A DNA stretch of 58,205 bases from an uncultured Methanobrevibacter sp. (lineage in GTDB: Archaea; Methanobacteriota; Methanobacteria; Methanobacteriales; Methanobacteriaceae): the NCBI RefSeq assembly GCF_902774605.1, contig NZ_CACYJE010000012.1, positions 1 through 58,205 of the forward strand. The letters run 5' to 3'. The notes under the pieces were generated by a model that worked only from the letters and a program-made list of their open reading frames with translations, was not told where the DNA came from and did no database searches. Made by a program: the position numbers and the translations under genes. Each line of letters opens with the position of its first letter. Positions within the stretch are counted from its first letter, which is position 1. This document shows positions 1 to 58,205 of the stretch, one piece after another.

Positions 1-27
1 GTCCATATTATAATATTTAGAAAAAAC

Positions 28-37
28 TTTATATATA
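28..37 (+). promoter_or_regulatory. TATA box of the M50-ycaO-tfuA operon
   Basis: The run TTTATATATA is a good archaeal TATA box. Its centre is about 25 bases before the ATG at 58, so transcription should start at or within a few bases of the start codon and the mRNA is probably leaderless. No ribosome-binding site is seen before the ATG, which fits. Confidence 0.6.
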
Positions 38-57
38 AAATTAGATATTTTAACATT

Positions 58-699
58 ATGTTTAAATTTACAGCAAGTGAAGTAAGAGATTTAATAATTG
101 CATTCATCGTAATTTCACTCTGTTTTGCAATAGTGCAAGGTGGAAGGGATACAAATGCAATATTATCCATCCTGCCGATTGTCATGGTTGGTGTCGGAGC
201 AGGATTCATTCTGCACGAGCTTGGGCACAAATTCGTGTCAATGAAGTACGGCTACTGGGCCGAATTCAAGTTATGGCCTCAAGGATTAATATTTGCACTT
301 GTAACATCATTTTTCGGTTTCGTATTCGCAGCTCCAGGTGCGGTCTACACCTATGCGAACTACATGACTGATGAAATCAATGGTAAAATCTCAATTGCAG
401 GACCTATTGTCAATATCATTTTGGCTTTAGTGTTTTTAGCGATTGCCACATCAGTTTACCAGTCCGCTTTCACATCAAGTGATGCATTGCTAATATTCAT
501 CATTTGTGCAACAGGATACTCCGTCAACAGTTTCCTGGCAGTGTTCAACCTGCTTCCTATAGGCAACCTCGACGGGTCTAAAGTATTGACTTGGAATTTC
601 GGAATCTGGATTGTTACAATCGCTATCGCAGGAATTTTAACCGCCGCATCAATGACCATTGGTGTTGAAAATATTGTTAGATTAATCTTAGGAATGTAA
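58..699 (+). CDS. Site-2 protease-like M50 family membrane metalloprotease
   Basis: This is a membrane-embedded zinc protease of the M50 (site-2 protease) family, 213 residues with about five to six hydrophobic segments. The zinc motif HELGH is at residues 53-57, and the second family motif NLLPIGNLDG (about 164-173), carrying the third metal ligand Asp, is also present. Both catalytic elements are intact, so it should be active. There is no PDZ or CBS domain, so it is a minimal form. Its substrate cannot be told from sequence. One base separates its stop from the ycaO start, so the two are almost certainly co-transcribed from the TATA box at 28-37. Whether the protease has anything to do with the YcaO/TfuA modification is unknown. 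Confidence 0.88.
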   Translation: MFKFTASEVRDLIIAFIVISLCFAIVQGGRDTNAILSILPIVMVGVGAGFILHELGHKFVSMKYGYWAEFKLWPQGLIFALVTSFFGFVFAAPGAVYTYANYMTDEINGKISIAGPIVNIILALVFLAIATSVYQSAFTSSDALLIFIICATGYSVNSFLAVFNLLPIGNLDGSKVLTWNFGIWIVTIAIAGILTAASMTIGVENIVRLILGM

Positions 700-700
700 A

Positions 701-1903
701 ATGACAAACGAACTCACATACTTTAAAGGAACTCATAGGGTAATAGCTCCCAAGAAAACTATTGAAATCAATGAAGACAAATTGAAGACCGCTGGAATAA
801 CCCGTATTGCAGACATTACCGATTTGGATCGTATAGGATTGCCAGTGTATACTGCAATCAGGCCCACAGCCGAGGATGGTGCAATCAGCATCTATGGGGG
901 AAAGGGAATCAGCAAAGACCATGCAAAAGCCTCAGCGATGATGGAAGGCTTTGAGAGATACTCATCTGAAAAACAAGCTGATGATGAAGTCATCATAAGC
1001 ACAGTCGATAGCATTTCAAGCCATGGCAATTACATTGACCCAAAATCATTGAACCTGCCAAAGGAATTTGAAAAAAGGGACATCGGCGACATGAATTTGG
1101 AATGGAGCCTTGCTCATGATTTGATTACCTGCGAGGATTACTACATCCCATCCAATGCAATCTACCATCCATACAACAGTGGGGAGGATGTTGATAGTTT
1201 ATTCAAGTCCAACACTAACGGCCTTGCTTCAGGAAATGTTTTGGAAGAAGCAATCCTGCACGGTATTTTTGAAGTCATTGAAAGGGATGCATGGAGCATT
1301 TTCGAGCTGACCCACAAGAACTATTCTCAAATCAACCTGGAGACAATTGAAAGCGATGTCATCAATGAAACCATTGACAGGTTCACTTCAAACGGAATCA
1401 ATATCAAGCTGATGGATTTCACAGCAGACATCAATGTACCGACAATAGCCGCTTCAGCAGACGATACCGTTACAAGGGATGCCGGATTGTTGACCCTGGG
1501 GATTGGAACACATCTTGACCCGGAAGTTGCAATACTTAGGGCATTGACTGAAGTTGCCCAAAGCAGAGCCACACAAATCAACGGTGCTCGTGAAGACACA
1601 GTCCGGGCGGATTTTGCACGTGAAGCCGGTTATGAGAGAATGAAAAGAATTAATAAGTTCTACTTCAAGCAGGAGGATGAGCAGGTTAACCTTGCAGACA
1701 TTGAAAACAAGTCCACCACTTCAATAAGTGACGATTTGGATATCGTCAAGGAGGAATTGGTGTCCAATGAAATCAAGCATGTGCTCTATCATGATTTGAC
1801 CCGTCCCGAAATTGATGTCAGCGTTGTTAGAGTAGTGATTCCTGAAATGGAAATGTATGCCATTGATCCTTCCCGTGCAGGTTACAGGTTTTTAAGAGTT
1901 TGA
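701..1903 (+). CDS. ycaO: YcaO family protein, probable McrA thioglycine synthase
   Basis: YcaO enzymes use ATP to activate a peptide-bond carbonyl. With TfuA, the methanogen members are known to install thioglycine in the alpha subunit of methyl-coenzyme M reductase. The 400-residue protein has the YcaO hallmarks: the early SAMMEGFERYSSE segment, the central GLASGNVLEEAILHGIFEVIERDA region with the conserved acidic ATP/Mg ligands, and the later TEVAQSRA motif. The adjacent tfuA gene supports the McrA assignment rather than a role in a peptide natural product: no precursor peptide, transporter or dehydrogenase is nearby. Start at ATG 701, with a weak TTAGGA before it. The stop overlaps the TfuA start region. 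Confidence 0.9.
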   Translation: MTNELTYFKGTHRVIAPKKTIEINEDKLKTAGITRIADITDLDRIGLPVYTAIRPTAEDGAISIYGGKGISKDHAKASAMMEGFERYSSEKQADDEVIISTVDSISSHGNYIDPKSLNLPKEFEKRDIGDMNLEWSLAHDLITCEDYYIPSNAIYHPYNSGEDVDSLFKSNTNGLASGNVLEEAILHGIFEVIERDAWSIFELTHKNYSQINLETIESDVINETIDRFTSNGINIKLMDFTADINVPTIAASADDTVTRDAGLLTLGIGTHLDPEVAILRALTEVAQSRATQINGAREDTVRADFAREAGYERMKRINKFYFKQEDEQVNLADIENKSTTSISDDLDIVKEELVSNEIKHVLYHDLTRPEIDVSVVRVVIPEMEMYAIDPSRAGYRFLRV

Positions 1904-1908
1904 GATTT

Positions 1909-2565
1909 ATGGTTAAGATTATAGTTTATACTGGATTGTCCCTGCCTTTCGATGAAGCAAGAGACATATTGGATTCAACTGAGGATGTTGAAGTCATATA
2001 TAAAAGACCCATTCAGAGAGGAGACCTAAATTTGGCATTGAAGGAAAATCCAGACATCATTGCAATTATAGACGGCGTTTTTCATCAGAACTCCGCTGTT
2101 GGACATAAGGAAATACTTAAAGTCATGAAAAGCGGCGTTAAAGTGTTCGGCGCTTCAAGCATGGGCGCCTTAAGGGCATCGGAACTGGATTCACTGGGCA
2201 TGATTGGTGTTGGATACTGTTATAACCAGTATGCAAGCGGGGCGATTGATTCCGATGATGATGTTGCAGTGATGCTTGACAGCGAAAGCCTGGAGGCATT
2301 GTCCGTTCCCCTAATCAGCATGAATTATGTTTTTGAAAATGCCGTATGTGAAAATATCCTGACTGAAAGTGAACGGGAAGAGTTGAGCAGTATTGCAAAG
2401 GAGACTTTTTACCCTAAAAGGAATTATGCTCAAACCTTATCCGAGTCCAGCCTAAGCGATGATAAAAAGGCCGAACTGATTGACTTTATCCGTGAAAGTG
2501 AGGATATCAAGAAGAGTGATGCGGTTGAATTATTGAATTACATTAAAAATTGCATTTATGAGTGA
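1909..2565 (+). CDS. tfuA: TfuA-like protein, partner of YcaO
   Basis: TfuA proteins work with YcaO in peptide thioamidation, probably as the sulfur-delivery partner. The protein reads KIIVYTGLSLP, then IAIIDGVFHQ and VFGASSMGALRASEL, the conserved TfuA core. I chose ATG 1909 (218 residues). A TTG at 1900, overlapping the ycaO stop (TTGA), would add three residues and give translational coupling; no ribosome-binding site decides between them. It is the last gene of the M50-ycaO-tfuA operon. Together with ycaO it points to thioglycine in McrA, a core methanogenesis modification. Confidence 0.87.
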   Translation: MVKIIVYTGLSLPFDEARDILDSTEDVEVIYKRPIQRGDLNLALKENPDIIAIIDGVFHQNSAVGHKEILKVMKSGVKVFGASSMGALRASELDSLGMIGVGYCYNQYASGAIDSDDDVAVMLDSESLEALSVPLISMNYVFENAVCENILTESEREELSSIAKETFYPKRNYAQTLSESSLSDDKKAELIDFIRESEDIKKSDAVELLNYIKNCIYE

Positions 2566-2739
2566 TGAGATATATAATCACTGGAAACTTTTTGTAAAAT
2601 CACAACCATCATACCATTAAAACAATTCTTCAATTGATTAAATAGTAAGAAATAGAAAAAAATATGTTTTAATTAACCAATGCTTAAAGAAAATGATATC
2701 ATGAACAATAGCAAAAAAAGGTAAAATAAATGAATTGAA

Positions 2740-3201
2740 TCATCTATTTTTCATTTCCTTATATTTTTTCAAAACAATATCTGGTGTATCAATACTTTGA
2801 TCGAAAGTGGCATTGAATTCTTTTTCTTCAAAATCATCCTCCACTTTACGAATGCCCTTTAAAGAGATTGATCCACCATCAATTTTAAACCCTACATTGT
2901 CTGCTACAACGGAAATCAGATTGATTTTGATTTCAGAAGCATATTCCAATGTTTGATTGGCAGTGACCTCATACTTCAAATCCAAAGTCTTATGAGGCAT
3001 AATTTCATTGACTGTTCTTTTAATAACCGAATCGAAAAGTTCCAAAAACTTCACGGCAGGTGGCAGATTATTAGCCCACCAATAGGTAATGACAGAATTC
3101 AGGACAATATTGTGTTCGGCAAAATCATCATAGAATCTTGCACGAACCCCAACATGACTATCATCTGTTTTTATCACTAATACTGGACTAACTACCATCA
3201 T
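2740..3201 (-). CDS. Conserved hypothetical protein, 153 aa
   Basis: I do not recognise this family with confidence. The protein is soluble, with no signal peptide or membrane segment, acidic in its C-terminal half, and looks like a compact alpha/beta domain (start MMVVSPVLVIKTDDSH). It starts 7 bases after the stop of the four-CBS gene on the same strand, so it is the last gene of the operon UspA -> CBS -> this protein. The context hints at a role in stress or energy sensing, but this is inference only. ATG at 3201 or 3198 could be the start. Confidence 0.7.
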   Translation of the reverse strand: MMVVSPVLVIKTDDSHVGVRARFYDDFAEHNIVLNSVITYWWANNLPPAVKFLELFDSVIKRTVNEIMPHKTLDLKYEVTANQTLEYASEIKINLISVVADNVGFKIDGGSISLKGIRKVEDDFEEKEFNATFDQSIDTPDIVLKKYKEMKNR

Positions 3202-3208
3202 ATCACAA

Positions 3209-4051
3209 TTATTCTGTCACTAATGCTTTGATTAAATCACTTGCTCTTACAAGTCCTACTAAATCTCCTTCAACACCGATTACAGGAATCTGTTCAATGT
3301 TTAATGTTTTCATTTTTTTAGCACAGTCTGAAACCTTGGTTTTTGAGTTTGCAACTTCCACATTTCCAACAGCAACATCGGCAACTACCTTGTCGGTGAA
3401 TTTTAAACTGTTTTTCTCAATGTACAATACGGAAGTGCTGTCCCATGACCATTTGTCTCCTTCAGTTCCAACAGTGGAACTGTGTTCGCTTCTCTCAGAG
3501 ATGATTTCTATTTCAGAAATGAAGTCGGTTTCGGTAAGGATACCTGATAGTTTAGCTTCATCATCTAACGCTAAAACTGATTTCAAACCAAATTGATTCA
3601 TGGTTTCAAAAGCAACGTTCAATGGAGCTTTTTCCCAGGTTGTTGGCACAGTGGTGATCATGTAGTTTTCAACTGCATCATTGATTTCGATTTTGGTCAA
3701 TGCTTTTGACACTAAGTCGAAGGAAGTGATGATTCCCACAAGTTCACCGTCATCGTTAACAACTGGTACTCTTCTAACATTATTCTCCATCATTACACGA
3801 GCAGCGTCCACTACATCATCACCAGGTTTAACTGTGATTAAGTCTCTGCTCATTAACATTGCAATTTGTTCTTCATCAGGATTATTAATTAAATCAGAAC
3901 GAGTTACTAGTCCTACTAAAATGTCAGTATCTTCTTTTACTACTGGAAGCACTGCTTTGTTTTCTTTTCTCATTAAGTCTAAAACTTTTTCACGATTTCC
4001 TGGAACGGAAACACTTACTACATTTTTAGACATTGTTCTTTTAACTAACAT
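3209..4051 (-). CDS. Four-CBS-domain protein
   Basis: A 280-residue protein made of four CBS domains in tandem and nothing else. CBS pairs bind adenosyl ligands (AMP, ATP, SAM), so this is probably a nucleotide-sensing regulator. Repeated signatures are visible: LPVVKEDTDILVGLVTRSDL, RRVPVVNDDGELVGIITSFD, KLSGILTETDF and IPVIGVEGDLVGLVRASDL. The frame is open further upstream to 4120, but the true start is ATG 4051 (LVKRTMSKNVV), with an AAAGGTG ribosome-binding site 6 bases away. The upstream extension would overlap the UspA gene and has no counterpart in CBS proteins. Located between a UspA gene and an unknown gene on the same strand. Confidence 0.88.
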   Translation of the reverse strand: MLVKRTMSKNVVSVSVPGNREKVLDLMRKENKAVLPVVKEDTDILVGLVTRSDLINNPDEEQIAMLMSRDLITVKPGDDVVDAARVMMENNVRRVPVVNDDGELVGIITSFDLVSKALTKIEINDAVENYMITTVPTTWEKAPLNVAFETMNQFGLKSVLALDDEAKLSGILTETDFISEIEIISERSEHSSTVGTEGDKWSWDSTSVLYIEKNSLKFTDKVVADVAVGNVEVANSKTKVSDCAKKMKTLNIEQIPVIGVEGDLVGLVRASDLIKALVTE

Positions 4052-4095
4052 AAAAAACACCTTTATAAAATTCAATAATAAAATGGTAAATAAAA

Positions 4096-4521
4096 CTAAT
4101 GAACTACGAGCACTGCACACTTGGCTGAGTTCACAACCTTGTCCGCTACACTGCCCATAATAAATCTATCGAAACCAGATTTACCTGAACTACCCATTAC
4201 AATTAAATCAACGGCTTCTTCGTCTGCAACCTCCAGGATGACCCTGGCAGGTGAGCCTTCTCTAACCACATGAGTAACCTTTAGATCTTCTTCATTTAGC
4301 TTATCAAATTCCTTAAGATTCTCTTCTGATCTTTCTTTTAGGATTTGATTTAACTGGTATACTTCATCGTCTAATGGAAGCCCGTTAACAAAATTATTTT
4401 CTGTGACACTCACAGCGATTATTTCAGCTCCACTAACACTTGCCAAGAATAAGGCGTGTTTTTGAGCTTTTTTTGCAAATTCTGACCCGTCTGTAGGGAC
4501 CAATATTTTCTTATACATCAT
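4096..4521 (-). CDS. Universal stress protein, UspA family
   Basis: A 141-residue single-domain UspA protein. It begins YKKILVPTDGSEFAKKA and ends with the ATP-binding signature GSSGKSGFDRFIMGSVAD (G-2x-G-9x-G-S), so it belongs to the ATP-binding class of universal stress proteins. I chose ATG 4521 because GGGAGAT lies 4 bases upstream; the ATG at 4527 sits inside that ribosome-binding site. It is the first gene of the operon with the four-CBS protein, and UspA and CBS modules often act together in energy and stress sensing. Confidence 0.9.
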   Translation of the reverse strand: MMYKKILVPTDGSEFAKKAQKHALFLASVSGAEIIAVSVTENNFVNGLPLDDEVYQLNQILKERSEENLKEFDKLNEEDLKVTHVVREGSPARVILEVADEEAVDLIVMGSSGKSGFDRFIMGSVADKVVNSAKCAVLVVH

Positions 4522-4559
4522 TAACATCTCCCATAATATATAGATTTATATCCATGATA

Positions 4560-5714
4560 TTATATGCTAAATTTTTTGTTAATGATATATAATATATTTT
4601 TCGTTTCTGCCCTATTGCATATATTAAGGTAAGGATTTCTAGAAAAAGATTTGTAAACAATAAATTCCGCAAAATTATCCTCTAAAATCATCGACTTTTT
4701 AATTATGTCATTGATTTTAAATCCACAGACATTGGTTGTTGCCATCTTAACCAATTCTGCAGGTTCAATATAACTTCTATAATGCACTGACATAATCTTT
4801 AAAGTGAATTCCAATTCCCTAAGCATGTTGGGTGAGTTGAGCATCACATTGTCAGTTCCGAGCAATGGCTTTAAGCCTAAGTTAAGCATTCTCTTTAACG
4901 GAGCCACACCTACGTTTAATGTAGCATTTGCTCTTGGGCAAACCACAACGTTTTGACCGGATTTGGAAACCAATTCCAAGTCATTGCCCTTAGGATTGGT
5001 CAAGTGCACAAGCTGGTTGAAATCGGCTTCAACCCCCTTAGCTATTTCAGTTTGATTATCATTGTTTAAGGATTCTATTTGGTTGGATTCCGATTCGGCA
5101 ACATGTATTGATGAAATCTTGCCTTGCCTATTGCACTCATCAACAATCAACCGTGCAACCTCCGAGGTTATCTCCCCAAATCCGCTTGGAGCAATTCCGT
5201 CAGCGATTTTTAAAAGTTTGCGAATAGCATGCCTAACCTTGGCCAGGTCAGGGTCATCACCATAAAAACTGTCGTCACGACCAAGGATGATTGGCCTAAT
5301 CGGCAAGTCCGCAGATGCCTTTTTCAATAGTTTAACCCCTTTAAGACCGCCTTCACGATAATCTATGAAGTGTGTTGTACCTGACTCGACCATGTCCTTC
5401 ATTGACTTTCTCATGGCATCAATCAACTCATCATCACCAGCATTAGACAGTGCCACATGCTTAACGCCATTGGGCGGCTTGACCATTTCGCTTAAGCTCA
5501 ATCCGTATCCCTCATCCTTGATTATTGAGTCCCCAATGTGAACATGACCGTTAATGAAAGAGGGACTTACCACTGCCCCATCAACATCTATGATTTTACC
5601 TTCTTTGGCGTCTTTAGCGATTTCAATGATTTTACCATCGTCAACAACAATGTTTTCACGAACAGGCTTTAAATCTTGGCCCTTTAATATTAATCCGTTA
5701 GATATAGTGAACAT
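4560..5714 (-). CDS. Amidohydrolase family metal-dependent hydrolase (cytosine/adenosine deaminase-like)
   Basis: A 384-residue TIM-barrel amidohydrolase. The N-terminal beta-sandwich strand (SNGLILKGQDL), the metal motif NGHVHIGDS, a later HVAES (metal His), HLTNPKGN and GTDNVM (catalytic/metal Asp) are all present, so the mononuclear metal site of the deaminase-type amidohydrolases looks complete. Substrate is unknown; the archaeal relatives include cytosine-deaminase-like and adenosyl deaminases. The last ~40 residues (after NDIIKKS) look atypical and basic and may be a lineage-specific tail. It is transcribed in the same direction as the UspA operon, whose first ATG is 38 bases past its stop. 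Confidence 0.8.
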   Translation of the reverse strand: MFTISNGLILKGQDLKPVRENIVVDDGKIIEIAKDAKEGKIIDVDGAVVSPSFINGHVHIGDSIIKDEGYGLSLSEMVKPPNGVKHVALSNAGDDELIDAMRKSMKDMVESGTTHFIDYREGGLKGVKLLKKASADLPIRPIILGRDDSFYGDDPDLAKVRHAIRKLLKIADGIAPSGFGEITSEVARLIVDECNRQGKISSIHVAESESNQIESLNNDNQTEIAKGVEADFNQLVHLTNPKGNDLELVSKSGQNVVVCPRANATLNVGVAPLKRMLNLGLKPLLGTDNVMLNSPNMLRELEFTLKIMSVHYRSYIEPAELVKMATTNVCGFKINDIIKKSMILEDNFAEFIVYKSFSRNPYLNICNRAETKNILYIINKKFSI

Positions 5715-5930
5715 TAAAGGAAAATCTAATTTTTTTTATTAATATATTTTTTGCAAGCAAAACAATTTGTTTTAAAAATTCTCACTAGATTAAAATAAAA
5801 ATTCAACCCCTTCCAGTTGGAAATCCGATTTTTCAAAAGAGTAATATAGATTAAAAAATATAATATTATTAACAGTTTTTTTAAGACTCTAATGATTTGA
5901 ATTAAACCTCATCAACAAACTTATCAATGG

Positions 5931-6524
5931 GTGATTTTCATTAACTCTCAGGAAATAAGATACTTTTACAGGAATATTGTTAAAACTGGTGATGTATACC
6001 GAGTTAAATATAACAATAAGGATTATGGAGAGTTCAGAAAGTTATCTGATGCATTATATGAAAGGGACGCACTGTTTTTTTGCAACTTTGATTATGACCT
6101 TCTTGTGGAATGCGACCTTGAAAACAAGTATGAGAACATGGAACTTCCGCCGTTTCCAGAAAAAAGACCAAAAGGCCGTATAAAAGGAAGTAAAGTCAAC
6201 AAGACCGAAAGGGAAGGGGAAATACTGTTCAACCACAAGATTAGGAAATTCTATATTCAGAAAGGCGATGAAACCATCGGATCATATGACACAATGACTG
6301 AAGCTTTTTACTACAAGAAGCTTTTGATGGACAACAACTGGGACATGTCAGTGTTAAAAACCCACATTACCGAGAAAATTGAAGTCAACATCATCATCGA
6401 TCAAACAAAAGAATATAAAGTCAAGCTTAATTTCTGTCCTAAGTGTAAAAGCAGGTTGAAAATCGGTGAAGAGGAATGCCCTTCATGCGGTATTAACATT
6501 AAAGACTATTTATATAATAATTAA
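5931..6524 (+). CDS. Hypothetical protein with duplicated AP2-like segments and a C-terminal zinc ribbon
   Basis: I do not recognise the family. The C-terminus has a clear zinc ribbon (FCPKCKSRL, then ECPSCGINI). Before it are two similar stretches, at about residues 9-60 and 95-135, each with an aromatic-rich strand region followed by a helix (YFYRNIVKTGDVYRVKYNNK; RKFYIQKGDETIGSYDTMTE). They resemble AP2-like DNA-binding domains and are joined by a very basic linker (KRPKGRIKGSKVNK). A nucleic-acid-binding regulator is plausible but not shown. Start: GTG 5931 is drawn, but a GGTGAT ribosome-binding site lies exactly where an ATT at 5940 would be the start codon. Confidence 0.65.
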   Translation: MIFINSQEIRYFYRNIVKTGDVYRVKYNNKDYGEFRKLSDALYERDALFFCNFDYDLLVECDLENKYENMELPPFPEKRPKGRIKGSKVNKTEREGEILFNHKIRKFYIQKGDETIGSYDTMTEAFYYKKLLMDNNWDMSVLKTHITEKIEVNIIIDQTKEYKVKLNFCPKCKSRLKIGEEECPSCGINIKDYLYNN

Positions 6525-6549
6525 AAAAAAAAAGAGTTGTGGAGAATAA

Positions 6550-9500
6550 CTATTCCCCATCAGCATATTTGTTTAAAGATTTGACGTTTATTTCACTGTT
6601 CTGAACAGCTTCAATAGCATTCAAGACTGCTCTTGCACCTGCTAAAGTGGTAACGTATGGTATGCCCAGTTCAATAGCTAAACGTCTGATGATATAACCG
6701 TCTTTAGCAGATTGTTTTCCTTCAGAAGTGTTAATGATTAAATCGATTTCCTTGTTGAGGATTGCATCGCGGATGTTCGGTGAACCTTCAGACACTTTCT
6801 TAACAATTTCAACAGTATCCAAACCTGTTGATTCACCAGTTCCTCGGGTTGCAGCGATTTCAAATCCTAAATTAACTGCTTTTTCAGCGATTGGCCTGAT
6901 TTTCTTCTTGTCTGTTTCTTTAACACTAATGAATATTTTACCTTCCTTAGGCAATTCCATGCCTGCTGAAAGCTGTGACTTGTAGAATGCCATTCCGAAT
7001 GTCTCATCAATACCTATGCTCTCACCAGTGGATTTCATTTCAGGTCCAAGCACGGTGTCTGATTCCGGCAATTTGAGGAATGGGAATACTGATTCTTTTA
7101 CAGCAACATGGTCAATCTTGATTTCCTTGGTCAAGTCGAAGTCTTTTAGCTTGGCCCCGTCCATAATCCAGGTAGCCACTTTTGCCAATGGCACGCCGAT
7201 TGCTTTGCTGACGAATGGAACTGTCCTACTTGCACGTGGGTTTGCCTCGATAATGTATACCATTTCCTCATCAGGTTTCACTGCGTATTGAATGTTCATT
7301 AAACCTTTAACGTCTAATTCCAATGCAAGTTTTCTTGAGTTTTCACGGATGGTGTTGAGCATGTGTTCAGGCACTGTTTGAGGAGGTATTACGCATGCGG
7401 AGTCTCCTGAGTGGACACCTGCTTCCTCAATGTGTTCCATGATTCCTGCAATGAACACGTCTTCTCCGTCGCACAATAGGTCAACGTCCAGTTCTATTGC
7501 ATCCTCGAGGAACTTGTCCACAAGAATTGGATGGTCCGGTGAGACTTTAACTGCCTCTTTCATATATTCCTCAAGCTCATTGATATCATAAACGATTTCC
7601 ATCGCCCTTCCACCAATAACGTATGACGGACGCACCAGCACTGGGAATGTGATTCTTTCTGCGATTTCTTTTGCTTCCTCAAATGAGTTTGCGGTTCCAT
7701 ATGGTGCTTGGTGAATGTGTAATTTTTCAAGGAGCTCTGCGAAGAGTTCACGGTCTTCTACACGGTCGATGCTTTCATATGGTGTACCCCATATTTTAAC
7801 TCCAGCATTTGCCAGTGGCACTGCAAGGTTGATTGAGGTCTGTCCTCCGAACTGCACGATTACGCCGTCCGGTTTTTCCTGTTCGATTACTCCCATAACA
7901 TCCTCAAATGTCAATGGCTCGAAGAACAGCTTGTCTGAAATGTCATAATCGGTACTTACTGTTTCAGGGTTGTTGTTGATTAGGATTGTTTCTATTCCAT
8001 CATCTTTTAATGCAAGTGATGAGTGTACACAACAGTAATCGAATTCTATACCCTGACCTATTCTGATTGGTCCTGCACCTAGAATCACCACTTTCTTCTT
8101 GTTGGTTGATGTTAACTCGTTACCCTTGTCATAGCTGCTGTAGTAGTATGGTGTTTTTGCCTCGAATTCAGCTGCACAGGTGTCAACCATCTTATATGAT
8201 TGTTTGATATTGTATTTGTTGAGCAGGTTTCTAATGTACTCTTCGGTTTGACCGGATAATTCCGCTAGGCGTTTGTTGGAACATCCTATTTGTTTTGCTT
8301 TTCTAAGGTAATCCTCATCATCTAATTTGTCAGCGCTTACCTCGTTTTCGAAGTTGACGATGTTTCTGATTTTGTAAAGGAAGAAATTGTCGATTTTTGT
8401 CAGTTCACGAATCTTGTCGATGTCCATTCCGTCCTTAATGGCTGAGTAGATTTGGAAGTAGATTAAATCTGTCGGATGTGAGAGGTCCTCTTCGGTGTAT
8501 TCCACATATTCGAATCCGTCAAAGCCCATGTCTAGTGATCTTAATGCTTTCTGGAATGCTTCCTCGAAGGTTCTTCCGATAGCCATGACTTCACCGGTTG
8601 CCTTCATTTGAACTCCGACTTCACGGCTGATTCCCTTGAACTTGTCGAATGGCCATCTTGGGATTTTGATAACAACATAATCGATTGCAGGCTCGAATGA
8701 TGCAGGGGTTTCCTTTGTGATGTCGTTTTTGATTTCATCCAATGTCATTCCGAGAGCTATTTTGGATGATATCTTAGCGATTGGGTAACCGGTTGCTTTT
8801 GATGCAAGCGCACTACTTCTTGACACACGAGGGTTTACTTCAATTACCTTGTATTCATCGGTTTCAGGGTTTAATGCGAATTGAATGTTACATCCTCCGC
8901 GAATACCGAGCGCTCTGATGATCTTGATTGATGCGTCACGCATTTTCTGAATGGTTTCATCGCATAGGTTTTGGATTGGAGCCACTACGACACTGTCACC
9001 GGTGTGGATTCCCATCGGGTCGATGTTTTCCATGGTACATACGATGATACATGTGTCTTCCTTGTCTCTCATTACCTCGAATTCTATTTCTTTCCATCCA
9101 AGCACTGATTCGTCAATCAATACTTGGTTGATGAAACTCATGTCCAATCCGTGATTTGCTATTTCGATTAATTCCTCTTCGTTGTGAGCTATTCCCCCAC
9201 CGGTACCTCCTAAGGTGAATGCAGGTCTTACGATTACAGGATAACCGATGTCCTCCACTGCCTTGAGTGCGTCTTCAACGCTTTCAACAGCATGACATTT
9301 TGGTATTTCCTCGCCGATTTCCTCCATGAGGTTTGCGAATAGGTCACGGTCTTCAACGTCCTTGATTGTTTGAACGTCGGAACCTAATACTTTGATTCCT
9401 TCGAGTAATCCTAAATCTCCAAGTCCTGTTGCAATGTTTAATCCGGTTTGTCCACCCATTGTTGGTAAAATAGCATCAATTTGTTCTTCTTCAATGATTT

Positions 9501-9726
9501 TTGCAACAACTTCAGGAGTTAATGGTTCAGTGTAAACAGTGTCTGCCATATCTATATCTGTTTGGATTGTAGCAGGATTACTGTTAACGAGTACTGTTTC
9601 TATACCTTCTTCTCTTAATGATTTACATGCTTGTGAACCTGAGTAATCGAATTCTGCAGCTTGTCCGATTTGAATAGGCCCAGATCCAATAATTAATACT
9701 TTTTTAATATCTTTATCTACTGGCAT
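6550..9726 (-). CDS. carB: Carbamoyl-phosphate synthase large subunit
   Basis: Makes carbamoyl phosphate from bicarbonate, ATP and ammonia supplied by CarA, for pyrimidine and arginine synthesis. The 1058-residue length is normal. Two homologous halves are seen, each with a nucleotide-binding start ([40 protein letters not shown]) and an ATP-grasp domain ([39 protein letters not shown]). The C-terminal MGS-like allosteric domain follows ([20 protein letters not shown]). It begins 15 bases after the carA stop, in the order carA-carB, so the two form an operon. No frameshift or missing motif seen. Confidence 0.98.
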
Positions 9727-9741
9727 ATGTAATCCCCTTCC

Positions 9742-10824
9742 TTAATAATCATCCATCATTTGGCTAAACTCGTCAAAAGTATTTCTGGTGTCGTTTGGAC
9801 CAGGTCCCGCTTCAGGGTGGTACTGTATGCAGCGCATTGGCAATTCTTTATGTGAAATACCTTCAGGAGTGCCGTCATTCAAGTTAACGTGAGTCAATAC
9901 TAAATCAGTTTCCTTCAAGGATTCCTTGTCTATTGTGAATCCATGGTTTTGTGATGTGATATAGACTTTACCAGTGTTTAAATCCTTAACCGGCTGGTTT
10001 TCACCACGGTGACCGAATTTCATTTTATATGATTTTGCTCCGAATGATTTTGCAATCAACTGTTGACCCATGCAGATTCCGAAAATCGGCAGTCTGTTGG
10101 CTAATTTTTTCATGGTTTCGATTATCTCGGTCACCCTGTCAGGGTTTCCAGGTCCGGAAGTAATCATCAAACCGTTTGGAGAGTAATCCAAAACAGTTTT
10201 GTAATCAGTGTCATAAGGGAAAAGCACTACTCCAATGTCCCTTTCTAAAAATGAGTTGATAATGTTCTTTTTGACTCCACAGTCAATCAATGCTACTTTT
10301 TTATCGGCATCCTCATTGAATTGCTTAATCTCTTTTGTTGAAACCAATGGCACAACATCAATGTCTTCGATGCTTGGCTGTGATTTTGCCATTTCAACAA
10401 GCTTATCGTCAGCAATGTCCTCGGTTGTTATTGCTGCTTTAAGTGAGCCTCTTTCACGTATCTTCAAGGTCAAATCACGTGTGTCGATTCCGCTTATTCC
10501 CGGAGTCTTGAATTCTTTCAGGAAATCATCCAATGTTTTTTGAGGTCCGAAATTGGATACTTCACGACAGACCTCACGACAAACAAATCCTTCAACCTGA
10601 ATTTTATCAGATTGGTACCATTTTTCACTTACGCCATGATTACCTTCCAATGGGTAAGTGGACATCAATATTTCTCCTTTAAAAGACGGATCAGTTAATG
10701 ATTCAGTATAACCACCCATACCTGTGGAAAAAACGAGTTCTCCTAATTTAGTGGTTTCATAACCGAATGCTTCACCTTTTAAAACAGTTCCATCTTCCAA
10801 AGCTAATTTAGCTATTTTTACCAT
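9742..10824 (-). CDS. carA: Carbamoyl-phosphate synthase small subunit (glutaminase)
   Basis: Hydrolyses glutamine and channels ammonia to CarB. Residues 1-~150 form the CPSase small-subunit domain ([20 protein letters not shown]). The C-terminal class I glutamine amidotransferase domain has the nucleophile elbow GICMGQQL with its Cys, and the His/Glu of [10 protein letters not shown]. The 360-residue length is normal. First gene of the carAB operon; its promoter must lie in the AT-rich gap of about 200 bases it shares with the divergent SNF2 gene. A GGTGAT sits just before the ATG. Confidence 0.97.
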
Positions 10825-11036
10825 TAAATCACCATTTTAAGAAAATATAATTCTCTATCTTTTATATATTTCATTTTACTATATTATAAACTTTCTTTTT
10901 TAGCGTTTTAATTCAAAATTTAAAGAAAAATATTGGGGATTATTGAATAAAATTTAGCAAATATCATACTTGAAAAAAATTTTAATAATCATGAAAACAT
11001 TATAATTAACTAATCGAATATGAAGAGAGCAAAGTT

Positions 11037-12554
11037 ATGGGAAATACTGGAAGACTGGCTAGAAAACAATTAAAAAATCCTTCAGATTACAAGAGGTTTC
11101 AGAAATTAATCAAGGAAACCAAAATCTATGATTCCCCCGAATCGTTGACCGGGGAGTTGAGACCATACCAGAAGATAGGCTATTCGTGGCTGATTCAGAA
11201 TATCCGATACAAGTTCGGAAGCATACTGGCCGACGACATGGGGCTTGGTAAGACAATACAGGTATTGTCCGCAATTCTTTTTTACAAGGAACATGATATG
11301 CTTGAAGACAAAACCGCACTGATAATCGTTCCACCTACATTAATATCCAATTGGGAAAACGAGATCAACAAGTTCACACCAGACTTAACATATTACATTT
11401 ACCATGGCTCCAACAGGACATTCCCATTAGAGACTTATGACATAATATTGACTTCATATGGTGTAATCCGCCTTGATTTGGACATGTTCATGGACCAGAC
11501 CTGGTTTTTATGCGTTATCGATGAGGCCCAAAACATTAAGAATCCGAATACCGAGCAGACAAAAGCAATCAAGGAAGTTCCCGCCAGAACCAAAATCGCC
11601 TTGACGGGTACTCCGATAGAGAACAGACTAATGGATTACTGGTCCATATTTGATTTCGTGAATAAGGGTTACCTATCCACTAAAGATGACTTTAAGAGGA
11701 ACTATGTCATGCCTATTGAAAAACTTGATGATGAGGAGGCCTTGGAAAACCTCCGAACAATAGCTAAGCCATTCGTCATGAGGCGTTTGAAGAGTGATGA
11801 GGACATCAAAAAGGAATTGCCTGACAAATTGGTCAATGACGTTTACTGCACATTGTCAAAAAAACAAATCAAGTTATACAATGCCATTCTGGATGAGATA
11901 TTCTTCGACATTGAAAACTCAAAGGGGATTCAAAGGAAGGGAATCATCCTGAAAATCCTGACCGCACTTAAGCAGACCTGCAATCACCCGGCACAATTCC
12001 TGGACATCAAAAAGCCCAAGATTTCCGAATCCGGCAAAATGGAGCTCCTGGTCAATATATTGGAGAACATACTGGATAACGATGAGAAGGTCATAATATT
12101 CACCCAATACGTTGAAATGGGCAAGCTGATTCAGGAGCTAATATCCAAGAAGTTCAAGCAGGAAGTGCTGTTCCTGCACGGTTCCCAGACCCTTAAGGAA
12201 AAAACCGAAATCATAGACACCTTCCAAGAGGATGATGATTATAAAATATTCGTTGCCACCCTAAAGACTGGAGGCACAGGTTTGAACCTGACTGCTGCAA
12301 GCAATGTCATTCATTATGACTTATGGTGGAATCCCGCCGTTGAAAACCAGGCAACCGACAGGGTTCATCGTATCGGCCAAAGCAAGGACGTGATGGTTTA
12401 CAGGTTCATCACCAAGGGGACTCTTGAGGAGACTATCGATGCGATAAGCAAGCATAAGACTGATCTTGCAAGCAAGTCCATCAGCAATGACGAGACATTC
12501 ATCACTGAAATGAGTGATGAGGAACTTAAGGAAGTTCTTTCATTAAGATTATGA
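11037..12554 (+). CDS. SNF2-family DEAD/DEAH helicase, N-terminus possibly frameshifted
   Basis: A 505-residue Swi2/Snf2 ATPase with all core motifs: LADDMGLGKTIQ (Walker A), VIDEAQNIKN (DEAQ Walker B), LTGTPIEN, VLFLHGSQ, KTGGTGLNLT and DRVHRIGQ. It has no N-terminal accessory domain, whereas bacterial and archaeal relatives are often much longer. The annotated first 11 residues (GNTGRLARKQ) look unnatural. An ATG at 11020 opens a different frame reading MKRAKLWEILEDWLENN and stopping at 11071; adding one base there joins it smoothly to LKNPSDYKRFQ of this frame. The true start may therefore be 11020 with a one-base deletion, real or a sequencing error. Its 3' end overlaps nadC by 6 bases, tail to tail. 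Confidence 0.85.
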   Translation: MGNTGRLARKQLKNPSDYKRFQKLIKETKIYDSPESLTGELRPYQKIGYSWLIQNIRYKFGSILADDMGLGKTIQVLSAILFYKEHDMLEDKTALIIVPPTLISNWENEINKFTPDLTYYIYHGSNRTFPLETYDIILTSYGVIRLDLDMFMDQTWFLCVIDEAQNIKNPNTEQTKAIKEVPARTKIALTGTPIENRLMDYWSIFDFVNKGYLSTKDDFKRNYVMPIEKLDDEEALENLRTIAKPFVMRRLKSDEDIKKELPDKLVNDVYCTLSKKQIKLYNAILDEIFFDIENSKGIQRKGIILKILTALKQTCNHPAQFLDIKKPKISESGKMELLVNILENILDNDEKVIIFTQYVEMGKLIQELISKKFKQEVLFLHGSQTLKEKTEIIDTFQEDDDYKIFVATLKTGGTGLNLTAASNVIHYDLWWNPAVENQATDRVHRIGQSKDVMVYRFITKGTLEETIDAISKHKTDLASKSISNDETFITEMSDEELKEVLSLRL

Positions 12555-13385
12555 TTCCTTGATTTTTAAGCTGAAGTTCAGGCTTCTAGATGAGTGTGTC
12601 AATGCGCCTATTGATATGATATCCACGCCTAGGCCCGCATAATCTGAGATATTGTCCTCAGTTATTCCGCCGGACACTTCTATTAGTGAGTTTTGGCGAA
12701 TGTTGAGCTCGTTTAACTTATCAAGAACTTCCTTGACCTGGGAAGCGTTCATGTTATCGAGCATTACAATGTCCGCACCGTTTTGAACACAGTCAACTGC
12801 ATCATCAAGTGTTTCCACTTCTATTTCTATCTTTTTGGAAAAGCTGGTGTTTTTCTTTGCCTTCAGAAGTGTTTCCAATGGTGTTCCGCAAGCCGCTATA
12901 TGGTTATCTTTTATCAAGACCATATCATCCAAACTGAAACGGTGAGTGTCTGCACCGCCCACCTTCAAGGCATACTTGTCAAATTTGCCGATGGCCGGTG
13001 AGGTTTTGCGTGTCCCGGCAACCCTTACGCTGGAATTGTCAACAAGGTTAACATAATGGTTGGCCGCCGTAGCCACTCCGCTCATCCTCATGATGAGGTT
13101 CAAGGCTGTGCGCTCAAGCAGCAGGATTGTTCTTGCATCCCCTTCGATTGCCAATAATAAATCGCCTTTTGATATTTTGCTTGCTTCAGTTAGCCAGAAT
13201 TTAACCTTGACGCCATATTCCTCGAAGAGATCACGGATAATGTTGATTCCTGCAAGGATTCCTTCATCTTTTGAAATAATATATGCATTAACGATTTTGC
13301 CCTCTTCAACAACGGCATTGGATGTCACATCCCCAAATCCTTCATCTTCATCAAGCATATATTTAATAATCTTATCCAAAATCAT
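12549..13385 (-). CDS. nadC: Nicotinate-nucleotide pyrophosphorylase (quinolinate phosphoribosyltransferase)
   Basis: Converts quinolinate and PRPP to nicotinate mononucleotide in de novo NAD synthesis. Conserved segments: DEDEGFGDVTS near the start, the PRPP-binding and active-site region RVAGTRKTSPAIGKFDKYAL, the GGADTHRFSLDDMVLIKDNH stretch, and the C-terminal SGGI and GVDIISIGALTHS strands. Length about 278 residues is normal. Start is uncertain: ATG 13385 directly follows GGGGTG, while TTG 13379 has a better-spaced GGTGAT and would begin LDKIIKYML as homologs do. The next step back in the pathway, nadA, is 2.5 kb away on the other strand. Confidence 0.93.
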   Translation of the reverse strand: MILDKIIKYMLDEDEGFGDVTSNAVVEEGKIVNAYIISKDEGILAGINIIRDLFEEYGVKVKFWLTEASKISKGDLLLAIEGDARTILLLERTALNLIMRMSGVATAANHYVNLVDNSSVRVAGTRKTSPAIGKFDKYALKVGGADTHRFSLDDMVLIKDNHIAACGTPLETLLKAKKNTSFSKKIEIEVETLDDAVDCVQNGADIVMLDNMNASQVKEVLDKLNELNIRQNSLIEVSGGITEDNISDYAGLGVDIISIGALTHSSRSLNFSLKIKES

Positions 13386-13455
13386 CACCCCAATAAACAT
13401 TTAATATGAATTATTAATATATATTATATCTAATAACTATTAAAGTGATTACATT

Positions 13456-14355
13456 ATGGAAATAATATTTTTAGGAACTTCATCAGCAGTTCATTCAAAG
13501 GAAAGGAACCATCCGTCAATTGCCCTGAAGGCATTCGGAGACGTGATGCTGTTTGATTGCGGTGAAGGAACCCAAAGACAAATACTTTTTACAAAAGTAA
13601 GTCCGATGAAAATATCAAAAATCTTCATCACTCATTTTCATGGAGATCATATCCTGGGCCTTCCGGGACTATTGCAGTCAATGGGGCTTCAAGGAAGAGA
13701 ATCAAAACTAACCATTTATGGACCTAAAGGTTTGAATGCATTGAAGGATGCTATTTACGGTTTAGGTTATTGTGTAATCGAATTTCCTATTGATTTTATT
13801 GAAATCGAATCGGGAATTATAGAGGAAACCGACGAGTACATAATCTCATCACAATGGGTTAAGCATAATGTGCCCTGCCTTGCATATTCCATTGAAGAGA
13901 AAAAGAAACCACGTTTCCTGCGTGACAAGGCTCTTGAGTTAGGAGTTCCCGAAGGACCTGCATTTGGAAGATTGCACAATGGCGAAGAAATTGAAGTTGA
14001 CGGCAGAATCATTAAACCGGAACAGGTGCTTGGAGAACCTAGAAAAGGTAAAAAGATAACTTATTCCGGCGACACCAGACCCTGTGAAGAAATGATTCAA
14101 TTTGCAAAGGACAGCACCATACTAATTCACGAGTCAACATTTCTAAAGCAGGACAGTTTGAATGCCGAGGAGCATGCCCATTCAACTTCCATCGATGCGG
14201 CCTATGTTGCAAGAGAGTCAAACAGCAAAGAGTTGATATTGACTCATATCAGCACAAGGTATAGTGAAGATTATGCGGATATGATGCTTAATGAAGCGAA
14301 AGAAGTATTTGAAAATACGCTGATAGCTAAAGATTTAATGGAACGAAAACTATGA
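13456..14355 (+). CDS. rnz: Ribonuclease Z (tRNase Z)
   Basis: Endonuclease that removes the 3' trailer from precursor tRNAs. The 299-residue protein has the metallo-beta-lactamase motif THFHGDHILGLPG, the later zinc ligands in YSGDTRPCEEM and ILTHISTRY, and the HAHST/S segment typical of the short-form tRNase Z. All metal ligands are in place. It is divergent from nadC with a 70-base gap that must hold both promoters, and its stop overlaps the MscS start by 4 bases (ATGA), so rnz, mscS and nadA form one forward transcription unit. Confidence 0.96.
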   Translation: MEIIFLGTSSAVHSKERNHPSIALKAFGDVMLFDCGEGTQRQILFTKVSPMKISKIFITHFHGDHILGLPGLLQSMGLQGRESKLTIYGPKGLNALKDAIYGLGYCVIEFPIDFIEIESGIIEETDEYIISSQWVKHNVPCLAYSIEEKKKPRFLRDKALELGVPEGPAFGRLHNGEEIEVDGRIIKPEQVLGEPRKGKKITYSGDTRPCEEMIQFAKDSTILIHESTFLKQDSLNAEEHAHSTSIDAAYVARESNSKELILTHISTRYSEDYADMMLNEAKEVFENTLIAKDLMERKL

Positions 14356-15104
14356 ATATCCAAATACTAGAGAATCCCTTTATAAAAGCATTAATGTATG
14401 TTCTAATCGTCGTGGCAATAACAGTCATTGCAACCAAGATAGTTACCCTTATAACGCATAGGATGGAGAAAAGGTATAATGACATGACTGCAACCTATCT
14501 TATAAGAGACATAATAATTTCTATTATTTACTTCATTGCAGTAATGGCTATCATGCAACTTTTCGGAATAAATCTTGCAGGAACCCTGTTGAGTTTAGGT
14601 ATTGTAGGTATTGCAGTGAGTTTTGCTGCAAAAGACATTATTTCAAACCTATTTTCCGGAATAATGTTGATTTTAGGCAGAAGCGTTAAAGTGGGGGACA
14701 CACTTAAAATCAATGAGGAGAAGGGTTATGTCGAAAAGGTTTCCCTCAGGTCCACCACAATAGTCGACGATTATGGAGTCAGGAACCATGTTCCGAATTC
14801 CGTATTGACCAACAATGAATATCTTGAATTCACTGAATATGAAGTGAATAGGGTGGACATCATGGTGGGATTGCCATTGAATGTTGATGTCGTGGACTTC
14901 CGCAAGCACATACTCGCGAAAATAAATAGTTATCCTGAAATTTCAGACAAGCCAAATCCTGAGATTTATGGAAGAGAAATCAGCTTTAAACAAAGTAAGT
15001 TTAAAGTATCCTTTTGGGTAAATAATTTTAATGATAAGGACAAATATAAAATAATAATTACAAATGACATAAGAAAATATATACAAGGTGAAACAGATGA
15101 GTAG
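14352..15104 (+). CDS. MscS-family mechanosensitive channel
   Basis: Small-conductance mechanosensitive channel protecting against osmotic shock, 250 residues. Three N-terminal membrane helices are followed by the MscS pore/beta signature: SLGIVGIAVSFAAKDIISN, FSGIMLILGRSVKVGDTLKI and the TTIVDDYGVRNHVPNSVLTN stretch. The length is that of the minimal MscS core plus a short cytoplasmic C-terminal domain. It overlaps rnz (4 bases) and nadA (8 bases), so translation of the three genes is probably coupled. Confidence 0.93.
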   Translation: MNIQILENPFIKALMYVLIVVAITVIATKIVTLITHRMEKRYNDMTATYLIRDIIISIIYFIAVMAIMQLFGINLAGTLLSLGIVGIAVSFAAKDIISNLFSGIMLILGRSVKVGDTLKINEEKGYVEKVSLRSTTIVDDYGVRNHVPNSVLTNNEYLEFTEYEVNRVDIMVGLPLNVDVVDFRKHILAKINSYPEISDKPNPEIYGREISFKQSKFKVSFWVNNFNDKDKYKIIITNDIRKYIQGETDE

Positions 15105-16014
15105 CCCCATTCAAGATGAGATTTTAAGATTGAAAGAAGAAAAAAATGCCATAATCCTTGCGCACAATTACCAGCCGAAAGAAGTTCAGGAAATCGCTGA
15201 TTTTCTTGGAGATTCACTTGAACTATGCATCAAAGCATCCGAGATTGATGATAAGGATCTGGTGATTTTCTGCGGCGTTGATTTCATGGCCGAAACCGCT
15301 TTCATACTAAATCCGGATAAAAAGATTGTCATTCCAACACTTGAAGCGGAATGTCCAATGGCGCACATGCTTCCGGAAGAGGAATTGTTAAAGGCAAAAG
15401 AGGAACATCCTGATGCAGGCGTGATTCTTTATGTGAACAGTATTGCAGAGGCCAAGCAGCATGCGGACACATTATGCACTTCAGCAAATGCGGTCAAGGT
15501 CACTGAAAGCCTGCCCCATGACAAGATTTTATTCGGACCGGACAAGAACCTGGGAACACACGTTGCTGAGAAAATCGATAAGGAAATCATCCCTGTTCCA
15601 AAGGACGGTCACTGCTATGTTCACAGGCTTTTCCATGTGGAGGATGTTGAACTCAAACGTGAACAGCACCCTAACGCTGAAATCATTTGTCATCCTGAAT
15701 GTAACATTGAAGTGCAGCAGGCATGTGATGTTGTCATGTCAACCGGCGGAATGTTAAGGCACATTGCTGAAAGCGACAAGGAAGAATTCGTTATCGGAAC
15801 TGAAATCGACATGATTACAAGAATCAACTCCGAGGTTCCGGGCAAGAAATTATACCCGTTGCTTGAAGGAGCAATCTGTGAGACAATGAAATTGCATACT
15901 CTTGAAAAAATCAGGGATTCACTTGTCAATGAAGCTCCAGAAGTTGTATTGCCTAAGGATGTTGCCGACAAGTCCAGAAAGGCAGTTCAGCATATGTTGG
16001 ACGTATCCAAATAG
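15097..16014 (+). CDS. nadA: Quinolinate synthase A
   Basis: [4Fe-4S] enzyme that condenses iminoaspartate with dihydroxyacetone phosphate to quinolinate. The 305-residue protein has the three domains and the three cluster cysteines: in VIFCGVDFMAETA, in ICHPECNIEVQ and in LEGAICETMKL. HNYQPKEVQ near the N-terminus and MSTGGMLRH are also typical. I chose ATG 15097 because AAGGTGA stands six bases before it. Neither nadB nor an aspartate dehydrogenase is in the window. It ends in a hairpin (16012-16031) shared with the convergent hydrolase gene. Confidence 0.96.
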   Translation: MSSPIQDEILRLKEEKNAIILAHNYQPKEVQEIADFLGDSLELCIKASEIDDKDLVIFCGVDFMAETAFILNPDKKIVIPTLEAECPMAHMLPEEELLKAKEEHPDAGVILYVNSIAEAKQHADTLCTSANAVKVTESLPHDKILFGPDKNLGTHVAEKIDKEIIPVPKDGHCYVHRLFHVEDVELKREQHPNAEIICHPECNIEVQQACDVVMSTGGMLRHIAESDKEEFVIGTEIDMITRINSEVPGKKLYPLLEGAICETMKLHTLEKIRDSLVNEAPEVVLPKDVADKSRKAVQHMLDVSK

Positions 16015-16031
16015 CTAGTTTTTTCTAGCTA
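16012..16031. terminator. Bidirectional hairpin between nadA and the convergent hydrolase gene
   Basis: TAGCTAG, a six-T loop, then CTAGCTA: a perfect 7-bp stem, followed on the forward strand by CTCTTTTTTATTTTTT. Both convergent stop codons (nadA at 16012, the hydrolase at 16029-16031) are inside the stem arms. Confidence 0.6.
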
Positions 16032-17030
16032 CTCTTTTTTATTTTTTAAATTATCCATAAACTCCCGAATGTCATCTTCTATTATGGAGCAGTCATCATA
16101 ATCGACATATTGGCTGTTGGATTTGAATATTATCACTTTTGAATTTTCAATCATGTCATTTAAAGGCAACACGTCAAATTCAGGAGTGTAATACATGTCA
16201 TTATCTGAACTTACAATTAATGCATGTGCCTTAATGTTTTTTAACTTGTCTTCCACATCATATTCCAATATGGCGTCGTTACGCAGTTTGAAATCATAAA
16301 CGTCGGTGAAAAGTCCCTCATCAACAAAGTCATCCATCAAAACATCAATCTCATCATTGGTCAGATTCTGGAAGATTTTTTTAGAAAAATAGTTGGAGTA
16401 CAACAGCCGGTTTATTGAAACCATCATTCTTGATAATGTGTCGCTGTACACTTCAGAGTAAAAGTCGTCTGAGGAATCGATTATGCTTTCCATACATTTT
16501 GAAACGACATAACGATAGCCGTTTGTCTTATATGCGCTGCCGGCAACCATTATGAAATCCATTTCATCTGGATATTCACATGCCCAAGTGTATGCCTCAT
16601 ATCCTCCGACGCCCTTGCTTATGATGCCGTAAACCTTTTCAATGCCAAATCTTTCTTTGATGAATTGTCTTTTGAAATTGACACGGTCTTTTATGGTCAA
16701 TTTTGGGAAATTATGTTTCATGCCGGTGGTTGAAGCCGAACATGATTCTGGAAATCCTAAAGAGGTAATGGATATGAAATAGTATTCATTTAAATCAAAA
16801 GGTTTGCCTTCAGCAGTCAATTGGTATAGGTTATCAACTGAGGAGTAATTACCATTAAAGGTATGGCAATAGATTAATGAATTGCAGATTATTCCGTTTT
16901 CATCATATTTGGGAGTTCCTTTTGCTGAATATTCCACTACAACATTTTCAAGAACCTCACCAGACTCGAATTCAAATTCATCCATAGTAAATTTACCATA
17001 TCCTTGAAATATTTCTTCCACCCCAGCCAT
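16029..17030 (-). CDS. Alpha/beta hydrolase (MetX-like) paralog lacking catalytic Ser and His
   Basis: A 333-residue paralog of the hydrolase at 17420-18361, alignable along its whole length at an offset of 15 residues. Both resemble the homoserine O-acetyltransferase (MetX) branch of alpha/beta hydrolases. In the intact paralog the nucleophile is Ser125 (GNSMGG), the acid Asp263 and the His His293. Here the elbow reads SKGVGG, placing Gly140 at the serine position, and Tyr308 replaces the histidine; Asp278 is kept. The frame is otherwise clean, so it looks like a maintained pseudoenzyme rather than a dying gene. Start ATG 17030 has AAGGTG 9 bases upstream. Third gene of a reverse-strand cluster. 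Confidence 0.82.
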   Translation of the reverse strand: MAGVEEIFQGYGKFTMDEFEFESGEVLENVVVEYSAKGTPKYDENGIICNSLIYCHTFNGNYSSVDNLYQLTAEGKPFDLNEYYFISITSLGFPESCSASTTGMKHNFPKLTIKDRVNFKRQFIKERFGIEKVYGIISKGVGGYEAYTWACEYPDEMDFIMVAGSAYKTNGYRYVVSKCMESIIDSSDDFYSEVYSDTLSRMMVSINRLLYSNYFSKKIFQNLTNDEIDVLMDDFVDEGLFTDVYDFKLRNDAILEYDVEDKLKNIKAHALIVSSDNDMYYTPEFDVLPLNDMIENSKVIIFKSNSQYVDYDDCSIIEDDIREFMDNLKNKKE

Positions 17031-17147
17031 ATTTATACACCTTCTTTACTTTGATTAAATATATTTTAATTTTAATATATAAAATTTCCTTAAACATGCT
17101 GAAAGTGAATAAAAATTACTTAAAATATTAACCGAACATTCAATCTT

Positions 17148-17423
17148 TTACATGTCCTCTAAAAAACTCGATAAAAAAACAGTCATCTCTATTTCTTCAC
17201 GAGATATGAAATCTTCCAATCGAAATTGTGCCACTTCACTTTGGAAGGGATATAATTCATCATCAAAAATGCTTTCAATAATTAAATTATTCTCCCTAAT
17301 GGATGTTTTCTCATTAAGATTGTCGTTTAGATATTTTAACTGTTCTTCTGTTAATCCGGAAACCTGATACTCGACAAAATTAACCTCACCCTGGCCGTAA
17401 TCTGTTATCTTAACAATCATCAT
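17148..17423 (-). CDS. Hypothetical protein, 91 aa
   Basis: Not recognised. An acidic, soluble 91-residue protein (start MMIVKITDYGQGEVNFVEYQ) with no membrane segment or signal peptide. Its ATG overlaps the TGA of the upstream hydrolase gene (17420-17422) in an ATGA arrangement, so translation is probably coupled. GAGAGGG precedes the start. It lies between the active hydrolase and its degenerate paralog on the same strand, which suggests a shared transcript but says nothing about function. Confidence 0.7.
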   Translation of the reverse strand: MMIVKITDYGQGEVNFVEYQVSGLTEEQLKYLNDNLNEKTSIRENNLIIESIFDDELYPFQSEVAQFRLEDFISREEIEMTVFLSSFLEDM

Positions 17424-18361
17424 AACCCTCTCATGAATTCATTCAAGTCCTGCCTTATTGTTTCAAGCTCATTGAAGCACAAGTGTCCCAGCTCGGAATC
17501 CATTATGACGATTCCTGCATCCTCAATCATTTCGCTCATTGGAATTCCATCAAGCTCTGGAGGAAAATGAGGGTCCTGCTTGCAGGAGATGATTAACACT
17601 TTTGATTTGACCTTATCCAAATCCGCCTCGACATCATAGTGCATGCATGACTCGTTGCAGTATTTCACATCATAAATGTCCAATTCAAGCATCTCATTGC
17701 CGAAGTTTTCAAGCTCCGCGTCCAATTCATCATTGGACATTGCTCTTAATGCCTCCTTTGAAAGTCCGAAATTGAACTCTGCAAGATTGGCTAGCCTCAA
17801 TGTTCTGATCAATGAATATGTCATCTCACCCTTATTGTAATCCGGATCGGAGGTTATTATCTCGTCAACGAACTTTGAGAGAATGTAATCATGACCTGCA
17901 ACCTTATAGCTGCTCACCCCAGGCATTATGAATTCGACATAATCCGGATAATGTATAGCTGAGGTCAGCGCAACAAATCCCCCCATGGAATTTCCTATAA
18001 TTCCCAAGACATGTTTTATGTTGAATTTTTCTTCAAGAAACTGCTTCTGGAAATTGACAACATCAAGAATTGTATATTTGGGGAATTTGTTCTTCAAATC
18101 CGTAGTTGATGGTGAACATGAAGATGGAGACCCTAAAGCAGTTAGGGATATGAAGAAGTACCTGTTTTCATCAAACACATCGCCTTCGCCAAGAAGCGGA
18201 GCGAGCTTTTTGATGCCGGAGTAATTTCCAAGTGAGCCATGACAGTATACAATTGCATTGCTGATATTACCATTTTCATCATAAACTGGTGTTCCGAAGG
18301 CCATATACTCAACAGTCACATCATTCAGGACTTCCCCGTTTTCAAATTCGAAAGAATCCAT
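17420..18361 (-). CDS. Alpha/beta hydrolase, MetX-like, catalytic triad intact
   Basis: A 313-residue alpha/beta hydrolase related to homoserine O-acetyltransferases: NAIVYCHGSLGNYSG (oxyanion region), the nucleophile elbow GIIGNSMGGF (Ser125), ISCKQDPHFPPE (Asp263) and DSELGHL (His293). It lacks homoserine-binding features I could confirm, so I do not call it metX. Start is uncertain: upstream of ATG 18361 the same frame codes DDEYFESKNEYYT, matching the N-terminus of the paralog (EIFQGYGKFT), but has no ATG before a stop. A non-ATG start or a small frameshift is possible. First gene of the reverse-strand cluster. Confidence 0.85.
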   Translation of the reverse strand: MDSFEFENGEVLNDVTVEYMAFGTPVYDENGNISNAIVYCHGSLGNYSGIKKLAPLLGEGDVFDENRYFFISLTALGSPSSCSPSTTDLKNKFPKYTILDVVNFQKQFLEEKFNIKHVLGIIGNSMGGFVALTSAIHYPDYVEFIMPGVSSYKVAGHDYILSKFVDEIITSDPDYNKGEMTYSLIRTLRLANLAEFNFGLSKEALRAMSNDELDAELENFGNEMLELDIYDVKYCNESCMHYDVEADLDKVKSKVLIISCKQDPHFPPELDGIPMSEMIEDAGIVIMDSELGHLCFNELETIRQDLNEFMRGL

Positions 18362-18484
18362 TGTATAGTATTCGTTTTTGCTTTCAAAATATTCATCATC
18401 GTAAATTTAAATTCCCCCATGAACCATATAATATCTTCTTTAATGAACAAAATATTTAAATTAAACTAAACAATGTAAATTGTG

Positions 18485-19267
18485 ATGAAATATAAAATAT
18501 TAGAAAAACCCACTTGCGAAAATGCATATGAATTGATTCAGGACGCCTTAAGGAAAAGAGCGACAATAATCATTTATGCATGCTGTAGAGTCGAGTATGA
18601 AGGTCGTGCATTAAGTGAATTGGATTGGGGAGAACGCATAATCATGATTAAGCCCGATGGCGCTTTTTTAATCCACCAGGACAAGAAAGTTGAGCCAGTA
18701 AATTGGCAGCCTCCAAAATCCAAGACAAAATCATACCTCAGGGACGACCATCTCTTTTTAGAAAGTCGCAGAAGAACCCCTAAGGAGTTATTAACCGCTG
18801 AAATCAATAAGATCCAATTTATAAGCTATGCCAATATCGAGGACTATGAGGAACTTGAGCAGGCAGGATACGAGAAGGACATGGGCGACATGATAATGGA
18901 AAAGCCTCACATGATTGAGGAGGGTTTCACACCGACTGCCCGTGAATACAGCGTCGAGCATGGATTCATTGACATTCTCGGCAAGGACAGCGACAACAAT
19001 TTGATGATTCTTGAGCTGAAGGCCCGTAAGGCCGGAGTGAGTGCGGTCAAGCAATTAAGAAGATACATTCAGGACATGGAAAATACTGACAATGACTATT
19101 TAAGAGAGGTTGAGGCTGAAAAGAAAAAGATTCGTGGCCTGCTTGTGGCGCCTTCAATAATGGATGATGCTCTTGAGTTGATTGAAGAGGAAGGCATTGA
19201 ATTCGTATCAGTTGAACCTCCTCGTGAGTTAAAAAGAGATAAAAAAGTGACATTAGACTTTTTCTAG
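18485..19267 (+). CDS. nucS: Endonuclease NucS (EndoMS), mismatch-specific nuclease
   Basis: RecB-like endonuclease that cleaves mismatch or branched DNA with PCNA and serves mismatch repair in archaea lacking MutS/MutL. The N-terminal DNA-binding domain includes IIIYACCRVEYEGRA. The C-terminal nuclease domain has VEHGFIDILGKD and LMILELKARKAGVSAVKQL, giving the catalytic Asp, Glu and Lys, all present. 260 residues is the normal length. ATG 18485 is used; a GTG at 18482 directly before it is equally possible. Its 3' end overlaps the convergent gene at 19264 by 4 bases within a hairpin. Confidence 0.93.
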   Translation: MKYKILEKPTCENAYELIQDALRKRATIIIYACCRVEYEGRALSELDWGERIIMIKPDGAFLIHQDKKVEPVNWQPPKSKTKSYLRDDHLFLESRRRTPKELLTAEINKIQFISYANIEDYEELEQAGYEKDMGDMIMEKPHMIEEGFTPTAREYSVEHGFIDILGKDSDNNLMILELKARKAGVSAVKQLRRYIQDMENTDNDYLREVEAEKKKIRGLLVAPSIMDDALELIEEEGIEFVSVEPPRELKRDKKVTLDFF

Positions 19268-19274
19268 TCTAATG
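19251..19274. terminator. Bidirectional hairpin between nucS and the convergent gene
   Basis: CATTAGACT, a 6-base loop, then AGTCTAATG: a perfect 9-bp stem. The stop codons of nucS (19265-19267) and of the convergent gene (19264-19266) both fall at the loop edge. A T-rich stretch follows on the forward strand. Confidence 0.6.
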
Positions 19275-19743
19275 CATCTTCAATTTTTTTCAATTCGTTT
19301 TTAAAGAATTCCTCTGTGAATTTGTTTGCTGGAATGGATGTAGTCACATGACAATCCTTTTCCAATTTGTATATGAGATAATCTTCACCGTCCAATGGAA
19401 TGGTATCATCATCACTTAACACTTCCAATTCTTCAAGTTCAGACATGATATTGTTGAATTCTGTTTCTTCAAGTTCAATAACATCCTCCAGTTTCATTTC
19501 CTGCACTTTAGGGTTTAGCTGAAGGGCTATTGCCACAAAACCGTTGACAGTCTTGTCTGAAATTTCAAATCTGGAATTCCTGATTTCATCCATTGAAAAC
19601 TTAATATGGGTTATTGTGTTTTTTGTGACCGGAATTTCATGGGACAATCCTATTTGATTGATTTCATAATGGTTTTTCCAATCACCTATTTTATAAATTG
19701 CATAATTTATATCATCAAGATTAATAATTTTTTCATCTGTCAT
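19264..19743 (-). CDS. Hypothetical protein, 159 aa
   Basis: Not recognised. A soluble, strongly acidic 159-residue protein with no signal peptide or membrane helix. The middle (KLEDVIELEETEFNNIMSEL) is predicted to be helical. A GTGAT lies 4 bases before the ATG. Convergent with nucS and divergent from the zinc-ribbon membrane protein at 19814. I see nothing that gives a function. Confidence 0.65.
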   Translation of the reverse strand: MTDEKIINLDDINYAIYKIGDWKNHYEINQIGLSHEIPVTKNTITHIKFSMDEIRNSRFEISDKTVNGFVAIALQLNPKVQEMKLEDVIELEETEFNNIMSELEELEVLSDDDTIPLDGEDYLIYKLEKDCHVTTSIPANKFTEEFFKNELKKIEDALD

Positions 19744-19813
19744 ACTATCACGCTTTATTAAATATATTTTTATATTATGATTAATAAATGTAAATTTTAA
19801 TGGAGGTAAAACT

Positions 19814-20530
19814 GTGAAAAAATGTCCTGAATGTGGAAATCCGAGTTATGATGGAGCTCCTGTTTGTGGAAATTGTGGTTACACTTTCCCAAAACCAAAA
19901 GTTGTAGCCCCTAAAAGTGAAAATATCTTCCAACAAGAACCTAAAAAAGAAAAGAAAACCAATAATCAAGATACATTAAGTATAATTAAAGATAACAAGC
20001 TTGTTATTGGAGCAATAGTGCTTATAACATTAATAGTTATTTGCGGAATTGTTCTCACTGGATCAAATGATAAGGCCAACAATAATTCAAGTTCACCAAT
20101 ACAGCTATCAGGTAATGATTTGCTTGAATACAGCGCTGGCGAATTCTCATTCAAATATCCTGAAAGTTGGAAAGAATTAAATTTAACTGATGAAGATTAT
20201 ATAGGAGCTAAATTTTTCCAAAATGAAAATCAGACAGTTATAGAATATTATAATGTAACTTCAGAGTCTGGATCAATAAAAGAAATAGCTCAAGGCATAA
20301 TTAGCTATGCCCAAGGTAATGGCGATTACGTGGAACTTGTTGAAACAATAACCCTTGACGGTAGAAACTCATCAAACATCATTCTAGAAAATGCTGATGG
20401 AGACTACACCCGTTATGTTTCAATGTTAAGTGACGGTCAAACTCACGTGTTCAAGATAACCGGCAGTTCAGTTAATTCAGTTACATCCGAAGACGTTGAA
20501 TCTGCCATAAGTTCTGCAGATATTGCTTAA
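19814..20530 (+). CDS. Membrane-anchored zinc-ribbon protein with extracellular domain
   Basis: A 238-residue protein with three parts. An N-terminal zinc ribbon (KKCPECGNPSYDGAPVCGNCG, residues ~1-23) and a basic linker come first. One membrane helix follows at about 62-82 (LVIGAIVLITLIVICGIVLT). The C-terminal domain outside the cell (about 105-235) opens FSFKYPESWKEL, a PsbP/photosystem-like fold start common in archaeal surface proteins. A GTG start at 19814 is chosen because a strong GGAGGT lies 6 bases upstream. The cell-inside ribbon and outside domain suggest a sensor or anchor; no enzyme motif is seen. A palindrome follows the stop. Confidence 0.72.
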   Translation: MKKCPECGNPSYDGAPVCGNCGYTFPKPKVVAPKSENIFQQEPKKEKKTNNQDTLSIIKDNKLVIGAIVLITLIVICGIVLTGSNDKANNNSSSPIQLSGNDLLEYSAGEFSFKYPESWKELNLTDEDYIGAKFFQNENQTVIEYYNVTSESGSIKEIAQGIISYAQGNGDYVELVETITLDGRNSSNIILENADGDYTRYVSMLSDGQTHVFKITGSSVNSVTSEDVESAISSADIA

Positions 20531-20550
20531 GTATGATTTAAATCATACTT
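20529..20550 (+). terminator. Palindromic terminator after the zinc-ribbon membrane protein
   Basis: AAGTATGATTT followed directly by AAATCATACTT is a perfect 22-base palindrome starting inside the stop codon, followed by CTTTTCTATTTTTT. This is a plausible terminator 27 bases before the next gene. Confidence 0.5.
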
Positions 20551-20576
20551 CTTTTCTATTTTTTAAAGTGTTTAAA

Positions 20577-21404
20577 ATGACCACTGTCAAACTTGCGCTT
20601 TGTCAAATGAATGTTGTTGACAATAAGCAATCAAATCTTAAAAAGGCCGGCGAGATGATACGTGCTGGCGTGGATGCGAATGCCGATTTTATAATTTTGC
20701 CTGAAATGTTCAGCTGCCCCTATTCCAATGACAAGTTCATTGAGTATGCGGAATATGAACAGGACAGCTTGAGTTTAAACACCATTTCAAAACTAGCTGG
20801 GCAAAACAATGTTTATATACTTGCGGGATCAATTCCCGAAAAGGAAAACGACAAGCTATACAATACAAGTTACCTGTTTGACAAAACCGGGAAAATCATC
20901 GCGAAGCATAGGAAGATGCATCTTTTCGACATTGACGTTAAGGACCAGATCACCTTTAGGGAATCTGATGTATTAACCGCCGGAGACAATGTCACAATTG
21001 CGGATACTGATTTTGGAAGAGTGGGCATTGGAATATGCTATGATGTTCGTTTTCCAGAGCTTGCCCGTCTGATGGTTGAAAAAGGTGCATTGATACTGTT
21101 TTATCCCGGAGCTTTCAATATGACTACAGGCCCTGCCCATTGGGAACTGTTATTCCGTTCAAGAGCATTGGACAATCAGGCTTACTGCGTGGGCGTTGCC
21201 CCTGCATTGAACGAGGAGGCAAGCTATCACAGCTACGGCCATTCGATAGTCACAACTCCATGGGGAGAGGTCTTGGCCCAATGCGATGAAAAAGAACAAG
21301 TTATCACATGCAGTGTTGATTTGAGTGAAATTAAAAAAATAAGAGAGGAGCTTCCCCTTTTAAAAAATAAGCGGGAAGACTTATATGAAACTAAATTACT
21401 TTAA
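20577..21404 (+). CDS. Carbon-nitrogen hydrolase (nitrilase superfamily, omega-amidase-like)
   Basis: A 275-residue enzyme of the nitrilase superfamily hydrolysing C-N bonds. The catalytic triad is visible: Glu in FIILPEMFSCPY, Lys in AKHRKMHLFDID and Cys in GIGICYDVRFPEL. The HLFDID and FPEL context resembles the NIT2/omega-amidase branch, which removes ammonia from alpha-ketoglutaramate or deaminated peptides; the exact substrate is not settled. The frame is open to 20523, but ATG 20577 (TTVKLALCQMNV) matches family N-termini. Its stop overlaps the convergent HEAT-repeat gene by 9 bases. Confidence 0.9.
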   Translation: MTTVKLALCQMNVVDNKQSNLKKAGEMIRAGVDANADFIILPEMFSCPYSNDKFIEYAEYEQDSLSLNTISKLAGQNNVYILAGSIPEKENDKLYNTSYLFDKTGKIIAKHRKMHLFDIDVKDQITFRESDVLTAGDNVTIADTDFGRVGIGICYDVRFPELARLMVEKGALILFYPGAFNMTTGPAHWELLFRSRALDNQAYCVGVAPALNEEASYHSYGHSIVTTPWGEVLAQCDEKEQVITCSVDLSEIKKIREELPLLKNKREDLYETKLL

Positions 21405-22244
21405 TTTAGCCAATCTTTTTTCAAAGTATGCGAGTTTTTTAGGGTTGTCGGCAAACACTTCTATTCCGGTTTCTATGACCCTCACTTCATTGTCATAGTC
21501 GTTTGCTTTCCTGTATAATATGCATAATCTTTTGTATGGTGCATCTTTAGCCTGTTTTGATTCAACATAGCTTTCATAACCCTTGATTGCTTTTTGGACA
21601 TTGGTTTTTTCCATTTCCTTAAGGGTGCTCATTGGAATCAGTGAAACTATTTCCTCACCGGATGCCTTTGCCTTTTGTCTTTTTTGGGCTTTTTTAAGTG
21701 CCTTGTTGCATGATTTTTTAAAGTCCTTGTCGCTTTCGGCCTTGCGGGCGTCCTTTATTAATTTGATTGAATCGTCGGTTGCAATGTCTCCCAATGCCTG
21801 GATTGCTGCGAGCCTGACTCCCCAGTCCTCATCTTCCAAGCATTTTTCAATCGCATCCAATTCTTCTTCAGCCTGAAGCTCGCCTAGGGAGCGTGCTGCC
21901 ACTTTTCTCACACCGAAGTCCTCATCCTGTGTTGCTTCAACAAAGTATGGGATGACCTTTTCGTCTCCGGTTTCCTTAAGTGCGAACGCTAAAAATCTTT
22001 TGTCCTTTCCTTGTGCGTTTTCGAATTCTTCTATTAATTTATCAACAGCAACTTCACCCATGTTCCCCAATATTTCAGCCGCTTTGAATCTCACTTGTGC
22101 GCTTTCATCAGTGGTGGCTTTTATTAATGGTTCAATAGCTTCCTCATCAGTTATTCCAACTAATGATTCTATTGCTTCTTTTCTGACTTTAACATCATCA
22201 TCTGATAAATTGTTAATAGCGTCATTAAAATTTAAATTTGACAT
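21396..22244 (-). CDS. HEAT-repeat (PBS-lyase-like) protein
   Basis: A 282-residue helical-repeat protein. Residues 1-170 hold about five HEAT/PBS-lyase repeats, each about 30 residues, of the form (D/V)VRKxAxxxLGxxxxxxAxxxL, for example DVKVRKEAIESLVGITDEEA and GVRKVAARSLGELQAEEEL. The rest is a basic helical segment (KKAQKRQKAKASG) and a TPR-like tail (YKRLCILYRKANDYDNEV). It is a protein-binding scaffold with no lyase activity expected. Convergent overlap with the nitrilase gene. Confidence 0.85.
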   Translation of the reverse strand: MSNLNFNDAINNLSDDDVKVRKEAIESLVGITDEEAIEPLIKATTDESAQVRFKAAEILGNMGEVAVDKLIEEFENAQGKDKRFLAFALKETGDEKVIPYFVEATQDEDFGVRKVAARSLGELQAEEELDAIEKCLEDEDWGVRLAAIQALGDIATDDSIKLIKDARKAESDKDFKKSCNKALKKAQKRQKAKASGEEIVSLIPMSTLKEMEKTNVQKAIKGYESYVESKQAKDAPYKRLCILYRKANDYDNEVRVIETGIEVFADNPKKLAYFEKRLAKLK

Positions 22245-22385
22245 GTTTATTAGTTAGATTTTAAGCATATATTAATCTTTTTAGAAAATATGGCAGGGTC
22301 TGGTTGAATTGGCTTAATGGCTAAAAGTTTGTGATTATTGTCTAAAAAAAGAAAAAAGGAAAATTGAAAATTGGTTATTTTCAAT

Positions 22386-23156
22386 TTAGATACAGGTGTA
22401 TCCGCCGTCTACAGCAATTGATTGTCCGGTTACGTAACTGGATTTAGGAGATGCTAAGTAAACAACTGTGGAGTCTAATTCTCCGTCAACACCGGATCTT
22501 CCAACAGGCACAACGGTTTTAGTGTATGCTTTGTACTCATCGTTGTCGATTGTTGAACGGGTGAGTTCAGTTGGGAATGTACCTGGACAGATTGCGTTTA
22601 CGGTAATGTTGTATTTTGCCCATTCTGCTGCTAATTGTCTTGTGAGGTTTACTACTCCACCTTTTGCTGCTGCGTATGGGGATGTTGGGGTAGCCATGGT
22701 TCCGACTAAACCGAACATGGATGCAGTGTTGATGATTCTTCCGTATTTTTGTGGAATCATTGCTTCACGTGCTACAGCCCTGGACATTTTGAATGTACCG
22801 GTAAGGTCAACGTCTACGGTTTTGTTCCATTCATCATCGGTTAATAATTCTGCTTCCTTGGTTGCACCGTATCCTGCGTTGTTGTGGAGGATGTCGATTC
22901 TTCCGAAGTGGTCCATGACTTCTTTTACACATGCATCTACACTTTCAGTGTCGGTTACGTCACAAACTACACCAATGCAGTCAACGCCAAGTTCTTTGAT
23001 TTCTTCTGCCACTTGGTCTAATCTTTCTTTCCTTCTTCCGGTGACTACAATGTTTGCACCGTATCTTGCGTAAGCTTTTGCCATGTCCACTCCGATACCG
23101 GAGGATGCACCACTTACAAGTGCTACTTGTCCTTGTAAATTAAATAAATCATTCAT
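22386..23156 (-). CDS. Short-chain dehydrogenase/reductase
   Basis: A 256-residue classical SDR. The Rossmann motif is SGASSGIGVDMAKAYARYGA, followed by the NNAGYG segment and the active-site Ser with YAAAKGGVVNLTRQ (Tyr-x-x-x-Lys). An Arg pair in VVTGRRKERL suggests NADP(H) preference. Similar to FabG or glucose/gluconate dehydrogenases; the substrate is unknown. ATG 23156 has GGTGG upstream. A TATA-like TAATATATCT (23191-23200) lies about 35 bases ahead. The insertion sequence ends about 51 bases upstream of the ATG, so only the core promoter is left. Confidence 0.9.
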   Translation of the reverse strand: MNDLFNLQGQVALVSGASSGIGVDMAKAYARYGANIVVTGRRKERLDQVAEEIKELGVDCIGVVCDVTDTESVDACVKEVMDHFGRIDILHNNAGYGATKEAELLTDDEWNKTVDVDLTGTFKMSRAVAREAMIPQKYGRIINTASMFGLVGTMATPTSPYAAAKGGVVNLTRQLAAEWAKYNITVNAICPGTFPTELTRSTIDNDEYKAYTKTVVPVGRSGVDGELDSTVVYLASPKSSYVTGQSIAVDGGYTCI

Positions 23157-23190
23157 TTTATTACCACCTTTAGGCGTAATGCCTATAGTT

Positions 23191-23200
23191 AGATATATTA
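23191..23200 (-). promoter_or_regulatory. TATA-like box of the SDR gene
   Basis: On the reverse strand this reads TAATATATCT, about 35 bases before the SDR start. The insertion sequence begins 7 bases farther upstream, so the core promoter seems spared but any activator site was moved away. A small inverted repeat TAGGC-gtaat-GCCTA (23171-23185) lies in the leader. Confidence 0.35.
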
Positions 23201-23240
23201 CGGCAATGTTGAAATCCTAAAATTTTTTTCACTTGAAATT

Positions 23241-23254
23241 TCACATCGATGTGA
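23241..23254. repeat. 14-base palindrome in the IS left end
   Basis: TCACATCGATGTGA is a perfect palindrome just ahead of the 45-base tandem repeat. It could be a binding site or part of the element end; no function is evident. Confidence 0.5.
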
Positions 23255-23255
23255 T

Positions 23256-23345
23256 TTCTTGATGTAAAATTAGTATTTCTTAGATTTGCTCAATATATGT
23301 TTCTTGATGTAAAATTAGTATTTCTTAGATTTGCTCAATATATGT
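23256..23345 (+). repeat. Perfect 45-base tandem duplication in the IS left end
   Basis: 23256-23300 and 23301-23345 are identical, each starting TTCTTGATGTAAAATTAG and ending CTCAATATATGT. Both lie between the left inverted repeat and the transposase start. Confidence 0.9.
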
Positions 23346-23438
23346 AATTTATTTTATTACATTTGAAATAATACTTGGTTATTTTAAAAAATAAGATATA
23401 ATAAATTATATATAGTAAAATGGAGAATATTTATATAT

Positions 23439-24407
23439 ATGAACCAAAAAAACAAACATTCTCCAGTAATAGTTAGGTTTTCAAAGCATAAAAACCTTTT
23501 GGATTTTGGCTTTAAAAAACAAACAAAAAAATATTTCAAAAAATATGAAAAAGACAGTAAAATCGAGATTAACACGAATAACTTGATTAAATTCATTGAA
23601 CATACTTACAGTTATGCTAGAATATCTTTAAATCTATATTCAAGTAAATATTCAAAGAAAATGTACTCGCAACCTGCATTATTCACAATTATTGCATTGA
23701 AAACTTATTTAAATTTAACTTATCGTCAAATAGTTGAATTTATTAGCTTTTCAGATAGATTACAGAAATATTTGAAGATTAAAAGAGCTCCAGATTACTC
23801 CACTCTTCAGAAATTCTTCAAAAGGATGCCAACTGACATGTTTGAAAGAATAACAAAGCAAATTATCGGACATTTAGAAATACAACCAGAATTAGTTGCT
23901 CTTGATGGCAGTGGGTTCACAAGCGACTACGCTGATAAATATTACTCAAAAATACGTAGCCATGACGTGAAAAACTACACTAAATGCCATATTGCAATTG
24001 ATGTTGATTCAAGACTAATACTCTACTCACAAGCAGTAAAAGGACCAAGACACGATACAAAATTCGCAATAGCATCAATAAGAAGTCTAAAAAAATATAA
24101 TCCGCAATTCATCATAGCAGACAAAGCATATGACTCAAATCCAATAAGAACCTGCATAAATGAAGAAATAAAAGCATCAGACCAAATACCACTACGATCA
24201 AACTTCAGACATGGTTGGTACAGAAGATTAAGCATCAAAACATTCAAAAAAGAAATATATTCAAGAAGAAACAATGTAGAAAGTGTATTCAGTGTAATAA
24301 AACGTAAATTCTCAGGAATAAATAAAAGCAAGAGTACACGTTTGCAGAACAAAGAAACAAGACTAAAAACATTAGTTTATAATATTGATCAATCAACAAA
24401 AATTTAA
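23439..24407 (+). CDS. DDE transposase, IS5/IS4-like
   Basis: A 322-residue DDE transposase. Catalytic-core segments are visible: LVALDGSGFTSDYA (first Asp), FIIADKAYDSNPI (second Asp) and RNNVESVFSVIKRKFSG (Glu, in the Y/N-x-x-E-x-x-x-x-x-x-K/R pattern). The N-terminus (basic, SYARISLNLY then KTYLNLTYRQIVEFI) is the usual DNA-binding helical domain. No stop or frameshift, so the element may still move. Codon use is extremely AT-rich (many AAA, ATA, AGA), more so than the neighbours. Confidence 0.88.
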   Translation: MNQKNKHSPVIVRFSKHKNLLDFGFKKQTKKYFKKYEKDSKIEINTNNLIKFIEHTYSYARISLNLYSSKYSKKMYSQPALFTIIALKTYLNLTYRQIVEFISFSDRLQKYLKIKRAPDYSTLQKFFKRMPTDMFERITKQIIGHLEIQPELVALDGSGFTSDYADKYYSKIRSHDVKNYTKCHIAIDVDSRLILYSQAVKGPRHDTKFAIASIRSLKKYNPQFIIADKAYDSNPIRTCINEEIKASDQIPLRSNFRHGWYRRLSIKTFKKEIYSRRNNVESVFSVIKRKFSGINKSKSTRLQNKETRLKTLVYNIDQSTKI

Positions 24408-24666
24408 AAAAGGATTTCAACAAGGTGTATATTACATCATAAAGTATATAAAAATTTTTATTTTCCAAAATTATTTAAAATTTTTAAAAAATATTCAATT
24501 TAATGTAAAAAATAATAGATATTATTGGTTACTTGATTAATCGCCCCAGTATATAAATCGTACTTAAAATAAAATATTTTAAACAAAAATTAAATAAACC
24601 AATAAGTTTAATTAAAAGTAAAATTAAATAAACATTAACAAACTTATAAAAGACGAGGAGTCAAAT

Positions 24667-27264
24667 ATGATTGAAGAGCAAACCAAAAGCTATACAAAAA
24701 AGCAAATATTCAAGACCCTGCACCCATGGGTTCAGAAATGGTTTGACTCACAGTTCGACGATTTCACGCCGGCACAGAAAAAGTCAATCATCGACATTCA
24801 CAAGAAAAACAACATCCTCATCTCATCACCAACAGGGTCCGGCAAAACCTTAACCGCATTTTTATCAGTGATTAGTGAATTAACCTCATTGGCCGAAAAT
24901 GACAAGCTGGAGGATAAGGTATACTGCATATACATTTCCCCCCTGAAGGCACTTGACAACGACATTGAAAAAAACCTTGAGGAACCCCTGAACGGCATTG
25001 AAAAGATAGCTGGCAAAAAGCTTGGAATAAGAAAAGCCGTCAGAACCGGTGACACTTCACAATACCAAAGGCAGAAAATGCTTAAAAAACCTCCACACAT
25101 ATTAATCACCACACCAGAAACATTATCAATTCTACTGGTGGCACCTAAGTTCAGGGAGAAACTGAGCCACGTCAAATACGTCATCATCGATGAGATACAC
25201 TCACTTGCAGAGAACAAGAGAGGAGTTCATTTAAGCCTGTCATTGGAGAGGCTGCAGCACCTGATTGGAAACTACACAAGAATAGGCCTGTCCGCAACAG
25301 TAAGTCCATTAAAAGAGGTTGCAAGGTTCCTTGTAGGTTACGAGTACGGTGTTGAGCGGAACTGTAAAATAGTCAACATCAACTACCTAAAGGAATTGGA
25401 CATGGAGGTAATGTGTCCTGTAAGCGACATAGTGCTTGCCGATGAGGAGGACACCCGATTGGGGATGTATGACCTGCTGGATGACTTGATTCAGGAAAAC
25501 AAGACCACGTTGATATTCACCAACACCCGTAGCGGAACCGAAAGGTTCGTCTACAACCTGAAGAAAATGTATCCGATGAACTATAACAACTCAAACATCA
25601 TGGCCCACCACTCTTCACTCTCGAAGGAAGTTCGTTTGGAAACCGAAAACAAGCTCAAGGAAGGGAAATTGAAGGCAGTGGTGTCATCCACATCCCTTGA
25701 ATTGGGAATTGATATAGGATACATCGACCTTGTCGTTTTGATAAATTCCCCAAAATCCGTTGCAAGAGCCCTGCAGAGAATAGGCAGAAGCGGACACAGA
25801 CTGCATGAAAAGTCAAAAGGCAGAATCATAGTGACCGAACGTGATGACCTTGTGGAATGCTCAGTTCTGCTCAAGAATGCCAAGGAAGGAAAAATTGACA
25901 AGATCAGCATTCCAACCAATTGCCTTGACGTTTTGGCACAGCACATTTACGGAATGAGCATTGAAAACCCCTGGGACATCGATTACGCATATGACGTAAT
26001 CCGCAAAAGCTATTGCTATAAGGACCTGACTAGAGACGATTATGAGGATGTCTTAAGCTACATGGCTGGCGAATACCCTGAGCTCGAGGAGCGTTACGTT
26101 TACGCCAAAATCTGGATTGACTATAAGGAGAATACCTTCGGCAAGCGCGGAAAGCTCGCAAGAATGCTTTACTCCACCAACATTGGAACAATCCCCGACT
26201 CATCAGGAGTGCTTGTCAAGTGCGACGGCGAGACAGTGGGAAAGATTGAGGAATCTTTCATGGAGCGACTGAAAAAGGGAGACACCTTCGTTTTAGGGGG
26301 AAGAACATTCAGGTTCAATTACGGCAAGGGAATGACCATCAACGTCACTCCTGCAAGCGGCCCGCCAACAATTCCTTCATGGTTTTCACAGCAGCTGCCT
26401 TTGTCATTTGACCTTGCAATGGACATTCAAAGGTTCCGCTCACATATGGAAACACGATTCGAGTACAGGAGAAGCAAGGAGGAGATAATGGAGTTCATCT
26501 ACGATTACCTCTACGTTGATGACTTTGCGGCAAATTCAATTTATGAATACTTTGTCGAACAGTACAAGTACGCCAAAATCCCATCCAACCGATGCCTGCT
26601 CATTGAGTACTACACAGGATTCGGCGGAAGGAAATTCGTAATATTCCATTCCCTTTTCGGCCGCAAGGTCAATGACGCATTGTCACGTGCTGTGGCTTAT
26701 GTGGTTGCCAAAAGATACAATACGAACATTACCATTTCCATATCGGACAATGGTTTTTACCTAAGCTCAGACGGCACAATAGGAGGTCTTGAATCATTCA
26801 GGCAATTGACTCCTGAGAATTTTGAAAGGATACTTGCAAGTTCATTGAACAAAACCGAAACCCTGGCTTCAAGATTCCGCCATTGTGCAGGCAGATCACT
26901 GATGACCCTTAGAAGATACAAGGGAGAATCCAAATCCGTCGGTCGCCAACAGGTTCGTGGAAAAATTCTTCTCAAGTTCGTTCAGGAGATGGATGACAAT
27001 TTCTCCATTCTAAAGGAAGCGCGTCGTGAGGCAATGGAAGATTACATGGACATTAAAAACGCATTGAAAGTCATCAACATGGTTGCCAGTGAAGAAATGG
27101 AAATCAAAACCATTGATACGGTTATTCCAAGTCCATTTGCATTCAATCTTGTTTCACAGGGTTATCTTGACGTGCTGAACCAAAACGACAAGGGAGAATT
27201 CACCAAAAGGATGCATCAGGCAATTCTTGACCAGATAAAAGATAAGTTAAAAGACATCTATTGA
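24667..27264 (+). CDS. Lhr-type (aLhr2-like) superfamily 2 helicase
   Basis: An 865-residue ATP-dependent helicase. RecA-like core motifs: [13 protein letters not shown] (Walker A), [15 protein letters not shown] (DEIH), [31 protein letters not shown] and [11 protein letters not shown]. After about residue 450 come the winged-helix and Lhr-core C-terminal domains. The length matches archaeal Lhr2 rather than the 1500-residue bacterial Lhr. These enzymes act in DNA repair and recombination. GAGGAG lies 8 bases before the ATG. The IS sits about 245 bases upstream on the same strand; the gap is plain AT-rich sequence. Confidence 0.93.
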
Positions 27265-27338
27265 CATCATCAAATTGAAACTCAAATATAAATACTTTTA
27301 TTAATGAAATTAAATAATAATACTTAAAGGTGATTTTC

Positions 27339-27707
27339 ATGACTAAATGGAGTGCAGTGATTATAGGTTTCATATTAGCTGTAATTGTAAAATCATTTTT
27401 TGCCCCTTATGAATTTATTGGATTGTTGATTGTCGGTTTCATAACCGGTTACATTGCCCATGACGGAATGTTTGGCGGTTTGTGGAATGCCGCTGTCGCA
27501 GGAGCATTGGGAACAATCATCTGCGCAATATTATTCATACTGGCTGCAACCTTCGGAGGAAGCATTGCCGGAATCTTTGGAGGATTGGCCGGATTTACAA
27601 TATCTGGAGTTGCAAGTATCATTGCAATAATTGAAAATCTAATTTATTATGCAATTGTAATGGGCATAACAGGAGCTTTCGGAGGACTATTAGCTTCTAA
27701 AGAATAA
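27339..27707 (+). CDS. Small glycine-rich membrane protein (DUF5518-like)
   Basis: A 122-residue integral membrane protein with about four hydrophobic helices and GG/GA-rich turns (FGGSIAGIFGGLAGFTISGV). Such proteins are common in Methanobrevibacter-type genomes and are often named DUF5518; I make that link tentatively. AAAGGTGAT precedes ATG 27339, ruling out an upstream GTG at 27330. A related membrane gene follows 19 bases later; the two look like a paralogous pair. Function unknown. Confidence 0.72.
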   Translation: MTKWSAVIIGFILAVIVKSFFAPYEFIGLLIVGFITGYIAHDGMFGGLWNAAVAGALGTIICAILFILAATFGGSIAGIFGGLAGFTISGVASIIAIIENLIYYAIVMGITGAFGGLLASKE

Positions 27708-27726
27708 TTTTTTGGAGTAAAATAAT

Positions 27727-28140
27727 ATGAATAAGTTTCTACCAGAAATCAATATTAAAGCGTTAGTATTCGGTGCGGCGATTGCTGCAGCATTCATAAT
27801 ATTCGGATATCAAATCAATGATTGGCTTTACCCATTCTCAGCAATAGGGCTCTTATACATTGGATATGGGCAGGACAGCATTTTAAAAGGAACAATATTG
27901 GGAGCGCTTGGTGCAACCCCTATTGTGATTTTGACCTTACAGGGATACATGGGAACCTTTTCAGGGTTTTTCGTGAGCAATACTGGAGTAATAAGTGTAA
28001 CCCTGATTATTATAGTTGTCGGTGCTGTTGTTGGTCTTGTTGGTGCATTGACAAAAGTTAATCGTATGAAAGCATTGGCTGAATACGAAAAACAGCAAAA
28101 AATCGGCAAAAACAAAAATAAAAATAAGAATAAAAAATAA
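27727..28140 (+). CDS. Small membrane protein, paralog of the preceding gene
   Basis: A 137-residue protein with four hydrophobic helices and a very basic lysine/asparagine tail (GKNKNKNKNKK). The layout is like its upstream neighbour: a short inner-face start, then GA- and GG-rich helices (VFGAAIAAAFIIFGY; VVGAVVGLVGALTKVNR). It is in the same transcription unit. The lysine-rich tail should lie inside the cell. Function unknown; I cannot tell if the pair forms one complex. It ends in a hairpin shared with purP. Confidence 0.68.
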   Translation: MNKFLPEINIKALVFGAAIAAAFIIFGYQINDWLYPFSAIGLLYIGYGQDSILKGTILGALGATPIVILTLQGYMGTFSGFFVSNTGVISVTLIIIVVGAVVGLVGALTKVNRMKALAEYEKQQKIGKNKNKNKNKK

Positions 28141-28161
28141 TAACAGTTTTATGTTATTATT
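28136..28161. terminator. Bidirectional hairpin between membrane-protein gene and purP
   Basis: AATAATAAC, an 8-base loop, then GTTATTATT: a 9-bp stem that can extend by AT pairs, with T-runs on the forward strand and A-runs before it. The forward gene's TAA is in the left arm; purP's stop (28149-28151) is in the loop. Confidence 0.6.
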
Positions 28162-29240
28162 TTTTCTAATTCATCTCTTTCTATACCGCGCTTGATTTCA
28201 AGAGCGATTCTTCTACCCATACTCATTGGCTTACCGTAGGTCAAGTAGGAGTAAGGGGAACCGTCCATGAAAGTGTTGGTACCGCCGTCGGTTCTGGCAC
28301 TGATTTCAAAACAGATTACTTCTAGATTATCGTTGACTAATGTTTGCATACAGAATGGACCGTTCAATCCCGGTGCAACTAGTTTTTTAGCGCTTTCAGT
28401 TAGCTTGTCAGCAATGTCGAACACTTGTGGGAGCAATGATTCACGAATTACTGCTGGGTGGTTACCGGTTACAACGTAAGATGGGCTTAAGTCAATGTCC
28501 AATTGGTCTTTAGCAGGCATTCTTACAAAACCGTCTATACTGGATTCGTATCTTGTGTCCATACCCATCAGCTCTACGGTATCGTCAAGTGCTGAGTAGA
28601 AATAGTGTATGCAGTAGTTACAGCCTGAAACGTATTCTTCAATGTGTGCTGCTTCCACATCACTGTCTTCCAGCCATCCACGTGCTTTCATTGCCTCAAT
28701 TTTTGCATCGAATTCTTCAGGGGATGATGCAACGAAATATCCTCTTCCACCTCTTGCGCCTGGGAACTTGACCATTACCGGACGGTCGATTTCATCAGGA
28801 CTGTTGTATTTGAATGGTATTCTCACATCACCTTCAACAAGCAATGCTCTTTCCTTGTCCCTTTCAGCTTCCCATCTGAGCACGTCCCTGTTTCCGAACA
28901 TCGGTACGTTGAACTTGTCTTCAACATTGTCAAGGCCAGCATATGCTACAAAAGATCCATGAGGAACAACAATCGCATTCATGTCCCTGAGTTTTTGCTG
29001 AACATCCTCGTTGACTATGTCCTTGAACTCATCGACGATGATGTATTCGTCAGCCACTCCGAAACGTTGATATGGAATTTCTCTTCCCTTTTGACAGACA
29101 ATAGCGGTTCTGAATCCTTCTTCTTTTGCACCTTGTAGAATGTGTAAAGAAGTGTGGCTTCCGAGAGTGGCTATTGTGATTTCACTTTTGTCATATTTAG
29201 CCAAAATATCTAAAATATCTTCCTTTTTAACTTCTCCCAT
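28149..29240 (-). CDS. purP: Formate-phosphoribosylaminoimidazolecarboxamide ligase
   Basis: Archaeal enzyme that uses ATP and formate to turn AICAR into FAICAR in purine synthesis, replacing the folate-dependent PurH transformylase. The 363-residue ATP-grasp protein shows TIATLGSHTSLHILQGAK, VKFPGARGGRGYFVASSPEE, the GCNYCIHYFYS segment and ICFEISARTDGGTNTFMDG. I chose ATG 29240 because AAGGAGA lies 8 bases upstream; the frame stays open to 29288 but has no signal there. It is a stand-alone gene; its purine-pathway partners are elsewhere. Confidence 0.95.
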   Translation of the reverse strand: MGEVKKEDILDILAKYDKSEITIATLGSHTSLHILQGAKEEGFRTAIVCQKGREIPYQRFGVADEYIIVDEFKDIVNEDVQQKLRDMNAIVVPHGSFVAYAGLDNVEDKFNVPMFGNRDVLRWEAERDKERALLVEGDVRIPFKYNSPDEIDRPVMVKFPGARGGRGYFVASSPEEFDAKIEAMKARGWLEDSDVEAAHIEEYVSGCNYCIHYFYSALDDTVELMGMDTRYESSIDGFVRMPAKDQLDIDLSPSYVVTGNHPAVIRESLLPQVFDIADKLTESAKKLVAPGLNGPFCMQTLVNDNLEVICFEISARTDGGTNTFMDGSPYSYLTYGKPMSMGRRIALEIKRGIERDELEKIIT

Positions 29241-29365
29241 TTTATCTTCTCCTTGCAAGAATGATATATATAAATATATTTTTAACAATTTATAATAGTT
29301 GTTATTTAAAATTTAATTACAATGAGAAACAAAGAAATAATTTGAATAAATAAGGATTGAATAAT

Positions 29366-29896
29366 ATGTTAATCGGTTTAATTTCAGACACACATATACC
29401 TGATCGGGCAAAGGTATTGCCTACAAAAGTGCTTGAAGCGTTCAATGATGTTGAATTGATATTGCATGCAGGGGATTTGACTTCACCGAGAGTCATTGAA
29501 GAGCTGGAGGAAATCGCTCCTGTAATGGCTGTTCAGGGCAATATGGACAGGGCCAATGGAATCCAGCTTCCCAAGGCAAAGGTCATCGAAGCTGAAGGCT
29601 TGAAAATTGGATTGATTCACGGAGAAGTTTATCCGAGAGCTGACAGTGACCAATTATTATACCTTGCAAAGGAATTGGATGTTGACATTCTGGTTTCAGG
29701 ACACTCACACCAGCCGAAAATAGAGCAGAAAAGCGGAGTTTTGCTCATCAATCCTGGAAGTCCAATCGTTCCCAGATTGGCTGACAGGACTGTGATGTTG
29801 CTTGAAATCCATGATAAGGAAGTTGATGTTGAAATCATAAAGGTCGGCGCTCCGGTATGCAGCGCACTTGACTTTGACCAATACAAGAGGGATTAG
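29366..29896 (+). CDS. YfcE/MJ0936-type metallophosphodiesterase
   Basis: A 176-residue calcineurin-like phosphoesterase. The metal-binding motifs are complete: [14 protein letters not shown] (D-x-H), [10 protein letters not shown] (GD), [13 protein letters not shown] (GNxD), IHGEVYPR and [12 protein letters not shown] (GHSH). Such proteins are small phosphodiesterases active on model substrates; the natural substrate is unknown. ATG 29366 is preferred to a TTG at 29357. It ends 2 bases before rlmE, so the two genes are probably co-transcribed. Confidence 0.9.
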
Positions 29897-29898
29897 AA

Positions 29899-30531
29899 AT
29901 GGGCAGTAAATGGCAGATGGAAAAGCATAATGATCCATACTATAAAAAAGCAAAGAAAGAGGATTACCGTTCAAGGGCATCATATAAGCTCAAGCAATTG
30001 GACAAGAAGTACAAGCTCATCAAGCAGGGAAATACCGTGGTTGACCTTGGAGCGGCACCTGGAGGATGGTCACAGGTTGCGCTTGAAAAGGTCGGTGAGG
30101 AAGGAGTCGTTGTGGGAGTTGACCTCAACCGCTTCAAGAAATTCCATGAAGAAAACTATTATGGAATCCGCGGAGATTTCACCACCCCCGAAGTTCAGGA
30201 AAGGATAATGGAGCTTATCGGGGGAAAAGCCAAAGTAGTGATGTCTGATGCTTCACCTTCACTTTGCGGAATTAAAAACATTGACCAGCTCAGGTCAATC
30301 GACTTGACATATACAGTCATCGGAATCGCTGAAAACATTCTTGAGCCTAAGGGAAACCTTGTCATGAAGGTGTTCCAGGGTCCTGAATACAAGGAGATGC
30401 TGGATTCACTTAAGGGCAAGTTCAGACATGTTCGAACAACAAAGCCTGCATCATCACGTAAAAAAAGTTCTGAAATGTATGTTGTCGGCCTGGAATATAT
30501 GCCTAATAAAAAAAAGAGAAAAAGAAAATAA
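29899..30531 (+). CDS. rlmE: 23S rRNA uridine-2'-O-methyltransferase (FtsJ/RrmJ)
   Basis: SAM-dependent ribose methyltransferase for the conserved A-loop uridine of 23S rRNA (U2552 in E. coli). The 210-residue protein has the [15 protein letters not shown] start with the catalytic Lys, the SAM motif [28 protein letters not shown] (catalytic Asp), [10 protein letters not shown] (catalytic Lys) and [11 protein letters not shown] (Glu), giving a full K-D-K-E tetrad. The lysine-rich C-terminus (NKKKRKRK) probably helps bind RNA. Ends 1 base from the convergent gene. Confidence 0.94.
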
Positions 30532-30532
30532 T

Positions 30533-30952
30533 TTAAAGATTATTATACGCCTTGTTAGCAGTATCAAGTTCTTTTTTTGCAAATTCAATCCTACTATCTA
30601 CTTCATTGGATGGCTTGCCCGCATCCAATGCACTTTGAACATTTTCAATAGCTGAATTCGCCCGTGTCAACTCTAATTTTGCATCATTGTAAACTTTAAC
30701 GTCATCGGCGCCGCCAGCATAAAATGTGGATTTGACGCTGTCAAACTTCACGGACAGATTACCATATGTAGCTTTAAGCTCTGCAAGTTCATCATATTGA
30801 GTTCCGGAAGATATTTCATTTGTAATTCCACTGGAAACAATACTGTAACCCACATATGCCACCACAATTATTGTTGCAATTATCATGATAATTCCAACGA
30901 CGGAAATTAACATAGAAGTGGATTTAAATAAACTTAATCTAGATTTTCTCAT
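30533..30952 (-). CDS. Membrane-anchored hypothetical protein with coiled-coil
   Basis: A 139-residue protein not assigned to a family. A short basic N-terminus is followed by one membrane helix (SMLISVVGIIMIIATIIVVAYVGY) and an extracellular helical part of alternating charged and hydrophobic residues (AELKATYGNLSVKF, AKLELTRANSAIENVQSALD) that could form a coiled coil. ATG 30952 is chosen because GAGGT lies 5 bases before it; the frame opens 5 codons earlier. Convergent with rlmE, divergent from mcm. Function unknown. Confidence 0.68.
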   Translation of the reverse strand: MRKSRLSLFKSTSMLISVVGIIMIIATIIVVAYVGYSIVSSGITNEISSGTQYDELAELKATYGNLSVKFDSVKSTFYAGGADDVKVYNDAKLELTRANSAIENVQSALDAGKPSNEVDSRIEFAKKELDTANKAYNNL

Positions 30953-31016
30953 ATTAACCTCAATCATTAAATTTATTGAAACTATTTTTATTTATATTAG
31001 TATATAATTTTTACTT

Positions 31017-31029
31017 ATCACACGCTCTC
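31017..31029 (+). promoter_or_regulatory. Motif ATCACACGCTCTC upstream of mcm
   Basis: This GC-richer 13-mer sits about 37 bases before the mcm start and matches ATCACGCGCTCTC at 43037-43049 upstream of the MutS-like gene at 12 of 13 bases. In an AT-rich genome such a match upstream of two DNA-maintenance genes is unlikely to be trivial. Confidence 0.4.
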
Positions 31030-31065
31030 TACCCAATATTTTTTAAATATAAAAAATCTAATATT

Positions 31066-33075
31066 ATGACAATGAACTCTACTAATAAAACACAAACATC
31101 AACTGCAAAATTTGAAGAATTTTTTGCAACATCATATAAGGATGACGTATTCGAGATACTTGAAAAATATCCCGATGAAAGGTCACTGACCGTAAACTAC
31201 CAATCCTTGGAGATATTCGATCCTGACTTGGCGGATTTGTTAATCGACAAGCCTGAGGAAGTTATTGAAGCCGCTCAAATTGCCATCAAGAACATTGACC
31301 CATTGGTTAAGGATGCTGACATAAACATTCGTTTCGAGAATCTGAGCAATGTAATCCAGCTAAAGGATTTGCTAAGCAAATACATTGGAACATTCGTAGC
31401 TGCAGATGGTATTGTAAGGAAAACTGATGAGATTCGACCACGTATTGAAACAGGTGTTTTTGAATGTAGAGGTTGTATGAGACTGCACGAGGTCGAGCAA
31501 ACTTCAGGAAACCACATCATCGAACCGTCATTATGTAGCGAATGCGGAGGAAGATCCTTCAGATTGCTTCAGGAAGAGTCAAAATACATCGATACACAAA
31601 CCGCAAGGATGCAGGAACCGCTCGAGAACCTGTCCGGAGGAACAGAACCTAAACAGATGCTCATGATTCTTGAAGATGACCTGGTGGATGAGCTGAACCC
31701 GGGGGACAAGGTGAGAATCACAGGAACCCTGAAAACATTCCGTGAAGAGCGCAGCGGAAAGTTCAAGAACTACATTTATGTCAATCACATTGAGCCGTTG
31801 GAGCAGGAATTCGAGGAATTGAGCCTGTCCGAAGAGGATGAGGAGAAAATCATTGAACTATCACAGGACCCTCACATCCACGATAAGATTATCCGTTCAA
31901 CCGCTCCTTCAATCAGAGGTTACCCTAACGTTAAGGAAGCCATTGCGCTTCAACTGTTCGGTGGGGCTTCAAAGCAACTTGAGGATGAAACCAAACTGAG
32001 GGGAGACATTCACATCCTGATTGTCGGGGACCCTGGTATCGGTAAGTCCCAGATATTGAAGTACGTTTCAAGATTAGCTCCGAGAAGTATCTATACAAGT
32101 GGTAAAGGTACAAGTGGTGCAGGTTTAACCGCAGCGGCAGTTCGTGACGAGCTTGGAGGATGGTCCCTGGAAGCCGGTGCATTGGTTCTTGGGGACCAGG
32201 GTAACGTGTGCGTTGACGAATTGGACAAGATGAGGTCAGAGGACCGTTCAGCGCTTCACGAGGCATTGGAACAGCAGACTGTAAGTATCGCTAAGGCGGG
32301 AATCATGGCAACCTTGAATTCAAGATGTTCAGTTCTTGCAGCGGCAAACCCTAAGTTCGGTAGGTTCGACCGTTATAAAGTGCTTGCAGAGCAGATTGAC
32401 TTGCCTGCGCCGATCATTTCCCGTTTCGATTTGATTTTCGTTATCGAGGATAAGCCAAGCAAAGAAGGGGATGCAAAGCTAGCTGACCATATTCTTAAGA
32501 TACACCAGGAAAACACTGTTGAATATGAAATCGAGCCAGAATTGCTCAGGAAATATATTGCTTATGCCCGTAAGAACGTGAATCCACATTTGACCGATGA
32601 GGCCATACAGGTTCTAAAAGAGTTTTACGTAAGCACAAGGAACAGCAACCCCGAAGAGCAAGGTCCAGTTCCGATTACTGCAAGGCAATTGGAGGCAATC
32701 ATTCGTCTCTCAGAGGCAAGCGCTAAAATCAAGCTTAAGGAGACTGTTGACAAGGAAGATGCAGAGCGTGCGGTTAAGCTGCAGATGGCTTGTCTTAAGG
32801 AGATCGGTGTTGATCCGGAAACCGGTGAAATCGATGCAGATATCGTGAGTGGAGGAACACCTAAATCCGACAGGGATAAAATCCAAACCGTAACTGAAGA
32901 AATTAAACTCCTTGAAGAGGAATATGCTGGTAACGCCCCATTGAATGTTTTACTTTCAAACATGAGCGACAAGTATGGCGTCAGCGAGGATAAGACCGAG
33001 CAAATCGTCAGAAACCTTGTTCAGAAGGGAGTCATCTATCAGCCAACAACAGGATACTTTAGACGCGTAGTCTAA
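31066..33075 (+). CDS. mcm: Minichromosome maintenance protein, replicative helicase
   Basis: The archaeal replicative DNA helicase, 669 residues. The N-terminal OB/zinc part ([12 protein letters not shown] with the CSECGG second half) is followed by the AAA+ core: Walker [15 protein letters not shown], Walker [11 protein letters not shown], sensor 1 [11 protein letters not shown] and arginine finger [10 protein letters not shown]-terminal winged helix ends the protein. No intein. ATG 31066 or 31072 fits; a TATA-like TTTAAATATA at 31042-31051 is about 25 bases before the second, so the transcript may be leaderless. The open frame upstream to 30976 is not coding. It leads the run mcm, aIF2 beta, Nmd3-like, tyrS. 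Confidence 0.97.
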
Positions 33076-33076
33076 A
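33058..33076 (+). terminator. Hairpin terminator after mcm
   Basis: TTTAGAC, loop GCGTA, GTCTAAA: a 7-bp stem overlapping the mcm stop, then a T-rich stretch (CCCATTTTTTATTATTTT). Confidence 0.55.
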
Positions 33077-33204
33077 TATTCCCATTTTTTATTATTTTAT
33101 TTGAAAATTTTTTAAAAACACCACCATTTAACAATACATTAATAAATGATTAAAACTAAATTTAATATATTATACTTATACTAATTTTATAAGGAGAGAT
33201 AATT

Positions 33205-33612
33205 ATGGATAAATACGAAGATTTATTAGAAAGAGCAATAGACCAATTACCTCCTGAAGTATTTGAACATAAAAGATTCAAAATCCCTAAAGCTTATTCA
33301 GACATTCAAGGTAATAGAACATTCATCAAGAACTTTAAAGATGTTGCAGAAGGTTTAAACAGGGATCCTCAACACTTATTGAAATTCCTGATGAGGGAAT
33401 TAGGTACTGCAGGAAACATTGAAGGTCAAAGAGCAATCCTGCAAGGTAAATTCACACATTACCTAATCAATGAAAGAATCGAGGATTATGTGGACAAGTA
33501 CGTTATTTGCCACGAATGCAACAGACCAGATACTAGAATTATCAGAGAAGGTAGAATATTCTTGCTTAAATGTGCTGCATGCGGTGCTACAGCACCTTTA
33601 AAATCATTATAA
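33205..33612 (+). CDS. Translation initiation factor aIF2 beta subunit
   Basis: Beta subunit of the trimeric archaeal aIF2, which brings initiator tRNA to the ribosome. The 135-residue length is typical of archaea. A central alpha-beta domain ([20 protein letters not shown], then [14 protein letters not shown]) is followed by the zinc ribbon [10 protein letters not shown] ... LKCAACGA. Start ATG with GGAGAG upstream. Sits between mcm and an Nmd3-like gene. Confidence 0.96.
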
Positions 33613-33646
33613 AATTCTACTTTTTTCACTTATTTTTTTTGATACC

Positions 33647-34690
33647 ATGTTTTGTCCAGAGTGCGGAAGTACAGATAAGGAAATGGTTGGAGACATCTGC
33701 ATAGACTGTTTTTTAAAAGAATTCCAGATGATTGAACTGCCGAAACGCATTGAAGTTCAAATATGCAGCCATTGCAACAGCAAACTTGAGGAAGGTAAAT
33801 GGAGCGATGAGTTCATTCCCGAAGAAGAGATAATTTACCGCGCGCTTGAGAGAAACATAAAGATAGCTGATGAAGTTGAAAACGAAATCATCAACCTTGA
33901 AATCGACCAGATAAAAGGCACAATAGCAAGTTGCTATGTTGAGATTGTTGGCGAGGTTCATGGGGCACAGATTGAGGAAACCCATGACACTGAAGTCAAA
34001 ATTCTTAAAACCGTTTGTCCAACATGCAGCAAGATACAATCAGGATACTATGAGTCAGTCATTCAGTTCAGGGCAGCCAATCGTGAAATCAAGCCTGAAG
34101 AATACAGTTTAGCTGATGAGATTGTTGAACGTACCCTGTTAAAACAATCCAAAAAGGACAAGCTAGCGTATTGTCCCCAGATTGCAAGGTTAAAGGAGGG
34201 TCATGATTACTACATTGGTTCTTTCAAATCAGGCAAAAAAGTGGCTGAAGCATTAACCGAGGAGTTCGGCGGAATAACCAAGGAATCCCCAAGACTCATC
34301 AGTGAAGACAAATCCACAGGCAAGGGATTGTACCGTGTTTGGATTTCAGTGAGAATCCCTGAGTTTGAAGTTAATGATTTCGTCAAGTATGAGGATAAGA
34401 TTATTAGAATCAATAGTATCGGCAAAACTAGCGTGGTTGGAATGGATATCTCAACCGATAAAAAGCACAATATTCCAATGAAGAATATGGAAGACATTAA
34501 ACTGGTTAAAAAATCATCAGAAATAGAAACCACTACAATCATATCAAAATCACCGAGCATGATACAAATCCTTGATCCAAGCGACTATTCCGCTGTGGAT
34601 TTGGAGATGAAGGATGAATTCAAGGATTATAATATTGGTGATGAAATCAAACTTATTAAAATTGACAATTACATTTATTTACTAAATTAA
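33647..34690 (+). CDS. Nmd3-like ribosomal export/adaptor protein
   Basis: A 347-residue archaeal homolog of Nmd3, which in eukaryotes loads on the 60S subunit for export; the archaeal role is presumably in large-subunit maturation. The N-terminus carries two zinc-binding pairs ([33 protein letters not shown]), then a third ([20 protein letters not shown]), typical of Nmd3, followed by SH3/OB-like parts. It follows the aIF2 beta gene by 34 bases and tyrS starts 8 bases after it, so it belongs to the same translation-linked run. Confidence 0.85.
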
Positions 34691-34698
34691 GTGATAAG

Positions 34699-35661
34699 AT
34701 GAATATTGAAGAAAAAATTCAATTAATCGAAAACGGAACATTAGAAATTATTGACACTGAAGAGTTGAAGGCAGTTCTTGAAAAGGACCAGCCAGTAGCT
34801 TATACCGGTTATGAACCTTCAGGCAAAATCCATTTAGGCCATGCCGTAACCGTGCAGAAATTAAAACAATTACAAAGTTTAGGTTTTAAAATTAAAATCC
34901 TTTTAGCAGATTATCATGCATTCTTGAATGGAAAGGGAACTGTTGAGGAAATAGCTGAAACTGCTGAGTACAATAAGAAATGTTTCCAGGCACTTGGCCT
35001 TGATGAAACTACCGAATATGTTTTAGGCTCATCATTCCAATTGGAAAGCGATTACACTGATAAGGTTTATCAATTGGCTACCATGACCACTTTGAAAAGA
35101 GCTAGAAGAAGTATGGATCAGGTCAGCCGTGCAGATGACAATCCAAAAGTGGCTAGTGTAATTTATCCAATTATGCAGACCGTTGATATGGCTGCTCTTG
35201 AAGTGGACATTGCACTTGGCGGAATGGAACAGAGGAAAATCCAGATGCTTGCACGTGAAAACCTTGAAAAAATCGGTGAAAATGTTCCTGTCTGCATCCA
35301 CACCCCATTGCTTCATGGCCTTGACGGAGATGCCAAGATGTCTTCAAGCAAAGGAAACTACATTGCAGTGGATGACAGCGTTGAAGAAATCACTAAAAAA
35401 ATCAACAAGAGCTACTGTCCACAGGGACAAGTTGAAGACAATCCTATGATTGAAATTGCAGAAACATTCGTTTATCCTAATCAGGAAAAGTTATTAATCA
35501 AAAGGCCTGAAAAGTTCGGCGGAGATATTGAATTGACTCATGATGAATTGATCAAGGATTTCAGCGAAGGCAACCTTCACCCAATGGACTTGAAAAATGG
35601 AATAAAAGATTTCCTAATTGAATTCTTTGAACCTGTTAGAAAATACATGGAGGAGAATTAA
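34699..35661 (+). CDS. tyrS: Tyrosyl-tRNA synthetase, archaeal type
   Basis: Charges tRNA-Tyr with tyrosine. The 320-residue class I synthetase has the HIGH-type motif in [18 protein letters not shown], the tyrosine-site region [20 protein letters not shown] and the KMSKS variant [10 protein letters not shown]. No C-terminal S4 domain, as expected of the archaeal form. AAGTGATAAG precedes the ATG. Co-directional with the small gene at 35662, whose ATG follows its stop directly. Confidence 0.96.
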
Positions 35662-35874
35662 ATGGTTGAAGAAAAGGAAGAGTTTGAAATGGGAATTCCT
35701 AATGGTGTCGGAGAACAGATGCTTGCCCATGCCTTTGAAAAGTTTGACATTAAATTGGAGCATGGCGAATTCGGCCCTAAACTCATCGGAGAATATGATG
35801 AGCTTGTTAAGGTAAGGGATTTTTTGGAAAACGCTATTCGTGAGAGATTGAAAGAACTTGAAGGAAACAAATAA
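35662..35874 (+). CDS. Small acidic hypothetical protein, 70 aa
   Basis: Not recognised. A soluble 70-residue protein, mostly helical (VGEQMLAHAFEKFDIKLEHG; VKVRDFLENAIRERLKELEG). The start codon abuts the tyrS stop and GGAG lies within the last tyrS codons, so it is coupled to tyrS. The stop is followed by an AAGGAAA/TTTCCTT hairpin, which closes the operon. Its constant link to tyrS suggests a translation or tRNA role, but this is guesswork. Confidence 0.7.
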   Translation: MVEEKEEFEMGIPNGVGEQMLAHAFEKFDIKLEHGEFGPKLIGEYDELVKVRDFLENAIRERLKELEGNK

Positions 35875-35883
35875 ATTTTCCTT
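35861..35883 (+). terminator. Hairpin terminator after the tyrS operon
   Basis: AAGGAAA, loop of 9, TTTCCTT: a 7-bp stem around the stop codon, followed by TAACTTATTTTTTTATT. Confidence 0.5.
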
Positions 35884-36147
35884 TAACTTATTTTTTTATT
35901 AACCAGTAAACGCCATTGCCCACACATAATAATGTAACTTATTTTTTACTTTTAGAGCATGGAGCAAACCTTATGGAAATTGCTCGAACCTAAAGAAGTT
36001 TCAGGACATAATAATCATTCAATATTCATTGTTCACTTGAAACTGATTAAAATCTTAATTTAATTTAATAATCATGATTAAACATTACCATTTAATTATT
36101 TTATTGTTTTCACAATAGATTTCAAAGTTGACGAATGTGCACAACGG

Positions 36148-36157
36148 TTTTTATATA
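36148..36157 (+). promoter_or_regulatory. Candidate TATA box for mtrH
   Basis: TTTTTATATA preceded by a purine-containing segment (AACGG) resembles a BRE/TATA pair. If used, transcription would start near 36183, giving an mtrH leader of about 185 bases, long for an archaeal mRNA. Confidence 0.45.
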
Positions 36158-36299
36158 CAAGCCACCTATGTTAAAAATATTTTATTATATGGAATGTGCA
36201 ATTTTTATTTTAATATTTTAAACATCAATGCAATATTTATTAAAAAAATTTTAATATTTTTAGAAATATTTAAATATGATTAAATAAGAAAATCATATT

Positions 36300-36346
36300 A
36301 GACTTAACTTTAATTTTTATAAATTAAAAATGAAAAAGTTGAGTCT
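36300..36346 (+). promoter_or_regulatory. Leader hairpin just upstream of the mtrH ribosome-binding site
   Basis: AGACTTAACTTT (36300-36311) can pair with AAAGTTGAGTCT (36335-36346) over 12 positions with one G-U pair; the loop can form an inner AT stem. It ends 8 bases before the ribosome-binding site AGAGGT (36355-36360). In the mRNA it would stand directly ahead of translation initiation. Confidence 0.5.
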
Positions 36347-36368
36347 CAATTAAAAGAGGTTAGTATAA

Positions 36369-37307
36369 ATGTTTAAATTCGATAAAGAACAAGAAGTTTT
36401 TGACTTCGGCGGAGTCAAAATGGGTGGACAACCTGGAGAATATCCAACCGTATTGGCAGGAACAATCTTCTATGGTGGACACAATATTATTAACGATGAA
36501 TTAACCGGAGACTTTGATAAAGCCAGAGCTGAGCAGTTAGTTAACGACATGGCTTCCATCTCCGATGTTACTGGTAATCCTTATATTGTACAAGTATTCG
36601 GACAGACTGTCGAAGCATTGCCAAAATACATTGAATATATTGGTGAAATTTGTGATGCTCCTTTCCTTATAGATTCAACATCCGGTGAAGCAAGAGTTGC
36701 TGGTGCACAGTACGCTGACGAAACCGGATTGACCGAAAGGGCAATTTATAACTCAATCAACATGGCTGCTGACCAATCTGAATTGGATGCACTTGCTGAA
36801 ACCAACATTTCCGCCTCCATCATCTTAGGATTCAACCCTATGAATGCTACAGTTGAAGGGAAAATGGCAATGTGGGAAGATGGGGATGACGGTGCTTACG
36901 AGAAAGGTTTGCTTGAAGTGGCTGCTGAATGCGGTATCGACAAGTTCATGATGGATACTGCAGTAACTCCTTTAGGACAGGGTGCAGGTATTGCTGCTAG
37001 AACTTCCTTCGCCGAAAAGGCAAAATGGGGATATCCTGTAGGATCAGGTATTCACAATGTGCCTTCCGCATGGGACTGGCTAAGGGAATACAAGAAGGCA
37101 GGAAACAAAACCGCATTCACCGTTTGCGACATTGGAGCAAATATCGTGCAGGTAATGTGCGCTGGAGACTTTGTTCTATTTGGACCTATTGAAAATGCAG
37201 GCATCGCATTTCCTGCAGTGGCTCAAACAGACATGTTCATATCCGAAGCTGCAAAACCATTAGGAACCGAACCAGTGGATTACCACCCAATGAACAAGTT
37301 AGTTTAA
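36369..37307 (+). CDS. mtrH: Tetrahydromethanopterin S-methyltransferase subunit H
   Basis: MtrH moves the methyl group from methyl-tetrahydromethanopterin to the cobamide of the Mtr complex. The 312-residue TIM-barrel protein is full length, with FDFGGVKMGGQPGEYPTVLA, the pterin/substrate region FLIDSTSGEARVAGAQYADE, and PLGQGAGIAARTSFAEKAKW. It stands alone: none of mtrE, D, C, B, A, F or G is in the 58 kb. The gene has its own long leader (TATA at 36148, hairpin at 36300-36346) and AGAGGT before the ATG. It may be the regular Mtr subunit at a separated locus or an extra copy serving another corrinoid system; the sequence does not decide. Confidence 0.93.
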   Translation: MFKFDKEQEVFDFGGVKMGGQPGEYPTVLAGTIFYGGHNIINDELTGDFDKARAEQLVNDMASISDVTGNPYIVQVFGQTVEALPKYIEYIGEICDAPFLIDSTSGEARVAGAQYADETGLTERAIYNSINMAADQSELDALAETNISASIILGFNPMNATVEGKMAMWEDGDDGAYEKGLLEVAAECGIDKFMMDTAVTPLGQGAGIAARTSFAEKAKWGYPVGSGIHNVPSAWDWLREYKKAGNKTAFTVCDIGANIVQVMCAGDFVLFGPIENAGIAFPAVAQTDMFISEAAKPLGTEPVDYHPMNKLV

Positions 37308-37393
37308 GACCCAATCTGTTAAAACATTTTACGGACTTCTACAGGGATTTGTTGTTTTGCAAATCTTAAACATTAATCCAAAAATACCGAATT

Positions 37394-37425
37394 AGCACTG
37401 GACACCACTAAACACGTCCAGTGCT
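37394..37425 (+). terminator. Strong hairpin downstream of mtrH
   Basis: AGCACTGGAC, loop of 12, GTCCAGTGCT: a perfect 10-bp, GC-containing stem 87 bases after the mtrH stop and 39 bases from the convergent tmk stop. The following T-run is short (TTTAA), so termination is probable but not certain. Confidence 0.6.
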
Positions 37426-37463
37426 TTAAAAGAAATAGCTAATTTTAAATATTAAAAAAAAGA

Positions 37464-38042
37464 TTATAAAATGCAGTCTGGACAGATTCCCAGATAAGGT
37501 GCAACCGCTTTTTTTATATCTGAAGACACCTTGTTGACTCCCCTGTCCGCATCGATTATTTCATGAGTGTAATTTTCAGCCAGTTTCAGGTAATTGGCTT
37601 TAACCCTGGTCAAAAATTCCTCATTTTCAAAAGTGTCCTCTCCGGAGGCTCTTGCAACTGATGTTTTAACATCCAAATCCAAAAGAATCAATAAATCAGG
37701 TTTTTTTGCATACCTATTAATTTCATCGATCCATTCGGCAGGTTCCTGATAGGCAAGGCTTGAAATGAATGAGCGGTCGGAGATGAAGATTTTTGAGTCA
37801 TCCTCCAACTTATCCATCAGGAGTAGCCTGTCGGCGGCAAAAAGCAAACCCAACATTCTTTGAACACTTTCTGTTGTTGCATCAGGCCTTTGCAGCATTT
37901 CCCTTATGAGTTTTCCAATCTTGGAATCTGTAGGTTCGACCAATGTTTCAACCCTGAACCCGTTTGCCTCAAGCCATTCCCTCAGCATTTGGATTTGGGT
38001 TGATTTTCCCGCACCGTCAATTCCTTCAAATACTATGTACAT
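37464..38042 (-). CDS. tmk: Thymidylate kinase
   Basis: Phosphorylates dTMP to dTDP. A 192-residue P-loop kinase: MYIVFEGIDGAGKSTQIQML (Walker A), the DRSFISSLAYQEP substrate segment and LLILLDLDVKTSVAR. Length and order are normal for the family. Convergent with mtrH. It begins 80 bases from the divergent U32 gene. Confidence 0.95.
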   Translation of the reverse strand: MYIVFEGIDGAGKSTQIQMLREWLEANGFRVETLVEPTDSKIGKLIREMLQRPDATTESVQRMLGLLFAADRLLLMDKLEDDSKIFISDRSFISSLAYQEPAEWIDEINRYAKKPDLLILLDLDVKTSVARASGEDTFENEEFLTRVKANYLKLAENYTHEIIDADRGVNKVSSDIKKAVAPYLGICPDCIL

Positions 38043-38122
38043 AAGATAGAATATGTTTTAATTTAATATATAATTAATTCCAAAGATATAAATGAATAAT
38101 CTAAACAAGGTGTATATGAAAA

Positions 38123-40624
38123 ATGGTTTTAGAAGAATTATTAGCCCCGGCAGGTTCATATGAAGTGTTGGTTATAGCAGTCAATGCAGGTGCTGATGCG
38201 GTTTACATTGCCGGCCAACAGTATGGTGCCCGGGCATATGCCAAGAATTTCACGATGGATGAGATTAAAAAGGCGGTCGAGTATGCTCATTTGAACGGCA
38301 GCAAAATCCATGTGACCGTGAATACCCTAATCAACAATTATGAGATAGTGGACGTGCTGAAATACCTGTTTGAATTGTATAAGATTGGCGTGGATGCGGT
38401 TATCGTACAGGATTTCGGTTTAATCTGGCTTTTGAAAACATTCATTCCTGATTTGGAGGTTCATGCCTCCACACAGATGGGATTGAACAACTACTCATCA
38501 TTCAAATGGGCCAGCAAGAACAATATCAAGCGTGTGGTGCTGCCAAGGGAAGTGAACATCGAGCAAATCAGACAGATCCATGACCAGCTTGCAAAAGACA
38601 ATATCAACATGGACATTGAAGTGTTCGGCCATGGGGCATTGTGCTATTGTGTCAGCGGAAAATGCTACATGTCATCTTATAACAGCGGCAGAAGCGGGAA
38701 TCGTGGAGCCTGCGCCCAGCCGTGCAGAAGGGAGTATCGCTTGAAGTATCGCGGATACAATATAGGCAACGGCTACCTGTTGTCAACCCATGACCTTGCA
38801 ACATACAATCACCTGCAGGAGATTTCAGATGCAGGGGTCAAGTCCCTGAAGCTGGAAGGCAGGATGAAATCCGGAGATTATATCGGAACCATCGTGAACA
38901 GTTACCGCAACCTCATTGACGGCAATGAGGGCGACTATAAGAAAGATTTGCACCTTGTTTTCAACAGACATTTCACTGACGGTTACATGATGGGGGATAA
39001 GCCGGGAGACGTTATGGGCAGAGGCCATTCAGGCCATGAGGGACTCTACATCGGAGACATCACAGACATTGACGGCACAAGGGTCACAATTGAAATCAAG
39101 AATAAGGAAATTCCGGTGATTCTTGAGCCTGGCGACGGTATTGCATTCAAGTATAACGGCAAGATCAAGGGGATTTATCTTGAAAACATCATCAAGCAGG
39201 ATGCAAATGAAATCATAATCGACACCACACGCCTAGTCAAGGTCGGAACTGAAGTCTTCATCAGCTACTCCAAATCCACACACGAGTACCTGAAGCAGTT
39301 CGAGAAGGAAACAATCAAGAACAATGTGGGAATAAGCCTATCCTTAACATGGGATGAGAACCTGAACCTCTACACTAAAGTGGAGTTTTATCTTGATGAT
39401 GAGCTAATCAATTTCCGCCATAAAACCTTGGATAAGTTTGAAAAGGCTAAAAACAAGCCGGTGACTGAGGAAATAATTGAAAAGCAGTTAGGAAAGACCG
39501 GAGGCACCCCATTCTATATTGAGAATATTCGCTTCAACAACATGCCAAATGACATTTTCATACCGATCGGTGAAATCAACCAGATCAGGCGTGAGATATT
39601 GGACAATGCCACAAGCCTGCTTATGAACCATTACACTCCAACCAAAAAGGCGGTCAAGGAGGTCAGGAAGAACCTGACCAAGTTCATTGAGGATTATGAG
39701 AATGACAAGGGCAAGGTGAAGAACAAGACTCCTAAACTATCCATTTTCATTGATGACATTGCACAGATTCGTGCCGCTTCAGGATTTGACTTGAAGAGAA
39801 TCTATTTTGACGGCAATTGCCATTACAATAATCCTGAAGATTACTTCGCTAACATTAAGGAGACATTGAAGAAGGGCAGTCTGATGGCTTCCCCCACCGA
39901 GTTCGTTTGGGTTTTATCATCATTCATTTCTGAGGAGGATGCCCTCAGGTGCAATGAGATTGTTGAAGAGTTGGAAAACGAGGGAATCATCATTTCAGTG
40001 ATGGGCGATTTTCCGGGAATGAGTGAAATATTCACCTGTCCCGTTTACGGCAACCATAACCTGAATGTCTGGAACAGTTTCTGCGTGCGGGACTTGAACG
40101 AGGCCGGTTTCAAGTCACTGATCCTATCATCCGAATTGTCCGGATCAGAGATTAAGGAGCTGCTTTTGAAAAACCATGACCGCAACATTGACCTGGAGAT
40201 GATTGTCAACGGCAACCTTGAGGTCATTGTGAGCAAGGATGATTTCACTAACCTTAATGACGGCAAGGATTTCATAATATCAAATGATGCCGATTACGCC
40301 ACACTGGAGGATAAGAAGCGTAAGAAGTTCAAGTATAAGGTGTTCTTTGACTATAACCGTCAAAGCCACATCATCAACAAGGATTGTCTCTGTTTGATTG
40401 AGGAAATCAATGAGATTAAGGGTTTCGGCATGGATTCGTTGATTCTTGACTGCAGATACTCTAATGAGAAGTACACTTCACAGATATTATCAATCTATAA
40501 TGAAAGCCTCCAGAACAAGGATGATGAGGAACTGACCAAGTTCAAATACCAGATTATGGATTTCTCACAGTCATACATAAACAAAGGCAATTATATTGAG
40601 GGCAGATTGCATGAGAATTCCTGA
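38123..40624 (+). CDS. U32 peptidase-family protein, first of a tandem pair
   Basis: An 833-residue protein of the U32 family, whose best studied members (TrhP, RlhA, UbiU/V) are Fe-S RNA or quinone hydroxylation factors rather than proteases. The core is at residues 1-~330: LLAPAGSYEVLVIAVNAGADAVY, HASTQMGLNNY, and the cysteine signature HGALCYCVSGKCYMSS ... SGNRGACAQPCR. The long remainder matches the RlhA-type C-terminal extension (DUF3656-like). AAGGTG precedes the ATG. The last bases overlap the second U32 gene by 14, so both are made together. RNA hydroxylation is the best guess. Confidence 0.87.
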   Translation: MVLEELLAPAGSYEVLVIAVNAGADAVYIAGQQYGARAYAKNFTMDEIKKAVEYAHLNGSKIHVTVNTLINNYEIVDVLKYLFELYKIGVDAVIVQDFGLIWLLKTFIPDLEVHASTQMGLNNYSSFKWASKNNIKRVVLPREVNIEQIRQIHDQLAKDNINMDIEVFGHGALCYCVSGKCYMSSYNSGRSGNRGACAQPCRREYRLKYRGYNIGNGYLLSTHDLATYNHLQEISDAGVKSLKLEGRMKSGDYIGTIVNSYRNLIDGNEGDYKKDLHLVFNRHFTDGYMMGDKPGDVMGRGHSGHEGLYIGDITDIDGTRVTIEIKNKEIPVILEPGDGIAFKYNGKIKGIYLENIIKQDANEIIIDTTRLVKVGTEVFISYSKSTHEYLKQFEKETIKNNVGISLSLTWDENLNLYTKVEFYLDDELINFRHKTLDKFEKAKNKPVTEEIIEKQLGKTGGTPFYIENIRFNNMPNDIFIPIGEINQIRREILDNATSLLMNHYTPTKKAVKEVRKNLTKFIEDYENDKGKVKNKTPKLSIFIDDIAQIRAASGFDLKRIYFDGNCHYNNPEDYFANIKETLKKGSLMASPTEFVWVLSSFISEEDALRCNEIVEELENEGIIISVMGDFPGMSEIFTCPVYGNHNLNVWNSFCVRDLNEAGFKSLILSSELSGSEIKELLLKNHDRNIDLEMIVNGNLEVIVSKDDFTNLNDGKDFIISNDADYATLEDKKRKKFKYKVFFDYNRQSHIINKDCLCLIEEINEIKGFGMDSLILDCRYSNEKYTSQILSIYNESLQNKDDEELTKFKYQIMDFSQSYINKGNYIEGRLHENS

Positions 40625-43028
40625 ATTGCTAGCGCCTGTCGGTTCAATGGAGCATCTGAAGGTGGCGATTAATGCGGGCGCCAGTTCGGTTTATCTTTCA
40701 GGCAAGAACTACGGTGCAAGGAAGTTTGCAGAGAACTTCACATTAGATGAAATCGAAAAGGCAGCAAACATTGCCCACCTGCACAACGTCAAGGTTTACG
40801 TTACCGTGAACACATTGATAAGGCAGGATGAGCTTGAAAGCGTGATGAATTACCTCTCAAAGCTATATTCAATCGGGGTTGACGCAGTCCTCATACAGGA
40901 TTTGGGGCTGATTGAGCTTATCAATAAGCACTTGCCGGGCCTGAAGATTCATGCCTCAACACAGCTTACCTGTGAAAACCAGCTGAAGCTTGATTATCTT
41001 GAAAGCAAGAACGTCAAAAGAGTTGTTCTTCCGCGTGAGATGAGGCATGATGAAATTGCAAATCTTAAAACAGGCATGGAACTTGAAATATTCGCTCATG
41101 GAGCATTATGCTACTCTTACTCAGGACAATGCCTGATGAGCAGTTTTAAAGGCGGAAGAAGCGGGAACCGTGGAACCTGTGCCCAGCCATGCCGTCAGAA
41201 ATATCGCATCGAAGGGATTAAAAAGCAGGACTATTACCTGTCCCCATGTGACTTGAGCCTATTCAATCAATTGAAAAGCATAGCGGAGTTGAACATCAAA
41301 TGCATCAAGATTGAAGGAAGGATGCGCTCCAAGGAATACCTCGCCATTGTCGTGAGCAATTACCGCAAAGCATTGAACAAGCTGAAAAGCGGAAAAACAA
41401 GCAATAGCGAAGAGATAAATCTGGTTTTCAATCGTGGATTCACCGAAGGACAATTCATGAACACCTCAAGGCGAAGCATTCGCTCAGGCCATATCGGATT
41501 AAGGATAGGGCATGTGGTTAAGAGCAGCAAAAATCAGATAGCAATACGGTTAAACGACCACATCACCACCATTCCCGAGAAAGGCGACGGGTTGCTGATA
41601 GTTAAAAACGACAAGGATTACGGTTTTGAAATATCTCAAAATCCAATCATAACAACATTGAACCATTTCAACAAGGGTAAAAATAAGCAAGTTAAAGATT
41701 TGACCCGTAAGAACAAGGTGTTGATTGTTAAAAAGGTATGGCAGAACAAGAGGAGTGATTTCAACCTTAACGAATCAGAGGTTTATTTAACTAAGCGCAA
41801 CAGCCTAACAAAGAAAGTTAGGGAAATTGAAAACAAGGGCGCAAGCTATGTCAAATCCAAGTTAATCCTCACATTTTCCCTTAAGAACAAGCATCCATTG
41901 CTGAAGGGCAGGCTGACACTAGCCAACCATAAGGTTGTTGAGGCTGAAGTTTTAAGCGACAAGGCATTTGAAAAGCCATTGAAGAAAAGCGTCAGTGCCG
42001 AAACCATTAAAAAGCAATTGTCTAAAACTGACAATTACCCATATGAGCTGACACAGACAAACATTAATTATGACGGTACATTATTCATCCCCATCAGCAA
42101 AATCAATGAGCTTAGAAGGAACCTGTTTGAAAGATTGGAAAATGAGGTCATTAACCTATACGCCCATAAGAACAAGAGGATTAGTTTGAAATACCTATTG
42201 AATGAATCTGAAGAAAGCGAGGTTAACTTATCCTATTATACTAATAATCTGGAACATCTGAAACATTTGGATAATGTTAAAAGAGTGTATTTGGAGATTC
42301 CCCCTCAGGATGACTCATTGGCTTACAGTGAAGAGGAATATAATCTCAACTACATGATCAGTTTCCTTAAGGAGGCATTTGAGATTTCCATGGGCAAGGA
42401 ATATGAGTTGATTTGGAAATGGCCAGACATCACTCATGACAAGCTGATTAGAACATTGAACAAAGTGAGAGGGATTCTAAATAAGATGCATTATAATCTT
42501 CCAATAATGAGCAGCAATTTCAATGGGGAGTACGCCTTTTACTCAATGAACATCACCAATGCTGAAGCAATCAACAGCCTTGACAATTACAGGGTCATAA
42601 CATTGTCTCCCGAGCTTAGGAAAAGCGATTATGAAGGCATCATCAAGCATTGCAATGCTCCTGAAAAGGTTGAAATGCTTGTCCAGGGGTCTGTCGAGCT
42701 GATGAAAACCAGGTATGACTTATTGTATGGCAATGAGAAAAAGCAGAATTATGGGAATTACCTGTTGGATAAAAACAGCAATAAGTATCCGATTCATAAA
42801 AGCATTTCAGGCGAGGAACTGATTGTTTTTGACAGCAATGAGCTTTCATTGATTGGGGAAATTGATTATCTGAAAAGTGTTGGATACCGCAATTTCTCAA
42901 TTGACGGCAGGTATAAGGATAATGACTATTATAGAATAATCGATGTTTATAATGAAGCCTTGAACGGCAATTACAATAGAAAAGAGCTTGAAAAATACAG
43001 TCGAAAAAATACTGTTGCTAATTTTTAG
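40611..43028 (+). CDS. U32 peptidase-family protein, second of a tandem pair
   Basis: An 805-residue paralog of the preceding gene. It keeps ELLAPVGSMEHLKVAINAGA, HASTQLTCENQL and the cysteine signature HGALCYSYSGQCLMSS ... SGNRGTCAQPCR, so the likely Fe-S ligands are intact. Its C-terminal extension is more lysine-rich than that of its partner. ATG 40611 is supported by GAGGG 9 bases upstream; an in-frame TTG at 40596 is less likely. The overlapping arrangement suggests the two proteins act together, perhaps as a heterodimer, as UbiU and UbiV do. Function and substrate are inferred only. Confidence 0.87.
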   Translation: MRIPELLAPVGSMEHLKVAINAGASSVYLSGKNYGARKFAENFTLDEIEKAANIAHLHNVKVYVTVNTLIRQDELESVMNYLSKLYSIGVDAVLIQDLGLIELINKHLPGLKIHASTQLTCENQLKLDYLESKNVKRVVLPREMRHDEIANLKTGMELEIFAHGALCYSYSGQCLMSSFKGGRSGNRGTCAQPCRQKYRIEGIKKQDYYLSPCDLSLFNQLKSIAELNIKCIKIEGRMRSKEYLAIVVSNYRKALNKLKSGKTSNSEEINLVFNRGFTEGQFMNTSRRSIRSGHIGLRIGHVVKSSKNQIAIRLNDHITTIPEKGDGLLIVKNDKDYGFEISQNPIITTLNHFNKGKNKQVKDLTRKNKVLIVKKVWQNKRSDFNLNESEVYLTKRNSLTKKVREIENKGASYVKSKLILTFSLKNKHPLLKGRLTLANHKVVEAEVLSDKAFEKPLKKSVSAETIKKQLSKTDNYPYELTQTNINYDGTLFIPISKINELRRNLFERLENEVINLYAHKNKRISLKYLLNESEESEVNLSYYTNNLEHLKHLDNVKRVYLEIPPQDDSLAYSEEEYNLNYMISFLKEAFEISMGKEYELIWKWPDITHDKLIRTLNKVRGILNKMHYNLPIMSSNFNGEYAFYSMNITNAEAINSLDNYRVITLSPELRKSDYEGIIKHCNAPEKVEMLVQGSVELMKTRYDLLYGNEKKQNYGNYLLDKNSNKYPIHKSISGEELIVFDSNELSLIGEIDYLKSVGYRNFSIDGRYKDNDYYRIIDVYNEALNGNYNRKELEKYSRKNTVANF

Positions 43029-43036
43029 GAATACTA

Positions 43037-43049
43037 ATCACGCGCTCTC
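43037..43049 (+). promoter_or_regulatory. Motif ATCACGCGCTCTC upstream of the MutS-like gene
   Basis: Matches the motif upstream of mcm (31017-31029) at 12 of 13 bases. It stands just upstream of an AT-rich TATA-like run (43061-43080), 60 bases before the start codon. Confidence 0.4.
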
Positions 43050-43109
43050 GGCAAAGTTAGAATATATTAAAATTATATAATTAATATTCATGAATAGGGT
43101 TTGGTAAAA

Positions 43110-45035
43110 ATGAAAGGAGAAAGAATTACATTGCAGAATATCAAAGGAATAGGGGATAAAATCTCCGAGAAAATATTGAATAGCGTTGGAGGCGAAGAGG
43201 AACTTCAGAAAATTGTTGAAAATGTTGATGTTGAAAAGATTTCATCAATTGAAGGCATAAGCCAACGCAAGGCTATTGAAATAATGAATCAACTGTTGAA
43301 CAATCCAGAATACGAGTTCATCAAAAGCGACCGTGCAATGGAACTTTACGAGGACATCATAAACAAGATCTTATCATATTCCAACACTTCCTATTCCAAA
43401 AACAGAATCCTGCTGCTTTCTCCATCAAAGGATATCGACAAGATTAATTCACAATTGGATTTTGTGATGAATGCCAAGGAGCATGTCTCCCAATTGCCAA
43501 TCATTAAGCTGAGGGGACTTATGAAGAACCTGAAGGAGGTTGAAGAGGCAAAGCCAGAGTATGATCCAAGCAAGGTGATTCTTGTGGAAAGTGCAGAGGA
43601 CAATTCCTACCTTACTGATTTGGGCTTGAATCAATATTACCCTATTCTTACAGCCAATGATTCCCCATTGCTTCAGGAGGAGATGAGGAATTATGATTTG
43701 GTATTCTATGTTTACTCCCAGGGGATTCTTGACTTTGAGGGAATGCCCAATGTGATTATGGTAAGCATTGATGACAATGACTATGAAATCGTTCCCGAAA
43801 AGATCATCAATTTCTTCATACAGAACAAGGACTTGTTCACTCGGGTTCATGAAATCCAAAAGATCAGAAATAAGGAAAGTGTCCTTGGAGACATCATTCC
43901 CATCATTGATGAAGTAAACATCATTGACAAGAGGGAAGTGGATATTGAGGAACTTGTCCTTTCACTTAAGGATGAGATGGATGATGAGTTGGAAAAATCC
44001 ATCAAACAAGTTGACCTTGAGGGAGATGAAATACTCAACCTATTAAACAATAACTTCCCTGAAAAGATTAGCAAAATATTTGATGAAATTATAAGCAAAC
44101 GTAAGGAAATCATCAGGGAAAAAACTGGGATGAGTTTTGACCCATACCTCAGGACATACCCCATTAAAATTGACGAATCCGAAATTCAAAGAGTAACCCT
44201 GGAACAATCCTCAAAAAAAGAAAACGACATTTTTGACATTAAAAAGACTGCTGCAATAGAATTGAACTCAATAAAAGAAAAAGCGATTGCAGAAGTTGAG
44301 GATGCAATAAGATTTGATTATGAATTCAGTTTAGGAAGCTTTGCATACGAATATGACCTATGCAGACCGGAATTCAGCGAAGACATAAAGCTAAACGGAG
44401 CACTTCACCTGGAACTGGCACTTGAAAAAGACAAGGACCATGTTCAGAAAGTTGATTACCAATTGACAAGAAATGAAAACATCGCATTGCTGACAGGAGC
44501 AAACAGCGGAGGTAAAACCACACTGCTGGAGACACTGACCCAAATATCAATCATGGCACAGATGGGTCTACCAGTAAGTGCGGACAGTGCCGAAATTAAG
44601 CTACTCGATGAAATCTACCATTTCTCAAAGAAAAGATCACTTGATGCAGGAGCATTCGAATCATTCTTAAACGTGTTCATACCAATCGTCACCACAGATA
44701 GTGAAAAGTTAGTATTGTTAGATGAACTTGAAGGAATAACTGAACTCGATGCAGCCGTTAAAATCATATCCACTTTCATCGATATGATTAAAGAATCCAA
44801 TTCTTATGGTGTGATTGTCACTCATATGGCAAGGGAACTAATGAACTACACCGACATACGCGTTGACGGTATTGAAGCAAAAGGATTAGATGAAAACTAT
44901 AATCTGATTGTGGATAGAACCCCTAAAATGAATTTCCTTGCAAAAAGTACACCGGAATTAATTCTTAAAAGAATATATGAAAAATCAGATGATGATTTGA
45001 AAGCGGTATATGCTAGGATTTTAGAGAAATTCTAA
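43110..45035 (+). CDS. MutS-family ATPase with N-terminal helix-hairpin-helix
   Basis: A 641-residue protein. Residues 1-~60 contain helix-hairpin-helix elements (LQNIKGIGDKISEKILNSVG; ISSIEGISQRKAIEIMNQLL), a DNA-binding module. A middle helical region follows. The C-terminal third is the MutS ABC ATPase: TGANSGGKTTLLETL (Walker A), LDEIYHFS, and VLLDELEGITELDAA (Walker B). There is no Smr nuclease domain and no mismatch-binding domain I, so it is a MutS2-like archaeal relative (COG1193 type), not a classical MutS. Start ATG 43110 is preferred to TTG 43101. It probably acts on DNA branch or recombination intermediates. Confidence 0.85.
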   Translation: MKGERITLQNIKGIGDKISEKILNSVGGEEELQKIVENVDVEKISSIEGISQRKAIEIMNQLLNNPEYEFIKSDRAMELYEDIINKILSYSNTSYSKNRILLLSPSKDIDKINSQLDFVMNAKEHVSQLPIIKLRGLMKNLKEVEEAKPEYDPSKVILVESAEDNSYLTDLGLNQYYPILTANDSPLLQEEMRNYDLVFYVYSQGILDFEGMPNVIMVSIDDNDYEIVPEKIINFFIQNKDLFTRVHEIQKIRNKESVLGDIIPIIDEVNIIDKREVDIEELVLSLKDEMDDELEKSIKQVDLEGDEILNLLNNNFPEKISKIFDEIISKRKEIIREKTGMSFDPYLRTYPIKIDESEIQRVTLEQSSKKENDIFDIKKTAAIELNSIKEKAIAEVEDAIRFDYEFSLGSFAYEYDLCRPEFSEDIKLNGALHLELALEKDKDHVQKVDYQLTRNENIALLTGANSGGKTTLLETLTQISIMAQMGLPVSADSAEIKLLDEIYHFSKKRSLDAGAFESFLNVFIPIVTTDSEKLVLLDELEGITELDAAVKIISTFIDMIKESNSYGVIVTHMARELMNYTDIRVDGIEAKGLDENYNLIVDRTPKMNFLAKSTPELILKRIYEKSDDDLKAVYARILEKF

Positions 45036-45067
45036 AAACTCATATACTACTTTTTACTATTTATTAT

Positions 45068-46723
45068 ATGATGAAAGTTATACCCAATGCCCGAAATGAG
45101 GAGATGAAACGGTTAAATGAAATTTACCAGGTTCTGAAAAAGAACGATTTTGGTTATTTAATCGAAGAAAATACTTTTTTTAAAAAATTCCCATTTCTCA
45201 GAAATCGTAAAGCTGAAAAGGAAGGATTATTCCCAGATAAATCAATTCCAATTAGGATAAGGAAGGTATTTGAAGAATTGGGTCCAGCTTATATCAAATT
45301 AGGCCAGATGTTAAGTACACGGCCGGACCTTGTTGGCATTGAGATTGCAGAGGAGCTTGAAAGTTTAAGGGACAATACTCCAACAACACCATTCAGTGAA
45401 ATGAAAAAGGTAATTGAATCCGAGCTGCAAAAACCCATCGAGGAGGTCTACTCTGAAATTGAAGAAACACCAATTGGTTCCGCTTCAATAGGTCAGGTGT
45501 ACAGGGCTAGGCTTAAAGATTCAAATGAGGAAGTGGCGATTAAAGTTCAAAAGCCCAATTCACGGGAAATTATCGAATCTGATGTAAAGATAATGAAATT
45601 TCTAGCGAACCGTATTGATAAATACCTATTGCAGATGAAATCATTTAACCTCCCGGCAATGGCATCGGAATTTGAAAGGTCCATATTTAAGGAAATCAAT
45701 TACATGGACGAAGTGATGAACATGGAAAACCTTTCAAGAAACTTTAAAAACACATCCTACATCAAGATACCCAAGGCGTATACTGACTACTGTACAAGCA
45801 AGCTCATCACTATGGAACTTATAAAAGGAATGGAAGTTTCAGAATTGATTGTGGGAAATTATCCTGAAATCAACAAGAAAAAAATAGCGCAGTACGGCCT
45901 GAAATCCTATTTTAAACAGATTATGACTGATGGATTTTTCCATGCAGACCCCCATCCTGGAAACCTGATTGTAACCCCTGACCAGAAATTATGCTATATA
46001 GATATGGGGATGATGGGAATATTGAATGACGACTTTAAGGAGAATCTTGCAGAGCTCATACTTCTTTTGATTAGTGGAAACACCAATAACATCATCAAAC
46101 AGCTGATTTATATGGACATAATCACTCAATCACAGAACACCGATGAGCTGAAGGCTGATGTTGATGATTTGTTGCACAGGTATTATGGTGCCGAATTGAA
46201 AAATATGGACGGTGCGCTGGAAGACCTGCTCAACACCATGATTAAAAATGGAGTGACACTTCCAAGGGAATTCATCATGATCGGTCGGGGAATCTCCCTG
46301 ATTGAGGATGCAGGAAGGAAACTGGATCCTGAATTCAATGCCGCAACAGAATTGAAGAAGCTCTCACGTAAAATTGTGATAAACAAGTATAAGCCGGAAA
46401 GGCTAGCGAAAGTGGGCTTGAATTATCTGTTGCAGATAGAGCACTTGGCAAAGGATTTGCCGGATACAATCAATAGCACAATCTCCAAACTTGAAGAGGG
46501 AAACATTGAAGTCAACATAAAACTCCAGGACATCAGTGAGTTGACCAATCAGTTATCAGTTTCATTAATCGTGTCTGCATTGCTTGTTGGATCTTCACTG
46601 GCGATACTTTCAGAGAAAGGCCCTCAATTATGGGGCATGCCTGCACTTGGGTTGGTTGGATTCGTTTTCAGTGCAGTGCTTGGAGTGTATCTTGTTATTG
46701 AGTACATGATAGAAAGAGAATGA
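45068..46723 (+). CDS. ABC1/UbiB-family atypical kinase
   Basis: A 551-residue member of the ABC1/ADCK/UbiB family, ATPase-like kinases linked in other organisms to isoprenoid-quinone metabolism. Motifs: GPAYIKLGQMLSTRPDLVG (KxGQ), GSASIGQVYRARL and VAIKVQKPN (Lys), FHADPHPGNLIV (catalytic), CYIDMGMMG (DxG). The C-terminus has two membrane helices (LSVSLIVSALLVGSSLAILS; LVGFVFSAVLGVYLVIEYM). Methanogens lack ubiquinone, so the target is likely another membrane isoprenoid, which is inference. No obvious operon partner; 33 bases from the MutS-like gene. Confidence 0.9.
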   Translation: MMKVIPNARNEEMKRLNEIYQVLKKNDFGYLIEENTFFKKFPFLRNRKAEKEGLFPDKSIPIRIRKVFEELGPAYIKLGQMLSTRPDLVGIEIAEELESLRDNTPTTPFSEMKKVIESELQKPIEEVYSEIEETPIGSASIGQVYRARLKDSNEEVAIKVQKPNSREIIESDVKIMKFLANRIDKYLLQMKSFNLPAMASEFERSIFKEINYMDEVMNMENLSRNFKNTSYIKIPKAYTDYCTSKLITMELIKGMEVSELIVGNYPEINKKKIAQYGLKSYFKQIMTDGFFHADPHPGNLIVTPDQKLCYIDMGMMGILNDDFKENLAELILLLISGNTNNIIKQLIYMDIITQSQNTDELKADVDDLLHRYYGAELKNMDGALEDLLNTMIKNGVTLPREFIMIGRGISLIEDAGRKLDPEFNAATELKKLSRKIVINKYKPERLAKVGLNYLLQIEHLAKDLPDTINSTISKLEEGNIEVNIKLQDISELTNQLSVSLIVSALLVGSSLAILSEKGPQLWGMPALGLVGFVFSAVLGVYLVIEYMIERE

Positions 46724-46936
46724 ATTTTTTATTAAGAAATTAGATTTGAAATTGAAATATAAACACGATTAAATATTCGAAAATCATGGAATATATAGTT
46801 TTTCGAGCGTAAGTACTCGCTTGCATCTTTAAATAATGAAAAAGATAAAAAAAAGCATTTTTTTGAAAAAATAACAGTAAACCTTTCATTCAATTATACA
46901 ATAGGCCAATAATGTGGATGTTTGATTCATCGCCAC

Positions 46937-47530
46937 TTAAGCCTTGGGTTTAATTCCATCATACATCAAGTCTATCAAGTCATCAGCATAATGATTTGTT
47001 TTGAAATCCAAATCATGATTATACACTTTCCATAATATCACAGACTGGAACAGCATGCCGAAACACATTATAGCCACCGATTTAGGATTCACTTCCCTTA
47101 TTATGCCTTTTTCCATTTTTATTTTGAAGAACTCCTCCAACTTGTTCAATACCACATCAGTTATGTTGGATATGAGAATCTTTTTCTCAGGATCTGCCCT
47201 GACTTCCTCCATGGCAATCCTCAATATGCTTAAATCTTCTTCTGAAAGATTCAAAATCCCGAAAAATGAAATTTTAAGGTACTCTTCAATTTCGTCATCC
47301 TCTTCAAACTCAAAGATTTCCTCCAACTTACTGATTAAGATCTGCCGATAATACTCCTTTGTAGCTTCAACCAGATTCTTCTTGTTGGTGAAGTTTCTGA
47401 AAATGGTTACTTCATTAACTCCTGCCTTGGCAGATATTTTCTTGGTTGTTGCTTTGGCAAAACCTTCCTCCTGAAGGATTTCAAAAGTTGCCTTTATGAT
47501 TTTCTCGTCGGTGCTACTATATTCCTTCAT
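46937..47530 (-). CDS. TetR/AcrR-family transcriptional regulator
   Basis: A 197-residue one-component regulator. The N-terminal helix-turn-helix is clear (FAKATTKKISAKAGVNEVTIF, then RNFTNKKNLVEATKEYY); the remaining helices would bind an unknown ligand. Start is ATG 47530 (KEYSSTDEKII) or two codons upstream. No efflux or enzyme gene is divergent from it within 350 bases, so its target cannot be guessed from context. Confidence 0.9.
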   Translation of the reverse strand: MKEYSSTDEKIIKATFEILQEEGFAKATTKKISAKAGVNEVTIFRNFTNKKNLVEATKEYYRQILISKLEEIFEFEEDDEIEEYLKISFFGILNLSEEDLSILRIAMEEVRADPEKKILISNITDVVLNKLEEFFKIKMEKGIIREVNPKSVAIMCFGMLFQSVILWKVYNHDLDFKTNHYADDLIDLMYDGIKPKA

Positions 47531-47909
47531 AATCATAATTATATTTCTAATCCTATATATAATTCAACATATCCAACGGTTGATTAAACATTTTTTGAAA
47601 AATGCCTAAATTTGAATGTCATTTATGCCCAACAATCAAATTATTGAAATAACATGGTTCATAACCCATATTGTCAAGTTGATAATGAGTTGGTTTTAAG
47701 AACTCTTGCAGTTAATGTAATGCAAGTGCCACCTAATCATATATGAGTGCAACATGCCCATTCTAATCAAACGGAAAATTAATTATCCGATAGGTTTTGA
47801 ACCCCGCCCATCATGTCGAATGCTTGAAAATATCTTCAGCCGATTTTGCAAAACCTCACCTAACCCTAACGGGCAAGACGCTAAAAAAAGAAAAAAAATG
47901 GGTTTAATG
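47531..47909. other. Intergenic region without a recognised gene
   Basis: About 380 bases. The part at 47780-47880 is clearly richer in G+C than the surroundings and contains an inverted repeat (AGGTTTTG near 47791, CAAAACCT near 47849) but no tRNA fold that I can close. A T-rich end for the gene at 47910 is seen on the reverse strand. Confidence 0.45.
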
Positions 47910-48713
47910 CTATGCGTCAGCATACAATAAACCGATAGCCCTGTGTAAAAACAATAGTATGAATGGGAATCCAATAAACATGCCTATGAAAACACCAATG
48001 TACGGGATCAGGCCAATCAAGCTTATGACCAGTGTAAAAGCGAATGAAATTATATAAATTACAATCAAAGTAACAATAATCTTTACAAATCCTATTTTTG
48101 ACATGTCCTTTAGTATTTCCCTGAATCTCAGACCTTCAATGCCGCTTCCGGACTTTGCCAATCTGACCATTGCTGTAAAGGACATCAATGAAAATATGAT
48201 AAATAGTATAATTCCAACAATTAAAGTAATGGTTAACGCATTAGTGAATGTGTTCATTGCAGATGGGGGAACTTTCGCCATTATCATTGTAAAATTGGTT
48301 GCGTTATTGCTTACTGCCTTAATGCTGGCATATACGATTTCAGTGAATGATGAAAACAGTCCTGTTGCGGAAGCAACAATCAGGACAATGACTGCTGGTA
48401 TGATGAAATATATTATATCCAAAATCATTGCTTTAATACCAATGACAAATTGTTTCACATAATCAAAATCAGGAAGTGTAGCCTCACCCTCGGCTCCGCT
48501 TTTAATGACATCTACTGTGTACCCTAAAATTACAAATGAAACAATTAAAGTCACAAGGGTTAAAATGATGTCCAATGTTCCATTCTTAACACCATAAGAC
48601 GGAAGAATTGTTGATAAACTCATTATAATAGTTAAAACACAGAATATTGCAAATTTTCGAGTATCGCTAATAGGATATTTAACAGCATCCATTATAATTT
48701 CACGTAAATTCAT
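47910..48713 (-). CDS. DUF4013-type integral membrane protein
   Basis: A 267-residue protein with about six membrane helices, a pattern and start (NLREIIMDAVKYPISDTRKF) typical of the DUF4013 family found in methanogens and halophiles. Asn/Gly-flanked helices such as GIILFIIFSLMSFTAMVRLA are seen. The C-terminal end (FIGMFIGFPFILLFLHRAIG) is also characteristic. Function is not known. ATG 48713 is used; GTG 48722 is an alternative. Confidence 0.8.
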   Translation of the reverse strand: MNLREIIMDAVKYPISDTRKFAIFCVLTIIMSLSTILPSYGVKNGTLDIILTLVTLIVSFVILGYTVDVIKSGAEGEATLPDFDYVKQFVIGIKAMILDIIYFIIPAVIVLIVASATGLFSSFTEIVYASIKAVSNNATNFTMIMAKVPPSAMNTFTNALTITLIVGIILFIIFSLMSFTAMVRLAKSGSGIEGLRFREILKDMSKIGFVKIIVTLIVIYIISFAFTLVISLIGLIPYIGVFIGMFIGFPFILLFLHRAIGLLYADA

Positions 48714-48903
48714 ATTTATCACATAACCTTACTGCTTTACAGATATATATTTTTAGATAATAGTATTTAAAATTTAAAGTAGGTAACCATCAACTAACTA
48801 ACCAACAGACTCAAATTTATATGCCATTGAGTGAAATATCAACAGAAAATGCAATAATATTAATATATGTGAATAATATAAAATATTAATACAGAGGCAT
48901 AAT

Positions 48904-50316
48904 ATGAACAAAAAAATAATTACATTGATTCTGGTTATATTAGTTTCCTTTTGTTTTTTAAGCATTGTCGTAGCAGACAATGCAACAGATAATGATAACA
49001 ATGAAACAGATCATAATCCAACCGATAAGGACAAGGTCGATGATAACTCGACTGATAAAAACAAAACGGATGATAAATCAAAGGATGATACATCAAAAAC
49101 AGACGATAAATCCGAAACGGACGACAAAGCCAAAAAAGCCTACATTATAGCTAAAGGAAAGGGAAATAACATTAAATTTAGCGACGGTTATAAAGGATTT
49201 ATTCTTGATTACTCAAAAAAACCTGCAAGTTCAGGCGATGAATTCAAACATGTCTCTACCTCAAAGGCCAGCAATGCAAATAAGCTTAAACTGGCAATCA
49301 TCGAATGCTACAAGCAGGATTCAACAGGCCAGATGGAGAAAATAATAGCAGATATTGTTAAAACCGGATCATCCCATACCAAGGTCGGCGAAGCGGTTGC
49401 CAAGTCACACAAAAAAATAGGCGACCATGCTGTCGTTAAAATAGATAATCATACTGAAGCTGTTTTTGATTTTGAAGTTTTAAAATCAGTGTCAGGCAAT
49501 GAATCAGATTATTTCGCATATAAAGTATCATTTAAAACCATTGACGATGATGAGTCAAAAAAAGTCATTCCAGTGAGTAATTTAACCAACATTACAAACG
49601 CAACAACCAACATGACCAATACCACCAACACAACCAATGCAACAAATGCCACTAATCCAACCAACATTACAAATTTAACTCAGCAAGTCACCAATGACAC
49701 CAATGGGACATTCCTGGATGATTTGTATGCTTACTGGCTAGCATTTCTCAATGCACTCTATGACACCTGGAAACCTATTATCGACACATTAATAAATGAC
49801 ATACTAATGATTCTCAATGCCCTGAATGCGCTGGAGGCGTTGTTTGCAAACTTTATGAATGAACTTCAGTCCCTGATAGATGCCATTCAACAACTATTAA
49901 ACATGCTCGAGTCGATATGGAAAGAACTGACGGGAATTTTCAAATTGTTTGCCATTCTGTTAAATGCAGTAGAACAGCTATTAAACCTGATCGGATCAGT
50001 GCTGAATTTCCTTGCAGGACTTATCTCCTCAATAATTTCACTTATCAATCAAATTATAGGATTAATATCTGGATTAATAAATTTCGTTATAGGACTTATC
50101 CAGCAACTCTTAGGATTCCTGTTTGGATTACTGGATTCAATCATAAGCTTCATTACTGGTTTAATCGACCAACTAATAGCATTAGTTCAAGCAATTATAG
50201 ACTTCCTGAAATCAATCGGCAGTTCATTAGTTAACGTTATTGGAAATGGAGCAATCATAATAGTTGCATTCGTGATTGTTACAATTGGAGCTTTAGTTTA
50301 TAATAGAATAAGATAA
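48904..50316 (+). CDS. Secreted/surface protein with sequon tract and hydrophobic helical repeat
   Basis: A 470-residue protein, family not recognised. Order: signal peptide (MNKKIITLILVILVSFCFLS); a D/K/T/N-rich tract (~25-75); a soluble domain (~75-215); a tract full of N-x-T sequons (NLTNITNATTNMTNTTNTTN..., ~225-265), so probably heavily N-glycosylated; then about 190 residues of leucine/isoleucine helix with regularly placed Q, N, S and G; and a C-terminal membrane anchor (IIIVAFVIVTIGALVYNRIR). The hydrophobic part has a rough 11-residue period. Likely exposed at the cell wall and anchored by its C-terminus. GAGGC precedes the ATG. Confidence 0.75.
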   Translation: MNKKIITLILVILVSFCFLSIVVADNATDNDNNETDHNPTDKDKVDDNSTDKNKTDDKSKDDTSKTDDKSETDDKAKKAYIIAKGKGNNIKFSDGYKGFILDYSKKPASSGDEFKHVSTSKASNANKLKLAIIECYKQDSTGQMEKIIADIVKTGSSHTKVGEAVAKSHKKIGDHAVVKIDNHTEAVFDFEVLKSVSGNESDYFAYKVSFKTIDDDESKKVIPVSNLTNITNATTNMTNTTNTTNATNATNPTNITNLTQQVTNDTNGTFLDDLYAYWLAFLNALYDTWKPIIDTLINDILMILNALNALEALFANFMNELQSLIDAIQQLLNMLESIWKELTGIFKLFAILLNAVEQLLNLIGSVLNFLAGLISSIISLINQIIGLISGLINFVIGLIQQLLGFLFGLLDSIISFITGLIDQLIALVQAIIDFLKSIGSSLVNVIGNGAIIIVAFVIVTIGALVYNRIR

Positions 50317-50343
50317 TATCCATCTTATTCATTTCTTTTTTTT
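50306..50343 (+). terminator. Hairpin terminator after the surface-protein gene
   Basis: GAATAAGAT, loop of 7, ATCTTATTC: a perfect 9-bp stem at the gene end, followed by ATTTCTTTTTTTT. Confidence 0.6.
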
Positions 50344-50966
50344 AAATTTTTCCAAACATCATTCCAGCTGCAGGCAGGATAAACCAATTTAAAAATGGAA
50401 AACAACTAACAATATTCTACCCGGTTGTTTCAATGAAATTGCCCAAAAATTGATTTAAATACCTATTATGCAATGTAATGTCCGGATGATATGATACGAT
50501 CAAAGACGATAAAATAGCAATCAACAGAATCTGAATATGACTTATATTAAATTTTTTAAATATTCCAACCACGATAAATGTAATTCCTGCAAATTGCAAT
50601 ATGTCATTTGCCAAAAAGGACAGCAATGAGTATTCAAGCGGAACTCCAGCTGAATAATTTGACAAAAAATACATCGCATTACATGTCAAACCCAATAGCA
50701 ATAACTTAATTCCCCTGATTACAAATTCCTTTGAGGAATCATGCCGGTATAAACCATTCCAATTCCCATTGCAAACATGAAAATTGGTGCAGAGGATTGG
50801 GTTAAAATAAACAGGTATTCTTCAAGATACCCATAATCTATTTTACCGAATGTGCAAAACGCCAGAAAATGAACAAAAATCATTGCTAAAATTGCAAAAA
50901 CCTTTGCATAATCCCATTCGATTTGCTTCCATTGTTGACATCATTATTGCTGAAAAGCCTACTCAT
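50342..50966 (-). pseudogene. Decayed membrane acyltransferase (heparan-glucosaminide acetyltransferase-like)
   Basis: Three frames on the reverse strand together make one recognisable membrane protein. A start MSRLFSNNDVNN (ATG at 50966) is in one frame. A second frame reads WDYAKVFAILAMIFVHFL and ends at 50719. A third frame (up to 50701) reads IRGIKLLLLGLTCNAMYFLS and is stopped by TAG at 50417-50419; beyond that stop the same frame continues NIVSCFPFLNWFILPAAGMMFG to TAA at 50342. The Arg/Asp-type helix start and the FPFLNW-like motif resemble DUF1624/HGSNAT acyltransferases. At least two frameshifts and a nonsense mutation make a working protein very unlikely. Family assignment is tentative. 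Confidence 0.6.
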
Positions 50967-51103
50967 AATATCTAATTTTATTTCATCATTCTTAAAAATT
51001 ATTTTTTAGAAATTTAAAATATCCCCACATATTTCAAAAAGAAGTATTTTTACCTAAAACAAGAATGATGATAAAAAAGCAAAAGTTGATTGAAGGGATT
51101 CAA

Positions 51104-51997
51104 TCATCCGTCCCTATCAATCTTTTTAAAGGCCATAGGATATACTGCAAGCATTATGAATGTGCATAATGAATACTTGATGCAGTCAACTAAATCGGTT
51201 TTGCCTGCAAGTTTCGGAATCAGGACAAAAAGCAATACAAACAATACGATTGCCCCTAAAACCCTAACTATCGCATCACGTCTGCTTTTAGGGTTTTCGA
51301 AGTTAACGTATTTTTCCTCAACAAGAAAACCCAATGATATACCTGCAGCCAATGCCACATACTTGATATAGCTTATTGCAGGACAGAACACGATTCCCAC
51401 TAAAGACAATGCGACAATGCCCAAATAAAGATACTGCCTATATTCAGTCCTGTCGAAAATGCGGGACAATAGCAATATTATCACCAGGGCAATGAGGAAA
51501 CCTGCAATTGTGTCTGTGGGAAAGTGAACTCCCAAACCTACCCTTGAAAGCGCAACAATCAAAACTCCAATCAATCCAAGTGCAATATATAGATTATTCC
51601 TGATGTATACTGGAATGGCCAGAAACAGGTTGGTTGCCATCATCGAATGCCCACTTGGAAGAGAATACCCTTGTATTTTAAAGTCCAAAGGATTCTGGCC
51701 CGGAACATTGGGGTAAATACACTTGATTTTATCCACAACGGCATATGGCCTTAAACGTGCAACCGTCACCTTGACAAACTCGCAGCAAACGCCAGCCACA
51801 CCCAACGAGAGCAATGTGAATTTGCCCCAATCCTTATTGTATGCCAAATAGACTAAAATGAATAATAATGCAAGAACATTCTTAGAAACTACATTCGCTA
51901 TAATTTCAAAAAAACTAAATATGAAACCCGGAAGGATACTCTGCATGAATAGTATCAGATTAACCTCCCATGGAAAATAGAAAACTGTTTCAATCAT
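51104..51997 (-). CDS. PAP2-family membrane phosphatase
   Basis: A 297-residue integral membrane protein with a PAP2 acid-phosphatase domain; the three motifs are complete: KVTVARLRP (K-x6-RP), LPSGHSMMAT (PSGH) and SRVGLGVHFPTD (SR-x5-H-x3-D). The C-terminal half has extra helices. Members dephosphorylate lipid or polyprenyl (di)phosphates; an undecaprenyl- or archaeal-lipid phosphatase role is plausible. Its ATG follows 56 bases after the stop of the methyltransferase-STAS gene on the same strand. Confidence 0.9.
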   Translation of the reverse strand: MIETVFYFPWEVNLILFMQSILPGFIFSFFEIIANVVSKNVLALLFILVYLAYNKDWGKFTLLSLGVAGVCCEFVKVTVARLRPYAVVDKIKCIYPNVPGQNPLDFKIQGYSLPSGHSMMATNLFLAIPVYIRNNLYIALGLIGVLIVALSRVGLGVHFPTDTIAGFLIALVIILLLSRIFDRTEYRQYLYLGIVALSLVGIVFCPAISYIKYVALAAGISLGFLVEEKYVNFENPKSRRDAIVRVLGAIVLFVLLFVLIPKLAGKTDLVDCIKYSLCTFIMLAVYPMAFKKIDRDG

Positions 51998-52053
51998 ATT
52001 GTTTAATTTATTTTATAATAAATAAAAAGATTACTGAAATATTATCTTGGCTC

Positions 52054-53325
52054 TTACAACATCCTAATGCCCGTGCCTGACAAATCTTCAATGACAGTTT
52101 CATTGCATGATTCCATTATGATTCCGCCATCGCAGTCATTTTGCATGATAAGAAGAACCCGTAGACCTGCAGACGATACAAATTCCAGTTTGGAGCAGTC
52201 AATGAACACACTGTCGATAGTGTTATTCTCCTTAATCTTTTCAAAATTGGCAAGAAGCTTAGGGGCGCTTAGCGTGTCCAAATTCCCTGACAAGACCAGG
52301 TTAAGCCTGTCACCATAAATTGACGCATCCGCATTAAAGGACTCGGCCTTGGCATCGGAAATGTCATCCTCCACTGATTCATCAATGCTGATTTTCCATA
52401 TGCATACATTCTTAAATCCTTCCTTAATATGAGCCGCAATCTTAGGGTCGGCATTCTCCAGACTTCTAAACTCAGGCACATGGTCTGCATATGGAAGCCT
52501 CTCCAGTTTAAATCCCTTAGATTTAATATAATCAATTGCATTCCTCATATTCTCTTGAACATCCCCTCGAAGGCTAATGGTTATTGAATTCTCTACGGAC
52601 TTTACATCTGATTTGTCATCTATCCTATACTTGGACCTCCACATGATCTCTCTTGTCCTGTCCCCATAGAACGCCTTAACTATCAAAACATACAGAAAAG
52701 ATATCTCAGGGTCGAGGGTAATCCAGTATCCCCCATGCTCTGATAGAACCCTCTTAATATTCTCGCACATAGCATCCATTTCATTATCCGTAAGATACAT
52801 CATGAGGCCCTCGGTTGTTATGCATACCTCCCCGTCAATCTTATCAAATGCGGATTTGAGCGACTGATAATTGGTTACATCGACACCCTCGAAATCAACA
52901 AGGTCCCTGTGTTTCTCATCAAGCAGTGCCATTATGGCCGGCTCAACCTCATTGATTGTTGCAGGAAGATCCAATCCAACATATTTCCTGCCCATTCTTG
53001 CAAATTCAAGGGCACGGGGCGTGAAGCCACATGGCAAGTCAGCCACTGTAAAGCCAGACTCCTCGGCGAGTTTTCCATTGGTAGAATATCTCACATCCAT
53101 AACTATGCTGTTAACGAAAAGGTCATCCTCGTCGGCCTTGACTGTCTTGCTGTCTTGAGTATCTTCACGGGTGAGATTCAGCCACTCGACCAAATCCCTG
53201 GCATCATCATGACCTGTCTTGGCCAATTGAAAAAGAGTCATCCTTGCAGTGTTGAATATGGGATTGGTTCTCTCCAACAAGCCCTGGTCAATTTCAATTC
53301 CGTCAAAGTTGAAAATATTATTCAT
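52054..53325 (-). CDS. LCM-like SAM methyltransferase fused to a STAS domain
   Basis: A 423-residue protein with two parts. Residues ~1-310 form a SAM-dependent methyltransferase of the leucine-carboxyl-methyltransferase/Tcmp type: TVADLPCGFTPRALEFARMG (SAM loop), YVGLDLPATI, CITTEGLMMYLTDNEM. Residues ~335-423 form a STAS (anti-sigma-factor-antagonist) domain: DRLNLVLSGNLDTLSAPKLL and VFIDCSKLEFVSSAGLRVLL, with the SSAG loop that carries the phospho-acceptor serine in this fold. Substrate is unknown. The STAS part suggests control of the enzyme by a kinase/phosphatase switch or nucleotide binding. Likely co-transcribed with the PAP2 gene. Confidence 0.85.
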   Translation of the reverse strand: MNNIFNFDGIEIDQGLLERTNPIFNTARMTLFQLAKTGHDDARDLVEWLNLTREDTQDSKTVKADEDDLFVNSIVMDVRYSTNGKLAEESGFTVADLPCGFTPRALEFARMGRKYVGLDLPATINEVEPAIMALLDEKHRDLVDFEGVDVTNYQSLKSAFDKIDGEVCITTEGLMMYLTDNEMDAMCENIKRVLSEHGGYWITLDPEISFLYVLIVKAFYGDRTREIMWRSKYRIDDKSDVKSVENSITISLRGDVQENMRNAIDYIKSKGFKLERLPYADHVPEFRSLENADPKIAAHIKEGFKNVCIWKISIDESVEDDISDAKAESFNADASIYGDRLNLVLSGNLDTLSAPKLLANFEKIKENNTIDSVFIDCSKLEFVSSAGLRVLLIMQNDCDGGIIMESCNETVIEDLSGTGIRML

Positions 53326-53555
53326 AATCTCTCCTATTACATACTTTAATCAAATTAATTAATAAAATAAACTATAATATTCCTAGGAACAAAAACACCC
53401 AAGCAGGTAATGAAACTGGATTTTCCCAAACTCTTTTCCAACAAATCAGTTGCCGAATTGGACTTTTAAAACTAAAAAATTAATATATGCCTCCTCAAAA
53501 CTGGAAAAATGGAATGTTTTTTTTAACATGAAAAGTCAAATATAAAATTGATAAT

Positions 53556-54698
53556 ATGAATCCTATCCATTTTTTCACATTGGGCTATTACCCCAAGTAC
53601 CTGTTAACAGGAATAATTATAGGAATTGTCATTGGAACATATGCATTTTTTAGAGTGAGACATGCTCTTAATGATTCCAAATTATCTAAAAACAAAGTAA
53701 TGATAATCAGTGCCCTGATTTCAATATTTGCATTCATATGCTGTTTGAACATATGGTCAAATGCTGCAATATACACATTATACATCTTTTTATGCTCTTT
53801 ATTTGCAGACATCATTAGACTAATCGTTAAATATGCACTTAAAGACAAATATTTAAAATTCATGCCAAAACTTCACAAAAAAGGCGGGCTGGCATTAATC
53901 CTTTTCATGATCATAATCATATCAGGAGTGTACGGCATGAACCATATTGATCAAACTGAATACAATATGACCACACAGAAAATAGGCAATGATTCCTATA
54001 AAATAATATTCATCAGCGACACACACTATGGAACCATCCAAAATCCCCAATTGCTTAAGGATTCAATTTCAAGAATCAATGATATAAAACCCAATATTAT
54101 TATTTTAGGTGGAGATATTGTTGATGAGAGAACAAGCAATTCTGAAATGAAGGAAGTTTTTGAAGAGTTAAGCAAGATCAACTCAACATATGGTACATAT
54201 TACGTATTTGGAAACCACGACACACAGCCTTCACAAACAGATTATGAAAATGGAAACAGAACATTTACTGACATTGAATTAAATCAAACAATAAAGAAAA
54301 ATGGAATAAGGATACTGGATGATGAAAAAACAACAATCAATGGAGATATTGTTCTGGTTGGAAGAAGCGATGCTGAATGGGATGGAAATGCCGAAAGAGC
54401 AAATGTTAGTGAAATATTGAATGAAGACGATTTATCAAAATATGTGATAGTTATAGACCACCAACCTTTAGAGGCAATAGAAAATTCAAAATTAGGTGTT
54501 GATTTACAAGTTTCAGGCCATACCCATGCAGGACAGGTATTCCCATATAAGGAAATAATAGAATATGAAGGAGTAAATTCATATGGCAAATACACTACTG
54601 GAGATATGGAACAGATAGTGTCCTCAGGCCTTACAGGATGGGGATGGGGAATTAGAAATGAAGGAAAATGTGAATACGTGTTAATTAACATTAATTAA
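53556..54698 (+). CDS. Membrane metallophosphoesterase (YkuE-like)
   Basis: A 380-residue protein. Four to five N-terminal membrane helices (about residues 10-130) are followed by a calcineurin-like phosphoesterase domain with complete metal motifs: IIFISDTHYGTI, IIILGGDIVDER, YVFGNHDTQPSQ and VSGHTHAGQVFP. Similar proteins (YkuE) are thought to act on lipid-linked or peptide substrates near the membrane. The domain would lie on the side set by the helices, which I cannot fix. Stand-alone gene; A 61-base repeat begins 22 bases after its stop. Confidence 0.87.
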   Translation: MNPIHFFTLGYYPKYLLTGIIIGIVIGTYAFFRVRHALNDSKLSKNKVMIISALISIFAFICCLNIWSNAAIYTLYIFLCSLFADIIRLIVKYALKDKYLKFMPKLHKKGGLALILFMIIIISGVYGMNHIDQTEYNMTTQKIGNDSYKIIFISDTHYGTIQNPQLLKDSISRINDIKPNIIILGGDIVDERTSNSEMKEVFEELSKINSTYGTYYVFGNHDTQPSQTDYENGNRTFTDIELNQTIKKNGIRILDDEKTTINGDIVLVGRSDAEWDGNAERANVSEILNEDDLSKYVIVIDHQPLEAIENSKLGVDLQVSGHTHAGQVFPYKEIIEYEGVNSYGKYTTGDMEQIVSSGLTGWGWGIRNEGKCEYVLININ

Positions 54699-54720
54699 CA
54701 CCATTCCAAAAAAAAATGTA

Positions 54721-54781
54721 AAATAAAATATTGTTCCATTAATTTAAAAAACTTTTTAAAATGGATTTTGCCCGTATACTA
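54721..54781. repeat. 61-base direct repeat, copy A
   Basis: Aligns with 56171-56231 at 56 of 61 bases (core ATGGATTTTGCCCGTATACT identical). Copy A lies downstream of the metallophosphoesterase and of the HepT pseudogene. The two copies flank a segment of about 1.4 kb with MntA, HepT and the transglutaminase gene. Confidence 0.85.
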
Positions 54782-54826
54782 TACAAAATATTTATTACTT
54801 TTTTAATATTTGAATTGAAGATAACT

Positions 54827-55167
54827 TTAATGATAAAGAATTTTTTCTAAATATTCTTTAATTTCTGGAACATCATCATGCATAACTTCCCAAATTATAT
54901 CATCAATTATATTTTCATAATTAGGGGCAGTGACATTTCTCAATCCAATTAATTGACCCCATTCAATTCCATCATATTCTTCAAGAAATTCATCTGAAAA
55001 TCATTGGCAAATTCTCCCATTTGGATTATAACTAATGCACAAGCATCTTTATATAAACTGTCAGACATGTAAATTTCTTTATCATCATCAAATCGATTTA
55101 AATAATCAGCAATACGGTCACAATAGTCAATTATGGTTTCTGCACTTCTTTTATCTTTCTCGTTCAT
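54827..55167 (-). pseudogene. HepT-like HEPN toxin gene, frameshifted and missing the catalytic His
   Basis: The open frame of 72 codons from ATG 55167 ends QMGEFANDFQMNFLKNMMEL, off-family after FANDF. Adding one base at the A-run 54997-55000 (T-run on this strand) restores a normal HEPN ending: FSDEFLEEYDGIEW, then LIGLRNVTAPNYENI and IIWEVMHDDVPEIKEYLEK, ending at 54827 (about 113 residues). HepT nucleases need R-N-x3-H-x-Y. Here it reads RNVTAPNY: the His is Pro, so even the restored protein should be dead as an RNase, though the Tyr that MntA-type enzymes AMPylate remains. The start has GGAGGGGG upstream and overlaps the mntA end by 17 bases, as in MntA-HepT operons. Confidence 0.75.
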
Positions 55168-55447
55168 ATAAAAGAACCCCCTCCTTGCTTATTGCTTCGA
55201 GAAATTTTTTATTTGAACTGCCTTTACTAACTACATCAACATGGCAATTAAATTCATCTTCCAAATCTTGGACTAAAGAAACATATTGCAGACCTTTCAA
55301 ATCACCTTTATCCATTACAAAATCCAAATCACTATTTTCATTGGCCTCTTCCCGAGCGTAAGATCCGAAAAGACTAAAAGTACTTATACCATATTTAATT
55401 ACAATTGGAATAACTCTTTTTCTAATATCATCAATAGTAAAAACCAT
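55151..55447 (-). CDS. mntA: MNT-domain nucleotidyltransferase, MntA-type antitoxin
   Basis: A 98-residue minimal nucleotidyltransferase. The polymerase-beta-like signature is intact: FSLFGSYAREEANENSDLDF (GS-x10-D-x-D), with a later third Asp in CHVDVVSKG. In MntA-HepT (type VII) systems MntA transfers AMP to HepT tyrosines to silence its RNase. It is complete and reads cleanly, whereas its partner is decayed. The cell may keep the antitoxin alone, or MntA may be on its way out. AAAAACC precedes the ATG with no strong ribosome-binding site. Confidence 0.85.
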   Translation of the reverse strand: MVFTIDDIRKRVIPIVIKYGISTFSLFGSYAREEANENSDLDFVMDKGDLKGLQYVSLVQDLEDEFNCHVDVVSKGSSNKKFLEAISKEGVLLYERER

Positions 55448-55556
55448 GAAAAATCACCATAATGTAATGGTCGTTATTTAATCTTATAATTTTTATTAAT
55501 AAAAAACATTTTAAAAGTGCGACTTTATGAAAAAACACATATTAATGAAATTCTAA

Positions 55557-56129
55557 CTAAAACTCAAAATCAGTTGTAAGCTCCAAGATATCTACACTTT
55601 GCATCAGAATATTAACCAATCTTTCATCCAAATCTGCATGGTTATCATGATAGTCAATTTCACCAAGTTCACTTCGGATTGTATAAGCCAAGCGTTCCTC
55701 ATTCAAACTGAAAAATGCATTAATATTTTTCTTATTTCCTCGAGCATCAAGTCTGATCCACTTATCTAAATCCTTTATATACACAGTGTTTAAAGCATGA
55801 ATCATATAACCTTCACTTGCATCATCCGCTCTTGTAAGCAACTGATAACTGATGCCTGATGGAATCTGATTTGCTCTTAGAAGTGCTGCAAGAAGACAAG
55901 ATTTTGTCCAGCAGATTCCAGTTTTATTTTCAAGCACCTCACTGGCAGTTCTTGAAACCACATCTGTTTTAATGTCCCATGAATGAGAAATTTCATCCCT
56001 AACAAAGATGTAACATCGTTTTATATAATCCAGATTATCTTCAGATTGATTCATCAATTCCCGAACATTATCCTGAAAAAGAGGATTCATGTAATCAATG
56101 CTTGGTGTTTCCATCAAATATTCTTCCAT
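55557..56129 (-). CDS. Transglutaminase-like cysteine protease domain protein
   Basis: A 190-residue transglutaminase-like protein. The triad is visible: Cys in KTGICWTKSCLLAALLRANQ, His in GYMIHALNTVYI and Asp in WIRLDARGNK. No signal peptide or membrane helix, so it is probably intracellular; bacterial and archaeal relatives are peptidases or amidases of unknown target. ATG 56129 is preferred because GGTGAGAAG stands 5 bases before it; an upstream ATG at 56144 would be overlapped by that site. It lies between two 61-base repeats. Confidence 0.85.
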   Translation of the reverse strand: MEEYLMETPSIDYMNPLFQDNVRELMNQSEDNLDYIKRCYIFVRDEISHSWDIKTDVVSRTASEVLENKTGICWTKSCLLAALLRANQIPSGISYQLLTRADDASEGYMIHALNTVYIKDLDKWIRLDARGNKKNINAFFSLNEERLAYTIRSELGEIDYHDNHADLDERLVNILMQSVDILELTTDFEF

Positions 56130-56170
56130 GCACTTCTCACCCATATTATAATAGATTAAAAGTAAAATTA

Positions 56171-56231
56171 AATAAAAATATTGTTTTATTAATTTAAAAA
56201 ACTTTGTAAAATGGATTTTGCCCGTATACTA
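56171..56231. repeat. 61-base direct repeat, copy B
   Basis: Aligns with 54721-54781 at 56 of 61 bases. On the reverse strand it lies directly upstream of the transglutaminase start, so it could contain its promoter; it also forms the end of the reading-frame remnant next to it. Confidence 0.85.
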
Positions 56232-56364
56232 ACTCTCTTGAATCATTGCTAGAATACCCTTCGCTCCTCGAGCAACCCTCGAAACGGGCAGCCTATCCAA
56301 TGCTGGGTTTCTCCTAATCATCAACAGTATCAACTTCCCTCATAGAAGGACCGTAGGCATTGGT
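56194..56364 (-). pseudogene. Degenerate coding remnant, possibly the tail of an IS605-type TnpB
   Basis: Reverse-strand frame reading TNAYGPSMREVDTVDD, a TAG, EKPSIG, a TAG, then AARFEGCSRSEGYSSNDS and on to a TAA at 56194. It is richer in G+C than the surroundings and reads like the C-terminal tail that follows the last zinc finger of TnpB/OrfB transposon proteins, where a guide RNA (omega-RNA) overlaps the gene end. I could not trace any earlier TnpB part. This is a similarity of style, not an alignment, so the call is weak. Confidence 0.35.
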
Positions 56365-56657
56365 CAAAAAATGATACGACAATAATATAATATGTAAAAA
56401 ATCATATTTAACTATTTTCAAAAAATAAAAAAAATAACCCCATCAAGAGTGACTCTCGATGCCGTGTTTCAGTGCCCCTGTGGTGTATTATATTATGTAC
56501 AATTGCTCCATAAGCCCCCAGTGTTTTAAATGAATGTGAAACATTCAATTGTCTAGAACAATTCAAACAAAGGTAATGTGTAGATAAAATTTAAAAATAC
56601 AAAATATAATATTAAAAATTGAAACTAAATAATAAAATACAAATCATAAACTACATA

Positions 56658-56757
56658 ACAATACAAAGTCAAATAAATACAAATTTAAACAAATACAAAC
56701 ACAAACAAACTAATTAACAAATACAAAGTCAAATAAATACAAATTTAACAAATACAA
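56658..56757. repeat. AT-rich tandem repeat with 60-base period
   Basis: ATACAAAGTCAAATAAATAC occurs at 56661 and again at 56721, with neighbouring bases also matching over about 40 positions (one indel). Probably slippage or duplication in a non-coding spacer. Confidence 0.7.
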
Positions 56758-56825
56758 TAAAACAATAAATAAATTAAAATATATAAAACTAATTAAGTTC
56801 TATAGATTTTAATATATAAATATAA

Positions 56826-57839
56826 CTACACATTACCAAGTTCCTCGGACAATTCCTTATACCTGTTTCTAATAGTGACCTCAGTGACACCGACAACTTC
56901 TGCAATGTCCTTTTGGGTTTTCCTTTCATTCAACAAGTAGGATGCAATATACAATGCAGCGGCCGCCAAACCGGTCGGTCCCTTGCCATTGTTCAAGCCC
57001 TGCTCAATGGACTTGTTGATGATTTCAATCGCCTTGACCTCAACCCTGGTGGAAACACCTAATCTGCTTGCAAACCTAGGGATAAAGTCAATAGGGGAAG
57101 TCGGATTCAATTTTATTTTCAATTCCCTTGATAAAAAGCGCTGATTCCTACCGATCTGCTTTTTAGAAATCTTGAATGATTCAGCCACCTCATCAAGGCT
57201 GCGAGGAATGCCATTGCGCCTGCAAGCCATATAAAGGGAAGCGGCAACCATGCTTTCAATGCTTCTGCCACGAATCAGCTTATTTCTGGCAGCATCCCTA
57301 TAGATAAATGCTGCGTCCTCACGAACTGAACGGGGAATGCTTAACCTTGAAGAATTACGGTCAAGTTCGCTTAATGCATATGCCAAGTTCCTTTCACTGG
57401 CATTGGCAACCCTAATCCTCTTATTCCATTTCCTCAAACGATACAATTGAGCCCTGTTCCTTTCAGGGATATTTCGACCATTGATATCCTTGTTTCTGAA
57501 ATCCATCATAGTGCTTAAACCCTTATCCGATATTGCAAAGGATAACGGAGCACCAGTACGGGTACGTCGGTTTCTCTGTTCATTATTAAAAGCCCTCCAT
57601 TCAGGACCGTTGTCAATCAAGCTTTCTTCAAAAACAAGCCCGCAACGAGCACATGAAACTTCTGCCCTGGAACTGTCAACTTCTCTTTGAGTGGAACCGC
57701 AAACTGGGCAAGCCTCGACTTGATCATCGCGGAAAATATCACTTTGACTAAATTGTCTATTAAATGTGGTGGTTTCGGTTGATATAGTATCATCCTCCTT
57801 TAGGGATAAATGGAATAAATCCAAAATGTTGTTCAACAA
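56826..57839 (-). CDS. tfb: Transcription initiation factor IIB (TFB)
   Basis: Archaeal TFB recruits RNA polymerase to TBP-bound promoters. The 337-residue protein has a zinc ribbon (ACPVCGSTQREVDSSRAEVSC, CARCGLVF), the B-finger/linker GPEWRAFNNEQRNRRTRTGAP, then two cyclin repeats (IRGRSIESMVAASLYMACRR; GKGPTGLAAAALYIASYLLN) and the BRE-recognition helix VGVTEVTIRNRYKEL. About 40 residues before the ribbon (SLKEDDTISTETTTF) have no usual counterpart. A strong AAAGGAGG inside this segment hints that the true start is farther in, though no ATG is in place there. Could be a second TFB; only one is in the window. Confidence 0.95.
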   Translation of the reverse strand: MLNNILDLFHLSLKEDDTISTETTTFNRQFSQSDIFRDDQVEACPVCGSTQREVDSSRAEVSCARCGLVFEESLIDNGPEWRAFNNEQRNRRTRTGAPLSFAISDKGLSTMMDFRNKDINGRNIPERNRAQLYRLRKWNKRIRVANASERNLAYALSELDRNSSRLSIPRSVREDAAFIYRDAARNKLIRGRSIESMVAASLYMACRRNGIPRSLDEVAESFKISKKQIGRNQRFLSRELKIKLNPTSPIDFIPRFASRLGVSTRVEVKAIEIINKSIEQGLNNGKGPTGLAAAALYIASYLLNERKTQKDIAEVVGVTEVTIRNRYKELSEELGNV

Positions 57840-57946
57840 CTAAAACTAATTAATAAAGGATAAAAATAGTCTAATTAGTTTTTACAGGTAAATTTCAGTT
57901 CGATGGTTGTATAAATTCAAGGTTCAGTGATATTATAATATAATGA

Positions 57947-58061
57947 GCTTGCAGCGAAATGAAATTCCCATAGAAAACCATAGTACACAAACAAAACGCA
58001 AAAAGACTTCACTACTGGAATCGAAACGAGACCAGGTATAACCCTCATGCTATGGCCGCAA
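57947..58061 (-). rRNA. 5S ribosomal RNA
   Basis: On the reverse strand from 58061: TTGCGGCCATAGC..., ending ...CGCTGCAAGC. The ends pair as 5S helix I (UUGCGGC with GCUGCAA). Internal conserved parts are seen, such as CCTGGTCTCGTTTCGAT (the Methanobacteriales form of loop B/C), CCAGTAGTGAAGTC and GTACTATGG with TCTATGGGAA near the 3' part. About 115 bases, close to the expected size. A second copy lies upstream on the same strand. No tRNA or 23S sequence is in the window. Confidence 0.85.
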
Positions 58062-58119
58062 TACTCATTATTTATGAAAATGATAAGTGATTAAAGTGAA
58101 AGATTTGTATATATAAAAG

Positions 58120-58205
58120 GCTTGCAGCGAAATGAAATTCCCATAGAAAACCATAGTACACAAACAAAACGCAAAAAGACTTCACTACTGGGATCGAAAC
58201 GAGAC
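58120..58205 (-). rRNA. 5S ribosomal RNA, partial (3' part, cut by the window end)
   Basis: 86 bases, identical to 57947-58032 except for one base (GGGATCG in place of GGAATCG). The remaining 5' part, about 29 bases, lies beyond the window. Most likely the 5S at the end of a 16S-23S-5S operon, with the copy at 57947-58061 being an extra downstream 5S. The 58-base spacer is T-rich on the reverse strand and holds a TATA-like TTTATATATA. Confidence 0.82.

Follow-up and report, generated by a model that had tools for sequence, protein, structure and literature searches.

We found that a gene of an uncultured Methanobrevibacter sp. encodes a 423-amino-acid protein in which a putative class I SAM methyltransferase, distantly resembling Ppm1, Ppm2 and TcmP, is followed by a STAS domain carrying the serine loop of the anti-sigma factor antagonists. 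The C-terminal domain is certainly a STAS domain, the fusion of the two halves is fixed, and both halves are under purifying selection. In the reading we prefer, to which we give somewhat less than an even chance, a sigma-free partner switch takes its input through the STAS half and gates the attached LCM-like methyltransferase. The window, by which we mean the whole stretch of 58,205 nucleotides that was analysed, contains the following features:

52054–53325, minus strand: the methyltransferase-STAS fusion gene, 423 aa (open reading frame and full-length relatives)
53331–53335, minus strand: ribosome-binding-like AGGAG, 5 bases 5′ of the fusion start codon (read from the sequence)
52351–53325, minus strand: LCM-like class I methyltransferase part, N-terminal, aa 1–325, a tentative assignment (weak Pfam and profile-profile match)
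52756–53049, minus strand: putative SAM-binding core of the fusion, aa 93–190 (aligned to LCM proteins)
52057–52335, minus strand: STAS domain, C-terminal, aa 331–423 (PF01740, pLDDT, Foldseek)
52171–52173, minus strand: codon of Ser385, equivalent to SpoIIAA Ser58, the phosphorylation site there (alignment to 1th8_B and 1tid_B)
51104–51997, minus strand: PAP2-family phosphatase, 56 bases downstream of the fusion gene on the same strand, not proven to be part of the system (PF01569, E 2e-23)
53556–54698, plus strand: metallophosphoesterase, divergent from the fusion gene, not proven to be part of the system (PF00149, E 8e-16)

Distribution, selection and gene neighbourhood

The gene is a single intact frame with an ATG start. 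A match to the fusion at E 1e-20 is present in 20 of the 138 genomes of the archaeal family; 17 of these belong to the window's genus, which is represented by 67 genomes, and 3 to the rest of the family. The frame is open over its full length in 13 of the 138, the window's own genome included; one of the 13, G111 (locus L004), has an open frame with an ambiguous start codon. Broken copies were found in G036, G108, G067 and G140, a STAS relic with stops in G078, and copies cut by contig ends in G027 and G125. Exact peptide patterns of the window protein, which reach close relatives only, hit six Methanobrevibacter loci in genome contigs; the close relatives that carry a name all belong to Methanobrevibacter, with one assembly coming from goat ileum according to its title. 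When the methyltransferase half alone was used as the query, 19 of the 151 genomes of the phylum matched, and STAS sequence was present in all 19. The two halves were thus not found apart among these 151 genomes, contrary to the possibility, raised in the preliminary description, that they never occur together elsewhere.

The same domain order is found on plasmid pSRC2 of Selenomonas ruminantium TAM6421, with 34% identity over 95% of the query (E 5e-67; 72,556 plasmid records searched). This homologue is publicly annotated as 'STAS domain-containing protein'. A fragmentary copy lies on pSRC1 of the same strain, and no other plasmid among the 72,556 records covers 80% of the fusion query. A chance or assembly join of methyltransferase and STAS is excluded, because the same order is open over its full length in the 13 family genomes and present on the Selenomonas plasmid. 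The search of 50,697 phage records gave no match to the fusion at E 1, and two pattern scans of viral contigs (40 candidates and 1 candidate) gave none that was confirmed; a phage or mobile origin of the fusion was rejected on these negatives. For distant bacterial relatives, the search covered plasmids, phages and viral contigs. A search of 23 genomes of another archaeal phylum (that of G050), run without a positive control, gave no match at E 1e-12.

Median dN/dS was 0.14 for the methyltransferase half (76 usable of 78 pairs) and 0.19 for the STAS half (72 of 78), from a set with one copy per genome, as in the 14-row set below (G007 has two copies). Higher values, 0.45 and 0.49, came from two closely related pairs (dS 0.055). 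Short relics of the fusion precede an ABC transporter gene at L004:6411–6614, where the full-length frame lies 2 kb off, and at L051 near 7527 (G014:C1:607526). The fusion locus occurs with its neighbours twice in one assembly (G007:C14 and G007:C41; L047 and L048), which may reflect duplication, mixed strains or an assembly artefact.

A PAP2 gene lies within a few genes of the fusion in six of the loci read (the window, L004, L007, L009, L100 and L106). It was rejected as a fixed operon partner, as it was not seen in the stretches read of other loci, some of them short. The metallophosphoesterase is likewise next to the fusion in L007, the closest relative, and next to the relic of G014 (L051). 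An alpha/beta hydrolase was considered as a methyl-esterase partner and dropped: the hydrolases neighbouring the fusion in L005 (G103) and on pSRC2 are barely alike (best segment 24 bits). The L005 hydrolase is an ordinary gene, present in 45 of 138 family genomes; it co-occurs with the fusion or its trace in 12 genomes and adjoins it in one of them only, G103. Relatives are also numerous on bacterial plasmids. PADLOC returned no match for the fusion protein, and a defence role was rejected on this negative. Elsewhere in the window (54949–55447, minus strand), a nucleotidyltransferase (Polbeta; PADLOC PDC-S09) is followed by a protein of 72 aa to which Pfam gives no match. The latter possibly is a HEPN-type partner, and the pair a possible toxin-antitoxin type system.

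The two halves of the protein

The C-terminal assignment made in the preliminary description is borne out. Residues 337–420 match the Pfam STAS family PF01740 with E 2e-8 (34.4 bits against a cut-off of 22.6), the half also matches PF13466 (E 4e-7), and PF01740 is matched at E 1 or better by all eight rows of A1, an alignment of fusion proteins from archaea and a bacterium. A structure prediction rejecting the STAS fold had been named as a refutation. The AlphaFold model (7-row alignment) predicts the fold confidently, with ten-residue pLDDT means of 72–94 over aa 331–423 and of 63 or lower elsewhere in the protein. The top Foldseek matches of this half are SpoIIAA chains in complex with the kinase SpoIIAB (1thn, 1tid, 1til and 1th8; E 1.9e-6 to 1.5e-5), the best being 1thn_B (E 1.9e-6, TM 0.78 of target). 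TM1442 and RsbV of the RsbV/RsbW complex (6m36) are also among the top matches, and sulfate transporters rank lower than SpoIIAA and RsbV.

The loops of 1th8 (DSSG) and 1tid (DASG) align with VSSAG of the fusion family, which puts Ser385 at the position of SpoIIAA Ser58, a serine that belongs to the conserved STAS loop (PMC8256260, in the part consulted). Ser385 is invariant in the 8 rows of A1, in the 14 rows of a set of 13 archaeal genes plus Selenomonas, and in the 7 sequences of a further alignment (A3) that takes in five stand-alone RsbV-like proteins of archaea. These five, the RsbV of the window's own genome among them, have the same SSAG loop as the fusion. The fusion scores below the NCBIfam anti-sigma factor antagonist models (35.6 bits against a cut-off of 53.45 for TIGR00377; 23.2 against 114.75 for TIGR02886), and for this reason we say that it would work like RsbV, not that it is one.

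The N-terminal half is harder to place. Pfam gives a weak Methyltransf_25 match from aa 94 (E 0.0055). The LCM family, PF04072, is what the preliminary description had proposed; its cut-off of 22.3 bits is not reached by the fusion (12.1 bits, E 0.18). The best E-value among the eight A1 rows is 0.02, and the copies of G007 and G101 score 16.9 bits. A profile-profile comparison against 20 LCM proteins from this archaeal family gave a score of 49 (probability 88%) over aa 93–190, obtained without the default realignment, with which no useful alignment resulted. The best of 30 column-shuffled controls scored 21, the reversed profile 15, and the positive control, two LCM groups, 388. In this alignment DLPCGFTPR (motif I) is paired with the N-I-x-C-G-L-D-x-R stretch of LCM proteins, DLP (aa 119–121) with their DLP or DFE, and EGLMMYL (aa 172–178) with their EGxLMYL, in the same order as in LCM; the names motif I, DLP and EGxLMYL for parts of the SAM core are those we take to be customary. 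D119, L120, P121, E172, G173, M176 and Y177 are invariant in A1.

Structure prediction did not refine this picture. AlphaFold models of the methyltransferase half from shallow alignments (7 and 5 rows) had mean pLDDT of 51 and 50. The weak structure matches of the low-confidence model include methyltransferases, among them 2zw9_B (TYW4; E 0.019) and 6id6 (Rv0731c; E 0.1), both of which we take to be LCM members. VIA-align gave, among the matches listed (best 50), mostly generic Rossmann folds below Z 6 and some methyltransferases, with no LCM protein by title among these 50. A claim about the fold of this half was dropped on account of the two low-confidence models and generic Rossmann matches. 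'LCM-type' is thus right for what the profile comparison suggests, a distant relationship, and not as Pfam-level membership. LCM proteins over the cut-off are present in 54 of 138 family genomes; none of them is the fusion, and none is in the window's own genome.

Partner-switch genes and other enzymes and exporters with switch-like domains

The window's own genome has two STAS genes besides the fusion, on contigs C13 and C48. On C13, genes for RsbV, an RsbW-like kinase and a SpoIIE phosphatase form a complete module. An NRPS of 2604 aa is encoded about 3 kb away, with a MATE protein directly after it. The C-terminus of this MATE protein (L043:15161–16888) has a partial HATPase_c_2 match of 20.6 bits, below the cut-off of 27.4. 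HATPase_c_2 occurs in two places in this genome, both on C13. The STAS gene of C48 lies at the contig end, beside a 4′-phosphopantetheinyl transferase. The genome encodes a TFB-type transcription factor. No bona fide sigma factor is known in archaea (PMC2686161, as far as the excerpt goes).

Such genes are widespread. SpoIIE is found in 84 of 138 family genomes and HATPase_c_2 in 92, in 87 of them over the cut-off; within the genus the counts are 52 and 56 of 67. RsbV-, RsbW- and SpoIIE-type genes surround an NRPS in M. ruminantium M1, where the authors link them to NRPS regulation (PMC2812497), and partner-switch proteins are also present in Methanomicrobiales, their targets being unknown in these methanogens (PMC2686161). 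Both papers thus describe modules like those of the window's genome; in the excerpts seen of each, the switch proteins are separate and no STAS-enzyme fusion is mentioned. In Anabaena, all4160 is a glycosyltransferase with an N-terminal STAS domain (PMC8256260, same part). Like our protein it joins STAS to a non-transporter enzyme, and it differs in enzyme class, in its reversed domain order and in being bacterial. The preliminary description called the fusion of STAS to a class I SAM methyltransferase unusual, above all in an archaeon. The fusion is real and conserved, but STAS domains are not foreign to this archaeon, given the frequency of SpoIIE and HATPase_c_2 in the family and the modules known from methanogens, and all4160 is a precedent for a STAS-enzyme fusion. 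The methyltransferase-STAS fusion adds to STAS-enzyme fusions already known. No paper on it was found in a literature search judged on titles and abstract openings, and the word 'methyltransferase' is absent from the main text of the STAS review PMC8256260.

SpoIIE and HATPase_c_2 are both present in each of the 17 genus genomes that carry the fusion, whole or as a trace (probability by chance 0.007 and 0.03, treating genomes as independent). Of two unrelated accessory genes used as controls, one shared its genome with SpoIIE in 33 of 38 cases and with HATPase_c_2 in 34, the other in 28 and 29 of 33 cases. The co-occurrence of fusion and switch is therefore weak evidence, as the controls behave similarly and species are not independent, and we dropped its SpoIIE part as proof of a switch. 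Outside the genus, neither SpoIIE nor HATPase_c_2 is matched in G067, which has a broken gene, or in G078, which has a relic; G140 has a broken copy together with both switch proteins.

A kinase or phosphatase near homologues had been suggested as a check, and the linkage observed is weak. SpoIIE lies within 10 kb of the fusion in 2 of the 17 genus genomes against 0.36 expected (P about 0.05; several contigs end sooner), counted among the matches listed, which included the places of all 17 genomes save the single one of G036; no SpoIIE relative was seen on the fusion contig of G036. In G016 a SpoIIE PP2C domain, from a SpoIIE gene split in two ORFs, lies about 1.2 kb from the fusion, and in G101 a tandem SpoIIE pair lies about 7 kb away. 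No kinase gene was seen beside the fusion in the loci read, and on pSRC2 HATPase_c_2 (PF13581) was not found at E 1, the plasmid alone being searched.

Other proteins of these lineages also carry switch-like domains. A cluster in G122 (L134), detected by BLAST also in G016 and G101, comprises two SpoIIE genes, RsbV, a MATE protein with a weak HATPase_c_2 tail (L134:5664–7412; 22.1 bits, below the cut-off) and a 711-aa fusion of a GH3-family amide synthetase with an RsbW-like HATPase_c_2 domain (L134:7737–9872; 57 bits, over the cut-off). The GH3-HATPase_c_2 gene recurs at L135:13768–15903 and L136:6479–8614, and the cluster is absent from the window's own genome as far as the HATPase_c_2 search shows. 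On pSRC2, about 8 kb from the fusion gene, a 577-aa MATE protein (L131:10000–11733; MatE only in Pfam) has a C-terminal extension weakly like the tails of the archaeal MATE-HATPase proteins (14 bits when three sequences were searched). Its gene sits between that of a GCS2-family ligase and that of a 452-aa protein without a Pfam match, which in our reading resembles an ATP-grasp ligase. Taken with the methyltransferase-STAS fusion, the GH3-HATPase proteins and MATE tails are cases in which enzymes and exporters bear switch-like domains, more than once in these lineages.

A possible sigma-free partner switch and its alternatives

In the mechanism we propose, RsbW-type kinases would still bind the STAS half and use it as a substrate, as they did ancestrally, and the STAS half would pass its state to the methyltransferase in cis. 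An RsbW-type kinase would bind the unphosphorylated STAS half and phosphorylate Ser385, a SpoIIE-type phosphatase would take the phosphate off, and kinase binding or release would gate the activity, substrate access or location of the methyltransferase half. We infer that the kinase and phosphatase of C13 act on the fusion, as we do the direction of the switch and an active methyltransferase. As a first guess, the methyl group would go onto a carboxyl or hydroxyl of a small, peptide-like molecule, because the switch modules of the genus adjoin NRPS and exporter genes. The protein resembles SpoIIAA and RsbV in its STAS fold and phospho-serine loop, and its genome also encodes a kinase and a phosphatase of the appropriate families; it differs in that its STAS domain is the C-terminal part of an enzyme, in its scores against the antagonist models and in its TFB-based host. 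It resembles the LCM family, whose members include LCMT1/Ppm1, TYW4 and bacterial TcmP-like enzymes, in a predicted SAM core with the DLP and EGxLMYL motifs in the same order, and differs in its score, its altered motif I and its C-terminal STAS domain. The phospho-switch control of methyl transfer proposed in the preliminary description thus keeps its phosphorylatable serine and its candidate kinase and phosphatase, whereas the linkage to SpoIIE is near the chance rate. Other points count against the proposed switch: the C13 module has its own RsbV and sits on another contig than the fusion, G140 has a broken copy alongside both switch proteins, HATPase_c_2 was not found on pSRC2 at E 1, the fusion scores below the antagonist cut-offs, and the LCM link spans aa 93–190 only, with a mean pLDDT of 50 for the methyltransferase model.

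The STAS half might instead not be phospho-switched at all, and be a nucleotide-, lipid- or self-binding module serving enzyme dimerisation or ligand sensing. STAS domains are parts of transporters and of MlaFB, and the fusion occurs on pSRC2, a plasmid on which we recognised no HATPase_c_2. SpoIIAA itself binds GTP, and ATP less well (PMC8256260, in the part consulted). However, the nearest folds are phosphorylatable partner-switch proteins and not SulP or MlaB, and the phospho-serine loop is invariant; we consider this reading unlikely, if the strongest of the three alternatives. More improbable is a protein whose enzyme half is dead or has become a binding domain, so that what is left is an altered anti-anti-sigma-like protein paired with a Rossmann-like domain. 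Such a loss would fit motif I, which reads P-C-G-F-T-P-R against the C-G-L-D-x-R type of the LCM profile, and the failure of this half to exceed any Pfam cut-off, but it sits badly with a methyltransferase half that is somewhat more constrained than the STAS half and with the invariance of D119, E172 and the EGxMY motif across archaea and a bacterium.

The order of control might also be reversed, with STAS as a docking arm and the enzyme methylating the RsbW-like kinase, RsbV or SpoIIE, so that it tunes the switch rather than being its output. LCM enzymes include protein carboxyl methyltransferases, a STAS loop identical to that of the organism's own RsbV could bind the same kinases, and HATPase_c_2 accompanies the fusion or its trace throughout the 17 genus genomes. 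Yet there is no conserved gene link to one kinase and no methylation site that can be named, and we give this reading as little credit as the dead enzyme. The sequence evidence favours a phosphorylatable STAS domain together with an enzyme under constraint, whose coupling is a proposal.

A wider reading, doubtful at present, is that partner switching in this archaeal family has been rewired onto enzymes and exporters instead of sigma factors, with methyltransferase-STAS, GH3-kinase and, less clearly, MATE-kinase fusions served by SpoIIE and lying partly near NRPS genes. If this is true, the long-missing targets of the archaeal 'anti-sigma' systems could be read from the fusion partners: synthesis, modification and export of a small molecule of acyl-peptide type. 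Archaea may use a phospho-switch to control enzymes directly. The fusion is a tangible candidate target of archaeal partner switching that can be purified, and it may be one of several outputs at the level of enzymes.
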